From contig NZ_JACSWC010000349.1 of the NCBI RefSeq assembly GCF_016888165.1, positions 1-64,000 on the forward strand: a stretch of 64,000 nt of DNA. The letters are read 5' to 3'. The notes below the pieces were generated by a model, which did not search any database, was not told where the DNA came from, and was given only the letters and a program-made list of their open reading frames with translations. Position numbers and translations under genes: made by a program. Numbering within the stretch: the first letter of the stretch is position 1; every line of letters starts with the position of its first letter. The stretch is from Halomicronema sp. CCY15110. GTDB lineage: Bacteria; Cyanobacteriota; Cyanobacteriia; Phormidesmidales; Phormidesmidaceae. Shown here piece by piece: positions 1-64,000 of the stretch.

Positions 1-79
1 GTTCTCGAAAGTGACGACTTTCTCACGATGAGACTACCGATACTTTGCTCCCAAAACTTTTCTGCACCAGTGAGGGGGA

Positions 80-1171
80 CTACCTTTCCACTGGCAAACC
101 AGCGTGGTTCCACTCCAACATGCCGCCCCGCAGATTGGCCGTTTGCTCCAGCCCGGCCTTGCGGAGAATGACCGTTGCCTGTCCCGAGCGGCTACCAGAC
201 TGGCAAACCGAGACCACCGGCTTGTCTTGGGGAATTTGCGCGATCGCATCGCGCAGCGTGCCCAGAGGCATCAACTGGGCTCCGGCAATGTGACCCAAGC
301 GATTGTTAAACTCATCGGCCTCTCGGACATCGATGACCGTGACCTCAGAGAGATGTTCGGCCACCCACTGCGGATCGATCTCACGCAGGCCACCGTAGGT
401 TTGGCGCACCGGAGCCCAGTCAATCACTCCTGGTATTTGGCCATCTTCGGGGCGACCGCACCGACAATTGCCCGGAATCGCCACGTCAATCTTTTTCGGG
501 TGGGGCAACCCCAGATTATCCATATAGCCGACAAAGTCTTTTTCGGTCGCCTGGCCGCCAATGCGCGAGTTGTACTGCTTTTCCTCCGTCACAGTGGAAG
601 CGGTACGACCGCTGTAATCGTGCCCCGGATAGATGGTGCAGGTATCCGGCAGGGTAAAAATCTGTTCTTTGATGGAGTGGTACATCACCGACGCATTGCC
701 CTGCTGAAAGTCGCAGCGTCCGGCCCCCCGGATCAGCACACAATCCCCGGTAAAGGCCATGGACTGATCATCTAAAACGTACGTGATGCAGCCGTCGGTA
801 TGGCCGGGGGTCGCCCGTACTGACAGCGATCGCCCGCCAAATTGAACCGTATCGCCATGATCCAGCCGTCGATCAGCACCCTCAATCATGTCGCCATAGC
901 GTCCCGAGATCGCAATTTTGGACCCGAGGGACTGCTGCAACCGCCACGCGCCGGTGACATGGTCTGCATGGCAGTGGGTATCCAACGTGTACAGCAAGGT
1001 GAGCCCCAACTCTTCGATCAGCGCCCGATCGCGATCGTGCTGCTCAAAGACCGGATCAATCAACACGGCCTCCCGGCTTTGTGGATCCGCCAGGAGATAG
1101 GTGTAGGTCGAAGACGACGAGTCGAACAGTTGCCGAAAAATTAAGGCAGAGTAGTCCACAACAAACCTCAC
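80..1171 (-). CDS. Persulfide dioxygenase-rhodanese fusion (MBL fold)
   Basis: Two-domain sulfur enzyme of about 360 residues. The N-terminal metallo-beta-lactamase fold carries HCHADH (residues 66-71), the iron-binding signature of ETHE1-type glutathione persulfide dioxygenases. The C-terminal rhodanese domain (about 265-363) has the active-site loop CQSGSR with Cys323. Known fusions of this kind oxidise glutathione persulfide to sulfite and move sulfane sulfur, so a cytoplasmic sulfide-detoxification role is inferred. The first GTG (1171) has no ribosome site. The GTG at 1159 has GAGG six bases upstream and gives a protein starting MDYSALIF, close to the usual family N-terminus, so it is the likelier start. 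The gene stands alone and divergent from its right neighbour. A TATACT box lies on the minus strand at 1198-1203. Confidence 0.9.
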   Translation of the reverse strand: MRFVVDYSALIFRQLFDSSSSTYTYLLADPQSREAVLIDPVFEQHDRDRALIEELGLTLLYTLDTHCHADHVTGAWRLQQSLGSKIAISGRYGDMIEGADRRLDHGDTVQFGGRSLSVRATPGHTDGCITYVLDDQSMAFTGDCVLIRGAGRCDFQQGNASVMYHSIKEQIFTLPDTCTIYPGHDYSGRTASTVTEEKQYNSRIGGQATEKDFVGYMDNLGLPHPKKIDVAIPGNCRCGRPEDGQIPGVIDWAPVRQTYGGLREIDPQWVAEHLSEVTVIDVREADEFNNRLGHIAGAQLMPLGTLRDAIAQIPQDKPVVSVCQSGSRSGQATVILRKAGLEQTANLRGGMLEWNHAGLPVER

Positions 1172-1590
1172 TTTTGATGAACGTATGACTATTTAGTAGT
1201 ATAACGCCTGCTGTTCTGATTAAGGCAGCGATCGCAACCGCATTGTCGATTTGTCTGCCTTTTGTCTGTTATTGCCTCACCGTCAGGCGCATCTCCAATG
1301 GCTGCTCCCTCTACAGATGGCTGCTCCTTCCATATCGAAAATGATCATTGCTATTGGTGAGCTGCCTGGCTGGTAAGCGTTTGAGTCGTTAGCGAAGGGG
1401 CTGTCTTTCCGAGAAGATCGCGGTCTATTGTTCACAAAGCGTAACGGAATGATATTTTGGTAGCTGGCGCTATTTACATCCAGTGCTGAGGGCACATTAA
1501 AACGACATACCGAAGGATTGCGATCGCCTCTTCATCAACTGCATTACTGTTTGATCGTCAAATTTACGCTTCTACCGTGACCCATGTCGG
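1172..1590. other. Divergent intergenic region
   Basis: About 420 bases between two divergent genes. The minus strand has a plausible -10 box TATACT at 1198-1203 for the persulfide dioxygenase gene, lying beside a short inverted repeat ACTA..TAGT at 1189-1201 that could be an operator. I see no tRNA, hairpin terminator or convincing small gene. A 70-codon minus-strand frame at 1283-1495 has no coding character. Confidence 0.4.
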
Positions 1591-3369
1591 TTGAGTGATT
1601 TTACCCCTTGTTACGATTCGCCTATGTTTACTGCACTTGCATGGCTTTCGCTGGCTCCCGCCGTTGTGAACGCCCCCCTGCCTCCACCCCCCACCCCGTT
1701 AGTGGCCGCTGTACCGGCGATCGAGGGGCCGGCGCTTCCTCGCATTCCTGACGAATTTACCCTGTATCATGAAGTCCGGCCCTTGCCAGGGCAGTTGAAT
1801 AACGTGCCCGTCTTCAACAGCAACAGTCCAGAACTGGTGCAGCAAGATGGCATCCTGCTTTCCACCTTCCCCGGCGATGAGATGGCCAATGAAGCGGCTC
1901 ACCTCGGTTTTGCCTTTGAAGGACGGTTTGACTTTTTTGCTCACCACATCGCCCGGGGCCTGGTGGCTGACGATCGCCGCACGTTATTTATTGGCGGCGT
2001 CATTTACAACCCCAACTCTGAGCCGGTGACGTTAACCATTGGGCAAGGGGTGAGTTATCTCAGTCAGGAAGCTCCTTTCTACAATCTGCCAGCTCTGCGG
2101 TTCAACCCCGATGGGTCGGTCTTTTCGGGGCCGGGCAGTCGCACCGTTGCCGACATCTTGCAGCAGCGCCGCCAATCCCAATGGCCCCGGCGGATTGTGA
2201 TTCCACCCGAGCAGACCTATTTATTAGTCAACGCCCCGATTCCGCTGCGTCGCTTACCGTTCGCCGCTGATGCGACGTTGCCCCCCGGTTCTGTTTTGCC
2301 CGGTGCTACCAATAATTTTCAGGGCTATCCCGTGGCCTCGGTCGTGCCCCGTGCCGATGGACGACCGCTGCCTAGCAATGGGCGATCGCTGCTCTTGCAT
2401 TTAGACAGCAGTGGTCCCGTGTATGCGGCCACACTCGCGATGTATGCACCGCGCACCGCCGAGGGTGAAGAACGCGCGCCTACCCTGCAAGAATGGTTAC
2501 GCTTGCTGGTCAATGGTCGCCTCGCTGGTCCCCGCGATATTCCCCCCACCAATCCTGAAGAATATGCCAAAAGTGATGAAGATAGTCGCTTTTTCTATGG
2601 CCGAGTAGCTGGGGTTGCCCAGGGGGGCCAGTGGGAAGCCAGGGCTGTTGACGAGGGTGACGCGGACTCTCTGTCGATTCCCGATCCGGGCAATGCAATC
2701 TCGTATGTCATCAGCACGGTTGATTACAACACCTTTGGCACCAGCCAGATTCAAAGCGCCCCGATGTTGGCCCGCTATGCCGATACGGCCTATCGTGCCC
2801 ATGGTAACTATGGGGTGCATTACAAAATTCGGATGCCCCTGCGCAACGATACCGATCGCCCCCAGCGCATTGCCCTCAGCCTGCAAACGCCACTGCAAGA
2901 CGAAACTTTGAAGAATGGCCTGCGATTCTTGCGCAACCCACTGGATCGAATATTTTTTCGGGGGACCGTCCGCGTTCAATATGAAACTGACAACGGCCAA
3001 CAGCAAACCCGCTATATCCACGTCGTCCAGCGCCAGGGCGAAGAAGGCGAACCTCTCTTGCGCTTGGCCTTGCCGCCCAACGCCCAGCGGGATGTCACCG
3101 TTGAACTGATTTATCCGCCTGATGCCACGCCCCCTCAAGTCTTGACATTGGAAACCCTAGGAAATGCTAGCGCTCGCACTGTGGCCCCCGCGCCCCTGGG
3201 CATAACTCCCAGCAGTGACGTGAATGAGTCGGGCTCCAGCCCGGTGTCTTCCCCGCCTGCCGGTGTTTCCACGGCCCCGTTGTTAGGGGAGGATTTTCCA
3301 GAGATGAACCCCGAAACAACCGCTGCTGATCTGATACCGACTAGCATGGATCAGTTCTTGGCGGACTGA
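1591..3369 (+). CDS. DUF3370 family protein (exported, cyanobacterial)
   Basis: Resembles the cyanobacterial DUF3370 family, whose function is unknown. After a hydrophobic N-terminus (MFTALAWLSLAPAVVNA when started at the ATG at 1624) and a Pro-rich linker, a long beta-rich domain of about 450 residues begins near EVRPLPGQLNNVPVFNSN. It contains the conserved-looking GRFDFFAHHIARG segment and ends in a Ser/Pro-rich acidic tail. The longest frame opens with TTG at 1591; the ATG at 1624 (581 residues) is more likely because it puts a signal-peptide-like stretch at the terminus, but neither start has a clear Shine-Dalgarno site. The hydrophobic leader has no basic residues, so Sec export is plausible, not certain. 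Monocistronic. Confidence 0.8.
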   Translation: MSDFTPCYDSPMFTALAWLSLAPAVVNAPLPPPPTPLVAAVPAIEGPALPRIPDEFTLYHEVRPLPGQLNNVPVFNSNSPELVQQDGILLSTFPGDEMANEAAHLGFAFEGRFDFFAHHIARGLVADDRRTLFIGGVIYNPNSEPVTLTIGQGVSYLSQEAPFYNLPALRFNPDGSVFSGPGSRTVADILQQRRQSQWPRRIVIPPEQTYLLVNAPIPLRRLPFAADATLPPGSVLPGATNNFQGYPVASVVPRADGRPLPSNGRSLLLHLDSSGPVYAATLAMYAPRTAEGEERAPTLQEWLRLLVNGRLAGPRDIPPTNPEEYAKSDEDSRFFYGRVAGVAQGGQWEARAVDEGDADSLSIPDPGNAISYVISTVDYNTFGTSQIQSAPMLARYADTAYRAHGNYGVHYKIRMPLRNDTDRPQRIALSLQTPLQDETLKNGLRFLRNPLDRIFFRGTVRVQYETDNGQQQTRYIHVVQRQGEEGEPLLRLALPPNAQRDVTVELIYPPDATPPQVLTLETLGNASARTVAPAPLGITPSSDVNESGSSPVSSPPAGVSTAPLLGEDFPEMNPETTAADLIPTSMDQFLAD

Positions 3370-3786
3370 GCCAGGCTAGGACACGTCTCCTCTCAGCGGG
3401 TTTTCCGGACGAGAGTCGTTGTGTCCAGCCGATGGTGATCGCTGCCGCCTCAGAGTCCGTTGCTCGACGAGTTTAGGCCGCACGGCAATAGCCCAACATT
3501 CAAATGGTTCTTTGGACGGCAACTTGTCATAGGGGGCGATCGCACGTTAGCCGTCATGCCTCCCTTTATTCATAAGGAAGGATCATCATCCAGAGCACCG
3601 GGATGGGCGAAATTGCTACCAAAAGGTGAGTGACTGTTGTTAAGATTTACCCCATGTGTTTAAGCAATTCCTAGAGGTGCCCCGTTTTAGCCATGGTTAG
3701 GCAACTGTCTAAGCCGCGCTGCCACGATCGCACTTGGCCTCTAGGGGCTTAGCCAAACACGTCTTTGTCTACTGATTGCGGAATAC
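3370..3786. other. Intergenic region without a recognisable gene
   Basis: 417 bases between two same-strand genes. I see one HIP1-like octamer and no clear terminator, tRNA or coding frame. The downstream gene starts at an ATG at 3787 without an evident Shine-Dalgarno site. Confidence 0.4.
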
Positions 3787-5745
3787 ATGTCCTCACTCCC
3801 GGAACTTTCGTCTCTACAGGCGCTCTCCCGTCGTAGTGTGCTCAAACTGTTCGGATTTGGTACGTTGGCTGCTGGGGTCGGCTACTCTCGATTTAGCAAA
3901 CCGCAACCCACGGTACATCATCAAGACACATTGGCCTTGCCCCGCCAGCCGGGGCGTGACCTCAAGGCGGTCGTCATTGGTGGAGGCTTGGCTGGGCTGG
4001 CGGCGGCTTATGAGCTGAGTCAACGGGGTGTCCGAGTGACCCTGCTAGAGCGATCGCCCCAACTCGGCGGCAAAATTGCTAGCTGGCCCATCCAGGTCGG
4101 CGACGAGCACTTCATGATGGAACATGGCTTTCACGGCTTCTTCCCGCAGTATTACAATCTGTTTGGCCTGGTGGAAGAGCTGCAAATTCGCCAGAACTTT
4201 AAGTTGCTAGACTATTATTCCGTTGTTTATAAAACCGGCTATCAGCCGGAAGTCTTTCGCCCCAGTCATTCCGCCTTTCCCTGGAATGTGGTGGATCTGG
4301 CGATCAACTCGCCCAACCGCTTGAAGTGGGGCATTAACCTGGTCAAGCTCAAGCATCTGGAAGTCTTTCGAGAAATTACCGGTTTCCGCACGCCCCAAAG
4401 TTTTGATCGCCTCGATCAAATCTCCGTCGCCGAGTGGGTCAAGGAAGACTTTCCCCAGGGGCTCTACGACCTGTATTTCTTGCCCTTTGCCAAGTCCAGC
4501 TTGAATGCGCCAGATGAGATGAGCGCTGGCGAACTCATGCAGTTCTTCCACTTCTATTTCTTTGGCAATCCCGAAGGACTCGCCTTTAACGGCACCTGCC
4601 AAGACATGGGCCGCAGTTTGGTCGATCCCATCGTGGCGGCCATTGAAGACAATGGCGGTCAGGTGATTACTGGGGCCACCGTGAGCCAACTCGACTGGCA
4701 AGATCAAAACATCAGCCAGGTCACTTATCACCAAGGCTCAGTGGCCGCGAATCCGGTGCCCTTTTGGGTCGATCGCAATCCCCTGCTGAGCACCGACGAG
4801 CTGGAATACTTTGGGGCGGGCGATCTCGTCTTCAGCCATCAACCTGGCAGCGTCGAAGCCCTTTCCCTCACCTGCACCCATCAGGGCTGCACGGTTCAAA
4901 AGACGGTGCAGGTCAGCACCGATGGCGGCTATGCCTGTCCCTGCCATGGCGCTGTATATGCCCAAGATGGCGAAGTGCTCGGTGGCCCCGCCCGTGAAAA
5001 CTTAACCCGCTATCGAGTGGTTGATCGCCAGGGTGACCAAATTCGGCTTTTGGCGCAAACGCCGGCTACTGGGGGAGCCACGGATGCTACGTTGGCGGCC
5101 GATTACTTTGTGCTCGCCGCCGACATTCCCGGTATCAAGCACCTCATGTCGCTGTCGCAGGGCCAGGTCGAGCCGACGGTGGCCTATCAAGTGGATCAGC
5201 TGCAAGTCGCTGACCCCTTTGCGGTGGGGCGGTTCTGGTTTGATCGCGACTTTGACTGGGAGCACAGCTGGTTTACCTCCCTCTCCGGCTATCAGCTAAC
5301 CGATAGCATTACGCTGTACCACCACATTCAAGAAGACTACATCGACTGGGCGGAGCGCACGGGCGGCAGTGTCGTCGAACTCCACGCCTACTGCTACAAG
5401 GAAAAAGAATTTCCCACCCAACAAGCCCTGCTCGACACCTTCCAGGCCGAGCTATTCGAGATCGTCCCCACCTTGCAAGACGCCACTCTGTTGCATAAGC
5501 AACTGGTGAATCAGAAAAACTTTGCAGGCTTCCCGCCGGGTAGCTATGGCGATCGCCCCGAAACCACCACCGCCGCGCCTAACCTGTTGTTCGCGGGCGA
5601 TTGGGTCAAGATGCCCTTCCCCTGCGGCCTCATGGAACGAGCCGTGAGTAGTGGTCTGCTCGCTGCCAATGCCGTCTTGCAACAAGAAGGCGCGCAGCGT
5701 CGGCCTATCTTGTCTGTCAATCCAGAAGGCGTGCTCAAAATTTAG
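3787..5745 (+). CDS. FAD-dependent carotenoid oxidoreductase with Rieske insert, CrtU/CruE-like
   Basis: A phytoene-desaturase-type flavoenzyme. The N-terminus has a twin-arginine-like motif (SRRSVLKLFGFG, residues 14-25). The dinucleotide-binding GGGLAGLAAA is at 65-74, and the FAD-closing segment LLFAGDWVK is near the C-terminus. A Rieske [2Fe-2S] site is inserted at about 362-388: CTHQGC, then CPCHG. Known CrtU/CruE enzymes convert the beta-rings of carotene into aromatic rings by desaturation and methyl transfer. The length (652) and layout agree with that group, so synthesis of an aromatic carotenoid such as synechoxanthin is a reasonable inference. Other amine-oxidase-fold enzymes with a Rieske insert remain possible. 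Single gene, followed by a convergent PPK2 gene. Confidence 0.72.
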   Translation: MSSLPELSSLQALSRRSVLKLFGFGTLAAGVGYSRFSKPQPTVHHQDTLALPRQPGRDLKAVVIGGGLAGLAAAYELSQRGVRVTLLERSPQLGGKIASWPIQVGDEHFMMEHGFHGFFPQYYNLFGLVEELQIRQNFKLLDYYSVVYKTGYQPEVFRPSHSAFPWNVVDLAINSPNRLKWGINLVKLKHLEVFREITGFRTPQSFDRLDQISVAEWVKEDFPQGLYDLYFLPFAKSSLNAPDEMSAGELMQFFHFYFFGNPEGLAFNGTCQDMGRSLVDPIVAAIEDNGGQVITGATVSQLDWQDQNISQVTYHQGSVAANPVPFWVDRNPLLSTDELEYFGAGDLVFSHQPGSVEALSLTCTHQGCTVQKTVQVSTDGGYACPCHGAVYAQDGEVLGGPARENLTRYRVVDRQGDQIRLLAQTPATGGATDATLAADYFVLAADIPGIKHLMSLSQGQVEPTVAYQVDQLQVADPFAVGRFWFDRDFDWEHSWFTSLSGYQLTDSITLYHHIQEDYIDWAERTGGSVVELHAYCYKEKEFPTQQALLDTFQAELFEIVPTLQDATLLHKQLVNQKNFAGFPPGSYGDRPETTTAAPNLLFAGDWVKMPFPCGLMERAVSSGLLAANAVLQQEGAQRRPILSVNPEGVLKI

Positions 5746-5946
5746 GCGCGACTACTTGCGGAACCGCTCTGTCCTGATCATCCCCCAACCCCCCTGTGCC
5801 CAGGACGGGAGAGGGGGAGTCGGCAAGCCTAGCCTGCGCTCTTCCTCGCCCATTTTGGGGAAAGGGCAGCTGAGAGGGGAAGCATCCTAATCAGTGTCTT
5901 AGGAACTTTGGACCCCGGGGCGAGTTGAGCGTTGCCGTGAACCATC

Positions 5947-6969
5947 CTAGTAAATGCGCGGCACAAAGAACTGCTCATTGATGGGGGGGCGAACATAATC
6001 GACGGGAGCGAGCTGGCGGGGCGGTAAATCAAACGGTTCCGGCGTCATATCGATGTAGGGAATTTTCGACAAAATATGACTAATGCAGTTTAAACGGGCG
6101 CGTTTTTTGTCGTCCGCATCCACCGTAAACCAAGGAGCCTCGGGAATGTTGGTGTGGGCAAACATCTCATCCTTCGCTTTGGAATATTCGACCCAGCGAT
6201 CGCGGGACTGTAGATCCATCGGGCTCAGCTTCCACCGTCGAGCCGGATCCGTCAGCCGTGATTGAAAGCGCCGCTCTTGTTCGTCATCACTGACGGAAAA
6301 CCAGTATTTCAGCAAAATAATGCCCGAACGCACCAGCATTTGCTCAAACTGAGGGCAAGTCTGCATGAACTCGCGATATTGCCGCTCGGTACAGAAACCC
6401 ATCACATGTTCCACGCCAGCCCGGTTGTACCAACTCCGGTCAAGGCAAACAATCTCCCCAGCGGCGGGCAGATGGGCCACATAGCGTTGAAAATACCATT
6501 CAGTTTTTTCGCGATCGCTGGGCGTTCCCAATGCCACCACCCGGCAGCCTCGGGGATTAAGGGGATCCGTGATGCGTTTGATAGTGCCCCCTTTGCCCGC
6601 GGCGTCACGACCCTCAAAGATAATGACAATTCGCGCACCCGCATGTTTGACCCAGTACTGCATTTTGACGAGCTCTACCTGCAAGCGCGCCAGTTCTTTT
6701 TCATAAAATTTCTTTGGCAACTTAGAACTACCCTCGGACTCTTGCGGGTAATAAAAGACCCGCCGATCAGCGGCATCATCATCGTGCTTTTTGCCCTTGC
6801 CCTTATGTTTTTTATCTCGATGCTTGTCTTTGGCTGCCTGCTTCGCGGATTTCTTTTTGCCTTTCGTCTTTTTCGGTTGATCTGTACTCGGGGCAACCGT
6901 CTCCGGTGCCGGCTCATTCTGAACTGTAGCTTTAGCATCAGAATCTGGGTTGAGGCCGTTCTTTGTCAT
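5947..6969 (-). CDS. ppk2: Polyphosphate kinase 2 (PPK2)
   Basis: Transfers phosphate between polyphosphate and nucleotides in the cytoplasm. Walker A GRDAAGKGG is at residues 120-128 and the lid/Walker B region reads CLDRSWYNRAGVEHVMGF (about 175-192), both diagnostic for PPK2. The catalytic domain covers about 85-310 as a single, not duplicated, PPK2 unit (class I-like). The first 80 residues are an unusual low-complexity tail, Lys-rich with an HDDDAADRR segment at 62-70. This may bind polyphosphate or help localisation (inference). The start is an ATG at 6969. The gene is convergent with the flavoenzyme gene and has no obvious partner. Confidence 0.93.
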   Translation of the reverse strand: MTKNGLNPDSDAKATVQNEPAPETVAPSTDQPKKTKGKKKSAKQAAKDKHRDKKHKGKGKKHDDDAADRRVFYYPQESEGSSKLPKKFYEKELARLQVELVKMQYWVKHAGARIVIIFEGRDAAGKGGTIKRITDPLNPRGCRVVALGTPSDREKTEWYFQRYVAHLPAAGEIVCLDRSWYNRAGVEHVMGFCTERQYREFMQTCPQFEQMLVRSGIILLKYWFSVSDDEQERRFQSRLTDPARRWKLSPMDLQSRDRWVEYSKAKDEMFAHTNIPEAPWFTVDADDKKRARLNCISHILSKIPYIDMTPEPFDLPPRQLAPVDYVRPPINEQFFVPRIY

Positions 6970-7267
6970 GGTATTTATTCAGACGAGCTTTCATTACTTG
7001 TAGATCATGACCAGGGCTGACTTCATCCATGATCCACAAATCGTAGGAGAAGCCCCACCCGGTGAATTCCTGGGCAGCCCTCTAGAGGGGAGATTGATGC
7101 CGGGTTAAAAGCTGACACGCTTGGCGGACAGGTAGCTCCGCCAGCCACTGTCGCCCAGTCCTTCAACCGTGAGAGGCATCCGGCTCCAAAAACCTCACCG
7201 TAGCAGAGTTAACTGATGCGCTCAGCTATCGATAGTTTGAGAGCATCAGCCGATGTCTTCAACGAGT
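6970..7267. other. Intergenic region with a hairpin at 7213-7249
   Basis: About 300 bases between two minus-strand genes. CTGATGC (7213-7219) pairs with GCATCAG (7243-7249), with further pairing inside, just downstream of the 114-residue protein gene. No T-run follows on the minus strand, so it is a possible 3'-end hairpin and not a canonical intrinsic terminator. Confidence 0.4.
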
Positions 7268-7612
7268 TTATGAGTCGCCCAAAAGCTGTTCAAATTCGTT
7301 GCGCAGGTTAGCGAAATTGGCGATGCGACCCACAATTAAACTGGTTTCCTCAGCGTTTCTCAGTTCTTGTTTCCAACGTGACATGCGATCGCCATCCTGC
7401 ATCCAAAAGTTAATCATTTGTGCGACCACGGCATCCCAATCCCAATCGGGTCGTCGCTCAATGGTTTCAGTGGCCTCAATGAAGCTATCAAGGGTGCATT
7501 TATAGCTGCCCAGATAGGCGCAGCCGCGATCGGGCGACTGCTCGACCTGCTGTTGATGGCGAAAAAAATCCCAAACCGTAGTGACGCCAATGATGTCAAA
7601 GTTGTATTTCAT
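7268..7612 (-). CDS. Small conserved hypothetical protein, 114 aa
   Basis: A soluble, acidic, Trp-rich protein beginning MKYNFDIIGVTTVWDFF and containing PDWDWDAVVAQMINFW. Composition and codon use look fully coding, and it resembles small cyanobacterial hypothetical proteins, but I cannot assign a domain. No signal peptide or membrane segment. It has no tight operon partner: a spacer of about 300 bases separates it from ppk2 and about 420 bases from the cyclase gene. A hairpin lies just downstream. The function is unknown. Confidence 0.75.
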   Translation of the reverse strand: MKYNFDIIGVTTVWDFFRHQQQVEQSPDRGCAYLGSYKCTLDSFIEATETIERRPDWDWDAVVAQMINFWMQDGDRMSRWKQELRNAEETSLIVGRIANFANLRNEFEQLLGDS

Positions 7613-7673
7613 AAACTGAGCTCAGAATCTGGGCTGGGTAGTGCATTGTCCTGGCAGGACTAATGAGCACCGA

Positions 7674-7703
7674 AGAAAAAAGGCACGGAGAATCCCCGTG
7701 CCT
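7674..7703 (-). terminator. Strong intrinsic terminator, minus strand
   Basis: Perfect 8-bp stem AGGCACGG/CCGTGCCT (7681-7688 with 7696-7703), loop of 7 bases, followed on the minus strand by TTTTTTCTT. It lies 330 bases beyond the stop of the cyclase gene, so it ends either a long 3' UTR or a separate small RNA. Confidence 0.8.
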
Positions 7704-8036
7704 GAACAATGTGTTTAGAGGTTGAGTCTGAAAGCGCATACAAAACAGAAGCCTGCTGTTAAGTTGCCGAGTCACAGTCGCCACCCCGGAAAGCCTTGCC
7801 ACCACATCTGACGATGTTGAGACGCGAGGGCTCTCCTAAGTGGGGTGAGCTGACTAAAGTTAGTCATCATATTAGCGACTTCCACAGCTCAGACTGTTCA
7901 CAATTAACCAGTCGCTTGGGAAGACAGTTCCCACTGAGAGAGGTGGGGCTACCGCTGCCGAATAATTCTGCATAATTCTGCGAGCAGACCGTAGGAGTAA
8001 TCCAGGTGGCTGTCTATTCATTGAGCGAAATCGAGC
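7704..8036 (-). other. Untranslated stretch upstream of terminator; possible small RNA
   Basis: No credible gene on either strand. Minus-strand transcription through here ends at the terminator at 7674-7703. A -10-like TAATAT occurs on the minus strand near 7870, which would give a transcript of about 190 bases with several self-complementary segments. It matches no RNA family I recognise. Confidence 0.35.
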
Positions 8037-11009
8037 CTAAGATTGGCGACCACGCAGCCAATAGGTCACCATTTCGCCTTTCCCCTTCACCTCGATCGCC
8101 CCACGTTTTTCGAGCACATACTGGTCTTTGAGCTGCTCGTAAACTGCTGCCGTGACCTGTACGCAATCAGCCTGTCCTTGCGATTCCATACGGCTCGACA
8201 CGTTCACCGCATCGCCCCACAGGTCATAGGAGAACTTCTTGAGTCCGATGACGCCCGCCACCACTGGGCCAGTGTCAATACCAATGCGCAGACTAAACTT
8301 AGAGTCGTCTTGACGGCGAAACTGCGCGATCGCGGCCTGCATATCGAGGGCCATCTCGGCGATCGCCTGCGTGTGGTGGGGCAAGGCACTAGGCACGCCA
8401 CCCACCACCATGTAGGCGTCCCCAATGGTTTTGATTTTCTCCAGCCGATGGCGCTCGGCCAAGTGGTCAAACGCGGAGAAGATTTCATTCAGCAGATCGA
8501 CCAAATCGGTTGGCGGCAATGCCCCTGAGAGCTCAGTAAAGTTCACAATATCGGCAAATAGGATCGTGACTTCATCAAAGCGATAGGCGATCGAGCGACT
8601 GCTGCGTTTGAGTTGATCCGCGATCGAAGCCGGCAAAATATTCAACAACAAGCGTTCTGACCGCTCTTGTTCCACCCGTAGGGCTTCCTCAATTTCTTTC
8701 CGGTTGGTGATATCGGTCAAAAATCCTTCCACCACGGCGGGCGTTATATTCGGCCCAGAGACGGGAACGCCCTTTTCCAACACCCATTTTTCCTGTCCTT
8801 CTGCCGTGAGAATGCGGTAGGTCATTTGAAAGGGAGTGCCTTCTGGCAACGCCCGCTCAACTTCTCCGGTCACATAGCTGCGATCGTCGGGATGGATCAA
8901 CTGTTCAAAGGGGAGGGCCTCGGCCCCGAGTAGATCGCTGGGGGCATAGCCAGTGAGGTCATAACAGCCATCACTCACAAATTCCAGGCTCCAAGTGGCA
9001 TCGCAGTGGCGGCGATATGCCATACCCGCCAAGTTGCCCAGCAGCGTCGCCAAGGTGCGCTGGCTCTCGCGCAAGGCTTCTTGCGCTTGGCGACGCTGAG
9101 TAATATCCGCGATCGTCCCTTCGTAATACAGAATGTTGTCGCGACTGTCGCGCACCGCCCGCACATTTTCCGACACCCAGATAATCTGGCCGTCTGTCCG
9201 ATATACCTGCGATTCAAACCCAAAGACGGCCCCCTGCTGATGCAGCCGCTGCAACATGATGCGACGGCGCTCTTCACTGACATAGAGGCGATCGATATTG
9301 GTCACTTGGCCCATCATCTCTGTGGGACTGGGATATCCATACATCCGTGATAAAGCCGGATTCACACTCAGATAGCAAGCGTCGGGGCTGGCTTGGAAGA
9401 TGCCCTCAGCACTGTTTTCAAAAATGCTGCGGTATTTTTCCTCCGCTTTTTGTAAAGCCACGTCGGAGCGGCGCTTTTCCGTAATGTCACGCGCCACCCA
9501 GATCACCCGATTGTCGAGCATGGGGGAAATGATGGCGCTGTACCAAGCAGTATTGTCAAAATCATCTGAGGCCGCTTGACCACTGGCGTCATCCTGCTGC
9601 TGCCAGTCACCCACGGGTAGGCTGTATTCAATGCGCACGGGTTTGCGGGTATTGAGCGCCTGCTGAATGTGGCGCATAAACAGACTGGCCTGATACGGCG
9701 GCAACACATCGTAAACCGTCTGTCCGATGCGCTCTTTTTCCGGGCTGTAGAGCAGTTGCGAGTTGGTCGCCACCATGCTGAGATAGCGGCCATCGTTGTT
9801 AAACACAGTGATGATGTCGGTCATCGCGGCAAAGAGGGCTCGCAGTTCCGCCTCCGAAGCTCGCAGCGCTTCCTCGACCCGATGCCGTTCTCGAATTTCG
9901 GAGAGTAACCGCTGGTTTGACTCGGTTAAGGCGGCAGTGCGGCGCTCGACCCGGAGCTCTAGCTCTTCGTTAGCCCGCTGGAGCGCGGCTTCCACCTCTT
10001 TGCGCTGGGTAATATCCTCAACGGTGCCTTCGTAATACAGCAGGTGACCTTGATCGTCGTTAACCGCGCGGGCATTTTCGGAAATCCAAATAATGTTGCC
10101 GTTGCGCTGATAGATTTGCGACTCAAAGCCGGTTACTGCGCCATCACGTTGCAATGCCTGCACAAACTGTTGGCGGCGTTCTGGTTCGACATAGAGCTGT
10201 TGTTGAATGTTAGTCAACTCGCCCATCATGGTGTCGGCCGAGTCGTAGCCGTAAATCTGGGCCAGCGCTGGGTTGGCACTCAGGTAGTGGCCCTCCGGCG
10301 TCGTTTGGAAGATGCCTTCGACCGCGTGCTCAAAGATGTTCCGGTATTTGGCTTCGGCTTCCCGTAGGGCGGTTTCGGCGCGATCGCGCTCCGTAATGTC
10401 AATTCCGACCGTAAACGCCGCTTTGCCCTGGTTATACTTTTGCGCCACGATCAGAAATCGCCGCTGCTCACCTGCGACCTGGGCTGAGACCTCTCGGTAG
10501 GCATCAAGCTGGTGGCTTTGAAAAAAGTCCTGAACAAATAAGTTGAATTCGTTGCTGGTATGTAGAAACCCAATATCTTGGTTGATAAAGGCATCTACCG
10601 GCATGTTGAAGGTCTGCGCTAAATGATTGTTGACGCCCAGGTAGCGAAGGTCGTCACTAATCCACGACACAATGCCCGGCACGGCATCGAGGATGGCCTG
10701 AAGTTGGTCACGGGCAGTGCGCAAACTGCTCTCCGCTTGGCTCCGCTCGACTACTTCAGCGACCAGCGTGTCATTCGATTCTTTCAGCGCCGCCGTCTGG
10801 TTTTCAAACCGTTGGTTGAGGTCGGCGATCTTAGCGTGGGCGACGTCTAGTTCCTGGGAGCGATCGCGCAACTCCGCCTTGAGATCGGTAACCTCGCGTT
10901 TAAAGTTTAAAATTTCTTGCCGCAACGCTTCTTCGCCAGCGCTTTCAGCCGACTGAGATTGAGAGACGGCAGCTTGTTTTGATTGAGACAAGGGCGATCG
11001 CTCCGTCAT
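8037..11009 (-). CDS. Multi-PAS adenylate cyclase (class III)
   Basis: Makes cyclic AMP in response to signals sensed by PAS domains. An N-terminal coiled coil (about 30-100) is followed by five PAS/PAC units. Two of them (AEAKYRNIFE.. and AEEKYRSIFE..) are near copies of each other. The C-terminal class III cyclase domain has the metal-binding LFADIVNFTEL and GDAYM. KTIGDAYM supplies the Lys and YDLWGDAVN the Asp expected for ATP, not GTP, specificity. No transmembrane segment, so it is cytosolic. The longest frame opens with TTG at 11033 (998 residues); the ATG at 11009 (990 residues, MTERSP) is preferred. Monocistronic. Which ligands the PAS domains bind cannot be read from the sequence. 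Confidence 0.92.
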   Translation of the reverse strand: MTERSPLSQSKQAAVSQSQSAESAGEEALRQEILNFKREVTDLKAELRDRSQELDVAHAKIADLNQRFENQTAALKESNDTLVAEVVERSQAESSLRTARDQLQAILDAVPGIVSWISDDLRYLGVNNHLAQTFNMPVDAFINQDIGFLHTSNEFNLFVQDFFQSHQLDAYREVSAQVAGEQRRFLIVAQKYNQGKAAFTVGIDITERDRAETALREAEAKYRNIFEHAVEGIFQTTPEGHYLSANPALAQIYGYDSADTMMGELTNIQQQLYVEPERRQQFVQALQRDGAVTGFESQIYQRNGNIIWISENARAVNDDQGHLLYYEGTVEDITQRKEVEAALQRANEELELRVERRTAALTESNQRLLSEIRERHRVEEALRASEAELRALFAAMTDIITVFNNDGRYLSMVATNSQLLYSPEKERIGQTVYDVLPPYQASLFMRHIQQALNTRKPVRIEYSLPVGDWQQQDDASGQAASDDFDNTAWYSAIISPMLDNRVIWVARDITEKRRSDVALQKAEEKYRSIFENSAEGIFQASPDACYLSVNPALSRMYGYPSPTEMMGQVTNIDRLYVSEERRRIMLQRLHQQGAVFGFESQVYRTDGQIIWVSENVRAVRDSRDNILYYEGTIADITQRRQAQEALRESQRTLATLLGNLAGMAYRRHCDATWSLEFVSDGCYDLTGYAPSDLLGAEALPFEQLIHPDDRSYVTGEVERALPEGTPFQMTYRILTAEGQEKWVLEKGVPVSGPNITPAVVEGFLTDITNRKEIEEALRVEQERSERLLLNILPASIADQLKRSSRSIAYRFDEVTILFADIVNFTELSGALPPTDLVDLLNEIFSAFDHLAERHRLEKIKTIGDAYMVVGGVPSALPHHTQAIAEMALDMQAAIAQFRRQDDSKFSLRIGIDTGPVVAGVIGLKKFSYDLWGDAVNVSSRMESQGQADCVQVTAAVYEQLKDQYVLEKRGAIEVKGKGEMVTYWLRGRQS

Positions 11010-11033
11010 AGCAGGGTTCCGATTCTTTTCCAA

Positions 11034-11522
11034 CAGTCCAGTAAGTTTCTAGGGGATCTAGTCCTCACATCAGAGGAGGCAGACCCGACATCGCCAGCCC
11101 GAGTCCAGGCGGCGATGACCGTTAGTTACAGCTATTAATCACTCACAGGTGAGAGCGACTAAGTACTTCATCCACCATTTGCCCGGCGATTCCGGTTAAT
11201 TTGCCAAATTAAATCGGGCCGGCCATGCCTTCAAAAACCATGCGCCAGGGTGGAAGCAGCAGAGATTTGCAAAAAATCTGTAGACATCGAGCAACGACAT
11301 GGGAAGATGTCATCCTGAGTAGGGTCAATATTGCTGTAGATGCGTGGCGTTTGAGCGAAGGTTGTTGCAGAATTGGGAGGCTCTTGTCCCCATCATGGAT
11401 GCTTTTAACTCGAATGGCTACCTTTTGGGCCACTAATCTGGTTACGTCCGCCTCAGCCCCCGATGCCTGAATGCAATTGGCCCCTCATCTCAGTCAGCTG
11501 TTGACAAAGGTCTCCGAATCTT
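11034..11522. other. Divergent intergenic region
   Basis: About 490 bases between the divergent cyclase and purD genes. I see no tRNA, riboswitch or terminator I can support. Short frames here lack coding features. Confidence 0.4.
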
Positions 11523-12794
11523 GTGAAAGCGCTCGTACTTGGTAGTGGTGGCAGAGAGCACGCTCTCGCCTGGAAACTGTTAGCTTCGCCGCATATCGAA
11601 GAGGTGATGTGCATACCCGGCAATGGGGGAACGGCGACGCTGCCCGGGTGCCGCAATATGGGGCTGTCACTTAGTGATTTTGAAGGCATTGCCCGCGTGG
11701 CGCTGGTGAATAACCTCAGTCTGGTGGTCGTGGGGCCAGAGCAACCCCTCGCTGATGGCATCACTGATTATTTGCAGCAGCAAGGTTTAAAGGTATTTGG
11801 CCCTTCGCAAGCTGGGGCGCAAATTGAGGCCAGCAAAGCTTGGGCTAAAGACCTCATGATGGAGGCTGGCATCCCCACGGCGGCCTCTGAGGTGTTTACT
11901 GAGGTGGCCCCCGCGATCGCCTACCTAGAGCAGCAACCTCTGCCCATCGTCATCAAAGCTGATGGCCTCGCAGCGGGTAAAGGGGTCACCGTCGCTCCAA
12001 CTCGCGATGAGGCGATCGCCGCGGTTCAAGCAGCTTTTGAAGGCAAGTTTGGCACTGCGGGCGATCGCGTGGTGATTGAAGCTTATTTGACCGGACAGGA
12101 AGCCTCAGTGCTAGCGGTCACCGATGGCGAAACCATCATTCCCCTCATGCCCGCGCAGGATCATAAGCAAATTGGCGAAGGCGATACGGGTCCCAATACT
12201 GGTGGCATGGGGGCCTATGCCCCGACCCCAGTGGTGACACCAGAGATTTTGGACATAATTCAAGAAAAAGTTTTAGAACCGGCGATCGCCGTACTCAAGC
12301 AACGGGGCATCGACTATCGAGGCGTGCTCTATGCGGGACTGATGATTTCGCCCACTGGCGACCCCTGTGTCATTGAATTTAATTGTCGGTTTGGCGATCC
12401 AGAAACGCAAGTCGTATTGCCGCTGCTAGAAACGCCCCTGGACGAAGTCTTGCTAGCCTGCGCTGAAAAGCGCCTCGCCGATTTGCCCCCGCTCCGCTGG
12501 AAACCGGCTTCGGCTGCTTGCGTGGTGGCAGCCGCCGCAGGCTACCCGGAGCAGTATGCGAAGGGCATGGTCATTACGGGCCTAGAAGCCGCTGCTGAGA
12601 ACGGCGCGGTGGTCTTTCATGCCGGGACTCAGCTACACCAAGGCCAAGTCAAGGCGAACGGGGGGCGGGTGCTCAACGTGACGGCTCTCGGCGAAACCTT
12701 TGACGAAGCCCTAGCAACGGCCTATGCCGCGATCGCCGAAATCCAGTTTGAGTCGATGTACTATCGTCGCGACATCGGCTTCCGAATCCGCTAA
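11523..12794 (+). CDS. purD: Phosphoribosylamine-glycine ligase
   Basis: Second step of purine synthesis: ATP-dependent ligation of glycine to phosphoribosylamine, in the cytoplasm. The whole 423-residue protein matches the family: N-terminal LGSGGREHALAWKL, the ATP-grasp signature KADGLAAGKGVTV (about 146-158), and GDTGPNTGGMGAYAP and EFNCRFGDPETQ for nucleotide and metal binding. Starts with GTG at 11523, matching the usual MKVLVLGSGGREHA N-terminus. Monocistronic, about 490 bases from the cyclase gene. Confidence 0.97.
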   Translation: MKALVLGSGGREHALAWKLLASPHIEEVMCIPGNGGTATLPGCRNMGLSLSDFEGIARVALVNNLSLVVVGPEQPLADGITDYLQQQGLKVFGPSQAGAQIEASKAWAKDLMMEAGIPTAASEVFTEVAPAIAYLEQQPLPIVIKADGLAAGKGVTVAPTRDEAIAAVQAAFEGKFGTAGDRVVIEAYLTGQEASVLAVTDGETIIPLMPAQDHKQIGEGDTGPNTGGMGAYAPTPVVTPEILDIIQEKVLEPAIAVLKQRGIDYRGVLYAGLMISPTGDPCVIEFNCRFGDPETQVVLPLLETPLDEVLLACAEKRLADLPPLRWKPASAACVVAAAAGYPEQYAKGMVITGLEAAAENGAVVFHAGTQLHQGQVKANGGRVLNVTALGETFDEALATAYAAIAEIQFESMYYRRDIGFRIR

Positions 12795-13367
12795 TTGCTC
12801 AGCTTCGTTAATCGCCGAGAACGATGCTCAGTAATGTGTGACGTAGTTCTAACTTGCCAATTCATCCATGCTTTGGGACGAACATCTGGCCCGTAAATCC
12901 CATCCGCACGCCAAACTGGGGACTCGCACGCCGCTGATTAGGAGTTCATCGGGCACGCTTCTAACAGTTCACCGTGTTCCAACCGAGTGGCGTCCCAACT
13001 CTTTGAGAGAGCTCGGGGTGAGATGCCCAGTGGCGGTTGTTTGAGAGGGCGAATACGGCAACGCCGCTGTCAGGATCCCCGAACTCCGTTGCCTTTGGAT
13101 CCGGTACCCCAGACGTCACGTTAATCGCTCATTTCGAAAAGTGATTCTTTCCTGACATTTTGCTTTCTTTAAGAAAATCTCTGACGACAGAGTGATGCTT
13201 ACTACCAGCGTATTTTCATCAGCCGCACCTTAATTTATTCGCTCAATAGCATTCACGAAAAATATTAAGTTTAAGCTGCGTAAAAACTGATTTTTATCTC
13301 AAGCTTTTGGGCTTGAGGAGGGCTGTTGGAATGTAAGTAAAAGATAGATTTATTCATAAATATCGAT
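12795..13367. other. Long non-coding stretch, partly AT-rich
   Basis: About 570 bases without a credible gene. The part from about 13140 onward is clearly more AT-rich than its surroundings. A 7-bp hairpin CTCAAGC/GCTTGAG sits near 13299-13318 without a T-run. No tRNA or known RNA family seen. Confidence 0.4.
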
Positions 13368-13392
13368 AAAAAAAGCCAGCGCTAGGCTGGCT
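13368..13392 (-). terminator. Intrinsic terminator of the small gene at 13410
   Basis: Stem AGCCAGC/GCTGGCT (13374-13380 with 13386-13392), 5-base loop, then seven T on the minus strand. It sits 18 bases after the stop codon of the 59-residue frame, which argues that this frame or a small RNA is a real transcription unit. Confidence 0.8.
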
Positions 13393-13409
13393 CAGATCGA
13401 TGGTTACAG

Positions 13410-13589
13410 TCAAGAATTGTAGTGCTCTTCCGGTTTATAGACTTTAACCCAGCAGTTTTCGAGATGTCTGAGACGCTGAGAATGCCAGAATTGATGAGGG
13501 TTCAACCTCAATTTGTAGTGAGGACTAAAAACTGGTTGATTAAGGTAGGCCCAAAGTGGAAATTTATGGGGATTATATTGAGATTTCAT
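13410..13589 (-). CDS. Small unrecognised protein, 59 aa
   Basis: A short frame rich in aromatic residues and His, beginning MKSQYNPHKFPLWAYLNQ and ending in YKPEEHYNS. I do not recognise the family. The case for it being real is contextual: a textbook intrinsic terminator follows its stop codon directly, and the composition (many Trp, Tyr, His, Pro) is unlike chance frames in GC-rich DNA. The frame extends upstream to 13652 (80 residues), but the ATG at 13589 gives a more natural N-terminus. No strong Shine-Dalgarno site precedes either start, so a non-coding small RNA remains possible. It lies just downstream of the tmRNA gene on the same strand. Confidence 0.55.
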   Translation of the reverse strand: MKSQYNPHKFPLWAYLNQPVFSPHYKLRLNPHQFWHSQRLRHLENCWVKVYKPEEHYNS

Positions 13590-13757
13590 GGTGAGTGAGG
13601 ACAAAAGTTTACAGTGGAGAGGAAGCCCAATCGCTGACGCATCGACCATCAATGTCAGTGCTGTATCTCACAGTATAAACATGCCCAAAAACTAGAGATT
13701 GCCTAACAAACCCTAGTTAAAAAAATATTCAATAAAGAACAATAAAGTTCATAGAAA

Positions 13758-14145
13758 TGGAGCCGACGGGAGTCGAACCCGTGTCCGCTTCGAGTAGTAA
13801 CATTCCATTCGTTCACAGACTTAGCCTCTCTAACCCTCAAGGCGGGAACCGCTAATTATCCCTAGCGGTGGGATGCTCTAGTGGGGTCTTAGCCTTAAGT
13901 GCTACCAGAGGAACACTTGAGGAGCATCCGTTGGGGTTAAGTCCGCAATCCTTAACGGAGTCAGATCGCAGACGCTCGCTAACGTGAGTTAGTTTTTAAG
14001 CAGCAACAGGTGCAGCTTTACGAGCAAAAGGAACGATGTTGTTCGCAGTTACGTTTGTTTTGAGCCTGGATTAACGAGAGTAGACTCCCTCTCGGTCTGA
14101 ATCACAGAATGACTTTCGTCAAAACGTCGAAACCGTTACGGCCCC
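13758..14145 (-). ncRNA. ssrA: tmRNA (transfer-messenger RNA)
   Basis: Rescues stalled ribosomes and tags their products for proteolysis. The 5' end reads GGGGCCGTAACGGTTTCGAC, and its first seven bases pair with CGGCTCC at the 3' end, forming the acceptor stem. The TPsiC-like arm GGGTTCGACTCCCGTCGG precedes it. The discriminator A at 13758 is followed by TTT, so CCA is not encoded and must be added. The internal reading frame (13996-14046) encodes ANNIVPFARKAAPVAA followed by TAA, a typical cyanobacterial tag. One-piece, non-permuted form, 388 bases. Confidence 0.97.
13996..14046 (-). other. tmRNA proteolysis-tag reading frame
   Basis: Sixteen codons GCG AAC AAC ... GCT GCT then TAA, read as ANNIVPFARKAAPVAA. 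The hydrophobic ending PVAA is what ClpXP-type proteases recognise in known systems. Confidence 0.95.
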
Positions 14146-14522
14146 TAGTTACTAGATTTATTGTAACGCATTCATCTCTGAATCAAGGTGTGGGTTCCCC
14201 ATCTGGCCGCTCATGTCCGGGTTGTCTGGTCCTGCGCGGTTTGCTGGGCTGTGAACACGGTAAGTCGGCTGATTGGGCGATCGCGATCGTGACCGTTATC
14301 AGACCCATAATCTTTCATGAACTTAATTGTGTCCATTTTTACTATAATATTTACTTAATGATTGCTAATTATTTCTGGCCTGGCAGGTTCCCCCTACAGA
14401 GTTCAGAGGCATTGGCACGAGTTACGCCTAATCCAGAGCTGATACGGGCAGGGGGTGAGTCTGTCTTAAGTTAGCTCTTTCAAGGGCAGACTATGTTACG
14501 CCAAGCAGTAAGAGGTTGACCC
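14146..14522. other. Intergenic region upstream of the LPxxRPI repeat protein
   Basis: About 375 bases between the divergent tmRNA gene and the repeat-protein gene. An AT-rich core contains a plus-strand -10 box TATAAT at 14343-14348, about 175 bases before the coding start, implying a long 5' leader. AGAGG at 14511-14515 is the ribosome site. Confidence 0.45.
14160..14186 (-). promoter_or_regulatory. Candidate tmRNA promoter
   Basis: On the minus strand TTGATT (14181-14186) and TACAAT (14160-14165) are separated by 15 bases, with the -10 box about 14 bases before the mature tmRNA 5' end. The spacing is slightly short. Confidence 0.5.
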
Positions 14523-14966
14523 ATGACCAGCCAAAACGGCACTACCAACGAACAAGAGGCGACTCCAAAAGCATCCAGCAGCACTAAGTCCACCACGACT
14601 AAGTCTTCTTCTTCCCGTCGCCCAGCCAAGAGCACCTTGGTAAAAGCTGACGAGAAGGAGACTGAGGAAGTGGTGTTTGTCCTCGATGACATGACGCGGA
14701 TCACGCCGACTGAATATCTGCCCAATCACCGACCCATTGCTCTGAGTGAGTTTCATGTGGTTGGGAGTCTCGATATGGCCGGAGATCGTCCGATTATGTC
14801 TACGGAATTTGAAGTCGCGACTACCGATCTGTTGCCGGGACATCGTCCGGTCGCAGTGAGCACACTCCCAATCTCTGACTTACAGTTTTTGCCGGGGAAT
14901 CGACCGATCGCCCCTAACGATATTGTCGATCCGACTCCGGCAGTCCTTATGGGCTACTTAGACTGA
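14523..14966 (+). CDS. Protein with four exact 19-residue LPxxRPI repeats
   Basis: 147 residues, function unknown. The first 50 are a Ser/Thr/Lys-rich low-complexity stretch. The remainder contains LPNHRPI (66-72), MAGDRPI (85-91), LPGHRPV (104-110) and LPGNRPI (123-129), spaced exactly 19 residues apart, and ends in MGYLD. No signal peptide, membrane segment or catalytic motif is visible. The start ATG has AGAGG seven bases upstream. The gene has its own promoter-like box and a terminator right after it, so it is a single-gene unit. The periodic, exposed-looking motif suggests a binding or scaffold role, but that is inference. I do not recognise a named family. Confidence 0.85.
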   Translation: MTSQNGTTNEQEATPKASSSTKSTTTKSSSSRRPAKSTLVKADEKETEEVVFVLDDMTRITPTEYLPNHRPIALSEFHVVGSLDMAGDRPIMSTEFEVATTDLLPGHRPVAVSTLPISDLQFLPGNRPIAPNDIVDPTPAVLMGYLD

Positions 14967-15023
14967 TAGAGGTACAGCGAGTTCGCTAGCGAGCTTGGTG
15001 TCGTAATTCCCCGTAATTTTGTG

Positions 15024-15054
15024 AAGGACGTTGAGATTTATTTCAACGTCCTTT
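15024..15054. terminator. Bidirectional intrinsic terminator
   Basis: Perfect 11-bp stem AAGGACGTTGA/TCAACGTCCTT (15024-15034 with 15043-15053), 8-base loop. It lies between two convergent genes and overlaps the stop codon of the minus-strand glycosyltransferase gene. T-runs on either side are short. Confidence 0.7.
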
Positions 15055-16138
15055 ATTGATGACTGCCCAAAAAGTCTGCGATCGCGCCCGCAATCTCGGC
15101 ATTGCCAGTTTTGCTGATCGGTTGATCGCTTAACGGCGCTGCGGGGGTTGCCCGCAAAAAGTCCCAGGTGCCTTCAGCTAATTCTTGAGGCGACATGACT
15201 TGGTGATAGCTGTGATGTTTCATCGCTTCCACTAAGACTGGGCCTTCGGCGAAGTTGTCGCGGGTGACGGTGACAATCGGCAAGTCTAATCGGCAAGCTT
15301 CAGCGAAGGTACTGAAGCCCGGTTTGGACACCACGCGGCCACAAAAGGGCATGAAATCGACGGGCCGCAAAGTGTGATCATTGACTTTGCGCAAATTTGG
15401 CAGCGCAGGAGCCGCTCGATCAAAGGTGATGAACTGCCAGTCAGGAAAGTGGGCCAGATTTTTGTACGGGATGCCAGCGATTCCCAGGCCGCCAAAGGTT
15501 AGGAGAATGGTCTTCTCTTGCGGTGCGGTGAGTTGAAAGCGCGATCGCGCCTCGGTGGCACTCAGGCGGGGCTCTCCCCCGGTGAGGCCGACGTCGGTGA
15601 TGTGCGGAAAGGCACTCATCGGTTCATGAAAAGGCAGGCGAAAGAGGCGATCGCACTGGGCAAAGCAGTCGGCGATCCAGTCGGCCAGATCGATAAACTC
15701 GCCGCCCCAAGGACGATAGATAAAGTCCCAGCCAAAGTTACTCATCATCCAGCAGGGAATGTTGGCCGCTTTGGCGGCGATCGCCATCAGTGGCGGAATA
15801 TCCCCGAGGACTAGATCGACTCCGGCGGATTGCAGAAATGTGGCTTCTTGATCCACTAATTCTGCCTGGCGATCGCGAATGTTTTTGAGTGCCGCTAGGG
15901 TGCCCGCTTTGTCCATCGTGAGGCTATCTTGCTGGAGCACGCCAATATCCACCGCGACCTCACGTAACTGGTAGACCCCCTCAAAATAGCTCGATAACAG
16001 CCAACTTGGGGCCTTGGTCGCCAGAATCACATGAACATCGGGACAGAGCTGCTTCACTGTGGCGGCTACCGCCGTTGCGCGAGTGGCATGTCCAAAGCCA
16101 TGATTGCTGATGGCGACATACAGCGTTTTGGGGGACAT
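15053..16138 (-). CDS. MurG/UDP-glycosyltransferase-like (GT-B) protein
   Basis: About 361 residues with the N-terminal motif YVAISNHGFGHATRATA, typical of GT-B sugar transferases that resemble MurG and UDP-glucuronosyltransferases. The second half has LLTFGGLG and, near the C-terminus, VVSKPGFSTFAEAC, the acceptor/UDP-sugar-binding segment of that fold. Substrate unknown. The start at 16138 is chosen because AAGGAG lies five bases before it; an in-frame ATG at 16183 gives a longer, unsupported N-terminus. No membrane segment. The gene runs in the same direction as ftsH2 but a terminator separates them. Confidence 0.82.
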   Translation of the reverse strand: MSPKTLYVAISNHGFGHATRATAVAATVKQLCPDVHVILATKAPSWLLSSYFEGVYQLREVAVDIGVLQQDSLTMDKAGTLAALKNIRDRQAELVDQEATFLQSAGVDLVLGDIPPLMAIAAKAANIPCWMMSNFGWDFIYRPWGGEFIDLADWIADCFAQCDRLFRLPFHEPMSAFPHITDVGLTGGEPRLSATEARSRFQLTAPQEKTILLTFGGLGIAGIPYKNLAHFPDWQFITFDRAAPALPNLRKVNDHTLRPVDFMPFCGRVVSKPGFSTFAEACRLDLPIVTVTRDNFAEGPVLVEAMKHHSYHQVMSPQELAEGTWDFLRATPAAPLSDQPISKTGNAEIAGAIADFLGSHQ

Positions 16139-16214
16139 GCCATCTCCTTGAGAATGCAGTGATGAACTGTTGTATTGAATCATGCTGCCCCGTGATCGAG
16201 ATGACTAGATATGA

Positions 16215-16247
16215 CAAAAGGCTCGCCTCCGAGGAGACGAGCCTTTC
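16215..16247 (-). terminator. Terminator downstream of ftsH2
   Basis: Stem AAAGGCTCG/CGAGCCTTT (16217-16225 with 16238-16246) with additional pairing in the loop. On the minus strand it is followed by TTTTGTC. It lies 30 bases after the ftsH2 stop. Confidence 0.75.
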
Positions 16248-16277
16248 CGTGAGCATTAGAGGCCAAAGAGCGTATGG

Positions 16278-18164
16278 CTAGATTTGAGTAACTAGCTGCT
16301 CTTTCTCAGGCACGGTCGTGTACTCCGAGACGATACGACGGAACTCATCACCATCGATACTCTCTTTTTCAATCAAGAGGTCGACCAGGCGGTCAATGAC
16401 AGCTCGATTTTCTTGAATGAGTTGTTTGGTTTCGTCGTAGCAAGCATCAACAATCTGACGTACCTGCACATCAATGCGAGACGCAATGTTTTCCGAATAC
16501 TCGGAACGATTCATCCAATCGCGACCGAGGAAAACCTCGCCCTGAGAACTTTCTAGCGAAAGCGGTCCCAAGTCGGACATGCCGAACCGGGTGACCATTT
16601 GGCGGGCCATACCAGTTACCTGCTGCAAGTCGTTGCCTGCGCCGGTGGTTACTTCAGCATCGCCAAAGATGATGTCTTCAGCCGCGCGGCCCCCCAATGC
16701 GCCTTTGATACGAGCAAGGATTTGTGATCGAGAAATTAGCGTTTGGTCTTCGCTGGGCATAAACCAGGTCAAGCCTTGGGCTTGTCCCCGGGGAATCAGC
16801 GTCACTTTTTGGACAGGATCATGGGCTTTGACCAGGGTGCCGACGATCGCATGGCCGACTTCGTGATAAGCAATCAGGCGCTTACTCTTGCTGTCCACCA
16901 GCGGCGTTCCTTCCATCCCGGCAACGACCCGATCAACCGCGTCGTCAATCTCAGCCATGGTGATGGCTTCCTTACGCCGACGCGCGGTGAGAATCGCCGC
17001 TTCGTTCAGTAGGTTAGCCAGGTCAGCACCGGAGAAGCCGGGAGTCCGGCGAGCGATCGCATCTAGCGAAACGGTATCCGATAGCTTTTTATTGCGAGCG
17101 TGGACATCCAGAATCTCTAAGCGACCTTTGACATCCGGCGGATCGACCATGATTTGTCGGTCAAACCGACCCGGACGCAAGAGCGCGGAATCCAATACGT
17201 CGGCCCGGTTAGTGGCCGCAATGACGATGACGCCAGTGTTGCCTTCAAAACCATCCATTTCCGTGAGCAACTGGTTCAGGGTTTGCTCACGCTCATCGTT
17301 GCCGCCGCCGATGCCAGCGCCCCGCTGCCGACCCACAGCGTCGATCTCGTCGATGAAGATGATGCAGGGCGCGCTTTCCTTGGCCTTTTTGAACAGGTCC
17401 CGGACGCGAGAGGCACCAACCCCTACAAACATTTCGACAAACTCAGAACCGGAGATGGCGAAGAAGGGGACTCCCGCTTCACCCGCGATCGCTTTAGCCA
17501 ACAGGGTTTTACCCGTTCCCGGAGGGCCGACGAGGAGGACGCCTTTGGGAATGCGAGCGCCGACTGCAGTAAACCGCTCCGGCTTCTTCAAGAAAGTCAC
17601 CACTTCCTGCAGCTCTTCCTTCGCCTCTTCGATCCCAGCGACATCGTCGAACACGACGCCAGTCTTGGCTTCCATCATGAAGCGAGCCTTCGATTTGCCA
17701 AAGTTCATGGCTTGACCAGGGCCACCCGGCGCATTGTTGGAACGGCGGAACAAGAAGAACAGACCGCCAATCAGTAGGAAGGGGAACAACAAATTACCCA
17801 AGACGCCCCAAATCGCGCCGGTGCTGCGGGGAGGATGGGAATCTAGACTGACGTTGGCATCTTTAATGCGAGACACTAGCTCAGGGCTGTTCCCCGGCAG
17901 GTCTACACGCCAGCGCTGAACGCGATTATCGAGCTGAGTATCCATCGCTTCGACGATCGCGGTGCGACCGCCATCGTACAGATCAACGGCGATGACCCGG
18001 CCCGAATCCAAATAATCTAAAAAGCGGCCATAAGTCATCCGCGTGTTAGCGGCATTTTGACCAGAATCCATCATGTTGGTCGAAAATGTCCCCTGCCAGA
18101 AGAAAAATCCGATAACCAGGATGGGTAGCGCCCATAACAGGACGACTCTCCAAGAAAGTTTCAT
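16278..18164 (-). CDS. ftsH2: ATP-dependent zinc metalloprotease FtsH (FtsH2-like)
   Basis: Membrane-bound AAA+ protease. In cyanobacteria FtsH2 works with FtsH3 in the thylakoid to remove photodamaged D1 during photosystem II repair. Using the ATG at 18164 the protein has 628 residues. Membrane segments are at 8-25 and 118-140 with a lumenal domain between them. Walker A GPPGTGKT is at 213-220, Walker B IIFIDEID at 268-275, the second region of homology around [19 protein letters not shown], and the zinc site HEVGH at 434-438. The frame extends upstream to 18290, but [14 protein letters not shown] is the standard family N-terminus. Monocistronic with a terminator. Assignment to the FtsH2 paralogue rests on the N-terminus and length. 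Confidence 0.94.
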
Positions 18165-18474
18165 AACCAGGTGGCCTCTAATGCATCGTTCAACGACAAG
18201 ATCCTGTTGTCTGAGAACGTCTGGGTTCTCTGCAACATGTTTTCTTAAATATGACTCAATTGGACTGTAACCATCAGTAACCACTGCCAAGCAGCTAATA
18301 CTGCAGTCAAAAATATGAGTGTTAGTTAACTAAATTTAACGTAATTTCCCCAGAGTGATCAAATAGAGCGGTGTCAGGGTCGGATTGGCAGGTTTCCTAG
18401 CTCCGTCTCAGGCCGCTGTCAGTGGCTGTCTGTGACGGCTGAAGGATTTCCGGCCAGTGGCGCGATCGCGGGCA
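18165..18474. other. Intergenic region upstream of ftsH2
   Basis: About 310 bases between two minus-strand genes. An AT-rich patch near 18290-18350 is the probable ftsH2 promoter region, but I could not settle on a clear -35/-10 pair. Confidence 0.35.
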
Positions 18475-19575
18475 TTAAGACACGACTGGGAGCGTTGCGC
18501 CAAGTACGAGATGCCGGAGCACTTTGGGATCGTAGAAATACTCGCCGTGGGATTCGCCGCTGAGCTGCTTGAGGAGTGAGACTCGAAAGGAGGCCTCGCG
18601 GGAGATGAGTTTGGGAGCCACGGTGCCGTTAGGAAGGGGGACTTGGGAGCAAAACCAGTCTTGATGCGAGTAAAAGTCATCCCACTGCTCGATCAGGGGA
18701 TTGTCGAGACATTTCTTGATCTCTGAGGAAACCCAGGTGCTGACGGAGGTCGAGCTGGCGAGCGCACTGCCCCAGGTGACGAGGCAAATGGCGCGATCGC
18801 TGCGGGGTTGATAATCTGCCAAAAAGTCGGTCGCAATGAGGCAGCCTATGCTGTGGGCGACGATGGTGATGCGATCGTACGATGGCTCAGCCAGTACATT
18901 ATCGACCGCTTGCTTGAGTCGGGTGCGTAAGACGGCGCGACGGGGTGGCCGCCCTCGGCTCGACTCGTTTTGCAGGTAACGAACAAAAAAATCAATCAGA
19001 TCAATAATCAAACTGATGGAAGTCGGCAAGATGGCCAGCAGGGCACTGATGAGGAGCCAGAGCTGCCACCCCCACCCCTCGGTCGCCCAGGCGGTCATCC
19101 AGTTGAGTCCGCGTTGTAAGAATTCGATGGATTGCAGCGTATTTTGCTCCGCCAAGGAGGCCAACACCAGAATCACGATGCCGTAGTACCAAGCCGCTAC
19201 CAGCACCAAGATCACGCAGGACTGGATGAAGAAAATCGGCGAGATGCGAATAATTTTCCAGCCGCTGACCAGCATGTAGATAAACAGATTGAGGCCCCTG
19301 GCCAGTTTTTGGCGGGCATTTTTGGCACTGAGATGATCGACCAAGTCGTCCCAATAGACTTCATAAATATCCAGGGTCTTTTTCTCATCCTCGACCTGGC
19401 ACTGAAAGCGCTTACCCGCTTGTCCGGGAATTTTCACCGCTTGGGGATCGAGTGTGACCTCGACATCTTCGAGCAAGGTTAAGAGGCCAGGGGTTAAAAA
19501 ATTGTCGAGATAGAAGTCTTGGCACTCGCTGCCGAACCCCGGCACTAAAATGATGGCCTCTTTCATGGTTATCAA
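18475..19575 (-). CDS. Membrane-embedded alpha/beta-hydrolase-like protein
   Basis: 366 residues. It opens with EAIILVPGFGSE, the oxyanion-loop style of lipases. Two hydrophobic blocks at about 112-141 and 170-198 are inserted before the nucleophile elbow AHSIGCL (240-246, Ser242). The strand pattern around ITIVAHSIG supports a serine hydrolase fold. The acid and His cannot be assigned firmly. A hydrolase whose core is split by membrane helices suggests activity at a membrane, perhaps on lipid or acyl substrates (inference). The start could also be the ATG three codons later (MKEAII). No operon partner. Confidence 0.72.
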   Translation of the reverse strand: MITMKEAIILVPGFGSECQDFYLDNFLTPGLLTLLEDVEVTLDPQAVKIPGQAGKRFQCQVEDEKKTLDIYEVYWDDLVDHLSAKNARQKLARGLNLFIYMLVSGWKIIRISPIFFIQSCVILVLVAAWYYGIVILVLASLAEQNTLQSIEFLQRGLNWMTAWATEGWGWQLWLLISALLAILPTSISLIIDLIDFFVRYLQNESSRGRPPRRAVLRTRLKQAVDNVLAEPSYDRITIVAHSIGCLIATDFLADYQPRSDRAICLVTWGSALASSTSVSTWVSSEIKKCLDNPLIEQWDDFYSHQDWFCSQVPLPNGTVAPKLISREASFRVSLLKQLSGESHGEYFYDPKVLRHLVLGATLPVVS

Positions 19576-19854
19576 GCGTTGGAGTAAATCAATGTGGTTT
19601 GATGTTGACGCAATCTGAAGAGGATATTGCTGGGCTGTTGTGCTTCTTTAAAACTTGCAAGGGCGGATGATGTGATTCGCCAGAGTGATTGTGCATCCCG
19701 GCGCTGGGGGTAAAGAAAAGTTGGATCTACGGTCGGGCCGCCGCTTCAGCAAGTCTGACTGGTTGGGGTGCGGGATTGGGAGTGAGCATATATAGTAAGG
19801 GGACTTTTTAGATCATCAGCACTAATGGCGTTGATGTCGCGTTGCTGACTGCCC

Positions 19855-21150
19855 ATGACTGCCTCCCCCATTAGCTCAAATCCCGAAGACCTGAGCAATA
19901 ACAAATTGCAGCCGAGCGATCGCGCGTTTCATGACTGGTATCGATTTGTGCTGTCGTATCCGCCGCATTTGGTGCGCCACTATATCCATCAGTTTGAGCT
20001 GGGAACTGATGCCACGGTTTTAGACCCGTTTTGCGGCACGGGCACCACCATTGTGGAAGCCAAAAAGCTGGGGTTGGCCTCGGTGGGGGTGGAAGCGGTG
20101 CCCATGTCGCAGCTTGCCTGTCGCACCAAGGTGCAATGGCAGGTGGATTTAGCCACTGTGGAGGTAGCACGACAGCAGGTGACGCAGACAGCGGCATCAC
20201 GGCTGGAGGCGACGCCGTGGCTGGGGTTTACGCCGGAGCAGCAGGCGATTGTGGTGAAAAATTCCATCAGCGATCGCCCGCTCCATCAATGTTTGGTGCT
20301 GAAGCAGGCGATCGCCACCGTGACCGATCCAGCGATTAAGGATCTTTTTAATCTGGCATTGGCATACGTCGCCGTTCACGAAGCGAGTAATTTGAAGTTT
20401 GGGCCAGAAGTCGGTATTCGGCGGCGCAAGCGAGAAGACGTGGCGGTGCTGGACTGCTGGCAAGCAAAAGTCGCGAAAATGATGCAGGATTTAGCGGATT
20501 ACCGTGATTTTGTGACGGTATCTGCCGAGTGCCATCGGGGCGATGCGCGATCGCTGCGATCGCTCCTCGAACCACAATCCATCGACGCCATTATCACCTC
20601 GCCCCCCTACCCCAACGAAAAGGACTACACCCGCACGACCCGATTGGAGTCCGTGCTGCTGGGCTTTTTGCAAAACAAGCAAGACTTGCGAGCCTTCAAA
20701 CAGGCGCTGATTCGGTCGAACACGCGCAATGTCTACAAAGTTGACGACGACGATCGCGTGCTGACGGCGGAAAGTCCGGTCACTTATCTGGCCGATGCGA
20801 TCGAAGCCCGCCGTCTGGAATTGCAAAAAACATCCGGGTTTGAGCGACTGTATCATCGCGTCACCAGCCTGTACTTCGGAGGTATGAAGCGGCATTTTCA
20901 AGCATTGCAGCCCGCCTTGAAGCCAGGGGCACAGTTGGCCTACGTGGTGGGGGATCAGGCGTCCTTTTTTCAAATCATGATTCGCACGGGGGAACTGCTG
21001 GAAGAAATTGCCGCCGAGGTGGGGTACCAAGTGCAAGGGCGCGATTTATTTCGGACGCGGGTGGCCACGGCCACAGGGGCGCAGCTCCGCGAAGAGGTGG
21101 TGCTGCTCACTTGGACAGGCCAGCCGCAGCAACGACAGTATTTTGTTTGA
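19855..21150 (+). CDS. Orphan DNA methyltransferase (SPPY type)
   Basis: 431 residues. Motif I for S-adenosylmethionine, DPFCGTGTT, is at 57-65 and the catalytic TSPPYPNEKDY at 248-258. The SPPY form is typical of N4-cytosine methyltransferases, though N6-adenine enzymes share the motif. Motif I lies before motif IV, with nearly 190 residues in between, while many enzymes with a DPFxGSGTT motif have the reverse order. There is no restriction endonuclease gene next to it, so it looks solitary. Cyanobacteria commonly carry conserved solitary N4-cytosine methyltransferases (for example the GGCC-specific enzyme of Synechocystis); equivalence to that enzyme is a guess. The ATG at 19855 has no obvious Shine-Dalgarno site. 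Confidence 0.85.
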   Translation: MTASPISSNPEDLSNNKLQPSDRAFHDWYRFVLSYPPHLVRHYIHQFELGTDATVLDPFCGTGTTIVEAKKLGLASVGVEAVPMSQLACRTKVQWQVDLATVEVARQQVTQTAASRLEATPWLGFTPEQQAIVVKNSISDRPLHQCLVLKQAIATVTDPAIKDLFNLALAYVAVHEASNLKFGPEVGIRRRKREDVAVLDCWQAKVAKMMQDLADYRDFVTVSAECHRGDARSLRSLLEPQSIDAIITSPPYPNEKDYTRTTRLESVLLGFLQNKQDLRAFKQALIRSNTRNVYKVDDDDRVLTAESPVTYLADAIEARRLELQKTSGFERLYHRVTSLYFGGMKRHFQALQPALKPGAQLAYVVGDQASFFQIMIRTGELLEEIAAEVGYQVQGRDLFRTRVATATGAQLREEVVLLTWTGQPQQRQYFV

Positions 21151-21312
21151 AGCAGCGACTGGTTTCAGAAACGCTTGGATGCAGTCAGTGCCGATCTCGT
21201 CCGCCACGCTGGGGGTTTGGTAAAGGATTGAGCTTTCCAATCCCACCGAGGCCAGGGAAGGCGTCACAAACCGTTATCCTAGTCAACAGAGCAGCCGACC
21301 TCTAGGAGTGGC

Positions 21313-22530
21313 ATGGATACCAAAGCGTTTAAGCGATCGCTGAATCAATCAGACAAGTATTTCCGCAAGAGTTTGGGGCATGGCGAGCATGTCGCTGACC
21401 AGATGAAAACGGAATATCAGAGCAGCCTGATTCAGAGAATCCGTGACAACAACCATGTGCTGACTGAGGGCGAGGTCACCATTCATCTGGCGAAATCCTT
21501 CGGCTTTTGCTGGGGGGTGGAGCGGGCGGTGGCCATGGCCTACGAAACGCGGCAGCACTTTCCCACCGAGCGCATTTGGATTACGAACGAAATTATCCAC
21601 AATCCAGGGGTGAATCAGCGGCTGCGAGACATGAACGTCCACTTTATTGAACTGGTAGACGGGCAAAAAGATTTCACCGTCGTGGGCGAAGGGGACGTGG
21701 TGATTTTGCCCGCCTTCGGCGCGAGCGTGCAGGAAATGCAGTTGCTGAACGATCGCGGCTGCACCATTGTCGATACCACTTGTCCTTGGGTCTCGAAGGT
21801 GTGGAATACGGTCGAGAAGCACAAGAAAAAAGACCATACCTCCATCATCCACGGCAAGTACAAGCATGAGGAAACCGTCGCCACCAGCTCTTTTGCGAAG
21901 ACGTATCTGGTAGTGCTGAATCTGGACGAAGCCCAGTACGTGGCGGACTATATTTTGCACAGTGGCAATCGCGACGAATTTCTTGCCAAGTTCCAGAACG
22001 CCCACTCCGAGGGCTTTGATCCCGATATCGATCTGGAGCGCATTGGCGTGGCCAATCAAACCACCATGCTGAAGGGGGAAACGGAAGCGATCGGCAAGCT
22101 GTTTGAAAAAACGATGCTGCAAAAGTATGGGCCACTCGAACTCAACGATCATTTCCTGGCGTTTAACACTATCTGCGATGCCACTCAAGAGCGGCAAGAT
22201 GCCATGTTTGAGCTGGTGGATGAAACCGTTGATCTGATGCTGGTGATTGGCGGTTACAACTCTTCCAACACGACTCACTTGCAGGAAATTGCGATCGAGC
22301 GCAATATTCCCTCCTACCACATTGATGGGCCAGAGCGGATTGGGCCGGATAACCGAATTGAGCACAAGCAGCTACACGGTGAGCTGATGGTGACGGAAAA
22401 TTGGCTGCCGGCTGGACCGATCGCGGTTGGGGTCACTTCAGGCGCGTCTACTCCAGATCGGGCGGTGGAAGCCGCGATCGAACGCATCTTTCAGCTCAAA
22501 GGGGTGACAAATTTGGTGGCGGCGGGCTGA
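21313..22530 (+). CDS. ispH: 4-hydroxy-3-methylbut-2-enyl diphosphate reductase
   Basis: Last step of the methylerythritol phosphate pathway: reduces HMBPP to IPP and DMAPP using a [4Fe-4S] cluster. The three cluster cysteines are Cys66 (FGFCWGV), Cys157 (TTCPWV) and Cys288 (TICDAT). Length 405, the long cyanobacterial/plastid-type form with an N-terminal extension of about 50 residues. The ATG has AGGAG upstream (21304-21308). Supplies isoprenoid for carotenoids, chlorophyll phytyl and quinones. Monocistronic. Confidence 0.97.
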
Positions 22531-22652
22531 TAGCTTTTAGGTAACCGTCGCCCTGTTGTGTCTTCACGTTGGCGCATCCCGACATGCTGGGAGGTGGTGA
22601 TTGCTGATGCATCAGTCGACTCCCAGCGTTGCCAGTGGCGGTTCATCATGGC

Positions 22653-24260
22653 TTATGTGAGTGCTTCCGCTGCTGCTTCCTCGGTTTCGGAGTCTTCCAA
22701 CAGGGATTCCAGCAGCGGCTCAATTTCTTCTTTGAGATAACCAGCGCGGATAAATTGGGCGTAGGTATCGGCTTCGATCGCCACCAAGCTTTCGTTCAAG
22801 CGATCGATCACAATTCTCGATAGTTCTGGATGGTCACGCTGCATGACGGTCATTTCTTCTTGAATTACTTCCAGCTGGCCTTCTACTAATGCCATTTGAT
22901 AGTCGCAGTACTCGGCATCGACAGAGTTACTCTTTTTAACGTCCTTCAGTTCATCCATCACGCGGTTAAGAGCAACGCGCCGGGCAATTTTTTGAATGAA
23001 TGCTTGCCGCAGGGGTTGATCACCCAGCAAGTTGAGAAACTGTAGCAGGGGCTTGGTAGTCAACCCTTGCACCAGCAGCGTAAAGAGCATGACCCCAAAA
23101 ATAATGGCGATAATGTCTTCCCGCTCCGGCAGCGACTCTGGCACACTCAATGCCAGTGCCACCGATACCGACCCTCGGAGTCCGCCCCACCAGAGCACCA
23201 CTTGATTGGATAATTCAATGTTGGACTTACCCCACCAGTTACTGATGGCACTAAGGCCAAAAATGCTGATCGCCCGGGCCAAAATCATCACCGCGATCGC
23301 AATCAAAATCGTATTGAGGTTGTCAATCAGGCCATCGAAAATCACCTGATCGCCGATCAGCAAAAATACGATTGAGTTCACGAAAAAGGCGACAAAATCC
23401 CAAAATTCCGACACCGATAACCGGGTGCGGGGACTCATGCCAATGCGGGAGCCAAAGTTTCCCAAAATCAGGCCGGTGGTGACGACGGCAATGACCCCAG
23501 AGCCGCCCAATTCTTCAGCCACCAGATAAGTGCCGTAGGCCGAAACTAAAGTCAAAGACTGTTCCACCAGGGGCAGGTCAAACCGCTGGGTCAGGTACGA
23601 AATGCCAAACCCAATCAGACCGCCAATGCTGAGGCCAATACCCACAAACACCAAAAAGCGGGAGATCGTCACGGGGATATCAAACTGCTCGATGCCCAGG
23701 GCAATTCCCAACAGCAAGTTGTACGCCACCACCGCGACGCCGTCGTTAAAGAGACTCTCCCCTTCCATCAGGGTGGTGAGCCGTTTGCCGACCCCCAGTT
23801 CCCGAAACAGCGCGACCACCGAAACGGGATCGGTGGCCGATAATCCGGCTCCGACTAATAACGCCGTGGCTAATGAAGCTCCGGCAAACTGCTGTAATCC
23901 CAGAAACAGACCGCCGACACAGATCACGACCCCGACGATCGCAAACAAGCCGATCGGCAACCAATCACGCTTGAGGTTCGACCACTTGATATTCCACGCC
24001 GCTTCAAACAAGAGGGGCGGCAAAAAGATGAAGAGAATCAACTCCGGGGACAGGTTGATTAGCCGCACGTCTAGCGTGGCCAAGCCTAAGCCGACCAACA
24101 GCAACAGCAGCGTGTAGGGAATGTTGCGCAACCAGCTCAGCGCTCGGGAGAGCGTCGCGACCCCCAGCGAGACCGACAATACCAGTAAAAATTGCCGCAA
24201 CCCTTCCTCAATCAGAGGATCTTTCAACGCGGCTTCGACCATCAGGATAGGAAAGTGCAT
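22653..24260 (-). CDS. Na+/H+ antiporter, CPA1 (NhaP-like) family
   Basis: 535 residues with about 12 hydrophobic segments up to residue 420. The transport motifs are SATDPVSVV (Asp144) and GESLFNDGVAVV (Asn172-Asp173), as in NhaP/NHE antiporters. RGSVSVALALSVP lies in a later helix. A C-terminal cytoplasmic tail of about 110 residues is helical and acidic, ending in a run of Glu. Known relatives exchange Na+ for H+ at the plasma or thylakoid membrane for salt and pH homeostasis. Convergent with ispH. The exact paralogue cannot be named. Confidence 0.9.
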   Translation of the reverse strand: MHFPILMVEAALKDPLIEEGLRQFLLVLSVSLGVATLSRALSWLRNIPYTLLLLLVGLGLATLDVRLINLSPELILFIFLPPLLFEAAWNIKWSNLKRDWLPIGLFAIVGVVICVGGLFLGLQQFAGASLATALLVGAGLSATDPVSVVALFRELGVGKRLTTLMEGESLFNDGVAVVAYNLLLGIALGIEQFDIPVTISRFLVFVGIGLSIGGLIGFGISYLTQRFDLPLVEQSLTLVSAYGTYLVAEELGGSGVIAVVTTGLILGNFGSRIGMSPRTRLSVSEFWDFVAFFVNSIVFLLIGDQVIFDGLIDNLNTILIAIAVMILARAISIFGLSAISNWWGKSNIELSNQVVLWWGGLRGSVSVALALSVPESLPEREDIIAIIFGVMLFTLLVQGLTTKPLLQFLNLLGDQPLRQAFIQKIARRVALNRVMDELKDVKKSNSVDAEYCDYQMALVEGQLEVIQEEMTVMQRDHPELSRIVIDRLNESLVAIEADTYAQFIRAGYLKEEIEPLLESLLEDSETEEAAAEALT

Positions 24261-24364
24261 AGTGCCGGCGGGGTGATAAAACTGCCACTAAAGACCTTAC
24301 CTTACTGCTAGTTGCCGTGAATGCGCCGATCAGTTTGCCCCGCAGCTGACGACTGCTCAAGGCG

Positions 24365-26128
24365 CTAACCTTGCCGCAATTTTTTTGCCTGTTTCAACAG
24401 GGAATCGGCGAAGGACAGAGCCTCTTGATGGGTTTGGCCACCAGCCAGTTGGGCCAACTCATCGCGTCGCATGGCGTCGTCTAGTGGGGTGACTCGGACG
24501 ACGGTGCGGACTTGGTCGCTGGCCTCGTCGGTACCCTGGGCGCGTGATTTACGCTTTTTGCCACCGCTGGCCAAGGCGGGCTCAATCACTTCTTTGCCGA
24601 CCCGGAAGTGGGCGTCGGCCATGGCGGCGACCATGGGTTGGTGGGTGACACAGAGTACCTGCTGCGATCGCCCTAATTGGTGCAGTTTTTCCGCGATCGC
24701 TTGGGCCACCCGCCCGGAGACTCCGACATCCACCTCGTCAAACACCAGAGTATTGACCACGTCGAGTTGCGAGAGGCAGGCTTTGAGCGCTAACAAAAAG
24801 CGACTCATTTCGCCCCCCGAAGCCGTTTCTGCCAACGGCTGCAACGGTTCCCCCGGATTCGGGCTGAACAGAAATTGCATCTTGTCAGCGCCCAATGCCG
24901 TTGGCTCGGCGGGGGCGATCGCAACTTTAAACTGCACGCGCTCCATCGCCAGCGGCTTCAACTCTTCCACCAGTTGCTGCTCCAAGGTTTTGGCAGCCTT
25001 TTGCCGGAGTTTGGTGAGCTGCTCACAGCTTTTAGACAAGGTAGTTTGGGCCTTTTCGTAAGCGGTTTCCAGCGCTTCGAGCGATTGCCCCTCCCCATTC
25101 AAGAGTTCCAAAGACGCCTGAATTTCCTGGACATAGTCAATCAGGTCGGGCAGGGTTTTGCCATATTTGCGCGTCAGTTGCTTGAGTTGACTGATCCGCG
25201 CCTGCACATCTTGCAAGCGCTGGGGATCGGTTTCCACATCTTCGCCGTAAGCGTTGATCTGCCGTCCCGCTTCTTCCACTTGCGCGAGGGCATCATTTAC
25301 CAAATCTAAGATGGGCTCCACGGTGTTGTCGTATTGCAGCATATCTTCGAGGGTTTGGGTAGCCCGCCCGAGCAGATCAGCGCAAGCTGCACTCTCTTGG
25401 TCGCTTTCGTACAAAAACTGGTAAACCTGATAGCTTTGCTGCTGCAATTCCACTGCATGGCTGAGCCGCTGCTGCTCTTGTTCGAGTTGGGTGAGTTCTT
25501 CCGGGTCTTCCAGACCCACAGCACTGAGTTCCTGCCACTGATAGTCAAACAGGTCGAGCTGTTCTTGGCGCTGTTGTTCGGCCCGGCGGCGACGGTCAAG
25601 CTGGGTCTTGGCCTCAGTCATGGCGGCAAAATCTGCTGCTACCACCTGACGCTGTTGAGCGATCGCCTCGCCGCCCACGCCATCCACCCATTGGAGCTGC
25701 ATTTGGGGATCGCCGACTTGCAGGGTTTGCCCTTGGGCGGTGATTTCCACCAGGTGCAACCGGAGCGCCTCGACTTGGGGCTTGTTGACGTTGACGCCGT
25801 TGAGTCGAGAGCGGCTGCGGACCGTGTTTTTGCCAGCGGTCAGTTCACGGACGCAGACCAAGCGATCGCCCTCCACGGGAACGTCGTTCTCGGTCAGCCA
25901 GGCGCGGGTGCGATCGGTAATCACAAACGTCGCTTCAATTACGCCCCGCTTTTCACCGGAGCGGATCATCCGCTGACTGACGCGCCCCCCCAGCACGGCA
26001 TCCAGCGCATCGAGCATGATGGATTTGCCCGCCCCGGTTTCCCCTGTCAGCACGTTCAGCCCGGCTTGTAAATCCAGAGCCAAGTGGTCAATCAGGGCAA
26101 AATTCTCGATTTTGAGGGCGACCAGCAT
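24365..26128 (-). CDS. recN: DNA repair protein RecN
   Basis: SMC-like ATPase in double-strand-break repair. Walker A GETGAGKS at residues 29-36 follows ENFALIDHLALDLQAGLNVLTG. A long Gln/Glu/Leu-rich coiled coil spans about 150-390. The C-terminal lobe has the ABC signature TASGGEMSRFLLALK, Walker B TLVFDEVDVGVSG and VTHQPMVAAMA. A basic low-complexity insertion (SGGKKRKSRAQGTDEA, near 530) splits the last beta region and is absent from many RecN proteins. Start ATG at 26128. Monocistronic. Confidence 0.96.
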   Translation of the reverse strand: MLVALKIENFALIDHLALDLQAGLNVLTGETGAGKSIMLDALDAVLGGRVSQRMIRSGEKRGVIEATFVITDRTRAWLTENDVPVEGDRLVCVRELTAGKNTVRSRSRLNGVNVNKPQVEALRLHLVEITAQGQTLQVGDPQMQLQWVDGVGGEAIAQQRQVVAADFAAMTEAKTQLDRRRRAEQQRQEQLDLFDYQWQELSAVGLEDPEELTQLEQEQQRLSHAVELQQQSYQVYQFLYESDQESAACADLLGRATQTLEDMLQYDNTVEPILDLVNDALAQVEEAGRQINAYGEDVETDPQRLQDVQARISQLKQLTRKYGKTLPDLIDYVQEIQASLELLNGEGQSLEALETAYEKAQTTLSKSCEQLTKLRQKAAKTLEQQLVEELKPLAMERVQFKVAIAPAEPTALGADKMQFLFSPNPGEPLQPLAETASGGEMSRFLLALKACLSQLDVVNTLVFDEVDVGVSGRVAQAIAEKLHQLGRSQQVLCVTHQPMVAAMADAHFRVGKEVIEPALASGGKKRKSRAQGTDEASDQVRTVVRVTPLDDAMRRDELAQLAGGQTHQEALSFADSLLKQAKKLRQG

Positions 26129-26492
26129 GGGCGATTTACACAGTTCTTAAAAGGGGGCAGGGAATCAAGACTCGCCAATATTATCCGACGGGATTTGGTA
26201 GAACCGCAACGCACTCGGTTTAATGGTCTGGGTGGGACTTCATGACCGCTGCGGTTTCCCTAACCCTCACAGTGTACGCAGTTGTGGATGGCGGGGGCAT
26301 GTCATTGCGGATTACCGCCAACAGAGAGTGGAAGGTTGCCGCAGGTCGCGAAGATCGGGGCTCACACCGCCGTTGCCAACCGCATTGTGGTGCATCGGGG
26401 TCATCTTAATCTATCGCACACGGGTACAAACGAACCAAATCACCTCGGCGGTGGGTTTTTCCTACCCATCGTTCGGCCCGTAACTCACTACA
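26129..26492. other. Divergent intergenic region
   Basis: About 360 bases between recN and the UbiB-like gene. A plus-strand TACAAT at 26489-26494 overlaps the annotated ATG of the downstream gene, which bears on its start choice. No RNA gene recognised. Confidence 0.4.
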
Positions 26493-28526
26493 ATGATTAA
26501 GAAAGGTAAATTGACGCGAGGTAGGGCGGTGACTCAGTCCATCCAATCCCCCGATACATCAGCCATTACGAAAACTGAGAGCGAGATCGCTCATCCGGTT
26601 AGTGAGTCATCACCGCCTCAGCCCGTGCGATCGCGTCGTGACTTCGACCCTTTTGAAGAGCTGGACTATGACCCAGCCGGGATTAATGCCTACTACCAAA
26701 GCCGCTTCCCGAGCGTGGTGTCGCGAGTATTTGCCGTGCTGTGGCCGATGCTGTCATTCGCCCTAGGCGTGTGGCTGAATGGTCGTGGTGGGGGGACGTC
26801 TGAGGCCAACCAACGCCGCCAAGCTCAGCGGCTGCGCGAACTGCTGACTGATTTGGGGCCAGCGTACATCAAGATTGGGCAAGCCCTCTCCACTCGGCCA
26901 GATTTGGTGCCGCCCGTTTATTTGGATGAACTCACCCAACTGCAAGACCAGTTGCCCCCCTTTGCCAACGAAGTCGCGTTTCGATACATCGAAGAGGAAT
27001 TGGGGGCAGCGCCAGATGAAATTTACGACGACCTCTCGCCTAATCCGGTGGCAGCCGCCTCGTTAGGGCAGGTTTATAAGGGCCGCTTGAAAACGGGGGA
27101 AACCGTAGCCGTTAAGGTGCAGCGGCCCGGATTGGCCCAACGCATCACCCTCGACCTCTATATTCTGCGGAAGCTGGCCCGGTGGGCGACCGATAATATT
27201 TCGCAGATTCGCAGCGACCTCGTCGCCATCATGGATGAGTTTGGGGCGCGAATTTTTGAGGAAATGGATTACACCCACGAGGGGGAAAACGCCATTCGCT
27301 TTGCCGATTTGTATGGGCATTTACCCGACATTTACGTCCCCAAAATTTATCCGGAATACACCGCCCGCCGGGTCTTGACCATGGAGTGGATCGACGGCAC
27401 CAAGTTGACCAAGCTAAAGGAACTGGCCGAACAGGGGATCGACGCGACCCACTTGATTGATGTGGGGGTGCAATGTTCTCTCCGCCAACTTTTGGAGCAT
27501 GGCTTCTTTCACGCCGACCCTCATCCGGGCAATCTGCTAGCTATGGCCGATGGCAAGTTGGCCTACCTCGACTTTGGCATGATGAGCGAGGTCAAGCCCT
27601 ATCAGCGCTATGGCTTGATTGAAGCCGTAGTGCACATGGTGAATCGCGACTTTGAAGGGCTAGCAGGCGACTACATCAAGCTGGAGTTCTTGACGCCGGA
27701 TACGGATCTCAGCCCGATTATTCCGGCCTTGGCAGAGGTGTTTAACAATGCTTTGGGAGCCAGTGTGGCCGAGCTCAACTTTAAGAGCATTACGGATGAG
27801 TTTTCGGCGCTGATGTATGAGTACCCGTTCCGGGTGCCGGCTTACTATGCCTTGATTATTCGATCGCTGGTCACCCTCGAAGGCATTGCTATCAACGTAG
27901 ACCCCGAGTTCAAGGTATTGAGCAAAGCCTATCCCTATGTGGCGAAACGACTCTTGACCGATCCGTCGCCGGAGTTACGATCGTCCCTTTCTGACTTGCT
28001 ATTTCAAGACGGCGACTTCCGCTGGAATCGGTTAGAAAACCTGCTGCGCAATGCCAGCGATAGCGAAGATTACGATATGGAAAAGGTGCTCGACCAAACC
28101 CTTGAGTTTCTGTTTTCTGAACGGGGAGACTTTATTCGCGATCGCATCGCCGATGAAGTCGCCAAAGAACTGGATTATTTTGGCAATAATTTGGTGCAGA
28201 CCGTCCAGCAGAATATTCGTCAGCAACTTGGCTGGCAGCAGCCTCCAGCGAGTCAAGTCACCCTAGCGGCGCAGACCAATAGCGACGACAGCAATTTTGA
28301 TCGCATTCTGCGCATTGTGGATATTCTGCGCCAAAACGATGGCTTTGATGCGACCGTACTGGTGCGGCAGTTGCCCCAAGTTTTGACCAAACGCGAAACC
28401 CGTGACATGGGGCAACGCATTGTGGGCAATCTCACCCAGCGGGCGGCGGCTCGCTTTCTTCGCGATGTGCTGTTGGCCAATACGTCTGCTAAATCCCCTG
28501 AGGTCGTGCCTGCCGCCTATCGCTAG
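26493..28526 (+). CDS. AarF/ABC1/UbiB-family atypical kinase
   Basis: 677 residues. The N-terminal KxGQ-type motif of the family appears as KIGQALSTRPDLVP; the Ala-rich loop AAASLGQVYKG replaces the usual glycine loop; AVKVQRPG holds the catalytic Lys; HADPHPGNLL and LDFGMM are the catalytic and metal-binding loops. In bacteria UbiB proteins support quinone synthesis; in plastids and cyanobacteria relatives act on prenyl-lipid metabolism. A C-terminal extension of about 190 residues goes beyond the kinase core. Start: the ATG at 26493 overlaps a TACAAT box. The in-frame GTG at 26529 with GAGG upstream is an alternative, trimming 12 residues. Monocistronic. Confidence 0.93.
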   Translation: MIKKGKLTRGRAVTQSIQSPDTSAITKTESEIAHPVSESSPPQPVRSRRDFDPFEELDYDPAGINAYYQSRFPSVVSRVFAVLWPMLSFALGVWLNGRGGGTSEANQRRQAQRLRELLTDLGPAYIKIGQALSTRPDLVPPVYLDELTQLQDQLPPFANEVAFRYIEEELGAAPDEIYDDLSPNPVAAASLGQVYKGRLKTGETVAVKVQRPGLAQRITLDLYILRKLARWATDNISQIRSDLVAIMDEFGARIFEEMDYTHEGENAIRFADLYGHLPDIYVPKIYPEYTARRVLTMEWIDGTKLTKLKELAEQGIDATHLIDVGVQCSLRQLLEHGFFHADPHPGNLLAMADGKLAYLDFGMMSEVKPYQRYGLIEAVVHMVNRDFEGLAGDYIKLEFLTPDTDLSPIIPALAEVFNNALGASVAELNFKSITDEFSALMYEYPFRVPAYYALIIRSLVTLEGIAINVDPEFKVLSKAYPYVAKRLLTDPSPELRSSLSDLLFQDGDFRWNRLENLLRNASDSEDYDMEKVLDQTLEFLFSERGDFIRDRIADEVAKELDYFGNNLVQTVQQNIRQQLGWQQPPASQVTLAAQTNSDDSNFDRILRIVDILRQNDGFDATVLVRQLPQVLTKRETRDMGQRIVGNLTQRAAARFLRDVLLANTSAKSPEVVPAAYR

Positions 28527-28555
28527 ACGGTTACTTGATCATTTCAGTGCGATTC

Positions 28556-28656
28556 ATACCAAATCTTCTCGGTTACCCCCGATTGCCCAGGGCGAATGCC
28601 ATTCGCCCCTACGGTTTGTTTTTGGGAGTCGGGATTGTGTTGCCCGGATTTGGTAT
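28556..28656. mobile_element. MITE-like element, 101 bp
   Basis: Bounded by perfect 10-bp inverted repeats ATACCAAATC (28556-28565) and GATTTGGTAT (28647-28656), and containing an internal palindrome GGGCGAATG/CATTCGCCC. It has no coding capacity. This is the architecture of a non-autonomous transposable element. No clear target-site duplication is visible. Confidence 0.6.
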
Positions 28657-28683
28657 CACTCGAATTTGCTGTCGATATATGAC

Positions 28684-28714
28684 AGCCCTTGATGTCTGTT
28701 CAGCATCAAGGGCT
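28684..28714. repeat. Perfect 11-bp hairpin
   Basis: AGCCCTTGATG and CATCAAGGGCT flank a 9-base loop. No T-run follows on either strand, so it is a stable hairpin of unknown role between the UbiB-like and kinase genes, possibly a 3'-end structure. Confidence 0.55.
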
Positions 28715-28833
28715 GCTAGTTAAGGGACTGCTTTGGCAGGGCTATGGCGGTCAAGAATCTAGGGCGCGTCATCAATGAATTCCAGAGACCTGGTGGGATC
28801 AGCATTACCGCGCCCGCACTCCTGAAATAAACG

Positions 28834-28888
28834 AGGGCCTGTCGTCCTTTTGCCGCAAGGCTTTGATGACTAAATGATGACAGGCCCT
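28834..28888 (-). terminator. Possible terminator of the kinase gene
   Basis: AGGGCCTGTC (28834-28843) pairs with GACAGGCCCT (28879-28888) across a 35-base loop that itself has short pairing. On the minus strand it follows the kinase stop by about 60 bases and is followed by CGTTTATTTC. A 12-base direct repeat CTAGAACATGAA (28887-28898 and 28901-28912) abuts it. Confidence 0.5.
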
Positions 28889-28945
28889 AGAACATGAAAT
28901 CTAGAACATGAATGGGAAAGCCGGAGCTGCTGCGCCGCCGGAAAA

Positions 28946-31309
28946 TTACTTGACGCGACTGTCTTGTTCGGTATCGGCGGCCCAGTCAGTCGGCAAGTAA
29001 CCCGTCGGCTCGTCCCAGCAGTCTTCGTCATCCTCGGTGCCTTGCGGACTCATTTCTAGAGGTATGGAGTTGCGGATGAGGGCGGTGTCGGGCAGGGTGA
29101 CCGGAATCTCGCGCAGGGCGGCCAATACTGCTGTGGCCGATTCGTAGCGCTGGGAAAAGTCGTAGCACACCATCTTGCTAATCACTGCTGCCAGGGTGGG
29201 ATGCAGCTCGGGAACGCAGTACTGCCAGATCACATTGCCGCGATCGTCGTATTGCAGCTTGTAGGGCGAAATGCCGATCAGCGCTTCGATCGCCGTAATC
29301 CCGATCGCGTACAAGTCACTGCTAAAGCGCGGCATCCCAGCGGACTGCTCACTGGGCATGTAGCCCTTCGTGCCGATGCCAATGGTAGAGGTGACGTGGG
29401 GTTCCGTTTCCGCCAGTTGTTGGGGCAGTTCTTTGACCGAGCCAAAATCAATCAGCACCAGCCGACCATCCCCCGCCCGTCGAATTAAGTTGGACGGTTT
29501 AATATCGCGGTGAATGACGCCTTGCTGATGCACAAATTCCACCACGGGCAAAATATCTAGCAAAAAGTTCATGACCCAGGCGGCTGATTTCGGGTGTCGC
29601 GAGCTGAGTTCATCTTTCAGCATGTTGCCCTCGATTAACTCTTCCACCAGGTAGAAAGACACGCCGGTTTGAAAGTGGGCCAGCAGGCGGGGAATTTGAT
29701 TGTGGTGGCCTAGGCGTTCCAGGGTTTGGGCTTCGGCCACAAACAGCCGATGGGCTAACTGATGGGACTTGGGATCATCGCTGAGAATGCGGAGTCGTTT
29801 GACCACGCAGAGGGGATGGCCAGGCCGCTGGGTATCGGCGGCGGTGTAGGTTTCGCTGAAGCCCCCTGCACCGAGGACGGCTTGTACCTGATAGCGAGCG
29901 GCCAAGATGGTGCCGACGACTTCGGCTTGGCGGGCTTCTAATAAATCTTGGAAGTCTTCTTCCTGGCTGATGATTTCTTGCACGATGGGGGACGTGGCAT
30001 ATTGCGCCAGGGTTTGGCGGAACCGCTGCTTGCGCATCTGCTCACTCATGAGGCTGGCGACGCTGTAACAACCGCCCGTGGTGACCAACGCGAGGGTGAC
30101 GCTCGCAATGGGCAAAAAGACGCCAAATCCAGCGAAGCTCACGAAGCTAATGAGCAGCCAGCCCGCTCCGGCGATCGCCGTCCACATCACGCGATAGAGG
30201 GTGCGATCGCGGCGCACCAGCAGGAGCAACAATCCCGTTCCCGCCACGAGGGTAAAAGCGGCTCGCCCCCATGGGTTCGGCACCAGGGTCTGAATGGCCG
30301 ATCCCGCTTGTAGAGTGGCAATATCGTTCGCCAAAATTTCGACGCCGGGCATCTTCAGCGGATAACCAGCGCTCTGGGCAAAGGGCACATTATGAAAATC
30401 TTGATGCACCTCCGAGGTGGTGCCGATCAGCACAATTTTGTCCTGCAAGGCGGCCCCGGAGTCCAGGTAATTTTCCCAAGGATCGCGATCCAACACATAC
30501 CAGAAGGGAATGTGCGTGAAGGTGTTGACCGGGCCGTGAAACTGGATGCCCTTGCCCCGATCGGCGGGCCAGGATACTTGGGCCGCCGCCAAGGTCGCTT
30601 CGGCAAAACTCTGCTGGGCGGCTAAGGGGGCAGCCGAGTCATCCCCGAAGGTTTCGACGAGCGGCGATCGCGCGAGCTCCTCAAAGTACGTATGTCCCTG
30701 GCGATGAATCCGGCCATCCGCTTCCAGGGGAAAGTTGATATTGCCCAGGTGAATGCCCGTCTGCTGAAACTTGGCGAGGGGCAGTGTGGGCTGGAACGTC
30801 ATCCCCTGCCGCGTCTGATTTTCGCCATAAACCATGGCAAGGGTGACGCGATCGCCATACTGCTCTAGCACCTGAGTGAGGCGATCGTCATCCGCCGGCC
30901 CGTAGGCGCTGTCCGTCGCCAAAATGATGTCGAGCGATACCGCTTTGGCCCCCGCTGCCAATAGGCGCTCAATGACGATCGCATACGCCTCTCGCTGCCA
31001 GGGCCACTGTTGGATCGGCTCTAGGTCGGCATACTGCACCGGATCGCTCCGATAATGCTCGACCTGGGACAACGACTCATTATCAATCGCCAAAATCACA
31101 ATATCGTCAGGGGCCGCCCGTGGCCCCCGCAGTTCAAAAAACAGCGTTTGGATTTCCCGCTCCCACTGGACCAGTAGCGGGCTATTGATTGCTGTGAATA
31201 GAGCCGCTAGCGACAAACAGCCGCCAGCCAATAAAGTTTGCCAACGAAGGTAAAAGGGCCGAGCGCTGGCCTGCGTTTTGGACTGAGTAACCGTTGCCGA
31301 ATGAGTCAT
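28946..31309 (-). CDS. CHASE2-domain serine/threonine protein kinase
   Basis: 787 residues. One N-terminal membrane helix (about 24-45) anchors an extracytoplasmic CHASE2 sensor domain (about 55-330; FFELRGPRAAPDDIVILAIDNES is its typical opening). Two to three membrane helices follow (about 348-425), then a cytoplasmic Hanks-type kinase domain (about 465-740) with LGAGGFSETY, VVKR, the catalytic HRDIKPSN (about 598), DFGSVKE and the GTKGYMPSEQ activation segment. The acidic C-terminal tail is short. It phosphorylates protein Ser/Thr in response to an external cue that cannot be read from the sequence. Divergent from the amidohydrolase gene. Confidence 0.94.
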   Translation of the reverse strand: MTHSATVTQSKTQASARPFYLRWQTLLAGGCLSLAALFTAINSPLLVQWEREIQTLFFELRGPRAAPDDIVILAIDNESLSQVEHYRSDPVQYADLEPIQQWPWQREAYAIVIERLLAAGAKAVSLDIILATDSAYGPADDDRLTQVLEQYGDRVTLAMVYGENQTRQGMTFQPTLPLAKFQQTGIHLGNINFPLEADGRIHRQGHTYFEELARSPLVETFGDDSAAPLAAQQSFAEATLAAAQVSWPADRGKGIQFHGPVNTFTHIPFWYVLDRDPWENYLDSGAALQDKIVLIGTTSEVHQDFHNVPFAQSAGYPLKMPGVEILANDIATLQAGSAIQTLVPNPWGRAAFTLVAGTGLLLLLVRRDRTLYRVMWTAIAGAGWLLISFVSFAGFGVFLPIASVTLALVTTGGCYSVASLMSEQMRKQRFRQTLAQYATSPIVQEIISQEEDFQDLLEARQAEVVGTILAARYQVQAVLGAGGFSETYTAADTQRPGHPLCVVKRLRILSDDPKSHQLAHRLFVAEAQTLERLGHHNQIPRLLAHFQTGVSFYLVEELIEGNMLKDELSSRHPKSAAWVMNFLLDILPVVEFVHQQGVIHRDIKPSNLIRRAGDGRLVLIDFGSVKELPQQLAETEPHVTSTIGIGTKGYMPSEQSAGMPRFSSDLYAIGITAIEALIGISPYKLQYDDRGNVIWQYCVPELHPTLAAVISKMVCYDFSQRYESATAVLAALREIPVTLPDTALIRNSIPLEMSPQGTEDDEDCWDEPTGYLPTDWAADTEQDSRVK

Positions 31310-31677
31310 AAAGAATTGTTATCCGAGGGCGGCTGCGCTGAAAGGTAGATGCTGATCGACCCCCCTTGACGACATGTCTGCAAGCTGTGAGGGCTAGCGG
31401 TCAGGAGTAAATCACCGTTATGGGCGCGGCATTCGACGATTGACTGCTGTTGGCCCGGTATGTTGCAGAAACGCTGTTTCAAATTGTACGCGCTTCCCTT
31501 TCTCGGCATCAGCGATGGGCAATTTTGATCACCGACTAGCAACCCGGTACAGAGGGCTCAACGCCCTGCTGCGCGACGCAGGTATGCTGGGCAGGGTGAT
31601 GGATGGCGATGCCCCAATGGGATTATCGTTCACCGATGTGGGCCAACCATCGCCGACCGGTGAAGGAAGATGGCGTA
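31310..31677. other. Divergent intergenic region
   Basis: About 370 bases between the kinase and amidohydrolase genes. The last part is an open frame continuous with the amidohydrolase, but AAGGA at 31663-31667 places the true start at 31678. Otherwise nothing recognised. Confidence 0.4.
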
Positions 31678-32922
31678 ATGATGGATTGTGTAATTGAAAA
31701 TGCCGCACTCGTCGGGCGGCCTGGGCGGTGGGCGATCGCTCTGCAAGATGGCCACATCGCCGATGTGCAACCAACGATGCGTGCCCCTGCCCAGACGATA
31801 ATTAACGCGGCAGGCCACTTACTGATTCCGGGCTTAGTGGACGGCCACATCCATTTAGACAAGGCGTTTTTGCTGCAACAAGCGCCCGCCCAAGTTGGGG
31901 ACTTTGCCGAGGCGTTAGCGACCACGTTGCAATTAAAGCAGCAGTACACCATTGAGGACATTCAAGAGCGATCGCGCACGGTGCTAGAGCGGGCGATCGC
32001 CTTTGGCATTACGGCGATGCGCAGTCACGTCGAGGTCGATCCAATTTTAGGGCTCAAGTCGATGGAGGCGCTGCTGCCCCTGAAACGGGAGTATGCAACG
32101 GGCATCACGCTGCAACTGGCCGTGTTCGCCCAAGAGGGTATTACGAATCAACCGGGGACTGAAAAGTTGCTGCGACAGGCCATGGCGATGGGGGGCGATG
32201 TGATTGGGTCAGCGCCCTATGTGGATCCTGATCCTCAGCGGAATATTGCGATCATCTTTGACATCGCCGAGGAATTTGACTGTGACGTTGACTTTCATCT
32301 CGATTTTTTAGACAACGACGACCCCTTGCAGTTGCCCCTGGTCGTGGCGGAAACGCAAAAGCGCCAGTGGCAGGGTCGCGTTTGCCTCGGGCATATGACC
32401 AAGCTGGCGGGGCTGTCGCCAGAGCAGTTGCAAGCGATCGCGGCTGATCTCCAATCTGCTGGAATTTCGATACTGGCCTTACCCGCCTCGGATCTCTACA
32501 TGATGTCGCGCCAAGACACCTACAATGTCCGGCGTGGCGTGGCTCCCCTGCATCAGCTAGCGGATTGGGGGGTGACCGTCGGCACCGCGACCAACAATAT
32601 TCAAAATCTGTTTACGCCGTTTGGCGATGGCGATGTGCTCAAAATTGCGACCCTGCTGGCGAACGTGTTGCAATTGGGCACCTCGGCGCAGCATGAGTTT
32701 TGCCTCGACCTGGTGACGCGCCAAGGGGCGAAAGCGATCGGGATTGACAACTATGGAGTGGAGCCAGGGTGTGCGGCGGATTTGGTACTGCTGGGAGTGA
32801 ATTCGGCTTCGGCAGCGATCGCCACCGCCACCCCCCATCGCACCGTCTTTAAAGCAGGCAAACTCGTAGCTCAAACCCAGCTCCAGTCTCAGACTTTCTG
32901 GGAAGCGGTCGCCACCGGATAG
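31678..32922 (+). CDS. Amidohydrolase, cytosine-deaminase-like
   Basis: 414 residues from the ATG at 31678, chosen because AAGGA lies ten bases upstream and the family starts near MDCVIENAALV. A longer frame begins at 31603. The TIM-barrel metal site includes HIHLDK (57-62), a FHLDF strand-5 motif and the LGHMTKL strand-6 His. Relatives include cytosine deaminase and the AtzC-type aminohydrolases. Where cytosine deaminase has its metal-binding Asp, this protein reads GTATNNIQNLFTPFGDGD, so the substrate is uncertain. Convergent with rnc, 15 bases apart. Confidence 0.82.
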   Translation: MMDCVIENAALVGRPGRWAIALQDGHIADVQPTMRAPAQTIINAAGHLLIPGLVDGHIHLDKAFLLQQAPAQVGDFAEALATTLQLKQQYTIEDIQERSRTVLERAIAFGITAMRSHVEVDPILGLKSMEALLPLKREYATGITLQLAVFAQEGITNQPGTEKLLRQAMAMGGDVIGSAPYVDPDPQRNIAIIFDIAEEFDCDVDFHLDFLDNDDPLQLPLVVAETQKRQWQGRVCLGHMTKLAGLSPEQLQAIAADLQSAGISILALPASDLYMMSRQDTYNVRRGVAPLHQLADWGVTVGTATNNIQNLFTPFGDGDVLKIATLLANVLQLGTSAQHEFCLDLVTRQGAKAIGIDNYGVEPGCAADLVLLGVNSASAAIATATPHRTVFKAGKLVAQTQLQSQTFWEAVATG

Positions 32923-32937
32923 GCTCCGTTGCATGAG

Positions 32938-33609
32938 TTACAGCAATCTGAGCTGCTGCAAGGCGTCTCGTGCTGCGGCCTTCTGGGCATCCTGTTTGCT
33001 GCGTCCCTGCCCGCGACCGTAGGGTTCACTGGCAATGCGCACGATCGCCGTGAACTCTTTGGCGTGATCTGGCCCGGACTCACTCACAATCTCATAGGTG
33101 GGGATGACGCCCGATCGCCCCAGCGACCATTCCTGGAGCGTGCTTTTTTCGTTGATATTGCGGGTGGGGTCGGTGAAGTCATCGACCACCGCCTCAAACA
33201 GCGGAAAGACAAACTCACGCACGGGGGCAATTTGCGATCGCTGATCCAAAAAGTACGCCCCGATCAAAGCCTCAAAGGCGCTGCTGAGTAGACGGGCATT
33301 GGTGCGACCATCGCTGCCTTCGACCCCTTTACCCAACCGGATGTGGGTTTGCAGCGAGAGTTGCTGGGCAAACTTACCGAGCTGCGTCGCATCTACCAGC
33401 GAGGCCCGTAGCGGCGTCAGCTCGCCTTCGGGCTTATCGGGATACCGGGCAAACAAAAATTCGCCACACAAAAACGTCAGGATCGCATCGCCCAGAAACT
33501 CCAACCGTTCGTTGTCCCCACCCGCATCGGGATGTTCCCGCGCATAGGACTTGTGGGTCATCGCCTGGATAAACAGCGCCGCATTGTGAAACGAGGGCAG
33601 ACTCGCCAT
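32938..33609 (-). CDS. rnc: Ribonuclease III
   Basis: Double-strand-specific endoribonuclease for rRNA and mRNA processing. The signature NERLEFLGDAIL is at about 33-44 and the second catalytic Glu lies in SSAFEALIGAYFLD. The C-terminal dsRNA-binding domain (about 155-223) ends QGRSKQDAQKAAARDALQQL. The start at ATG 33609 is supported by AGGA eight bases upstream. A start at 33633 would overlap the upstream Uma2 gene by 14 bases. The Uma2 stop lies within the leader, so the two are probably co-transcribed and translationally close. Confidence 0.95.
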   Translation of the reverse strand: MASLPSFHNAALFIQAMTHKSYAREHPDAGGDNERLEFLGDAILTFLCGEFLFARYPDKPEGELTPLRASLVDATQLGKFAQQLSLQTHIRLGKGVEGSDGRTNARLLSSAFEALIGAYFLDQRSQIAPVREFVFPLFEAVVDDFTDPTRNINEKSTLQEWSLGRSGVIPTYEIVSESGPDHAKEFTAIVRIASEPYGRGQGRSKQDAQKAAARDALQQLRLL

Positions 33610-33619
33610 GGCCGGTTTC

Positions 33620-34429
33620 CTAGTCCACTTCATCCGGATCTACACCGAGCGATCGCAATCGTTCCGCCAACCGCTCGGCCCTTTGCTGAGCAGTTTCCGT
33701 ATCCGTCCAAAACCAATTGCCCGAGCGATCGCACCAGCGTAACCAGTGACTCGGAATGCCTTCAAAAAGACCCTGCCAGATGCCTAAACCAATGCCTAAA
33801 TCGGGCAGCCAAATACGGGGATTTTCAGGCTGCAACGCCTGTTCTTGAAAGCGCCCCGACTGGAGCTGAAAGTAGCGCAGCCGTTGAGTGTAGCGGCTGT
33901 AGACAATGTAATGCTTGACGCCCAAGTACTGTTCATACACTTCGACCTTGCTGGGTGGCGTATTGACGGGAGCTAATGGGGGCGGAAATTGATCCGCGCG
34001 GGGATCGACCACGCGATCGCCCGCTCCATAAAATCGGCCCAGGTCTTCCCGCTCCGTTTTGGGCGACAAAAACTCCACCACCACATGGGGCGGTTGCTGT
34101 TCTTGCCAGACCACATAACTCATCCGCAAGTCATCACCGTTGTATAAACGGGGGACATTGAGCGCCAAAAACCAATCGGGACGCTTATGCCAGAGGACGT
34201 GGTTGGGGTCGTAGTAAACGTTTAGGTCAGTGCCGGTAAACCAGTCATCCCGACTGTATGCGGCCAATCTTAAAGTGCGGCTCAGCAACTGCGGCTGCAA
34301 ATCGTGGAATTCGTCCGGCAAGCCTGGCTCCTCAGGAAATTCGCTGGGCAAGTCATACATGGTCGGCAACGTCTCGCGGGGCGGGGCAGACGCTAACGCA
34401 GGGATGAAGGAGTCTTGTACAGAACCCAT
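33620..34429 (-). CDS. Uma2 (DUF820)-family putative endonuclease
   Basis: 269 residues. The core follows the restriction-endonuclease-like fold of Uma2 proteins: KRPDWFLAL (Asp85) and PHVVVEFLSPKT (Glu119) are the expected active-site region, followed by the YIVYSRYTQRLRYFQLQSG strands. The C-terminal TAQQRAERLAERLRSLG is a short coiled coil common in the family. Uma2 genes are greatly expanded in cyanobacteria; no physiological substrate is established. Located immediately upstream of rnc on the same strand. Confidence 0.87.
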   Translation of the reverse strand: MGSVQDSFIPALASAPPRETLPTMYDLPSEFPEEPGLPDEFHDLQPQLLSRTLRLAAYSRDDWFTGTDLNVYYDPNHVLWHKRPDWFLALNVPRLYNGDDLRMSYVVWQEQQPPHVVVEFLSPKTEREDLGRFYGAGDRVVDPRADQFPPPLAPVNTPPSKVEVYEQYLGVKHYIVYSRYTQRLRYFQLQSGRFQEQALQPENPRIWLPDLGIGLGIWQGLFEGIPSHWLRWCDRSGNWFWTDTETAQQRAERLAERLRSLGVDPDEVD

Positions 34430-34500
34430 GGGCAGCTGGTCTTAGCAGTGACGTTTCTAGTGTAAGTGGCGAGCACTGGTGTCGGGGCGATCGCCCCGAT

Positions 34501-35118
34501 TTAGACGGAGGCTCTGGCCTCGGATAGCGCCGAGTTCAGCATCAATTTCGCCATGGCCTCAATATAGTTTTCTTTGCTGAGGGGCATGATGTCGTGCCCT
34601 TGCAAAATATATTGGGTCAGGCACATGTAAACGGCAGACCCGAGAATGATTTGGGCGATCGCTTGGGAGTCGGCAAAGCCAAATTCGGGATGCTGCTCTA
34701 GGTAATCTTGCATCTGTTGCAAACCGGGCCGCACCAGATAGGTCACAAAGGTGCGCGCCAGTTCGGGAAAGCGCCCCGACTCGCCAATGACGAGCCGTAC
34801 AAAGTCTTGATAGTCGTGATCATCCGCGATCGTGTTGACCATGGAAGCCAGCAACCGGGGCAACGACTCTTCCGGTGGCCCACTTAAGATTTCCGCATTG
34901 AATTTGATTTGAAACCGTTCCCGCGCGATCTTTTGCACCAGCGCTCGAAACAAGCCTTCTTTATCTTGAAAATGGTTGTATACCGTGGGCTTGGAGACGC
35001 CAGCGGTGGCGGCTACGCGATCCATACTCGTGCCCGCATACCCATGCGCCAAGAACTCCTGGAGCGCCCCGTTCAAAATTTGGGTCGCTTTATCGGTCTT
35101 ATTCACAGTAACGGTCAT
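34501..35118 (-). CDS. TetR/AcrR-family transcriptional regulator
   Basis: 205 residues. The N-terminal helix-turn-helix (about 10-55) reads TSMDRVAATAGVSKPTVYNHFQDKEGLF, diagnostic of TetR proteins. The C-terminal ligand-binding part is helical (residues 60-200). It probably represses genes under a small-molecule signal. Candidate targets are itself and neighbouring genes; the closest upstream gene is the solute-binding lipoprotein. A specific operator is not evident. Confidence 0.93.
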   Translation of the reverse strand: MTVTVNKTDKATQILNGALQEFLAHGYAGTSMDRVAATAGVSKPTVYNHFQDKEGLFRALVQKIARERFQIKFNAEILSGPPEESLPRLLASMVNTIADDHDYQDFVRLVIGESGRFPELARTFVTYLVRPGLQQMQDYLEQHPEFGFADSQAIAQIILGSAVYMCLTQYILQGHDIMPLSKENYIEAMAKLMLNSALSEARASV

Positions 35119-35369
35119 GGTTGAGCAAGCATCTGGTAATTGGCGGTGAGAACAACTTGCCTCGCGATCGCGAACAGGTTGACTTCATCCATACACGATA
35201 GCGAACCTTGGTATCGTCAGTTGTTGTTTATTCACACAAGCGCTCACTGCTGAAGCCAGGAAAAACCCATCTAGTCCATCCGGACTTATTGGCCCATTCG
35301 CCTGACGTCGCCGCAGCGACAGCGTCAAAGCGGTGACGACGGCTTTGGCATAGTATGTGACCCGAGAGA

Positions 35370-35397
35370 GCATTGGCGATCGTGCGATCGCCAATGC
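35370..35397. repeat. Perfect 13-bp inverted repeat containing CGATCG
   Basis: GCATTGGCGATCG and its exact complement are separated by two bases, eight bases downstream of the solute-binding-protein stop codon. No T-run follows on the minus strand. It could stabilise the 3' end of that transcript or bind a regulator such as the nearby TetR protein. Confidence 0.55.
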
Positions 35398-35405
35398 CCC
35401 CAGCA

Positions 35406-37094
35406 TTAACTGCCTTTGCTAATTTGCCACATCAAGAATTGTTGAGTCGGCTGAATCGCGACCCCCTCAATCCCGTCGTGGGCAAAGACGTAATCTTTGT
35501 TTTGCCAAAGCGGAATGTAGGGCACGTCTTCTTGCAACAGCGCTTGGATATCTTGAATGATGGCGTCGCGAGCTGCCGGGTCTTGCTCCGACTGCTGGGC
35601 GCTCACCAGTTCGTTGGCTCGCTCACTGTAGTAAAACGAGCCATTGCTCTGGCTGGCCCCGGCTTCACAAAGCGTGGCTTCGGAACCCTGGTCACAACTC
35701 AGGAAAGGCTGCACAAAGGTATCCACGTCGTAGTAATCGGGATACCAATTGGCCAGCACGGAGGGATACACGCCCTTATCGACGTTGCCCCATAGAGTCG
35801 CACTTTCGGCGGTTTGTACCGTCACAGTAATGAGCCCCGGCAACCCCGTTTCAAAGGATTCTTTCAGGGTGTTGGCCACGACGCTACGGGTGGTCGAAGC
35901 GGACGGATACCAAATCTCAAAGTTGAAGGGATTCTCTTCCGAAAATCCCGCTTCCCGCAGGAGCTGCTCCGCCAGTTCAAAGTCGCCGTCGCCGTAGGCT
36001 TCTTGCAGTACGGGCTCGTACACGTCGAAGCTGGTGGGGATCAGGCTGTAGAGCGGTTCGGCCTGGCCTTGAAACACGCGCTCGTTCACCAGGTTGCGAT
36101 CGATCATGGCGGCGATCGCCTGACGCACTCGCACATCGTCCAATGGCGCAATTTTCTGGTTCAGGCTCATGTAGTTAACGACGGTAGTGCCCGCTTCCAC
36201 TACCTGCCAGTTGCCTTCCTCAGCGGTGCGTTCCAGATCGGCAATCTGCTCGGGGTCCAGGGTCTGATACGCAACATCAATGCCTTTGGTTTTGAAGGTG
36301 TTGTACAGGTTGGCCGGACTGCTGAAAATCTGAATATCGATGCCGCCGTTCGCAGGCTTTTCGCCCCAGTAGTCTTCATTCACGTCCAGCTTGATGGAAT
36401 CGCTGTTGAACGCGGCCAGCTTGTAAGGGCCAGTGCCGATGAAGTTATCCGGGATAAAGCTGCCTTCCGCAATTTCGTAGGTGTCGGATGGGACCGGTGT
36501 CACCCCCCAAAACGTCAGCAGGGCGGTGAAGGCGGAGAAGGGAGAGTTGAGGGTAAGGGTGATTTCGTAGTCGCCCGTGGCTTCTACCGAGGCAATGCGC
36601 TCCGCCAACAGAAAGGCGGGTCGGCCCCCATTCTGCATAAAGCGCTCCAGCGAAAAGACCATGGCTTCGGCGTCAAAGGGAGTGCCATCGTGAAACACCA
36701 CGCCCTCCCGCAGGGGAATGACGTAGGTCAGGCCATCGTCGCTGATGGTGGGCATGTCTGCCGCTAGCTGGGGAATGAGTTCAGTGCTACCGGGTTCGTA
36801 GGCGTAGAGCTGATCGCCCAAGTTGTGCAGCAAAATGCCGGGGAAGATTTCGTAGGAGTCGGCGGGGTCTAAAGTCCGCACCGTGAGCGTGGTGCCGATG
36901 GAAATGCGATCGCTCCCCGCACCGTCAGCAGATTCAGCTGGAGCCTCGGTCTCCGGCGTGGGACTGCCGGTACAAGCCACCACAAAGGCAAAACACACGC
37001 TCAGCAAGGTGACGAAGCGCAACCGCGATCGCCACTGCCGCCGCGACCAAGCCCGACTGAATTGCCGCCAACGCGACCGGATCAAAGACACCAT
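35406..37094 (-). CDS. ABC transporter solute-binding lipoprotein, family 5 (peptide/nickel type)
   Basis: 562 residues. A basic N-terminus leads into a hydrophobic segment ending in the lipobox FVVAC (Cys41), so it is a lipid-anchored extracytoplasmic protein. The mature part is the DppA/OppA family 5 fold, with LTYVIPLREGVVFHDGTPFDAEAMVFSLERF and FIGTGPYKL as typical segments. It captures peptides or similar solutes for an ABC importer. No permease or ATPase gene is adjacent, so the partner must be elsewhere. Confidence 0.92.
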   Translation of the reverse strand: MVSLIRSRWRQFSRAWSRRQWRSRLRFVTLLSVCFAFVVACTGSPTPETEAPAESADGAGSDRISIGTTLTVRTLDPADSYEIFPGILLHNLGDQLYAYEPGSTELIPQLAADMPTISDDGLTYVIPLREGVVFHDGTPFDAEAMVFSLERFMQNGGRPAFLLAERIASVEATGDYEITLTLNSPFSAFTALLTFWGVTPVPSDTYEIAEGSFIPDNFIGTGPYKLAAFNSDSIKLDVNEDYWGEKPANGGIDIQIFSSPANLYNTFKTKGIDVAYQTLDPEQIADLERTAEEGNWQVVEAGTTVVNYMSLNQKIAPLDDVRVRQAIAAMIDRNLVNERVFQGQAEPLYSLIPTSFDVYEPVLQEAYGDGDFELAEQLLREAGFSEENPFNFEIWYPSASTTRSVVANTLKESFETGLPGLITVTVQTAESATLWGNVDKGVYPSVLANWYPDYYDVDTFVQPFLSCDQGSEATLCEAGASQSNGSFYYSERANELVSAQQSEQDPAARDAIIQDIQALLQEDVPYIPLWQNKDYVFAHDGIEGVAIQPTQQFLMWQISKGS

Positions 37095-37167
37095 AGGTCA
37101 ACCCCAACCTTCACGAATCTAAATGTGCTTTATTAACCCCTGTCTTGGAGCCGCTGTCAATCAACCC

Positions 37168-37650
37168 TTATCCCGCCGAGGGTTCTGCGGCTGGGCTGTC
37201 ATCCGCTGATGGGAAGAAGCGCTGGGTAATGGCGGCGGTGAAAAAGTGAATTAACAGACCAAAGGGGCCAGCAAACAAGCAGAAAGCCAGGGAATGGCGG
37301 GTGAAGATACCGTTTTCTTGCCCTTGCAGGTAAATCCACCGCCCCACAAACAAATCCATCACCAAAAAATGTACCCAGCCCAGCGCCATCACGTGGCTGT
37401 TGGCAAATAGGCCGGCCAAGCTAGTGAGTTCCAACTGCGGATCCGAAAAGGCTTCGAGGATGCCGCCGTCCAGCGTCACGAATAGATAAACGTAGAGACT
37501 CGCCAGGGCGGCAAACGGAATATACGACGCCATGAGGCGGCGGGTCAGTGACCAGTTGGGCAGCAGCACCATCAGCGCCCAAAAGGGCAGCACAAAGAGA
37601 TTGGCTACTTGAAAGATATTTTCGAGGTCCGTCGGTGTGGGGATGAGCAT
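37168..37650 (-). CDS. ABA4-like membrane protein (DUF4281)
   Basis: 160 residues from the ATG at 37650 (a longer frame starts at 37707). It has four membrane helices and the conserved-looking SHVMALGWVHFLVMDLFVGRWIY and FAGPFGLLIHF. Plant ABA4 is required for neoxanthin formation. The role of the cyanobacterial relatives is not clear, and carotenoid-related function here is inference. C-terminus Ser/Pro-rich. Confidence 0.85.
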   Translation of the reverse strand: MLIPTPTDLENIFQVANLFVLPFWALMVLLPNWSLTRRLMASYIPFAALASLYVYLFVTLDGGILEAFSDPQLELTSLAGLFANSHVMALGWVHFLVMDLFVGRWIYLQGQENGIFTRHSLAFCLFAGPFGLLIHFFTAAITQRFFPSADDSPAAEPSAG

Positions 37651-37822
37651 GGCGATCGCGCATAAAGTACGCCTTCCACTGTAGAAAAATTCTGCCCCAA
37701 TGAGCACTCATTCCCCAGTGGCGGGCAGGCGAGGACGCCTACCCAATAATAGGTAGCGATCAGTCGAGGAGGCAGACGAGTACGGCTACCCAATAAGAGT
37801 CAGGAACCTAGACAAGATAACC

Positions 37823-37854
37823 CCTGCCACCCTCACACCCTCATACCTTGCCAC
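37823..37854. repeat. Four-unit octamer repeat array
   Basis: Consecutive 8-bp units CCTGCCAC CCTCACAC CCTCATAC CTTGCCAC lie just upstream of the stop of era, in the spacer. The same octamer family appears at 53490-53616. Confidence 0.6.
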
Positions 37855-37858
37855 CCGG

Positions 37859-38797
37859 TCAATCTTCCCGCTGATAGCCCAGCTCTGCCAACCGCGTCCG
37901 CGACTGTCGCCACTTCGGTTGCACTTTGACGAAAATCTCCAGGTACACCTTGCCCATGATGACCTTTTGCATTTGCTCGCGGGCACCGGAGCCGATCGCC
38001 TTCATCATGCTGCCTTTTTTGCCAATGAGAATGCCCTTTTGAGAATCCCGCTCGACGTGCACTGTGGCGAGAATGCGGGTGATTTTCTCGTCCTCCTCGA
38101 CCCGCTCGATGGCGACCGCGACGGAGTGCGGCACCTCTTCGCGGGTGTGGTAGAGGACTTGTTCGCGAATCAACTCGCCCATGATGAACCGTTCGGGCTG
38201 GTCGGTAACCAGATCGGGCGGATAGTAATAGGGGCCAGTTTCCAGGTTTTGGATGAGCTGCGTTTGCAAGTCCGGCACCTGATCGCCCGTCACCGCCGAG
38301 AACTCTAACAGCGGCCAGCCCTGTTCATCGGCGATCGCCCGATAGCTGTTCGCGATCGCCTCGGCGTCGTCGTCGTCGCGCAGGTCAATTTTGTTCATGC
38401 CCAGATACACAGGCGTGTCCTGCTGGGCTAACAGTTCGGCGATGAAGCGATCGCCCCGCCCCGCGGGCACCGACCCATCGACGACGAAGAGCACGAGATC
38501 CACCGACGCGATCGCCATCCGCGCATTATGCACCAGCACTTTGCCCAGTTCGTGGTGGGGTTTGTGAATCCCCGGCGTATCGACAAAGATAATTTGCGCG
38601 GTCGCCGTCGTCAGAATGCCCCGCAGTCGGTTGCGTGTCGTTTGCGCCACAGGAGACGTGATCGCCACTTTTTGGCCGATCAGGTAATTCATCAGGGTCG
38701 ATTTGCCCACATTCGGACGACCGACGATGCCCACAAAGCCAGAGCGAAAGCCATCGGGAGCAGCGGGAATGGTCGAGAAACCAAGACTATCCACCAT
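37859..38797 (-). CDS. era: GTPase Era
   Basis: Ribosome-assembly GTPase that binds the 3' end of 16S rRNA. From the ATG at 38797 it has 312 residues: G1 GRPNVGKS at 26-33, G3 DTPG, G4 NKID, and a C-terminal KH RNA-binding domain ending LAELGYQRED. The frame extends to 38902 but overlaps yjbQ; MVDSLGFSTIPAAPDGFRSGFVGIVG is the sensible N-terminus. It begins only four bases after the yjbQ stop, so yjbQ-era is a probable operon. Confidence 0.95.
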   Translation of the reverse strand: MVDSLGFSTIPAAPDGFRSGFVGIVGRPNVGKSTLMNYLIGQKVAITSPVAQTTRNRLRGILTTATAQIIFVDTPGIHKPHHELGKVLVHNARMAIASVDLVLFVVDGSVPAGRGDRFIAELLAQQDTPVYLGMNKIDLRDDDDAEAIANSYRAIADEQGWPLLEFSAVTGDQVPDLQTQLIQNLETGPYYYPPDLVTDQPERFIMGELIREQVLYHTREEVPHSVAVAIERVEEDEKITRILATVHVERDSQKGILIGKKGSMMKAIGSGAREQMQKVIMGKVYLEIFVKVQPKWRQSRTRLAELGYQRED

Positions 38798-38801
38798 GGG
38801 C

Positions 38802-39236
38802 TTAGCTCCCCACCAGGTGAACAACGACTTCCCGGTGATGCCCGCGATCGCGATGCTCCCACAAATAAATCCCCTGCCAGGTGCCCAACGCCAAGCGGCC
38901 ATTCACAATGGGGATCGTTTCCGACGTGCTGGTCAGCACTGACCGAATGTGGGCTGGCATATCGTCGGGGCCTTCTGCACTATGGACGTAGTGATTACCA
39001 TTAGGCACCAATTTAGCGAGAAAATTTTCGAGATCGACCAGCACATCGGGGTCGGCATTCTCTTGAATGATGAGACTCGCCGAAGTGTGGCGAATGAAGA
39101 CCGTACAGAGACCGCTCTGAATGCCCGACTCGCTGACGACGCCCTGCACTTGCTGGGTAAAGCGCTGTAAAGATTTTCCCCGAGTCGAAAGATCGAGTAC
39201 CTTTTGATAATGATGCGTGATGGCAGTAGCAGGCAT
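38802..39236 (-). CDS. yjbQ: YjbQ/UPF0047-family protein
   Basis: 144 residues from the ATG at 39236 (longer frame from 39272). Motifs: FIRHTSASLIIQENAD, NHYVHSAEGPDDMPAHIR and GTWQGIYLWEHRDRGHHREVVVHLVG cover the whole family signature. The fold is a small trimeric beta-barrel. YjbQ proteins have been linked to a secondary thiamine-phosphate synthase activity; the main role is unsettled. Forms a probable operon with era. Confidence 0.93.
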   Translation of the reverse strand: MPATAITHHYQKVLDLSTRGKSLQRFTQQVQGVVSESGIQSGLCTVFIRHTSASLIIQENADPDVLVDLENFLAKLVPNGNHYVHSAEGPDDMPAHIRSVLTSTSETIPIVNGRLALGTWQGIYLWEHRDRGHHREVVVHLVGS

Positions 39237-39489
39237 ATTGCTCGGATGAGAGGGACAGTAACCATGAATCATTTATGTTAGCTGACAACCTGAGGCGATC
39301 GCGCTAACAATGATTCAGGGAGCATCTCCTTAAGCAGGGCCAGATTATCAACGGCTTGCTTGCCAAGCGGTTTACCAAAAGTTGATGTAAAACTTAATCT
39401 CGCTTGGGCAGACTATAGAGAACCGCCAGAGAACTGCCTCCAGCCCGTTTGACCGACGGCGGAAATTCCGTAACCAGCGGTATAACCCT

Positions 39490-40596
39490 GTGCCCCAATC
39501 TTTATCCGTCCCTGATTTATCGTTATTTCATGCCTCGACGCAGGTTCCCCAACCGGCGTCGATCAAGCGTTTGGCTAGTGGGGTGGAAGCTTGGAATGAA
39601 TGGCGATCGCGCACGGCTCAGATGCTGGCCGCCCAAGGGGCTCAAGGGGCTCAAGGGCGCATCAATCTGCGTGAAGCCGTGCTGAAAAATGCGCAACTGC
39701 GAGACATCAATCTCTCCAAAGTTGACTGCTGCATGGCCGACTTGCGAAAGGCGGATTTAAGTCACGCCGATCTGCGAGAAACGCTGTTCTATACCGCGAA
39801 TCTGAGCTATGCCAATCTGAGCTATGCCAACCTCAGCGGTGCTGACCTGCGGGAAGCTTCGCTCCACGATGCCAGACTCCAGGGGGCGACGCTGAATTCG
39901 GCGAATCTGACTCATGCTGACCTCACCCGCAGCGTGTTGCGCGAGGCTCAATTTCGTCAAGCTGATTTGCGTCATGCTTCGTTGAACCAAGCCGATGCCT
40001 GTATGGTGCAATTTTCTGAAGCGGATCTGGCCTGGGCTGACCTCAGCAGTGCCGCCCTTTACACGGCTGACTTAAGTCGATGTAACTTATCTAGCGCCAC
40101 CCTCAATCAAGCCGATTTGCGCGAGGCCAACTTTGCCATGGCGACGCTGCAAGATGCCCTGATGCATGAAGTGGACTTGAGGGCCGCCATTTGTAGCGCC
40201 GCCAATATGATTGGAGCCGCCCTGCACGGGGCCAATCTCACCATTGCCAACCTCAGCCTGACCAATCTCTGCATGGCTAACCTGAGTCGCGCCTGTTTGG
40301 AAGGCACCACCTTGATCGGGGCCAATCTGATCGGGGCGAATTTGCACCAGGCCAAGCTGGCTCGGGCCAATTGCGAGAATGCTGACTTACGCGAAGCCAT
40401 CATGCGCAAGGCCGATTTGCAGGGGGCAAATTTTCGGTTTGCCGACCTGAAAATGGCGAACTTATCGGAGACTAACCTCCAAGGGGCCAACCTCACGGGG
40501 GCTGACTTGTCCCAAGCGAACGTTTGGCAAGCCAACCTGAAAGATGCTTGTTTAATCGACGCTGTGATGCCCGATGGCAACCTGTATTCGGCCTAA
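39490..40596 (+). CDS. Pentapeptide-repeat protein
   Basis: 368 residues starting at GTG 39490. The N-terminal WNEWRSRTAQMLAAQG and INLREAVLK segment is typical of cyanobacterial pentapeptide proteins. From about residue 55 to 365 it is built of about 60 A(D/N)LXX pentapeptides forming a right-handed quadrilateral beta-helix. No signal peptide, so probably cytosolic. Functions in the family range from DNA mimicry to unknown. Located 170 bases upstream of the AAA-like/GGDEF gene, with the 5S-like segment between. Confidence 0.93.
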   Translation: MPQSLSVPDLSLFHASTQVPQPASIKRLASGVEAWNEWRSRTAQMLAAQGAQGAQGRINLREAVLKNAQLRDINLSKVDCCMADLRKADLSHADLRETLFYTANLSYANLSYANLSGADLREASLHDARLQGATLNSANLTHADLTRSVLREAQFRQADLRHASLNQADACMVQFSEADLAWADLSSAALYTADLSRCNLSSATLNQADLREANFAMATLQDALMHEVDLRAAICSAANMIGAALHGANLTIANLSLTNLCMANLSRACLEGTTLIGANLIGANLHQAKLARANCENADLREAIMRKADLQGANFRFADLKMANLSETNLQGANLTGADLSQANVWQANLKDACLIDAVMPDGNLYSA

Positions 40597-40601
40597 GGCC
40601 G

Positions 40602-40665
40602 CTGGTTACGGTGGCCGGGAGCGGTATGTCGATCCCTCATGCCGAACCCGATGGGGGTAATAATG
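40602..40665 (+). pseudogene. 5S rRNA-like remnant (possible)
   Basis: The segment AGCGGTATG TCGATCCC TCATGCCGAACCCGA resembles the 5' half of bacterial 5S rRNA, where GCGGTATG and GATCCCATGCCGAACTCGG occur in the same order. A helix arm between the two blocks is missing and the 3' half is not recognisable. No 16S or 23S sequence lies nearby, so it is at most a decayed fragment and the call rests on similarity by eye. Confidence 0.35.
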
Positions 40666-40765
40666 TCGTCATTTTCTAGGTTGCACCGCTGCTCTGGTGC
40701 CTCATTACAAGTGTTTCATTGCATTGGTGTTTGGAGCGTCGTTGGGTGATTTCTGGCAAATTTAA

Positions 40766-42436
40766 GTGCATATTAGAGTTGAGCACGCACTTGAGTGCGT
40801 AATCGGCTCCCTGTTTGCGGTGAAGCAATCTGTGCATCAACCCATTACTTTTTTGGAAGCAGGTCCCACTGGCCCTTTGGGTATTGACTCTGCCTTTTAT
40901 ATCGAGCGGCCGCCGGTCGAGGCGTTTGCCTATAACGCGATCGCTCGTCCAGGCAGCCTGTTGCGTATCAAAGCGCCCAAGCAAATGGGCAAAAGCTCTT
41001 TGCTGATGCGGGTGATGGAGCAAGCCCAGCAGCAGGGCCATCAAACCTGCAAGATTGACTTTTTGCAAGCGGAAAAGGCTTGTTTTGACAGCTTGGACAC
41101 GCTGCTGCGCTGGTTTTGTCGCTTGACGGCACGCCAACTCGGCCTTGCCCCTGACCTGGATGACTGGTGGGATGAAGCGATTGGCAGCAAGGTGAGCTGC
41201 ACGATCTATTTTGAAAATCACCTGCTGCGACAACTCGACGCACCGTTGGTGTTGGTGATCAACGAAGTCAACCGGGTGTTTGAGTATGAAGAGGTGGCGG
41301 GTGACTTTCTCTCGCTGCTGCGGTTTTGGCATGAGCAAGCCCAGCGATCGCCCCTATGGCAAAACCTGCGGTTGGTCCTGGCCTACTGCACCGAAGTGTA
41401 TGTGCCGCTCAAGTTGGAGCAGTCGCCATTTAACGTCGGCCAGCAGTTAAAGTTGCCCCCGTTCACTACCGTCCAGGTGCAAGAACTGGCCGAGCGTTAT
41501 CAGGTGCCCCAGCAGTTGGGCGAAGCTTATGTGCCATTTACTGATGAGCTGATGGCGCTGGTGGGCGGCCATCCGTATCTGACCCATACCTTACTGGCGC
41601 AACTGCCTGGTACGGCTGAAAACCCGAAAACGCTGTTAGAGCAGGCAATGCAGCCGACAGGAATCTGGGGAGAATACCTGCGGCGCTGTTATGCGTCCAT
41701 CCGGCAGCAACCGGACTTAATTGACGCGCTACAGCAATTAGCCAACGCCCCCAATGGGCTCAAACTGCCACTACATCTGGCTTATCAGCTTGAGAGTGTG
41801 GGCATTATTCAATACAACGGCGATCGCTACCAGGTGTCTTGTGCGTTGTTCCAGCGATATCTGGCTGCCGAGTTGGCCGAGGTGGAGACTGCTGCCCCCG
41901 TTCAACTACACCAAGAAAATCAACGCCTCAAGCAACTGGCAAATACGGATGCGTTGACGCAAATTCCCAATCGCCGCGCCTTTGACCTGCGGCTACAGAT
42001 CGCTTGGCAGCGACTGAGCCAAACGACGGAACCCCTCACCCTGATGATGTGCGACATTGACCATTTCAAAACCTATAACGACACTTATGGGCATCTGGCG
42101 GGCGATCAATGTCTGCGTCAGGTAGCCCACATTCTGCGCACGAACACGAGAACCGCGCCAGATTTTGTCGCCCGCTTTGGAGGCGAAGAGTTTGCCGTTA
42201 TTTTGCCTAATACCGATTTGCTCGCGGCGGAAAAACGGGCCGAAATTCTGCGATCGCAGATCAGCACGCAAACGGCCCGAGGTGACATGCCGCGAGTCAC
42301 CGTCAGTATCGGCGTTGCGGTGGCATTCTCAGCGACTAATCAAACCCCTAACCAGTTCATAGAAGTGGCCGATCGCGTGCTGTACGAGTCCAAGCGGTTA
42401 GGGCGCGATCGCGTCACCGTGATCTCGCTCTTGTAG
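40766..42436 (+). CDS. AAA-like (AAA_35) ATPase fused to GGDEF diguanylate cyclase
   Basis: 556 residues from GTG 40766; a GTG at 40820 is an alternative start. The first 380 residues are the cyanobacterial AAA-like module: Walker A APKQMGKSS at 70-78. Its Walker B reads LVLVINEVN (161-169), with Asn where the paralogue has Asp. From about 390 a GGDEF domain follows with GGEEF at 472-476, DIDHFK near 430, and no Arg at the usual inhibitory-site position (TAPD). It therefore could make cyclic di-GMP without product inhibition, gated by the ATPase module (inference). The next gene starts 10 bases later. Confidence 0.88.
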   Translation: MHIRVEHALECVIGSLFAVKQSVHQPITFLEAGPTGPLGIDSAFYIERPPVEAFAYNAIARPGSLLRIKAPKQMGKSSLLMRVMEQAQQQGHQTCKIDFLQAEKACFDSLDTLLRWFCRLTARQLGLAPDLDDWWDEAIGSKVSCTIYFENHLLRQLDAPLVLVINEVNRVFEYEEVAGDFLSLLRFWHEQAQRSPLWQNLRLVLAYCTEVYVPLKLEQSPFNVGQQLKLPPFTTVQVQELAERYQVPQQLGEAYVPFTDELMALVGGHPYLTHTLLAQLPGTAENPKTLLEQAMQPTGIWGEYLRRCYASIRQQPDLIDALQQLANAPNGLKLPLHLAYQLESVGIIQYNGDRYQVSCALFQRYLAAELAEVETAAPVQLHQENQRLKQLANTDALTQIPNRRAFDLRLQIAWQRLSQTTEPLTLMMCDIDHFKTYNDTYGHLAGDQCLRQVAHILRTNTRTAPDFVARFGGEEFAVILPNTDLLAAEKRAEILRSQISTQTARGDMPRVTVSIGVAVAFSATNQTPNQFIEVADRVLYESKRLGRDRVTVISLL

Positions 42437-42446
42437 TTTTCTGGGG

Positions 42447-45400
42447 ATGGCCGTGGCTTCCTTTGCAACCCAGTTTGCCGAATCGCCCGAGATGCCCTAT
42501 CAGGTGGGGGGCAGTTTGCGACCCGCCCTGCCCAGTTATGTCTCGCGGCAGGCCGATACCCAGTTGACCGCAGCTTTGCAGGCGGCAGAATTTTGCTACG
42601 TGCTCAACAGCCGCCAAATGGGCAAATCTTCGCTACTGGTGCAAACCCTGCGCAAGTTAGAACTTGCGGGTTGTCGGTGTGCCACGGTGGATATTACGAG
42701 TTTGGGCAGCCAAGAGGTGACGGCGGGCCAGTGGTATCGGGGGCTGGTGGCCGACCTTTGGCGCGGCTTAGGGCTCTTTAGTCAGGGACATTACAAAAAA
42801 TGGTGGCAAGATCAGGGTGAGTTGCCCCCGGTGCAAAAGCTCCAGCGCTTTTTTGAGGAAGTCTTGCTGGAACAATATCCCGCAGATGTGTTTGTGATTT
42901 TGATCGACGAAATCGACAACATTTTGGGTTTAGAGTTTTCGCTGGATGATTTCTTTGCGCTGATTCGCTATTGCTACAACCAGCGGGCAGTCAACCCAGC
43001 CTATCGACGCCTCACCTTTGGCATTTTTGGCGTGGCCACCCCCAGTGATTTGATTCGCGATCGCCAGCGCACCCCCTTCAACATTGGTCAGGCCATTTCC
43101 CTCAATGGCTTTCAGAGCCATGAGTGCCAGCCGTTGCTGATTGGGCTAGGCGACACGATCGCCCAAGCCCCCGTCGTTTTAAAGGAAATTCTTTACTGGA
43201 CGGGGGGACAGCCATTTCTCACCCACAAGCTCTGTGCGCTGATTTGGCAACTCGCCCACGGGCAAGGCACGCCAATTCTGGTATCCGCAGGCAAAGAGGC
43301 CGCTTGGGTGAAGCAGTTTGTGCGCGATCGCATTTTGCATCAGTGGGAAGCCCAAGACGAACCGGAACATTTGCGGACGATTCGCGATCGCCTGTTGCGG
43401 CATCCCCAACGCACAGGCCGCCTCTTGGGACTCTATCAGCAGATCCTCCATCAGGGGCAGATTCCTGCCGATGACACCGAGGAGGCGATCGAGCTGCAAC
43501 TCGCCGGGTTAGTGCACAAGGTGGGCAATACCTTGCAAGTCAAAAACCCGATTTATCAGGCGGTGTTTAACGAAAGTTGGACGGCTTATCACCTAGCGCA
43601 TTTGCGCCCTTACTCCCAGGCCTTGACGGCTTGGCTCGGCTCTGACCGCCAGGACCCCTCGCGTTTGTTGCGGGGGCAAGCTCTGCAAGATGCCCAGCAG
43701 TGGTCGCAAGATAAGCGCCTCAGCGACGAAGATTATCAGTTTTTGGCGGAATCGGCGGAGCGCGATCGCCACGAAGTCCAAATGGCGCTGGAAGCTGACC
43801 GGAGTCAGGCGATCGCCGCCCAACTGCACCAGTCACGGCGCAATGTGCGGTTGCAACGGTGGCTATTGGGAGCCATCACTACCGGGTTCTTGCTCTCCAC
43901 AGGGCTCGGGTTTGCCGCTTTTGTCGAGTCACAACGGGCCAGCCAAAATGAACAAATTGCCCGCCAAAGTGAAATCAGAGCCTTGTTGGCGTCCGCCCAA
44001 GGATGGTTTGATTCGCAACAGCGGCTGGATGCGGTGTTGCAGGTGCTACGGGCGCAACGTCAACTCACCGCCCTCAAGCAGCCCGATCCCGAGTTAGCGC
44101 AGGCCATCGATGACACGCTGCACACCATCATCTTGGGCCTGAATGAGCAGAATCGGTTGGCCGGACACGAGGGGGAAGTGCGCGCGGTGGCCTACAGTCC
44201 CCAGGGCGATCGCATCGCGTCGGCCAGCCTCGATGGCACGGTGATACTGTGGACGACTGATGGCACCCGATTGCAAACCTTAAGCAGTAATGACGGAGGG
44301 GTGCGGGCGATCGCCTTTAGCCCCGATGGGCAAGTGTTGGCGGCGGGCAGCCCAGGCACTATTCGGTTGTGGGATGTGCCGACCGGGGAACCGCTCATGG
44401 CCATCCCGGCCCATCAGGGACTGATCACCACCCTCGGGTTTAGTCCCGACGGGTCACAAATTGCTTCTGGCAGCACCGACAAAACGGTTAAGGTCTGGCA
44501 GCGAGATGGCACGCTATTGCATACCCTCACCGGGCATCGCGCCATGGTGCGCGGCTTAGCGTTCAGTCCCGATGGTCAGCAATTGGCCTCTGGCAGCGCC
44601 GATGCCACCATCAAACTTTGGCACCTCGCAGATGGCCGCCTGCGCCAAACCGTGACCGGCCATGCGGCCACCGTGACCGATGTGCAGTTTTCGCTTGATG
44701 GTCAGCGATTGGCCTCTAGCAGTACCGATAAAACTCTAAAACTTTGGAATCTAGCCGGAGAGCTGCTGAACACCTTTGCCGGTCACCAAGCGCCCGTAAC
44801 AGACTTGGACTTTAGCCCGGATGGTCAGCAACTAGTTTCTACTAGCGAAGATAATGAACTGCGGTTTTGGCCGCTCAATGGCGAGCCAGTGCAGACTTAT
44901 CCCGGTATGGTAGAAGCGGGGCGATCGCTGGACTTCAGTCCCGATGGGCAAACCTTGGTATCGTCAGGCCGCATTGATGACCCCGCTCCGATTGTGTGGC
45001 AGCTAGAATCGCCGCTGTACAGCGTGGTGGGCAATCACTCGGCAGCGGTCATTGCGATCGCGGTCAGTCCCGACGGCCAGACTATCGCGTCTGCGGGTAC
45101 CGATGGCCTGGTCAAACTCTGGCAGCCCGACGGCACGCTGCTCAAAACCTTTCCGGGCCATCGCGCCCCCATCATTTATCTTGCCTTTAGTCCCGATGGC
45201 ACCCAATTCGCCACCTCCAGCTTCGACGGCACTGTGCGCCTCTGGCGACCCGACGGCACCCCCATGCGCACCATTACCAGCAATGCTCGCCTTTCTGGGC
45301 GGGTGGCCTTTCATCCCACCGCCCTAGAATTTGCGATCAGTAGCGAGGATCAGGCCGTACGTCGCCTGCAACTGGATGGCACTCAATTATCGGCGATACC

Positions 45401-46001
45401 CACGCAGAGCCGACTCACCAGCAGTGTCGCGTGGCATCCTCAGGGCACGCAGTTAGCCATTGGTGATGGAGAGACAATCCGCTTAATGGCGATGGCGGCA
45501 GGCAGCCTCAGCCTTGATTTGTCAGGCCACGAAAGCCGCATCAACGATCTTGACTTTCGGGCCGATGGTCGCGTTCTCGCCTCCGCTAGTGACGATCGCA
45601 CCGTCCGCCTATGGGATGTCGCCACGGGTGAAACGACGCAGGTGCTCACAGGCCATACCGACCTCATTTGGGATGCGACCTTTGCCCCCGAGTCGTCCCT
45701 CGCAGTGCTCAATGATCTCTACCTAGCGACTGGCAGCGCCGATAACACCATCAAATTGTGGAGCCCTGACGGCACCCTCCACACCACCCTCGATCGCCAC
45801 ACCGCCAAAGTGCTCCGTCTCGCCTTTAGTCCCGATGGGCAATACCTCTTTTCGGCCAGCAACGATAACACCGTCATCCGTTGGGACTTGCCCGCCATCA
45901 TGACCCTCGACCCAGTGGATTATGCCTGTCAATGGGTCGCCGACTATTTGCAAACCAACGCCGACCTCAGTGAAGGCGATCGGCAGCTCTGCGATTTCTA
46001 G
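42447..46001 (+). CDS. AAA-like (AAA_35) ATPase with membrane segment and 14 WD40 repeats
   Basis: 1184 residues. An AAA-like module (about 15-400) carries Walker A RQMGKSS (56-62) and an intact Walker B FVILIDEID (149-157). A helical section and a single membrane segment (about 468-492) follow. From about 570 to the C-terminus there are 14 WD40 units of the GH..VxxxxFSPDGxxLASGSxDxTxxLW type, enough for two seven-bladed propellers. This is a STAND-like design: sensor propeller coupled to an ATPase. Its ATPase domain is paralogous to the preceding protein, and the two genes are 10 bases apart. Confidence 0.92.
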   Translation: MAVASFATQFAESPEMPYQVGGSLRPALPSYVSRQADTQLTAALQAAEFCYVLNSRQMGKSSLLVQTLRKLELAGCRCATVDITSLGSQEVTAGQWYRGLVADLWRGLGLFSQGHYKKWWQDQGELPPVQKLQRFFEEVLLEQYPADVFVILIDEIDNILGLEFSLDDFFALIRYCYNQRAVNPAYRRLTFGIFGVATPSDLIRDRQRTPFNIGQAISLNGFQSHECQPLLIGLGDTIAQAPVVLKEILYWTGGQPFLTHKLCALIWQLAHGQGTPILVSAGKEAAWVKQFVRDRILHQWEAQDEPEHLRTIRDRLLRHPQRTGRLLGLYQQILHQGQIPADDTEEAIELQLAGLVHKVGNTLQVKNPIYQAVFNESWTAYHLAHLRPYSQALTAWLGSDRQDPSRLLRGQALQDAQQWSQDKRLSDEDYQFLAESAERDRHEVQMALEADRSQAIAAQLHQSRRNVRLQRWLLGAITTGFLLSTGLGFAAFVESQRASQNEQIARQSEIRALLASAQGWFDSQQRLDAVLQVLRAQRQLTALKQPDPELAQAIDDTLHTIILGLNEQNRLAGHEGEVRAVAYSPQGDRIASASLDGTVILWTTDGTRLQTLSSNDGGVRAIAFSPDGQVLAAGSPGTIRLWDVPTGEPLMAIPAHQGLITTLGFSPDGSQIASGSTDKTVKVWQRDGTLLHTLTGHRAMVRGLAFSPDGQQLASGSADATIKLWHLADGRLRQTVTGHAATVTDVQFSLDGQRLASSSTDKTLKLWNLAGELLNTFAGHQAPVTDLDFSPDGQQLVSTSEDNELRFWPLNGEPVQTYPGMVEAGRSLDFSPDGQTLVSSGRIDDPAPIVWQLESPLYSVVGNHSAAVIAIAVSPDGQTIASAGTDGLVKLWQPDGTLLKTFPGHRAPIIYLAFSPDGTQFATSSFDGTVRLWRPDGTPMRTITSNARLSGRVAFHPTALEFAISSEDQAVRRLQLDGTQLSAIPTQSRLTSSVAWHPQGTQLAIGDGETIRLMAMAAGSLSLDLSGHESRINDLDFRADGRVLASASDDRTVRLWDVATGETTQVLTGHTDLIWDATFAPESSLAVLNDLYLATGSADNTIKLWSPDGTLHTTLDRHTAKVLRLAFSPDGQYLFSASNDNTVIRWDLPAIMTLDPVDYACQWVADYLQTNADLSEGDRQLCDF

Positions 46002-46067
46002 GGGCGCTCGTGCGCATAAGCTGATCGCAATCGGCGTCAGTCTCTGACCTCACCCAACGCACGACCT

Positions 46068-46595
46068 TCAAAAACATTCAAAGCCAAAGCGGTTGCGAGC
46101 CGACAATTCCTCGCCCTTCGAGGTGCGGCCCAACAGATTATTGATTAACACGCACTTCTTTTGGGCAATGTCCGCCCGATCTTCCACGGTGATAATGCTT
46201 TGGGCCTCCACCATCCCCTTGAAGTCAAAGGTCAGGATGTAAACCTGCTCCTGATGGGACTCTATAGTGTTGTCCCAATCGACCGTAATTTTGGGGTCAA
46301 AGGTTTGCCAGGTGGAAATGTTATCCACCGCCGTCGTTTGGGGATGGATCGCCCATGCCACTTGATCATCTTGCTCACGCACCGTGAATTGCCAAGTGCG
46401 GCGCTGGGCGATCGCTTGCGTTTGGGCCTGCTGAATACCTTGATAAATCTCGTCCTGGGCGGCTTCAACTTGGCGGTTTGCCAAATATTGGAGCCAGGAG
46501 GGGGCCGCGATCGCGGCCAAAATTCCTACCATCACCACTATGACCAAAATTTCTAGCAGCGTAAAGCCAGCCTGTTGATAACGGGAGCGTCTCAC
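46068..46595 (-). CDS. Type IV pilin-like (pseudopilin) protein
   Basis: 175 residues. The N-terminus MRRSRYQQAGFTLLEILVIVVMVGILAAI is a class III signal: cleavage between Gly and Phe by prepilin peptidase, Glu5 of the mature protein present, then the hydrophobic helix. The globular part has several beta strands, with Cys residues at KKCVL and FECF that could form a C-terminal disulfide, as in minor pilins. It probably acts as a minor pilin or type II secretion pseudopilin. Isolated from other pil genes. Confidence 0.88.
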   Translation of the reverse strand: MRRSRYQQAGFTLLEILVIVVMVGILAAIAAPSWLQYLANRQVEAAQDEIYQGIQQAQTQAIAQRRTWQFTVREQDDQVAWAIHPQTTAVDNISTWQTFDPKITVDWDNTIESHQEQVYILTFDFKGMVEAQSIITVEDRADIAQKKCVLINNLLGRTSKGEELSARNRFGFECF

Positions 46596-47046
46596 CCTGT
46601 TGCACCTCTTGACGCCTGCTAGTCGGTATCCTTTAGGTTACCCAGGTCTCGTTACTAATCGTTACATGAGAAGGTGATCCAGGCACAATCGCCGTTGCTC
46701 ACTGGGCACAAATCCCGTGACCTGTCGTCATGACAAGGCAGCCAACAGTGGTTATACCTATTTCTTGGTCATTGGACGGTTTCTCTGGCCCTGGACTTTA
46801 CAGACAGAGGGCATCAAGTCCTCTTGACCTAAAGGGGGCGGCGATCTCGGGAGACCCTTGATGCATGGCGCGATTGTGCCAACTCGGGATGCAACCTGAG
46901 ATGACCTAGCGGTTGCCGCCCAGGGGCCGCTGGCAATCAGGGACTAAAATGAGCCCCGCGACGAAGATTGCCGCAAAACGATAGGATAATGACGCTGAAT
47001 GGCAGGAACATCAGCCCTCATTGTGGATGTGGAGTGTAGGGAAACA
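46596..47046. other. Divergent intergenic region
   Basis: About 450 bases. The annotated frame of the downstream gene reaches back to 46999 but TAGGGAAACA before the ATG at 47047 marks the true start. No RNA gene or terminator recognised. Confidence 0.4.
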
Positions 47047-47811
47047 ATGCAACGACGACGGTTTGTACGGCAATTCGGCATGGGCTTTGCGACGGCGCTC
47101 GGGTTGGGCCTGACCTCAACTTGGCGATCGGCCCAGGCGCAGAGTTCTGGGGTGACGGTGCGGTCTTTGGGGCACACCAGCTTTTTGTTTGAGGGCAACG
47201 GTCGTCGCATTTTGACTAATCCCTTTCGTTCCATCGGTTGCACAGCGGGTTACCCTTCACCCGCTGTGGCCTCTGATGTGGTGTTGATTAGCAGCCGCTT
47301 ATTTGACGAAGGGGGCCTGTTGGAAGGGCTCCCCGGTAATCCGCCGATTCTCTCGGAGCAGGGTGAATACGAATTGCCCCCGATCCGGATGAAGTCGGTG
47401 GAAGTGGATCACGATCGCGAAGGTGGACGCCGCTTTGGCAAAAACCTGATCTGGCGCTGGGAGCAAGGGGGACTCACCTTTGTGCATATGGGCGGAGCCG
47501 CTGCCCCGGTCTCCGTGGAAGCGCAGATTCAGCTGGGTCGCCCGGATGTGATGCTGGTGCCTGTGGGCGGTGGCCCCAAAGCCTATGACGCCGAGGAAGC
47601 GGTGGCGGCCATTCGTGCCCTCAACCCGCGCATCGTCATTCCCACCCACTACCGCACCGCTGCGGCTGACGACGAAGCCTGTGATATTGCTGGACTCCAG
47701 CCGTTTTTAGATTTGATGAGCGGCACCCCCACGCGGCAAGCGGGCAGCACAGTTTCCCTCTCCACAGGGAGTTTGCCGAGTAGCGGCATGGTGATTCAGA
47801 TCATGGGTTAA
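47047..47811 (+). CDS. Tat-exported MBL-fold protein with degenerate metal site
   Basis: 254 residues from the ATG at 47047, with an AGGGA ribosome site. The signal MQRRRFVRQFGMGFATALGLGL looks like a twin-arginine leader ending before AQAQS. The mature part follows the UlaG-like metallo-beta-lactamase order: LGHTSFLFEGNGRRILTNPF, then the strand where HxHxDH should be reads LISSRLFDE, so the main metal ligands are missing. Later VIPTHYR keeps one His. It is probably not a normal metallohydrolase, perhaps a binding or structural relative. Confidence 0.8.
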   Translation: MQRRRFVRQFGMGFATALGLGLTSTWRSAQAQSSGVTVRSLGHTSFLFEGNGRRILTNPFRSIGCTAGYPSPAVASDVVLISSRLFDEGGLLEGLPGNPPILSEQGEYELPPIRMKSVEVDHDREGGRRFGKNLIWRWEQGGLTFVHMGGAAAPVSVEAQIQLGRPDVMLVPVGGGPKAYDAEEAVAAIRALNPRIVIPTHYRTAAADDEACDIAGLQPFLDLMSGTPTRQAGSTVSLSTGSLPSSGMVIQIMG

Positions 47812-48018
47812 CCGTTTAACGGCGGCGTGCCCCCATCGACATGGCTGAGCTGAGCACTGCCAAGCGGAGTTGCAGGCGTTATGGTGGTTAACCAAAGGCG
47901 GTTGACCCTCGTGTCGCTATGGGGCAACAGCAGCCTGTCGTCACCGGGAACGGTGGCCTGGCGATCCCTTGGTCGCTATCCCGTCGACCTCTACACTTTG
48001 TTTACTCAGATTTTCACT

Positions 48019-49326
48019 ATGCAGTCGGTTTATCAGCAGCGTCGTCAAACGCTTATGTCACGCCTGGGCAAGGGCACCGCAATTTTTGCGAGTGCGCCGC
48101 TGGCGGTGATGCACAACGATGTCGAGTACAACTTTCGGCAAGACAGCGATTTTTATTACCTCACCGGATTTGATGAACCGGGAGCGGTGGCCGTGTTTGC
48201 CCCGCACCATGAGGAACATCGCTTTGTGCTATTTGTGCGGCCCAAGGACAAGGACAAGGAGATTTGGTCAGGCCGACGGCTGGGCGTCGATGCCGCGAAG
48301 GAAGTTTTAGGAGCCGACGCGGTTTTTCCGCTCAGTGAACTAGATGAAAAACTACCGGAGTATTTGAAGGGAGGCGATCGCCTCTATTATCACTTCGGCC
48401 ATGATGAAGCGCTGAACGACAAGCTGCTGAAACACTGGCGGCGACTGCTCGCCAGCTACGTGAAGCGAGGCACTGGGCCAGTCGCCATTGAGGACGGCAA
48501 GCTGCTGCTGCAAACCCAACGCCGGGTCAAAGGGCCAGAGGAAATTGAGTTGATGCGCAAGGCGATCGCCGTTTCCGTCAAGGCCCACAATTATGCCCGC
48601 GAGATCGCCCAGCCCGGTCGCTATGAGTACGAAATTCAGGCTGAGATGGAGCACCTGTTCAAACTCGCAGGGGGCGATCCGGCCTACCCTTCCATCGTGG
48701 CGTCGGGCGATAACGCCTGCATTTTGCACTATGTGGAAAATAACCGACAGATGCAGGCCGGTGACCTGCTGCTGATCGATGCGGGGGGCTGCATCGACTA
48801 CTACAACGCTGACATTACGCGCACCTTTCCCGTGTCGGGTAAATTTAGCGACGAGCAGCGCATTCTCTACGAATTGGTGCTGGAGGCGCAGCTCAAGGCG
48901 ATCGCTGAAGTCAAGCCGGGTAATCCGTTCAACGCCTTCCACGATGCTGCCGTGCGCACCATTACCGCAGGGCTGGTTGAGCTGGGGCTCCTCGTCGGCG
49001 ATATCGACACCCTGATCGAAGAGAAAAAGCACAAAGCCTTTTTCATGCACGGCACGGGCCATTTCTTAGGTCTGGATGTGCACGATACGGGCGTCTTGCG
49101 GAATCCCGATAAAACCTGGAAACCCTTTGAAGTCGGTAATGTCGTCACGGTGGAGCCCGGCATTTACGTAACGCCTGACTACGAACCGGTAGAAGGTCAG
49201 CCCCAGGTGGACGATCGCTGGCGGGGTATCGGCATTCGCATCGAAGACGACGTGTTGGTGACCGACACGGGATGCGAAGTCCTCACGGCTGGAGTGCCCA
49301 AATCCGTCGCCGATATGGAAAGTTAA
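48019..49326 (+). CDS. pepP: Xaa-Pro aminopeptidase (aminopeptidase P)
   Basis: 435 residues from the ATG at 48019; a longer frame begins at 47881 but MQSVYQQRRQTLMSRLGKG is the family start. It removes N-terminal residues preceding proline. The dinuclear metal site of the pita-bread fold is complete: LIDAGGCIDYYNADITRTF (two Asp), GTGHFLGLDVHD (His), VTVEPGIYV (Glu) and IGIRIEDDVLVT (Glu). N-terminal domain FRQDSDFYYLTGFDEP is typical of bacterial PepP. Convergent with menD, 14 bases apart. Confidence 0.95.
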   Translation: MQSVYQQRRQTLMSRLGKGTAIFASAPLAVMHNDVEYNFRQDSDFYYLTGFDEPGAVAVFAPHHEEHRFVLFVRPKDKDKEIWSGRRLGVDAAKEVLGADAVFPLSELDEKLPEYLKGGDRLYYHFGHDEALNDKLLKHWRRLLASYVKRGTGPVAIEDGKLLLQTQRRVKGPEEIELMRKAIAVSVKAHNYAREIAQPGRYEYEIQAEMEHLFKLAGGDPAYPSIVASGDNACILHYVENNRQMQAGDLLLIDAGGCIDYYNADITRTFPVSGKFSDEQRILYELVLEAQLKAIAEVKPGNPFNAFHDAAVRTITAGLVELGLLVGDIDTLIEEKKHKAFFMHGTGHFLGLDVHDTGVLRNPDKTWKPFEVGNVVTVEPGIYVTPDYEPVEGQPQVDDRWRGIGIRIEDDVLVTDTGCEVLTAGVPKSVADMES

Positions 49327-49340
49327 CGGTTCCTCAGCGC

Positions 49341-51110
49341 TTAGGTAAGGCTGAAGTCGCCTGCCGATCGCAGTAACTCGGCCCGGAACTGGGCATCGAA
49401 TTTGCGATCGCACCGCAGTTCTAGCAGCCGCACCCCAGAGGTCGGTAACTCGTGGAGGCGATCGGCCAGCACCGACCAATTCGCGATCAGCTCATAATCG
49501 ACCTGGTGAGCGGCCGCCAGAGCCGCAAAGTCTACCGCCTGCGGGGTCGCAAAGAACTTTTCAAACGGGGGCTCAAACTGAGCAATGGGCAAACTCTCAA
49601 AAATGCCGCCCCCCTGATTATTCACCAGCAAAATGGTTAGATGCCCCGAGCGGATGCGCGCGTTTAAAAATCCGTTGCTGTCATGCAAGAGGGCCAAATC
49701 TCCGGTCAGCAACACGGCCTGACCGTGATGGTGGGCAATTCCCATTGCGGTGGAGAGGGTGCCATCAATGCCGTTTGCGCCCCGGCTAAAGTGGGGCCGA
49801 ATGCCGCGATCGCTGGGGGGGCAAAACCATTCCACATCGCGCACCGGCATACTGTTGGCAATCATCAACGGCGTCTCAGGCGGCAACAGGCTCGGCAGCA
49901 ACCAACTCAGCTTGCCTTCGAAGGGGGCCTCGACAGCCGCTAATTTTTCGCGGAGACGCTGACGAGCCAGTTCCTCGCGCTGGAGCCATTGCTGACCATA
50001 TGATGAGCGGTTCTTTCCGACAGGGAAGTCAGGGACAGGCGGCTGGGCAACCAAGGCAGCCATGGGCAGCGGTAAAACCACCGCCTGCCCATGGAGGGGA
50101 TCGCGATTGCGACCACTGCAGTCAATAATCCACCGTTGGGGATCCGTTTCATCGAGCCACTGACGCAGCACTTTGCTCGTCGGTAGCGCCCCCAGTTGGA
50201 TGACTTGCTCCGGGATCAGTGACTGCGCATGGGCCTCATGACGCAGCAATAAGTCATAGGTCGTGATCAAACCAGGATTCAATGAGGCATGGTTTCTGAG
50301 GGGCGACAGACCATCGGCCAGTACGGGCCAGCCCAACCGTTGGGATAAGATGGCGATCGCGTCACAATAGTCCCGATCAGCGGCGGCGCTGGCGGTAGAG
50401 TGCGGCCCCGCAATAATCAGTCCGCGCTCTGTTTGTCCCCAGGTTGGCGGCAGCGGCCCAGTTAAGGACATGAGGGAGGCGATCTCCGCTGGGTGGGTTA
50501 GATGCGAGAAGAAATCCGGCGGGATTTGCTCTGCTAACTTCGTTTTGAGGTCAATGTTCCCAGGCAGCGGCGCGAGGGGATCGCGAAAGGGACAGTTGAT
50601 ATGTACCGGCCCCGCCACCGGCAACTGACTCTGCTGCCACGTTTGGGCAATGACCTGGCGCAAATATCGTAATTGCGGCACCGTCGCCTCGGGCAAGGCG
50701 AGTTCTCGATAACCGCGCACGTAGTCGCCAAACAGCTTTTGCTGATCAATGGTTTGCCCTGACGCACAGTCGCGTAACTCGGGGGGGCGATCGGCGGTCA
50801 GCACGATTAACGGAATGCCGCTTTCGTAGGCTTCAATGATGGCCGGAAAATAGTTGGCTCCCGCCGACCCTGAGGTGCAAACTAACGCTGTTGGTTGACC
50901 ACTCGCTTTGGCGACCCCCAACGCAAAAAAACTGGCCGATCGCTCATCTAAAATCGGGATGGCCTGAATTTGTGGATGACTGGCAAACGCGATCGTTAAG
51001 GGGGTGGAACGCGATCCCGGCGAAATGATGACCGTTTTCAACCCTAGATGCGCCAGCGTCTCGGTGAGTACCGACGCCCACACCGTGTTGGTATTCCTAA
51101 AATCCAGCAT
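49341..51110 (-). CDS. menD: SEPHCHC synthase (MenD)
   Basis: Thiamine-diphosphate enzyme that joins 2-oxoglutarate to isochorismate, an early step to phylloquinone (vitamin K1) in cyanobacteria. 589 residues. The N-terminal ISPGSRSTPLTIAF and the SGSAGANYFPAIIEAYES segment with its catalytic-Glu region, and the C-terminal diphosphate/magnesium site LLTGDLALLHDSNGFLNA are all present. Phylloquinone is the photosystem I A1 cofactor. Upstream of it on the same strand is the rplU-rpmA operon with its own terminator, so menD is independently transcribed. Confidence 0.96.
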   Translation of the reverse strand: MLDFRNTNTVWASVLTETLAHLGLKTVIISPGSRSTPLTIAFASHPQIQAIPILDERSASFFALGVAKASGQPTALVCTSGSAGANYFPAIIEAYESGIPLIVLTADRPPELRDCASGQTIDQQKLFGDYVRGYRELALPEATVPQLRYLRQVIAQTWQQSQLPVAGPVHINCPFRDPLAPLPGNIDLKTKLAEQIPPDFFSHLTHPAEIASLMSLTGPLPPTWGQTERGLIIAGPHSTASAAADRDYCDAIAILSQRLGWPVLADGLSPLRNHASLNPGLITTYDLLLRHEAHAQSLIPEQVIQLGALPTSKVLRQWLDETDPQRWIIDCSGRNRDPLHGQAVVLPLPMAALVAQPPVPDFPVGKNRSSYGQQWLQREELARQRLREKLAAVEAPFEGKLSWLLPSLLPPETPLMIANSMPVRDVEWFCPPSDRGIRPHFSRGANGIDGTLSTAMGIAHHHGQAVLLTGDLALLHDSNGFLNARIRSGHLTILLVNNQGGGIFESLPIAQFEPPFEKFFATPQAVDFAALAAAHQVDYELIANWSVLADRLHELPTSGVRLLELRCDRKFDAQFRAELLRSAGDFSLT

Positions 51111-51224
51111 CCATCACCCAAATTGGCATTCTCTCAATGTGACCGATTTCAGTCATTCGGGTAAAACCCTGGTCGCTGACAATTTGCCCAGACCTTGAGG
51201 TCTGTGATGTTTTCAAACCAGACA

Positions 51225-51258
51225 ACAAAAAAGATGGCTGATTTCAGCCATCTTTTGA
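51225..51258 (-). terminator. Terminator of the rplU-rpmA operon
   Basis: AAAAGATGGCTGA and TCAGCCATCTTTT (51229-51241 with 51244-51256) form a perfect 13-bp stem with a 2-base centre. On the minus strand the arm is followed by a further T-rich run. It lies 25 bases after the rpmA stop. Confidence 0.85.
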
Positions 51259-51282
51259 CAAATAATCAATTGTCTTAGCCGC

Positions 51283-51558
51283 TTATACCGCAGCAGTTTC
51301 AACTACAGCGGGATAAACGCTGACTTTTTTGCGGTTCTTGCCCTTACGCTCAAACGTCACAATACCGTCCATCATCGCGAAGAGCGTGTCATCACCGCCG
51401 CGACCGACGTTGTTGCCGGGGTGGAATTTGGTGCCCCGCTGGCGAATCAGAATGCTGCCCGCAGTCACGACTTCACCACCGTAGCGCTTGACACCCAAGC
51501 GTTTGGCATTTGAGTCGCGCCCGTTGCGAGTACTTCCTGTACCTTTCTTATGAGCCAT
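51283..51558 (-). CDS. rpmA: 50S ribosomal protein bL27
   Basis: 91 residues: [28 protein letters not shown], the standard bL27 start, whose tail reaches the peptidyl-transferase centre. [21 protein letters not shown] follows. It is transcribed after rplU in the universal bL21-bL27 order, 33 bases apart, and ends at a strong terminator. Confidence 0.98.
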
Positions 51559-51591
51559 GATTTCTCTCCGTTTTACTCAATCGATGGAAAC

Positions 51592-52002
51592 TTATTCTTC
51601 TTCACCGGCTGCGGCAGTTGCCACTGGGGCGGGCTCAGCAGCAGTCGGGGCCTCACTAGTGCTGGCCTCACCGGCCAAAACCTGACCGTTGACGCTGATG
51701 GTATCAATCATCAAGCGAGTCAGCTCCTGACGATGTCCCCGCTTTTTGCGGGTCTTCTTCTTCGGCTTCATCTTGTAAACGATGATTTTGGGGCCGCGCA
51801 GGTGACGCATCACCGTGCCAGAGATCGAAGCTCCTTCAACGTGGGGTTGTCCCACCATCATTTCGCCATCATGAGAGACGAACAGCACCTGATCAATCTC
51901 CACCGTGCCGTCTTCGTCTACGGCCATGCGGTCAAAGTCGTAGTAACGACCGGGTTCGACCCGAAACTGCTTGCCGCTGGCTTCAATAATTGCGTAAGTC
52001 AT
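51592..52002 (-). CDS. rplU: 50S ribosomal protein bL21
   Basis: 136 residues from the ATG at 52002 with AAGGAAAA upstream (the frame extends to 52032). Core [24 protein letters not shown] through [24 protein letters not shown] matches bL21. The last 30 residues form an Ala/Pro/Glu-rich tail absent from most bL21 proteins. First gene of the rplU-rpmA operon. Confidence 0.97.
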
Positions 52003-52275
52003 TGGTTTTCCTTGCGATCGCCGTGCAGGCAACAGTCTTACTGTTTTTCATCAGCCTGATCCGAGCGGGTTTACACACGAACCTCCATTATTCGCCATGT
52101 AGAAGGAAGATGTCAACTTGGCGTTCATCCGACGACACCAATTGCCGTTTAGACCCAGCAAGGTGCGCTTGCGGACTCAATATAGTCTGCGCAATATACG
52201 GCAACGTTTGCCCCGATGTGATGGGTGATGGGATTTAGCGTCACTGCTCCGTGATGCTCCTGAACTTTACGGTTC
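52003..52275. other. Divergent intergenic region
   Basis: The rplU leader and upstream spacer, divergent from the SGNH gene. No RNA gene recognised. Confidence 0.35.
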
Positions 52276-52303
52276 TTGAGCAAAACTGTCCTGAATCTAT
52301 GTT
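52276..52303 (+). promoter_or_regulatory. Candidate promoter of the SGNH hydrolase gene
   Basis: TTGAGC (52276-52281) and TATGTT (52298-52303) are 16 bases apart. If real, transcription starts near 52310, after the first possible GTG codon, favouring the ATG at 52345. Confidence 0.35.
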
Positions 52304-52344
52304 GAGTGGCTTGTCAAAAACAACATGCTGCAAAGGTGTGGATT

Positions 52345-53478
52345 ATGGCTGCTGAGGTTTGTTTATTGCTGATGCAATCGCTGACGGGGGACTGTGATGC
52401 GACCGCGATCGCCTCGCCTGATCGTCCACCATCGACGGTGATGCCCTCAGCACGGGAAATGACTGATGCGGTGATGAGTGATCGCGCTAGCGACGCGATC
52501 GCCCCGGTCGCCGTTCGGGCCTTGCCGCAGTTTGGTGAACTTTGTCACGGGGAAACAGCCCGACAGTTAGCGATTTGTGCCTTGCCGGGTATGGCGCGGA
52601 ATCAGGCATCATCATCACCGGCTGATTCTACGTCGAGCGTCGCACCAATGCCGTTGAACTTGCCCATGACGCGACGACCGATCGCGACCCCGACATTGCC
52701 GCCGCCCCGTTTCAGCGCGCCGCCAACCGTGGCCGCTAGTCCAACCACCGCCAACCGTTCGCCCCGTTATGCAGCCCGCCCCAGCAACGGTTCGGAGCTC
52801 TTTCGTCAGCGGCAAGTCGCCTTGCAGTCGGGCCAGTCTTATACGCGGATTGCGCCGAGTGCTTATGCCAACCAGTGGCAGGTCATGGGGCAGCAACCCA
52901 CCTATCAAGACTGGCAGCAACTGTTGGCCCAAGAGGCCCGCGCCATGGCCGGTGGTCAGGGGCAAAACCGTTTGGAAGTGATTGTGGGCGATTCGTTGGG
53001 TCTGTGGTTGCCGCCGGAAATGTTGCCCCGCGATCGCCTCTGGCTCAATCAAAGCATTTCGGGCGATACGACGAGCGGCATCTTGCAGCGGGTCAGCACG
53101 TTTGCCAATACCCGTGCCACCACTATTCACCTCATGGCCGGAGCGAATGACTTAAAAAATGGCGTGCCGGAAGCTCAGATTGTCAGCAACTTGCAGCGCA
53201 CTGTGCGTGTGCTGCAATGGCAACATCCCCAAGCCAAAATTGTGGTTTATTCGGTTTTGCCAACCCGTCGGGCCGAAATTAGTAATGACCGCGTGCGATC
53301 GCTCAACGCCAAGCTGGCCCAAATGACCCAGCAACGCCAGGTGGAATATCGCGATTTACAACCGACCTTCCGCGATGAATGGGGGCATTTGCGACCGGAC
53401 CTGACCACTGATGGCCTGCATCTGAATCCCCAGGGCTATGCGTTGTGGCAGCAGGCGATCGTGGCGAGCGCGATTTAG
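52345..53478 (+). CDS. SGNH/GDSL-family hydrolase, probably exported
   Basis: 377 residues from the ATG at 52345 (AAAGG upstream; an in-frame GTG at 52306 is less likely). A hydrophobic leader MAAEVCLLLMQSL is followed by about 160 residues of low-complexity Pro/Ser/Ala sequence. The C-terminal 200 residues form the SGNH domain: block I IVGDSLGLWL (Ser), block II SISGDTTSG, block III MAGANDL, block V DGLHLNPQGY (Asp and His). Such enzymes deacetylate or de-esterify lipids and cell-wall glycans; the substrate is not evident. Confidence 0.85.
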   Translation: MAAEVCLLLMQSLTGDCDATAIASPDRPPSTVMPSAREMTDAVMSDRASDAIAPVAVRALPQFGELCHGETARQLAICALPGMARNQASSSPADSTSSVAPMPLNLPMTRRPIATPTLPPPRFSAPPTVAASPTTANRSPRYAARPSNGSELFRQRQVALQSGQSYTRIAPSAYANQWQVMGQQPTYQDWQQLLAQEARAMAGGQGQNRLEVIVGDSLGLWLPPEMLPRDRLWLNQSISGDTTSGILQRVSTFANTRATTIHLMAGANDLKNGVPEAQIVSNLQRTVRVLQWQHPQAKIVVYSVLPTRRAEISNDRVRSLNAKLAQMTQQRQVEYRDLQPTFRDEWGHLRPDLTTDGLHLNPQGYALWQQAIVASAI

Positions 53479-53489
53479 TGAGGAGTGGG

Positions 53490-53616
53490 TGTGTGGAGTG
53501 TGAGGAGTGTGAGGGTAGCTGGGTGGTTGGGTAGCTGGGTAGCTGGGTAGTTGGGTAATTGGGTCGTTGAGTCCTGCCCTGAGTCTCCGTACCCTGCCAC
53601 CCTGCCACCCTGCCAC
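53490..53616. repeat. Two opposed octamer repeat arrays
   Basis: From 53490 to 53569 successive 8-bp units such as GTGTGAGG, GTAGCTGG, GTGGTTGG and GTAGTTGG run in one direction. From 53593 to 53616 three units CCTGCCAC run in the opposite orientation. Together they could fold into an imperfect hairpin between the SGNH and helicase genes. The same family occurs at 37823-37854. Confidence 0.75.
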
Positions 53617-53683
53617 TAGCCACCGCCCCCAGCGGCTTTCGCCTAAAATCGAGCCAATCCCTTACTGACGAGGAATAGGCGAG

Positions 53684-55996
53684 ATGGCGGAGGCGATCGC
53701 GACTGACAGAGCGGCGACTTTGACTGAGATTCGAGACAGTTTGCGGGCGGGGCAACGATCGCTGGCCGACTGGCAGGGGGGGCCGTTGGCGGTGTCGGCG
53801 GTGCCAGGGGCGGGCAAGTCGACGGGTATGGCGGCGGGGGCGGCGATCGCGATCGAGCGTCACGGGCTAAATGCCAAACGCCAGTTGGTGTTGGTGACCT
53901 TTACCCGCTCAGCGGCGGCGAACCTGAAGGCCAAGGTGCAGCGCCATCTGCGATCGCTGCAATATCCCCTCAACAGCTTCGTGGTTTATACGCTGCACGG
54001 CCTGGCGCTGACGATTGCCACTCGCAATCCCGATTTGTCGGGCATCAGTTTAGACACCCTGACCTTGCTGACCCCGACGCAAAATAACCGCCTCATTCGG
54101 ACCTGTGTGGAACGGTGGCTGGTCGATCATCCCGATTTATATCAGCGATTGATCGAAGGCCGCCAGTTTGATGGGGAGGAAACCGAGCGGTTGCGGCGGC
54201 AGTCCACTTTGCGCACAGAAATTTTGCCCAACCTCGCCACCACGGTCATTCACGAGGCCAAAAGTTCCGGCATGACCCCGACGGAGTTGGCTCGGTTGGC
54301 TGCCTCTGTGACCCGCACCCTTACCGATGATGTCGAAGATTATGACGTGTTGACGGTGGCGGCGGGGCTCTACGAGCAATATCAAACCCTCTTGTCGCAA
54401 CGCCATCTGATTGACTACGACGACATGATTTTGTCGGCCCTGCGGGTGCTGGCGGATGATGAGGCGCGGCGGTTTTGGCAAAATCGCGTGTTTGCGGTGT
54501 TTGAAGACGAGGCCCAGGACTCCTCACCGCTGCAAACCCAATTATTGGAAACTTTGGCGCAGGACGCGGAAGATGCCACGGCACCGCTGAATCTGGTGCG
54601 GGTCGGTGATCCTAATCAGGCGATCAACTCGACGTTTACCCCTGCTGACCCAGTTTTCTTTAACCAATTTTGCGATCGCGCCCAGCAGCAAAAACGTCTC
54701 GTGGTGATGGATCAGGCCGGGCGCAGCAGTGCGGTGATTATGGCGGCTGCCAACGCCATGTTGACCTGGGTGAATCAGTCGGGCCTCGCGGGTACCCTGG
54801 CTCCGTTTCGCTCCCAGGCGATTCACCCCGTGCCTGGGGATGATCCCCAACCGGATGCAAATCCGGCTCCTATCGGCGGCGGCGTAGAGTTTTACCGCCC
54901 CCCCACGGTGACGGAAACGGTGCGGCTATTGGCCCAGCGATCGCTCGCCCTGCACACCGAAAATCCCAGTTTGAGTCAGGCCATTTTGGTGCGCGAACAT
55001 CGGCAGGGGCGCTTTATTCACCAACTTCTCAACGACCCTGAAACGCTGGGGATCGATTTGCTGAGCACCGGTTTGCAGATCTACGACGTGGGAGAACAAG
55101 AACGCCAAACCCACGTGCCGTCAGAGATGCTGACGATTTTACAGTTCATTGAGCGGCCCCATTCGCCCGATCGCCTCAAGGCACTCCTCCGGGTTTTTGT
55201 CGATCGCCAGCGCATCGCCTCCCAAGACCTGAACCTGCTGGCAAAGCAACCCGAACAGTTTATGTATCCGGGACCGCTGGACTCGCCCCCGTTAACCGAC
55301 GCCGCTGAACAAGCACGACGGTTGTGTACGGGGTTGCTGCGATCGCGCTTCGAACTGCCCCCATATCACCTGATCCCCTTTGCAGGGCTGACCCTCGGCT
55401 ACAACCAGAGCGAACTCGCCACTGCCGACAAATTAGCCGCCCGCTTATCCCAGCAAAACCGCGAAGACAATACTCTCCGCGCCATGATTAATACCCTGCA
55501 AGAAATCGTCGGGTCGGAGCGATTTGAAGCTGTAGACACCGAAGATCGGGAGGATCGCTACACCCGGCGTGGCCAACTCACTATCCTCACCATGCACAAG
55601 GCCAAAGGCTTGGACTGGGATGTGGTGTTTTTGCCCTTCTTGCATGAACGCACCATCCCCGGCAATCTGTGGGTGCCGCAGCAACAGACCTTTTTAGGGG
55701 ATTTCAGCCTGCCCGAAGTCGCCCGCGCCCAAATTCGCGTCCACACCCACGCCGAGCCCACCCCCGCCCCGATCCCCGACTTATTGACCGCATGGCAGCA
55801 GGCCAAAAACCTCAAAACTGCTGAAGAGTTTCGCCTGCTCTACGTCGCCATGACCCGCGCTAAGCGCTTGTTGTGGATGACAGCGGCCCACTCCGCCCCC
55901 TTTACCTGGAGCAATCCTGACAATCTCAGCGAACTGCCCCCCTGTGCGGCGTTACCTGTGGTGATGGCTGAATTGGCTGAGGTGCGTGCCCGTTAG
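53684..55996 (+). CDS. UvrD/Rep-type superfamily 1 DNA helicase
   Basis: 770 residues. Walker A VPGAGKST (40-47), motif Ia LVTFTRSAA, motif II EDEAQDSS, motif III VGDPNQAIN, motif V ILTMHKAKGLDWDVV and motif VI LLYVAMTRAKRLL place it in the UvrD/PcrA/Rep family as an ATP-driven helicase. The order and spacing are complete, but the N-terminal region lacks a clear Q motif. Family 1A helicases unwind 3' to 5' in repair and replication restart; this one is divergent from standard UvrD and PcrA and may be a cyanobacterial-specific member (inference). Monocistronic. Confidence 0.9.
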   Translation: MAEAIATDRAATLTEIRDSLRAGQRSLADWQGGPLAVSAVPGAGKSTGMAAGAAIAIERHGLNAKRQLVLVTFTRSAAANLKAKVQRHLRSLQYPLNSFVVYTLHGLALTIATRNPDLSGISLDTLTLLTPTQNNRLIRTCVERWLVDHPDLYQRLIEGRQFDGEETERLRRQSTLRTEILPNLATTVIHEAKSSGMTPTELARLAASVTRTLTDDVEDYDVLTVAAGLYEQYQTLLSQRHLIDYDDMILSALRVLADDEARRFWQNRVFAVFEDEAQDSSPLQTQLLETLAQDAEDATAPLNLVRVGDPNQAINSTFTPADPVFFNQFCDRAQQQKRLVVMDQAGRSSAVIMAAANAMLTWVNQSGLAGTLAPFRSQAIHPVPGDDPQPDANPAPIGGGVEFYRPPTVTETVRLLAQRSLALHTENPSLSQAILVREHRQGRFIHQLLNDPETLGIDLLSTGLQIYDVGEQERQTHVPSEMLTILQFIERPHSPDRLKALLRVFVDRQRIASQDLNLLAKQPEQFMYPGPLDSPPLTDAAEQARRLCTGLLRSRFELPPYHLIPFAGLTLGYNQSELATADKLAARLSQQNREDNTLRAMINTLQEIVGSERFEAVDTEDREDRYTRRGQLTILTMHKAKGLDWDVVFLPFLHERTIPGNLWVPQQQTFLGDFSLPEVARAQIRVHTHAEPTPAPIPDLLTAWQQAKNLKTAEEFRLLYVAMTRAKRLLWMTAAHSAPFTWSNPDNLSELPPCAALPVVMAELAEVRAR

Positions 55997-56075
55997 CCCT
56001 GATGAGCGCTCCCATTTTTGAGGGCGTCAGTCGCCATTGGCCGATGTGTTTTAGTGTCATGCTAAAGGAAAATTT

Positions 56076-57140
56076 TTGCTCGCCCCATCGATTGCCATGT
56101 CTAATTCTGAGCTCTACAACACTCTGTACGACGAAATTGCCGAACTCGTGATGTGTCACTCGCCCAGCGGGGCGGAACGCGAAATCAACGAATTTCTTAT
56201 GGATCGACTGGTGGCCCTGGAGATCGACCACTGGCAAGATGATGCCGACAACATTGTGGCTCGGATACCCGGCACCGGAGACGGGGCGATCGCCATCACC
56301 GCTCACAAAGACGAAATCGGCGGCATCGTCAAAAATATCGAACCCGATGGCCGGATTTTGGTGCGGCGGCTGGGTGGTTCTTATCCGTGGATTTATGGCG
56401 AAGGGGTGGTGGATTTTCTCGGGGATCACGAAACCATTTCCGGCATTTTGTCCTTTGGCTCCCGCCACATCTCCCACGAGTCGGCCCAAAAGGTGCAACA
56501 GGAGGGCGCGGCGGTGACTTGGGAAACCGCCTGGGTAGAAACCAAGCGATCGCTGCCCGACCTCGAACAAGCGGGCATTCGCCCCGGCACGCGCCTGGTG
56601 GTGGGCAAACACCGCAAGCAACCCTACCGTTTGGGCGATTACATCGCTAGCTATACCCTCGATAACAAAGCCTCAGTGGCGATTTTATTGACGCTCGCCG
56701 AATGGATTAACGCTCCCACCAAAACGGTTTATCTCGTTTTTTCAGCCAAGGAAGAAGTGGGAGCGATCGGAGCGCTGTACTTTAGTCACCGTAACCAGCT
56801 AGATGCCCTGATTGCGTTAGAAATTTGTCCCCTCTCGGAAGAATATCCCATCGCGGCGAACGATGCGCCGGTGCTGCTCTCCCAAGATAAATATGGCCTG
56901 TATGACGAAGACCTGAATCAACAACTGCTGCAAGCGGCTCAGGCGCGTCAATGTCCCATCCAACAAGCCATCATCACCGGGTTTGGCAGCGATGCCTCCA
57001 TTGCGATGACCTTTGGCCATGTGCCCAAAGCCGCTTGCCTCAGCTTTCCCACCCACAACACCCACGGTTACGAAATTGCCCATTTGGGAGCGATCGCCCA
57101 CTGCATCGACATCCTGACCCAATACTGTAACGACCTATAA
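56076..57140 (+). CDS. M42-family metallo-aminopeptidase
   Basis: 354 residues. The start is TTG at 56076, supported by AAGGAA five bases upstream; the next ATG (56097) lacks a ribosome site. The dinuclear zinc site is visible: TAHKDEIGG (His, Asp), YTLDNKAS (Asp), FSAKEEVGAIG (Glu pair), ALEICP and SFPTHNTHGYE (His). Relatives include glutamyl aminopeptidase and FrvX/TET proteases, large tetrahedral peptidases that trim peptides in the cytoplasm. Monocistronic. Confidence 0.92.
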   Translation: MLAPSIAMSNSELYNTLYDEIAELVMCHSPSGAEREINEFLMDRLVALEIDHWQDDADNIVARIPGTGDGAIAITAHKDEIGGIVKNIEPDGRILVRRLGGSYPWIYGEGVVDFLGDHETISGILSFGSRHISHESAQKVQQEGAAVTWETAWVETKRSLPDLEQAGIRPGTRLVVGKHRKQPYRLGDYIASYTLDNKASVAILLTLAEWINAPTKTVYLVFSAKEEVGAIGALYFSHRNQLDALIALEICPLSEEYPIAANDAPVLLSQDKYGLYDEDLNQQLLQAAQARQCPIQQAIITGFGSDASIAMTFGHVPKAACLSFPTHNTHGYEIAHLGAIAHCIDILTQYCNDL

Positions 57141-57316
57141 CGGTCAGCTAGTTCACCGAAGGCACTTCCCTAAAATGAAAGTAACTAATGGGCAGTGCGA
57201 TCGGGATCGCCCCACAACGGGCGATTAGCTCGGTCTTGCCATCCTCAAGGGGAGCCAATCCGGCCCTGATGAGCCGCGTCCACTGCCATGACTGACCTTA
57301 CCTGGGAGAAACTCAG

Positions 57317-57808
57317 ATGACCAAAACGGTCGCCGACGTGATGACCCGTGACCTCTTAACTGTCACCCCCGAAACCCTACTACCAGAGGCGATTCAACTG
57401 CTGGCTAACAACCGCATCAGTGGCTTGCCGGTGGTCACCGCCAATGGTGAACTCAAAGGCATTTTGTCGGAAGCTGACCTGATGTGGCAGGTCACGGGTG
57501 CCCCCCTCCCGGCTTACATCATGCTGCTCGACAGCGTCATTTATTTGGAAAATCCCGCCCGCTATAACGAAGAAGTGCACAAAGCCCTCGGGCAAACGGT
57601 GGCGGAAGTGATGGGCCACGACAAGGTTACGACCACCCTCCCCACGGCTTCACTCAAGGAAGCGGCCCAAGTCATGCACCATAAAAAAGTTACCCGCTTG
57701 CCCGTGGTGGATGACCAAGGAGCCTTGGTCGGCATCTTGACCCAAGGGGATATTGTGCGGGCGCTGGCGGAAAGCTATCAAGATGTGGCGACGGACATGG
57801 CAGGATAA
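57317..57808 (+). CDS. CBS-pair protein
   Basis: 163 residues, almost entirely two CBS domains (about 8-60 and 95-150). The first contains VTPETLLPEAIQLLANNRISGLPVV, the second a TRLPVVDDQGALVGILTQGDIVRAL segment. CBS pairs bind adenine nucleotides and act as energy or redox sensors. In cyanobacteria and plastids such free-standing pairs can modulate thioredoxin-linked enzymes (known for some plant relatives, not shown here). GGGAG precedes the ATG. The next gene follows 52 bases later. Confidence 0.92.
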   Translation: MTKTVADVMTRDLLTVTPETLLPEAIQLLANNRISGLPVVTANGELKGILSEADLMWQVTGAPLPAYIMLLDSVIYLENPARYNEEVHKALGQTVAEVMGHDKVTTTLPTASLKEAAQVMHHKKVTRLPVVDDQGALVGILTQGDIVRALAESYQDVATDMAG

Positions 57809-57860
57809 AATAGGCGATCGTGATCCCCATCCAACCGCCCTGAGTGACTGAGGAACCGCC

Positions 57861-58523
57861 ATGAGCCCCACCCCCGACAGCATTAAACAACTGATTGAAT
57901 CGTCTGACTTGGGCGATCGCCTACGCGGCGTCAACCAAGCGCGTGAGCTTGATCCCGCCGCTGGGTACCAGTTGATCATGCAGGCTAGCCAGGACGACAA
58001 TGCACGAGTGCGTTACGCGGCGGTGAGCCAACTCGACACCCTCGGCGATCAAAACCGTCAGGAAACTGCCAAGTTATTGCGCCACTTGCTGCTCAACGAT
58101 CCGGAAGCCGATGTGCAGTCAGCGGCAGCCGATGCCCTAGGCGGCCTTAAACTGACCGAAGCGTTTGAAGAACTCCAGTCGGTTTACCACACAACCGATG
58201 AATGGCTGCTGAAATTTAGCATTGTGGCCGCGCTCGGTGAACTCGGCGATCCCCGTTCGTTTGATTTATTGACTCAAGCGTTGGAATCAGACATTACGCT
58301 TGTTTCCACCGCCGCAATTGGCTCCCTAGGCGAACTGGGCGACCCACGCGCCGTGCCGCTTTTATTGTCCTATGTGCAAGCCGATGATTGGCAGGTGCGG
58401 CATCGAGTCGCCCAAGCCCTCGGCCAATTTGACACCCCGGAAGTCAAAGCCGCCTTAGCCCAACTGAGTCAAGATACATCCGCTACGGTGGCGGATGCCG
58501 CCAAACACCACCTGCCCGAGTGA
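57861..58523 (+). CDS. nblB: HEAT-repeat protein, NblB-like
   Basis: 220 residues of HEAT repeats. SDLGDRLRGVNQARELDPAAGYQLI, DDNARVRYAAVSQLDTLGD and LVSTAAIGSLGELGDPRAVPLLLSYV follow the pattern of cyanobacterial NblB and the related phycobilin lyase repeat proteins. NblB helps dismantle phycobilisomes during nitrogen starvation. The length matches (about 220). GAGGAA precedes the ATG. Because lyase-type HEAT proteins are similar, the symbol is probable, not certain. Confidence 0.75.
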   Translation: MSPTPDSIKQLIESSDLGDRLRGVNQARELDPAAGYQLIMQASQDDNARVRYAAVSQLDTLGDQNRQETAKLLRHLLLNDPEADVQSAAADALGGLKLTEAFEELQSVYHTTDEWLLKFSIVAALGELGDPRSFDLLTQALESDITLVSTAAIGSLGELGDPRAVPLLLSYVQADDWQVRHRVAQALGQFDTPEVKAALAQLSQDTSATVADAAKHHLPE

Positions 58524-58905
58524 TCTTGGCATCGGGTTCTCGCTGCCCCCCAGTGAGCCTCAGCAAAATCAGGCCGATGGGGAGGGCCATGACCAAATTC
58601 GAACTCATTTTGGTCATGCGGGCAACGATGTTACAAGCAATCTCTCCAGATAAGGATACGTATTTTCCGTCAGGAAAGTGATTTCATCCCCTTACCGATT
58701 GGCCGTTGTCCGGGATTCTCTTGATATAATGTGAAAAGAATTTAATAAATCTCAGAACTCACTTTAAATCAAACGTAAGTTCTACAGGCTTTTTAGGCAT
58801 TTTGGATACCTTAACTTCGGGTCGTTTGCTTGATATAAACAGCAGTTTTGACGGCCTCAGTTTCGTTTGTCTGTAAAGTTTTGTTATTTCTCTGGAGGAT
58901 ATCCA
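58524..58905. other. Intergenic region with a 10-bp inverted repeat
   Basis: About 380 bases. CATGACCAAA (58588-58597) and TTTGGTCATG (58609-58618) form an inverted repeat with an 11-base centre, a possible operator or hairpin end of the nblB transcript without a T-run. The downstream promoter box is described separately. Confidence 0.5.
58722..58730 (+). promoter_or_regulatory. Extended -10 promoter TGATATAAT
   Basis: A perfect TATAAT at 58725-58730 preceded by TG at 58722-58723 makes an extended -10 element. No -35 box has good spacing. It lies about 175 bases before the anti-sigma factor gene, which implies a long 5' leader. Confidence 0.6.
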
Positions 58906-59361
58906 GTGGTAGCGCTTTTCCAGCCCTCAGTTCAATCGCCTTGGGGTAGTTTGAGCTTTGTTTCGACGCTTTATCTATGTCCAGTATTGGATCGATTAAT
59001 GGATAAAGTACCGCAACGGTGGCAACCAGAAGTTCGTCTGGGGTTGCAAGAGGCTTTGGTCAATGCGGTCAAGCATGGTAATCACCTTGACCCGCTGAAG
59101 GTCATCTCAGTACGCTACAAGACTTCTGGGGGCCAATATCGGTGGATTATTCAAGACCAGGGCGGCGGCTTCGACTTCGAGTGCTGTTGCTTGGATCGGG
59201 CTGATAAGGTCAGCGCTGATGCGATCGCGGTGGACGAATGTGGTCGCGGGCTGTATATCCTCAACCAAATCTTTGACGAGGTGCAGTGGAGTCAAGGCGG
59301 CCGCGAACTGCACCTTTCTAAACGCATTCATCGCTGGTTTGGCATGCCGCTAGTTTGCTGA
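58906..59361 (+). CDS. Anti-sigma regulatory factor (HATPase, RsbW/SpoIIAB-like)
   Basis: 151 residues. The start GTG at 58906 is set by GGAGG (58894-58898) seven bases upstream; a longer frame begins at TTG 58867. The N box EALVNAVKHGN (about 49-59), G1 box DQGGGFDF (about 84-91) and G2 box GRGLYIL (about 113-119) show a GHKL ATPase/kinase of the RsbW type. Such proteins sequester a sigma factor and phosphorylate an anti-anti-sigma partner. No partner gene is adjacent. Three consecutive Cys (FECCCLD) in the lid are unusual and could be redox-sensitive (inference). Ends 12 bases into the convergent gene. Confidence 0.9.
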   Translation: MVALFQPSVQSPWGSLSFVSTLYLCPVLDRLMDKVPQRWQPEVRLGLQEALVNAVKHGNHLDPLKVISVRYKTSGGQYRWIIQDQGGGFDFECCCLDRADKVSADAIAVDECGRGLYILNQIFDEVQWSQGGRELHLSKRIHRWFGMPLVC

Positions 59362-59634
59362 AGTGCGCTTTTCGCCATGGCTCGGGCACGGTGGTGCAGT
59401 CAAGCTCTGATCTAGCCAACCGACGGCTTGTTGTAACCGACTGAGGGCCTCATTGGGCTGATCTTTAAGTAAGTAAACGAGGGCGGCGGCAGCTTGTTCT
59501 TGTGCCCTGACTTTGCGGTTGCGATTAAGGCGATGCCAATCGTTGGGCTTGATCGCGAGTTGAGATGCCAGCTGTTGGGCAAGCTCTAGCTCGCTCAGGG
59601 TCTGTCGTGCGGCGGATGGGTGGGGAGAATTCAT
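59350..59634 (-). CDS. Small conserved cyanobacterial protein (DUF6439-like)
   Basis: 94 residues from the ATG at 59634, the start where coding character begins; the frame runs further to 59775. Helical throughout: SELELAQQLASQLAIKPNDWHRLNRNRKVRAQEQAAAALVYLLK and NEALSRLQQAVGWLDQS. It recalls a small protein family confined to cyanobacteria. Function unknown. Convergent with and overlapping the end of the anti-sigma factor gene by 12 bases; divergent from the coiled-coil protein gene. Confidence 0.7.
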   Translation of the reverse strand: MNSPHPSAARQTLSELELAQQLASQLAIKPNDWHRLNRNRKVRAQEQAAAALVYLLKDQPNEALSRLQQAVGWLDQSLTAPPCPSHGEKRTSAN

Positions 59635-59690
59635 CGTGGGCTGCCAGTAAATGTTCGGTATGATGAGCGCGACGTTCTTCATCTTCCATT

Positions 59691-60092
59691 GTGCATATGA
59701 ATCGCCGATTGAGGCGTCTGCGTCACCAACAACGACGCGATCGCCGGGCCCACCGGGGGATGGTGTCATTGCCATCGCCAGATCATGACTGGCAGGGATT
59801 TGACGCAGCCCTGACGCAGCTCGAAACCTCCGTTGAGATGTTACGACAGCGGTTTGAGCGGGTGCGAGAGCTGCAAGCTCAACAAGCGCAGGTCGAAGAA
59901 CAGTTGAAAGTATCTGGCCTGAGCGCCGAAGACCTGAAGCAATTGCAGGAGCGCTTACAGGATCTGGAACTGCAACTGGAAAGCCATCTGTTTGATTGGC
60001 GATCGCTACGTGAACCCTTTTGGCAGGCGGTGCGCTTTGGCGGCATCGGGGTCATCATCGGCTGGATTTTGCACGCGATCGCCAACCGCTAA
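59691..60092 (+). CDS. Tail-anchored coiled-coil membrane protein
   Basis: 133 residues from GTG 59691; ATG 59697 is equally possible. The first 22 residues are strongly basic (many Arg). A coiled coil runs about 45-100 (MLRQRFERVRELQAQQAQ and LKQLQERLQDLELQLE), then WRSLREPFWQAVRFGG leads to a single C-terminal membrane helix (about 112-129). No known domain. Divergent from the 94-residue protein with only about 60 bases between starts, so they may share a promoter region. Confidence 0.78.
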   Translation: MHMNRRLRRLRHQQRRDRRAHRGMVSLPSPDHDWQGFDAALTQLETSVEMLRQRFERVRELQAQQAQVEEQLKVSGLSAEDLKQLQERLQDLELQLESHLFDWRSLREPFWQAVRFGGIGVIIGWILHAIANR

Positions 60093-60276
60093 CCCACCCG
60101 TCCTGCAATCCCATTGCAGGATTACGCCTGCACGAGATTTCTCATCTCTCCGACCCTCAACCGAACGGCTAATCTTCCCTGCCCCGTCGTTTCCTTTGCC
60201 CCTAGCCTTCAGCACGACGCTGCGGTGGCTCTAAACTGTTAACGTATCCTTCACTCCTACGTTCACCCCATCGACT

Positions 60277-61665
60277 ATGGCTGCCACTCGCATCACTGAT
60301 TTGCTCAAATCGGGACAACCGGGCGACTCTACTACCATTCAAGGGTGGGTACGCACCAAACGCGCCCAAAAGACCCTGTGCTTTATCAACGTCAACGATG
60401 GCTCCTGCATGAGTGGGGTGCAGATTGTGGCGGAGTCTGACCTGGCGGACTATGACAATCTAGTCGGTCAGCTGGCCACCGGAGCCTCCGTTGAGATTCA
60501 GGGCACCGTGGTGGAATCCCCCGCGAAGGGGCAGCGCATCGAAATCAAAGCTGAGCAAATTACAGTGTTTGGCGGCGCTGATGAGTCTTATCCGCTGCAA
60601 AAGAAACGGCACAGCTTTGAATTTTTGCGCACGCTGGGTCATTTGCGAGCGCGCACCAACACCTTGAGCGCCGTCTTTCGCGTACGGAATGCGGCGGCCC
60701 AAGCCGTCCACGATTTTTTCCGCGATCGCGGCTTTATGTGGATCCACACCCCGATCCTGACTGCCAGCGACTGCGAAGGGGCGGGGGAAATGTTCACCGT
60801 CACCAGTCTGAACCTGAACCAACCACCCTTGACCAAGGGCAACGCGGTCGATGTGGAGCAGGATTTCTTTGGTAAATCTGCTTACCTCACCGTCAGTGGT
60901 CAGCTGGAGGCAGAGATTATGGCAATGGCCTTCACCAACGTCTACACCTTTGGTCCCACCTTTCGCGCCGAAAATTCCAACACGTCCCGGCACCTGGCGG
61001 AGTTTTGGATGATTGAGCCAGAGATGGCCTTTTGCGACCTAATGGGCAACGCCGACCTGGCGGAAGACTTTCTTAAATACATCTTCAAAGCGGTGTTGAA
61101 TGCCTGCGAAGACGACATGGCCTTCTTCAATCAGCGCATCGACGACTCCGTGTTGGCGACCGCGGACAACATCATCAACAACGAATTTGCCCGCATCACC
61201 TACACCGAGGCCGTTGACCAGTTGCTTAAAGCTGATAAACAGTTTGAGTTCCCGGTGGAATGGGGCATCGATCTCCAGTCTGAACATGAGCGCTACTTAG
61301 CCGAAGAACTATTCCAAAAGCCCGTCATTGTCACCGACTATCCCGCCGCTATCAAAGCCTTTTACATGCGGCTCAACGATGATCAGAAAACGGTGGCGGC
61401 GATGGATGTACTCGCGCCCAAGGTGGGCGAAATTATTGGTGGTTCCCAGCGGGAAGAACGCCTCGACATTCTCGAAGCTCGCATCGACGAAGCGGGGCTG
61501 CCGCGCGATACCTATTGGTGGTATCTGGATTTGCGCCGCTACGGCACCGTGCCCCACGCCGGTTTTGGCCTCGGCTTTGAGCGGTTGGTACAGTTCATGA
61601 CGGGTATGGGCAACATCCGCGATGTCATCCCCTTCCCCCGCACGCCCGACAACATCGAGTTTTAG
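60277..61665 (+). CDS. asnS: Asparaginyl-tRNA synthetase
   Basis: Class IIb aminoacyl-tRNA synthetase charging tRNA-Asn. 462 residues. N-terminal OB-fold anticodon-binding domain (about 15-110, [25 protein letters not shown]). Catalytic domain contains motif 2 [22 protein letters not shown] and motif 3 [15 protein letters not shown]. Direct synthetase route for Asn, not the amidotransferase route. Monocistronic. Confidence 0.97.
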
Positions 61666-61804
61666 TCACCCACCTGGACTGTTGAGCCGGACAGGTTCGT
61701 CTTTCAGGTTCACGCTAGGGCCAAACGCGAGGTCATGTTGCCCCCGCGTTATAGATGTCCGCATCTGGGGGGCGCGATCGCTCCGGCCACAACGCTAGTA
61801 TCGT

Positions 61805-63472
61805 CTACGCGCTGACGGCGATCACTCGGTCGATCGCGGTCACAGTGAGCACCAGGTCATTAAAGTCAAAGTCTGAAGCATCTTCAAATTTCCAGACGTT
61901 GCCATCGCGTTGCATGCGATCGCTGCCCAAGATACCATCATCCAGGGTAACCAAGTTGGCTGGATTGCCTTGAATCAGCAGCGCTGGCGCATAAAAGGTG
62001 CCCCCCGCCAAGACGATGGTGGCCTGACTCGTGGCTCCATTTTCCACCGACAGGATGGGTTGCGCCAGCAGATTTTGCCGCACGGCATCTTCATAGCCCG
62101 CCTCGCCCGGCAGAATGCCCGCGATCGCTCCGACGGCATCCGTGGCGTAGAACTGGAGCAAATTATCAAATGCGGCTTCTCGTTCTAGGGTGACCCCCAC
62201 GGCTAATGCGCCATCCATGCCCGTCAAATCGATCAATTCATCAGTAGACGGGAGTGGCTGACTAGACTCCTCCCCAGCAGGCGCGTCTTGTCCCGAAGCC
62301 ACCTGTGGATTAGCCGGAGTCGAGTCCTCATCGGTCAAGCTGCCCTCGACCACACTACGGAGAATCTGCGGTGCGGCGATGGGCGTGGGCTGCGGCTGGT
62401 ATTGGGTAATGGTGCCAGCCAAGTCGGCGGTGATGATGCCCTCATGACCGGGCAAATTTATCCCTGGCAAAAACCGTCCAAAGGTGGAGCCAAAGTTGTT
62501 GTACAGATTATCCGTGTGGGGCGGAATCCCAAAATCATCACGATCCAGGCTGAAATAGTTAGCCGCCAGTGCCGAGTCAAACACGGAGATGACGGCGTTG
62601 TGTTTTTCCGCCGCCCCAGCGGAGAAAGGCAAATCTACCAAAAAGGAATCATGCGCCGTCGTAGCAAAGTCGTTGTCGCCCGCTAGACCGCCAATGGGGT
62701 TCAGCTCTTCCATCACGACGAGCGCCAGCGACTCTCGGGCAACCGTATTAAAATCCTTAACCGTGCGCTTGTTAATGGGCGTAAAGGGATTGCCTGGAAA
62801 CGGGAAAAAACTGGTGGCGAATTGCCCCTTACCTCGGCCATCCAGGTCATAGGTTTTGGCAAAAGCGGCAGGATCCAATGCCACCAACTGCTCCAGTGGA
62901 TCACTCATGGCTCCGTACAGGCGGCCAATCTCTGACGCGACGAGAGAACCCAAGCTGTGACCGATGACCGTCAGCTCGCCACCCGTGACATCAAACAGGG
63001 TCTGGAGTTGGGTCGTAATGGTTTCCGCCACATAAGAGATGGCTCTGGCCGTGTTGTCAGGTCGGGCCTGAAAGCCGGTGAACTCGAACAAATCGCCGGG
63101 GAGATCCGCGAGTTCTGACCAATCTAATCCCAAGACGTGCTTGTCGGCATATTTACTGCCAATGGTGGCGTACAAGCTGTTGAAGGTTTCATGGCTGGAC
63201 TGCCAGCCGTGAATCAGCACCACCACATCACCCTCCAAGGGGGTGGTGGCGGCATCGACCGTTGCGCCGTCGGCATCCACCAATCTAGGCGGGGCGTATT
63301 GGCTGAGCAACTGATCGAACCCGATGGCATCCAAGAGTGGATCAAACAGGGTGTCTGCGATCGCATCCTGGGCGGCTTCGACCAAATTCTGGACGGGGTC
63401 AAAAACGTTGTCCTGAATCGGATTAATGATGTTGTCTCTAAAAAAATTACCGACCGGATCGAAATTAAACAT
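61805..63472 (-). CDS. Secreted lipase-like hydrolase with C-terminal DUF4114 domain
   Basis: 555 residues. N-terminal repeats of the DPVxNxxxDN type (1-50) have no Sec signal. The lipase domain has an oxyanion loop VVVLIHGWQSS (about 84-93) and nucleophile elbow GHSLG (171-175, Ser173), with DWSELADLPGD and VALDPAA as further blocks. After a Pro/Ser linker the C-terminus (about 430-555) ends in FEDASDFDFNDLVLTV, the DUF4114 motif of calcium-binding secreted proteins. Absence of a Sec signal and an acidic Asp-rich C-terminus are features of type I secretion substrates (inference). Confidence 0.83.
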   Translation of the reverse strand: MFNFDPVGNFFRDNIINPIQDNVFDPVQNLVEAAQDAIADTLFDPLLDAIGFDQLLSQYAPPRLVDADGATVDAATTPLEGDVVVLIHGWQSSHETFNSLYATIGSKYADKHVLGLDWSELADLPGDLFEFTGFQARPDNTARAISYVAETITTQLQTLFDVTGGELTVIGHSLGSLVASEIGRLYGAMSDPLEQLVALDPAAFAKTYDLDGRGKGQFATSFFPFPGNPFTPINKRTVKDFNTVARESLALVVMEELNPIGGLAGDNDFATTAHDSFLVDLPFSAGAAEKHNAVISVFDSALAANYFSLDRDDFGIPPHTDNLYNNFGSTFGRFLPGINLPGHEGIITADLAGTITQYQPQPTPIAAPQILRSVVEGSLTDEDSTPANPQVASGQDAPAGEESSQPLPSTDELIDLTGMDGALAVGVTLEREAAFDNLLQFYATDAVGAIAGILPGEAGYEDAVRQNLLAQPILSVENGATSQATIVLAGGTFYAPALLIQGNPANLVTLDDGILGSDRMQRDGNVWKFEDASDFDFNDLVLTVTAIDRVIAVSA

Positions 63473-63795
63473 GGCAGATTCTCTTGATTAGGGGGCTGGT
63501 CAAGTGAGAAATCGGCGAGAGGCCTGGCACTGTCGTGCTATCGAGGTAAACAATCGGTCTGGAGAGAAAATCGGTTGTGGATGAGTGGTGATCGTCAACC
63601 TTTGTCGTTGTTTGTATCACGACTGGCTGGTGATCCGGGTCATAGTTTGCTTCAGAAGCCATCTCTTCTGAAGGCGTTGCTAGCAAATGAGGGTCAGATG
63701 ACGGTGCTAGCAAACTGGCGATTCAGAGGGTGACACCGATCGCGATCCGTGCTGGCTTAACGTTGCGTAATGGGGGGTGCGGCCACTGGGCGGCA
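63473..63795. other. Intergenic region
   Basis: About 320 bases upstream of the lipase gene and downstream of the TPR gene. A short direct repeat TGCTAGCAAA appears twice near 63678 and 63710. A minus-strand frame at 63465-63713 has no coding character. Confidence 0.4.
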
Positions 63796-64000
63796 CTACA
63801 TTTTGATGCCGAGAGCGCTGATCTTGTCCAGCAGGCGATCGGCTTGGGCCGGGTCAGACTGGCGATAGAGGGCGATCGCGCGTTGAAAAGCTTCAATACT
63901 CTCGGGTAGTTTGCTGAGCTTAAACAGGGCCACGGCTAGATTTTGATGGGCGGCAGCGTAGTTGGGGTCGCGGGCGATCGCTTGCTCATAAGCCGCTACT
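63796..64000 (-). CDS. TPR-repeat protein, C-terminal end (runs off right edge)
   Basis: The last 68 codons of a minus-strand gene, ending in TAG at 63796. The translation includes YEQAIARDPNYAAAHQNLA and LPESIEAFQRAIALYRQ, two tetratricopeptide repeats, then DPAQADRLLDKISALGIKM. The repeats bind partner proteins. The N-terminal part lies outside the window, so full function cannot be told. Confidence 0.85.
   Translation of the reverse strand, partial: VAAYEQAIARDPNYAAAHQNLAVALFKLSKLPESIEAFQRAIALYRQSDPAQADRLLDKISALGIKM

Follow-up and report, generated by a model that had tools for sequence, protein, structure and literature searches.

A repetitive protein beside the tmRNA gene

The window analysed here, a stretch of 64,000 nucleotides of cyanobacterial DNA, carries beside its tmRNA gene an open reading frame whose product falls into short, evenly spaced units, and the question it raises is what so regular a protein does. 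The frame, taken from the open reading frame list, starts at an ATG and runs on the forward strand from 14523 to 14966, encoding a 147-residue RPI-repeat protein of the slr0476 family. A search of the organism's own genome found it in single copy.

All parts of the protein are given here in forward-strand coordinates. Residues 1-49 (14523-14669) form the Ser/Thr/Lys-rich tail that a sequence-only reading of the window had described, with 20 Ser/Thr and 8 Lys/Arg among the 49 residues, and are predicted to be disordered from their composition, AF2 pLDDT and dN. A conserved lead-in block follows (residues 50-65; 14670-14717), in which L54, D56 and R59 were invariant across 10 aligned rows. Repeat spacing and alignment then delimit four units: unit 1 (residues 66-84, LPNHRPI..., 14718-14774), unit 2 (residues 85-103, MAGDRPI..., 14775-14831), unit 3 (residues 104-122, LPGHRPV..., 14832-14888) and unit 4 (residues 123-141, LPGNRPIAPN..., 14889-14945). 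The protein closes with the C-terminal tail LMGYLD (residues 142-147; 14946-14963), defined by the alignments and modelled by AF2 as a short helix.

In the translation the units begin at residues 66, 85, 104 and 123, so that the exact spacing of 19 first reported is borne out. The accompanying description of four LPxxRPI motifs was right about the number of units, but only two of them (LPNHRPI and LPGNRPI) fit that pattern, the others reading MAGDRPI and LPGHRPV; the core common to all four is RP[IV], not LPxxRPI. BLOSUM62 autocorrelation over residues 50-147 peaked at lag 38 (score 59) and lag 19 (47), while in 5000 shuffles the best-lag score never exceeded 35. The periodicity thus lies far above that of shuffled sequence, confirming the observation that first drew attention to the gene.

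A class-wide family under constraint

At E <=0.01, 54 of 59 related genomes, counting the organism's own, had a match in a protein search. With an HMM built on 16 family members, matches were obtained in 239 of the 291 class genomes (215 of 261 when only the better assemblies are counted), and named matches included Leptolyngbyaceae, Nodosilinea, Acaryochloris and Thermosynechococcus, among others. Some of the genomes carrying the gene we take to be Thermosynechococcus BP-1 and Gloeobacter violaceus. When 194 genomes were drawn from the whole phylum, 73 matched, all of them from the class; the HMM gave no match outside the class in this draw, where the 20 genomes listed out of 121 non-matching ones comprised 16 from the class and 4 from outside it. 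Short forms of the gene are hard to detect, copies in two genomes of family f16 (G050 and G068) having been missed by the first HMM search and found later, and given these misses some apparent absences may be false.

One profile matched both the window gene and its counterparts in two Synechocystis-like genomes (g55; G231 and G473), although gene order differs, with tmRNA beside the window gene and uvrB beside the Synechocystis-like copies. Compared with five relatives, the window gene had a dN over residues 1-49 two to four times that of the rest of the protein (for example 0.166 against 0.047), with dS saturated or undefined. We conclude that the RPI-repeat gene is a real, constrained gene. 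An unnamed protein that lacks a family model, yet is kept across a class under strong purifying selection, marks a real gap.

Searches among mobile elements gave no family match in phage sequences and, among IMG/VR contigs, 61 stretches that fit the pattern with no relative among them. Eight plasmid records, all from Nostoc, Calothrix or Aulosira, held weak paralogs annotated as 'hypothetical protein'. Plasmid-borne Nostoc paralogs at L224 (3875-4354) and L225 (3824-4231) have six units of IDGQRPI type and end in DYID or GYMD, not LMGYLD. Two further loci are unusual in layout: a nine-unit member (L192, 6039-6614) consists of 19-residue units that are nearly all near-identical and ends in DDYVD, and at L032 two divergent members of 285 and 156 aa lie adjacent to one another (3413-4270 and 4691-5161).

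Unit number varies and the tail is kept

To describe the anatomy of the family we used 144 distinct proteins chosen for at least three RP pairs and a tail-like end, so that both features are partly built into the counts that follow. RP-to-RP spacing was exactly 19 in 436 of 545 cases, most of the others being 17, 20, 18 or 16, and within single proteins the spacing ranged from 16 to 20. The 677 units gave the consensus L-P-G-N/H-R-P-I/V-A-x-S-x-L-x-V. The proteins of this set ended in LMGYLD (93), LMGFLD (23) or LMGFID (11), with SMGFID, ELISFD and DYVD as rarer variants in the family. The window protein shows both family features, at least two RP[IV] units about 19 residues apart and a C-terminal LMG[YF][LI]D.

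Unit number, the copy-number question raised at the outset, does vary across cyanobacteria, from 3 to 11 within the 144-protein set and from 1 to 11 when one-unit forms are counted. Three f16 genomes (L201-L203; start codons provisional) encode mini-proteins of about 50 aa with a single unit, and small one-unit copies were also seen in two other genomes (L226 and L227). These forms retain one RP unit comparable to unit 4 of the window protein, A-x-N, and LMGYLD or LIGYLD. Across the 16- and 101-row alignments Arg-Pro was invariant in the aligned units and the tail nearly so: in the larger alignment R70, P71, R89, P90, R108, R127 and P128 did not vary, and G106, P109, A130, N132, L142, M143, G144 and D147 reached 90%. 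The LMGYLD tail, which the first reading had overlooked, is the most constrained part of the protein and is kept even in one-unit mini-proteins.

No known family and no confident fold

Neither the profile search nor the structure prediction that had been proposed as checks linked the protein to anything characterised: the first revealed the class-wide family described above and the second yielded no fold match. No characterised family with the same repeat was found among Pfam, NCBIfam, PHROGs, PDB sequences or PDB folds. For the window protein itself nothing above cut-off or convincing appeared in Pfam, NCBIfam, PHROGs or PDB sequences, and no match came from searching the PDB sequences with a profile. 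Among 101 members, Pfam returned scattered weak matches only, one of them to Bactofilin, and the Pfam and NCBIfam matches included no CsoS2, EPYC1 or CcmM-type linker model. A text search of the literature returned no paper containing the family's motif strings and none pairing '19-residue repeat' with cyanobacteria.

With 16 alignment rows AF2 reached a pLDDT of 51.6, and with 101 rows a mean pLDDT of 66.9 and a pTM of 0.30. Confidence was about 85 over residues 51-90 and 40-44 over residues 1-30; each unit was modelled as two short paired strands, and residues 139-145 as a helix (pLDDT about 70). Using this moderately confident model as query, Foldseek found nothing in the PDB better than E 2.7, and VIA gave no Z of at least 2 among 47 chains. 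AF2 thus gave no confident globular fold.

One way to view such a protein is as a rigid beta-solenoid, in which 19-residue rungs stack, so that the protein would be a spacer or filament with a structural role and not a string of motifs. The predominance of the 19-residue spacing (436 of 545) would suit this, as would the paired strands of each unit and the pLDDT of about 85 over residues 51-90. AIDA-I is a protein of 19-residue beta-helix repeats, and its NCBIfam model (NF033176) weakly matched 6 of the 101 members, with a best E of 6.7e-5; the single weak Bactofilin match tends the same way. AIDA-I and the RPI family share beta propensity and the period of 19. However, the matches are weak, the window protein had no AIDA-I match in the NCBIfam scan, and we know of no Arg-Pro core in AIDA-I. 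The low pTM and the lack of a PDB fold match also count against a solenoid, and spacings of 16 to 20 inside single proteins, together with one-unit forms, are hardly compatible with stacking. We consider a rigid solenoid improbable.

Neighbours and transcription signals

The tmRNA gene lies divergently upstream on the reverse strand (13758-14145), and because the two are adjacent a role in ribosome rescue suggests itself. In the window's family all 27 loci had the divergent pair. However, tmRNA was near none of the 23 loci tested elsewhere, which nearly refutes a joint role, and the pair is divergent; ribosome rescue is thus hardly tenable. Linkage confined to one family also means that the tmRNA neighbourhood is not informative on function. 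Downstream of the tmRNA, a small reverse-strand ORF (13410-13652) had tblastn matches in 36 of 59 loci, with the core ...FPLWxYLxQPVFSxxYKxxLNPWxFW...LERCWxxxYxPEEH; matches in the opposite strand's frame were mostly interrupted by stops.

The uvrB group was present in 23 of 76 loci, with uvrB divergent at position -1 in 17, and this pairing could be taken to indicate a function in DNA repair. Against this, the window and most other loci have no adjoining uvrB, and in a genome where the RPI-repeat gene has decayed (G471) the adjoining uvrB is intact and open as far as the locus extends, making a repair role very unlikely. Genes resembling menD or prk (named by eye) precede the RPI-repeat gene in a few families. 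As no neighbour is general across families, the gene is probably its own unit.

The sequence-only reading had given the window gene its own leader and terminator beside tmRNA. The tmRNA does adjoin it, a -10 element, TATAAT (14343-14348, forward strand), is conserved in aligned upstream regions and would imply a leader of about 165 nt, the start site being placed from that element, and a strong terminator-like hairpin follows the gene (15021-15056, forward strand; -21 kcal/mol, z -7.2), but the hairpin has a weak T-run and is missing from the terminator scan. About 32 bp before the -10 element lies a candidate regulator dyad, GTTAT-N7-ATAAT (14295-14311, forward strand). Its core, TTAT-N7-ATAA, occurred exactly in 37 of 143 family upstreams of 250 nt, compared with 2.7 expected, and, when upstreams of 330 nt were used, in 35 of 59 from the window's family against 3 of 85 elsewhere. 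Such an architecture would suit an activator of the LysR type. Judging by the conserved dyad and its -10 element, the window gene looks regulated.

We compared these upstreams with the consensus for RbcR, given in an excerpt of PMC13249358 as ATTA(G/A)-N5-(C/T)TAAT. The best match upstream of the window gene had 2 mismatches, and 40 such matches occurred in the window against 38.4 expected. Across the family, 27 of 143 upstreams had a match with at most 1 mismatch, compared with about 14 expected, a count inflated by related sequences. The TTAT-N7-ATAA dyad was found upstream of neither rbcL nor ccmK in the window's genome (G000), nor upstream of rbcL in G008.

Orthology to slr0476 from gene order

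Two Synechocystis-like loci share the order uvrB (reverse), RPI-repeat gene, formyltransferase, PD-(D/E)XK nuclease, AAA and methyltransferase, and at L214, the one locus on which Pfam was run in this respect, a CAAD protein comes next after the methyltransferase. Taking slr0477 to be purN, the order from uvrB (sll0459) to CAAD/CurT (slr0483) identifies the RPI-repeat gene, with the support of synteny, as the ortholog of slr0476 of Synechocystis sp. PCC 6803, the tag itself coming from synteny and tag numbering, not from sequence. Both likenesses, the conserved order beside uvrB and membership of the family by sequence, connect slr0476 and the window gene by way of the Synechocystis-like genomes. 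The flanking tags are given in excerpts of the literature, sll0459 as uvrB (PMC5101192) and slr0483 as CurT (PMC13353191).

The same kind of source, excerpts rather than whole papers, provides the record of slr0476. A table of the RbcR regulon lists it as 'unknown protein' together with rbcLXS, ccmK-N and sbtAB, with a change of -1.02 log2 in the sll0528 mutant (PMC12014562, 2025). The protein rises 2.3-fold in the absence of slr1037 (PMC4057619) and is among hexane-responsive proteins (PMC3479031), and slr0476 drops in iron deprivation (PMC3516471). The excerpts of these four papers give no function for it.

Loss together with RuBisCO

In six small genomes of family f31 (G437, G438, G472, G471, G400 and G427) RuBisCO is missing, reduced to a fragment or interrupted by stops, and of the carboxysome shell genes at most remnants are left. 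The RPI-repeat gene has gone the same way in 6/6: G437, G438 and G472 have no copy, and the copies of G471, G400 and G427 are broken. The G400 copy has changes in each of its four RP pairs, and in G471 two Arg have become Cys and the tail is lost. From their size and gene losses these look like nitrogen-fixing endosymbionts. Since endosymbiont-like genomes lose many other genes, the co-loss is weak evidence, support for a link with RuBisCO and not proof.

Other candidate cases were set aside. Joint loss in G166 (psbA present, no RuBisCO, ccmK pair missing) was withdrawn as an assembly gap, because its contig begins partway through the syntenic block, without uvrB and with almost none of the flank. 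In the same genome (L209; G166:C1:2880000-2899000) a CcmM-like sequence forms the end of an open frame of 3052 aa, and ccmK, ccmL and the first part of ccmM are missing; the arrangement is probably a misassembly, given that this same contig lacks the block containing uvrB. G141, with no RuBisCO, BMC or clear gene match, is a fragmented genome. G412 and G051 gave no psbA/psbD match but keep RuBisCO, and since multi-copy psbA often fails to assemble we do not class them as non-photosynthetic.

Several observations run against a role in CO2 fixation. RuBisCO is kept and the RPI-repeat gene unmatched in G412, G051, G092, G132, G008, G449, G470 and G442, several of them incomplete, and family f2, which from its inferred name comprises picocyanobacteria, fixes CO2 without the gene. 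To these are added the RbcR motif, at chance level in the window and mildly enriched across the family's upstreams, and the dyad, which precedes neither rbcL nor ccmK in G000 and does not precede rbcL in G008.

A rival reading is a more general phototrophic role, in PSII, antenna, thylakoid or stress and not specifically in CO2 fixation, with the RbcR listing reflecting broad co-regulation. In G400 psbA/psbD are broken and in G427 they were not found, the RPI-repeat gene being broken in both, and certain families have psb32-like and prk-like neighbours (named by eye), at 5 and 4 loci. The fall of slr0476 in iron deprivation, as excerpted from PMC3516471, would fit as well. However, the neighbours vary from family to family. 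Gloeobacter has no thylakoids, and the gene is also present in genomes we take to be Gloeobacter. We regard a general phototrophic role as unlikely, while ranking it first among the rivals, followed by a rigid solenoid, then DNA repair and lastly ribosome rescue.

A proposed connector in CO2 fixation

The reading we prefer, with a probability of roughly 0.35, is that the window gene of this Leptolyngbya-like cyanobacterium encodes an Slr0476 ortholog that serves CO2 fixation as an accessory, a flexible multivalent connector with RPI motifs and a docking tail. The link of the family to CO2 fixation is moderately supported, by the RbcR-regulon listing of slr0476 and the co-loss in the six f31 genomes. 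We also count in its favour the drop of slr0476 in iron deprivation and the AF2 model, with paired strands in each unit, a terminal helix and no confident globular fold. How the protein is built, how well it is conserved and how widely it occurs in the class are observations, whereas its partner, its docking and its role as a connector are predictions. The earlier suggestion of a repeated binding surface of unknown purpose, where binding is a prediction, agrees with the unvarying Arg-Pro, the free unit number and the lack of a matching characterised family, but it missed the tail, and the tmRNA context that accompanied it proved uninformative.

In such a mechanism an Slr0476-type protein would be expressed together with RuBisCO and carboxysome genes, and would consist of a disordered, charged N-terminus followed by a string of 19-residue units. 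The Arg-Pro-Ile/Val core of every unit would dock into one shared groove of a partner, which we guess to be RuBisCO or a shell or CCM component, while the C-terminal LMGYLD peptide would anchor the protein at a second site. Valency would follow from unit number, which could vary freely as it does in other linker proteins. The idea of valency with an anchor comes from unit numbers of 1 to 11 alongside a tail kept in nearly all members; avidity plus anchor is likewise suggested by Arg-Pro cores that are nearly identical and free in number, by a head that is charged and disordered, and by the single fixed peptide at the end.

A bolder version, which we hold to be doubtful, would make the protein an overlooked connector of ancient origin in the machinery by which beta-cyanobacteria fix CO2, tethering RuBisCO, carboxysomes or their regulators through an Arg-Pro-Ile code and an LMGYLD anchor; it would occur all the way from Gloeobacter to Nostoc and have been lost by the lineage with alpha-carboxysomes. 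If the protein does take part in CO2 fixation, a component is still missing from the parts list of beta-carboxysome cyanobacteria, which bears on the rebuilding of carboxysomes in plants.

CsoS2 and EPYC1 are repeat linkers of RuBisCO, and CsoS2 belongs to alpha-carboxysomes. The proposed connector would resemble them in manner of working only, as a disordered protein of variable length with repeated short motifs, a key Arg and a tie to CO2 fixation. Unlike them it is only predicted to bind RuBisCO, and neither family appeared among the Pfam/NCBIfam matches; moreover, CsoS2 is alpha-carboxysomal, whereas the RPI-repeat gene is missing from the lineage inferred to have alpha-carboxysomes. For the tail, the nearest analogy, again in working and not in sequence, is CcmN, which carries an encapsulation peptide at its C-terminus after a disordered stretch; the CcmN-like protein from L208 has no LMGYLD-like C-terminus, the likeness being that of a short C-terminal peptide following disorder. 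As a sequence family it had no match in any library searched, and the best reading of the RPI-repeat protein is as a linker, a type of protein that is already known.

Follow-up and report, generated by a model that had tools for sequence, protein, structure and literature searches.

Two neighboring genes in a 64,000-nucleotide stretch of DNA from Halomicronema sp. CCY15110 (the window) each encode an ATPase module of the AAA_35 family (PF14516), joined in one protein to a diguanylate cyclase domain and in the other to WD40 repeats. We asked whether these genes, here called A and B, encode two halves of one signaling switch or two proteins that work separately. Gene A (positions 40766 to 42436, plus strand) was recognized by ORF calling, Pfam, and reading of the sequence and encodes 556 aa; its start is uncertain, with GTG 40766, which leaves approximately 33 residues ahead of the AAA_35 domain, and the in-frame GTG 40820 equally possible. 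Gene B (42447 to 46001, plus strand; ORF, Pfam) begins with ATG and encodes 1184 aa. The ORF call leaves a gap of 10 bp between the genes, and together with the Pfam matches and a count of the WD40 blades it confirmed the gene layout given in a preliminary description of this locus, which had reported AAA_35 plus GGDEF next to AAA_35 plus a helix and 14 WD40 repeats. Both A (~411 bits) and B (99.7 bits in a whole-genome profile search) exceed the curated AAA_35 cutoff of 27 bits, and they are the only genes of this genome that do. A third AAA_35-like place in the genome (L003:1501-2115, within a 926-aa frame) is sub-threshold at 24 bits. Also in the window are a gene for a pentapeptide-repeat protein upstream of the pair (39490 to 40596), which likewise lies upstream in the nearest relative (L077), and a tmRNA gene (13755 to 14145, minus strand).

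In protein A, the AAA_35 domain (aa 34 to 367, positions 40865 to 41866; Pfam, 411 bits) contains a Walker A motif, read from the sequence as APKQMGKSS (aa 70 to 78, 40973 to 40999), and has Asn-Glu instead of Asp-Glu at the Walker B position (aa 166 to 167, 41261 to 41266). The C-terminal GGDEF domain (aa 392 to 549, 41939 to 42412; Pfam, 163 bits) matched solved diguanylate cyclases in a PDB sequence search. Its catalytic motif, GGEEF (aa 472 to 476, 42179 to 42193), is intact and the flanking catalytic residues (FKTYND...GHLAGD) are present; given the intact motif, c-di-GMP output by this protein is plausible. The RxxD product-inhibition site is missing, with TAPD preceding the catalytic motif at that position here and in the nearest relative; RxxD is found in many others. 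This site is common in diguanylate cyclases but is not required. Alternatively, the domain might bind GTP or c-di-GMP as a regulatory element and not work as a cyclase, a reading that fits the loss of the GG(D/E)EF motif in several relatives, some of them paired with a B gene (L121, L129, L135, L136, and L138). We regard it as very unlikely, because 20 of 29 readable copies, among them that of the window, retain an intact GGEEF.

Protein B combines an AAA_35 module (aa 16 to 461, 42492 to 43829; detected with a type-B HMM built here) with a predicted membrane helix (approximately aa 473 to 491, 43863 to 43919; hydropathy) and 14 WD40 blades (aa 568 to 1149, 44148 to 45893; Pfam WD40, 407 bits, with blades 10 and 11 weak) that probably form two seven-bladed propellers. 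Sequence motifs are RQMGKSS at Walker A (aa 56 to 62, 42612 to 42632) and DEID at Walker B (aa 154 to 157, 42906 to 42917), and the QMGKSSLL reported earlier as common to both proteins is indeed shared by A and B. The helix has basic residues on its N side and is borderline in the window (Kyte-Doolittle 1.58); it is clear in most relatives. Most type-B proteins have a single hydrophobic helix right after the ATPase with a net positive N flank, and some, such as the PAS-HisKA forms, have no helix there. By the positive-inside rule, the basic N side of the helix would place the C-terminal domain of B outside; the WD40 repeats would then face away from the cytoplasm, beyond the cytoplasmic membrane.

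When compared with profiles built here, AAA_35 falls cleanly into two deeply separated sister types. Full-length type-A domains scored 395 to 535 bits on their own profile and 40 to 100 bits on the type-B profile, whereas type-B domains scored 444 to 743 bits on their own profile and 66 to 106 bits on that of type A. The ATPases of the pair do not fall in unrelated clades, a possibility that the preliminary description had raised: the types are homologous, with a profile-profile probability of 99.7% and 23% identity. Simple tandem duplication was rejected as the origin of the pair, since each of the two belongs to an ancient type of its own. The two halves also look asymmetric, with perfect Walker motifs in B and a degenerate Walker B in A. 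RQMGK[ST]S and the Asp-Glu of Walker B are kept in 51 of 51 type-B sequences, and the Walker A Gly-Lys in 62 of 63 type-A sequences; the Walker B Asp is present in 0 of 29 GGDEF-bearing type-A proteins versus 21 of 34 other type-A proteins, a comparison in which few contrasts are independent.

Protein A was used to search 390 genomes of the class, with only a few hits taken per genome; this gave at least 28 AAA_35-GGDEF loci besides the window, one of which (L125, genome G310) is interrupted by stops. We added one locus from a Spirulinaceae MAG (L004) and two cut or broken copies (L080 and L081), and the stretches studied were 3 to 20 kb long. Directly downstream and on the same strand, a B gene is present at 19 of the 29 readable GGDEF-bearing A genes (28 relatives plus the window), with gaps of -143 to 149 bp, mostly <50 bp; in addition, B adjoins the cut A gene at a contig end in L080, and L081 holds a broken pair. 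The adjacency that the preliminary description had put up for checking holds in many families of the class. Loci L157 to L176 were chosen partly for observed adjacency and are therefore unusable as a pairing rate. A fairer count came from searching for the family in this genome and seven others, which gave 29 A and 28 B matches: 17 of the 29 A genes have a B gene within 1 kb, downstream and on the same strand, where approximately 0.04 would be expected under random placement, and a further 7 have one within 6 kb. AAA_35 was not found in 14 control genomes or in 15 genomes of other phyla; this absence, together with the recurring adjacency, argues that the pair is not a product of chance. Only A and B themselves are conserved across divergent paired loci, with no constant third gene, and other common neighbors occur mainly among close relatives.

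A and B could nevertheless merely share a transcript, or descend from an old tandem duplication, with each protein working alone. Unpaired genes exist, as this explanation allows: 10 of the 29 GGDEF-bearing A genes have no adjoining B. In L131 and L128 a B gene of the matching clade lies a few kb off, and genomes G012, G112, G178, and G386 have B genes elsewhere, often encoding 1170 to 1260 aa. Genomes G362 and G388 have a GGDEF-bearing A gene and no B gene at all, and in both of them the GGDEF motif is altered (GGEEL in L139:8699-10642 and REQF-like in L142:8916-10844). We consider independent function distinctly unlikely, given that the pair recurs in unrelated neighborhoods in a fixed order, that each ancient type scores on its own profile at several times its score on the other, and that the A and B trees are correlated (40 pairs, r 0.63 against a maximum of 0.32 in 2000 permutations, with species phylogeny not corrected for). 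A partnership between A and B is well supported by sequence, and the two ATPases may form a physical, mixed oligomer.

The two types differ in the domains they carry. Accessory domains of type A are GGDEF, caspase-TIR, CHAT, or an N-terminal domain of approximately 100 aa with hints of a helix-turn-helix, whereas those of type B are WD40, CHASE2, trypsin-COP23, TPR, PAS-HisKA, and kinase-like domains. Type A bears the outputs, and in type B sensor-like domains (WD40, CHASE2, TPR, or trypsin) usually come after a membrane helix. The ~100-aa domain is conserved in many type-A proteins (e.g., L144:8745-9104) and looks helix-turn-helix-like by eye; it is mostly lacking from GGDEF-bearing A proteins, and in most A proteins a Pfam search at E<=1 left it without a clear name. 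Partners of GGDEF-bearing A proteins carry WD40 repeats in 18 of 18 readable cases, plus L078, in which WD40 follows a frameshift, compared to 4 of 22 partners of A genes without GGDEF. This association (Fisher p 7e-8) comprises only 1 to 5 independent contrasts and is therefore suggestive. Other combinations include caspase and TIR ahead of the ATPase in a type-A protein paired with a 1744-aa type-B TPR protein (L173:4447-11987) and a CHAT-bearing A paired with a TPR-bearing B (L175). The window pair is one version of a widespread, modular two-gene family.

Structure models of A (pLDDT 52) and of the B ATPase (pLDDT 62) were built from very shallow alignments and are of low confidence; both matched the archaeal ATPases 2qen and 2fna, ORC/Cdc6, and STAND proteins in a fold search, the matches including Apaf-1/CED-4, MalT, a plant NLR, and Avs (Avs4). 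A PDB sequence search found no relative for the AAA_35 part of A or B; the one exception was a marginal match of A to a RecA P-loop. Going by these low-confidence models, the pair may share with STAND NTPases (Apaf-1/CED-4, NLRs, MalT, and Avs) an ORC/Cdc6-like P-loop ATPase, a lid, and a winged helix; it also resembles them in its WD40 or TPR repeats as the probable sensor and in the effector-type TIR, caspase, and CHAT domains of its relatives. A STAND NTPase joins its effector, NTPase, and repeat sensor in a single polypeptide, whereas the pair splits output and repeats over two proteins, with two paralogous ATPases from adjacent genes, a degenerate Walker B on the output subunit, and a GGDEF output. 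The STAND-like character that the preliminary description had proposed gains support from these low-confidence fold matches, and the second messenger it had proposed is plausible given the intact GGEEF.

We consider it somewhat more probable than the reverse (roughly 55%) that A and B together make up a split, membrane-associated, STAND-like switch, with B as the sensor and the ATPase of B in control of the diguanylate cyclase of A. B, whose ATPase active site is intact, would probably cross the membrane once, and its WD40 propellers would detect a ligand or partner, probably beyond the cytoplasmic membrane. A would be a cytoplasmic paralog that should bind nucleotide, has lost the Walker B Asp, and carries the diguanylate cyclase output. 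Sensing by B would change the ATP state of the A-B complex, which may bring two GGDEF domains together and raise c-di-GMP locally. Counting against this reading are the 10 unpaired GGDEF-bearing A genes and the two genomes that have such a gene and no B, the degenerate GGDEF motifs of several relatives, and the B proteins that have no helix behind the ATPase. Control of a cyclase by a separate NTPase has a precedent in the RdcA/RdcB-DgcE system of E. coli, where the NTPase controls the cyclase through direct contact (PMC6510439); unlike the window pair, RdcA is a dynamin-like GTPase and DgcE has no ATPase domain.

The preliminary description had also suggested a defense module. As a defense or programmed-death module, the pair would use B to recognize an invader and the GGDEF domain of A to make a cyclic dinucleotide alarm, like other STAND or cyclic-nucleotide defense systems. 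TIR, caspase, or CHAT replaces GGDEF on other A proteins, Avs4 and NLRs are among the fold-search matches of the low-confidence models, and a predicted viral contig (L177:5476-9056) carries a TIR-AAA_35 protein of type A followed by a type-B AAA_35, flanked by opposite-strand genes of which one is weakly DUF2460 (phage-tail type). No relative turned up when viral contigs were scanned with the B alignment. We nonetheless consider a defense role unlikely for the window pair: its neighbors are housekeeping genes, for which reason a defense island at this locus was rejected, and those of related loci are likewise housekeeping and variable; GGDEF is a routine signaling enzyme; and the pair has no conserved c-di-GMP-gated effector as a neighbor. 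In a PADLOC comparison with known defense families, which bears on membership in the antiviral Avs STANDs, no model matched A, and B matched only HEAT-ARM_XIII, through its WD40 region. CBASS, which joins a CD-NTase to the gene for a nucleotide-gated effector, differs from the pair, which has a GGDEF cyclase, no conserved third gene, and no defense-profile match for A.

Returning to the split switch, the published systems nearest to it in logic have different core proteins (PMC7159879, PMC8195603). These are the iSTAND/VMAP ternary and EACC1/EACC2 two-gene systems, which resemble the pair in having conserved gene neighbors whose effector and sensor domains vary, share CHASE2 or trypsin-like variants and an occasional GGDEF with its family, and, in iSTAND, include an inactive STAND subunit (PMC7159879, PMC8195603). 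The iSTAND/VMAP systems have adjacent MoxR ATPase and vWA genes, neither of which is conserved beside the pair across divergent paired loci, and the constant module of the pair is instead two AAA_35 ATPases, a family unmentioned in the main text of PMC7159879. In one published case, cyanobacterial sigma factors carry AAA_35 as an accessory domain. Searches of the open-access literature for PF14516, AAA_35, and cyanobacterial AAA-like domains found no description of the A-B pair, and subscription journals or supplements may hold one.

Tentatively, and with less confidence than for the window pair itself, we suggest that split STAND-like receptors may form a large and so far undescribed class in cyanobacteria, built on a paralogous AAA_35 pair in fixed order, in which an active membrane subunit bearing swappable sensors on the outside would form an obligate heteromer with a degenerate-ATPase subunit bearing swappable outputs (c-di-GMP, TIR, caspase, CHAT, or DNA-binding). 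If so, a common cyanobacterial protein family of no known function would gain a testable role in transmembrane signaling by an active and a degenerate ATPase, and one chassis would have been rewired between signaling outputs and death-type outputs. A WD40 receptor would also have a direct link to c-di-GMP, a regulator of cyanobacterial attachment and motility. In our samples, AAA_35 exceeded its cutoff in 41 of 117 genomes of the phylum, with the strong matches all in the class of the window, and in 5 of 299 genomes of the phylum of a proteobacterial reference, where all matches were weak.
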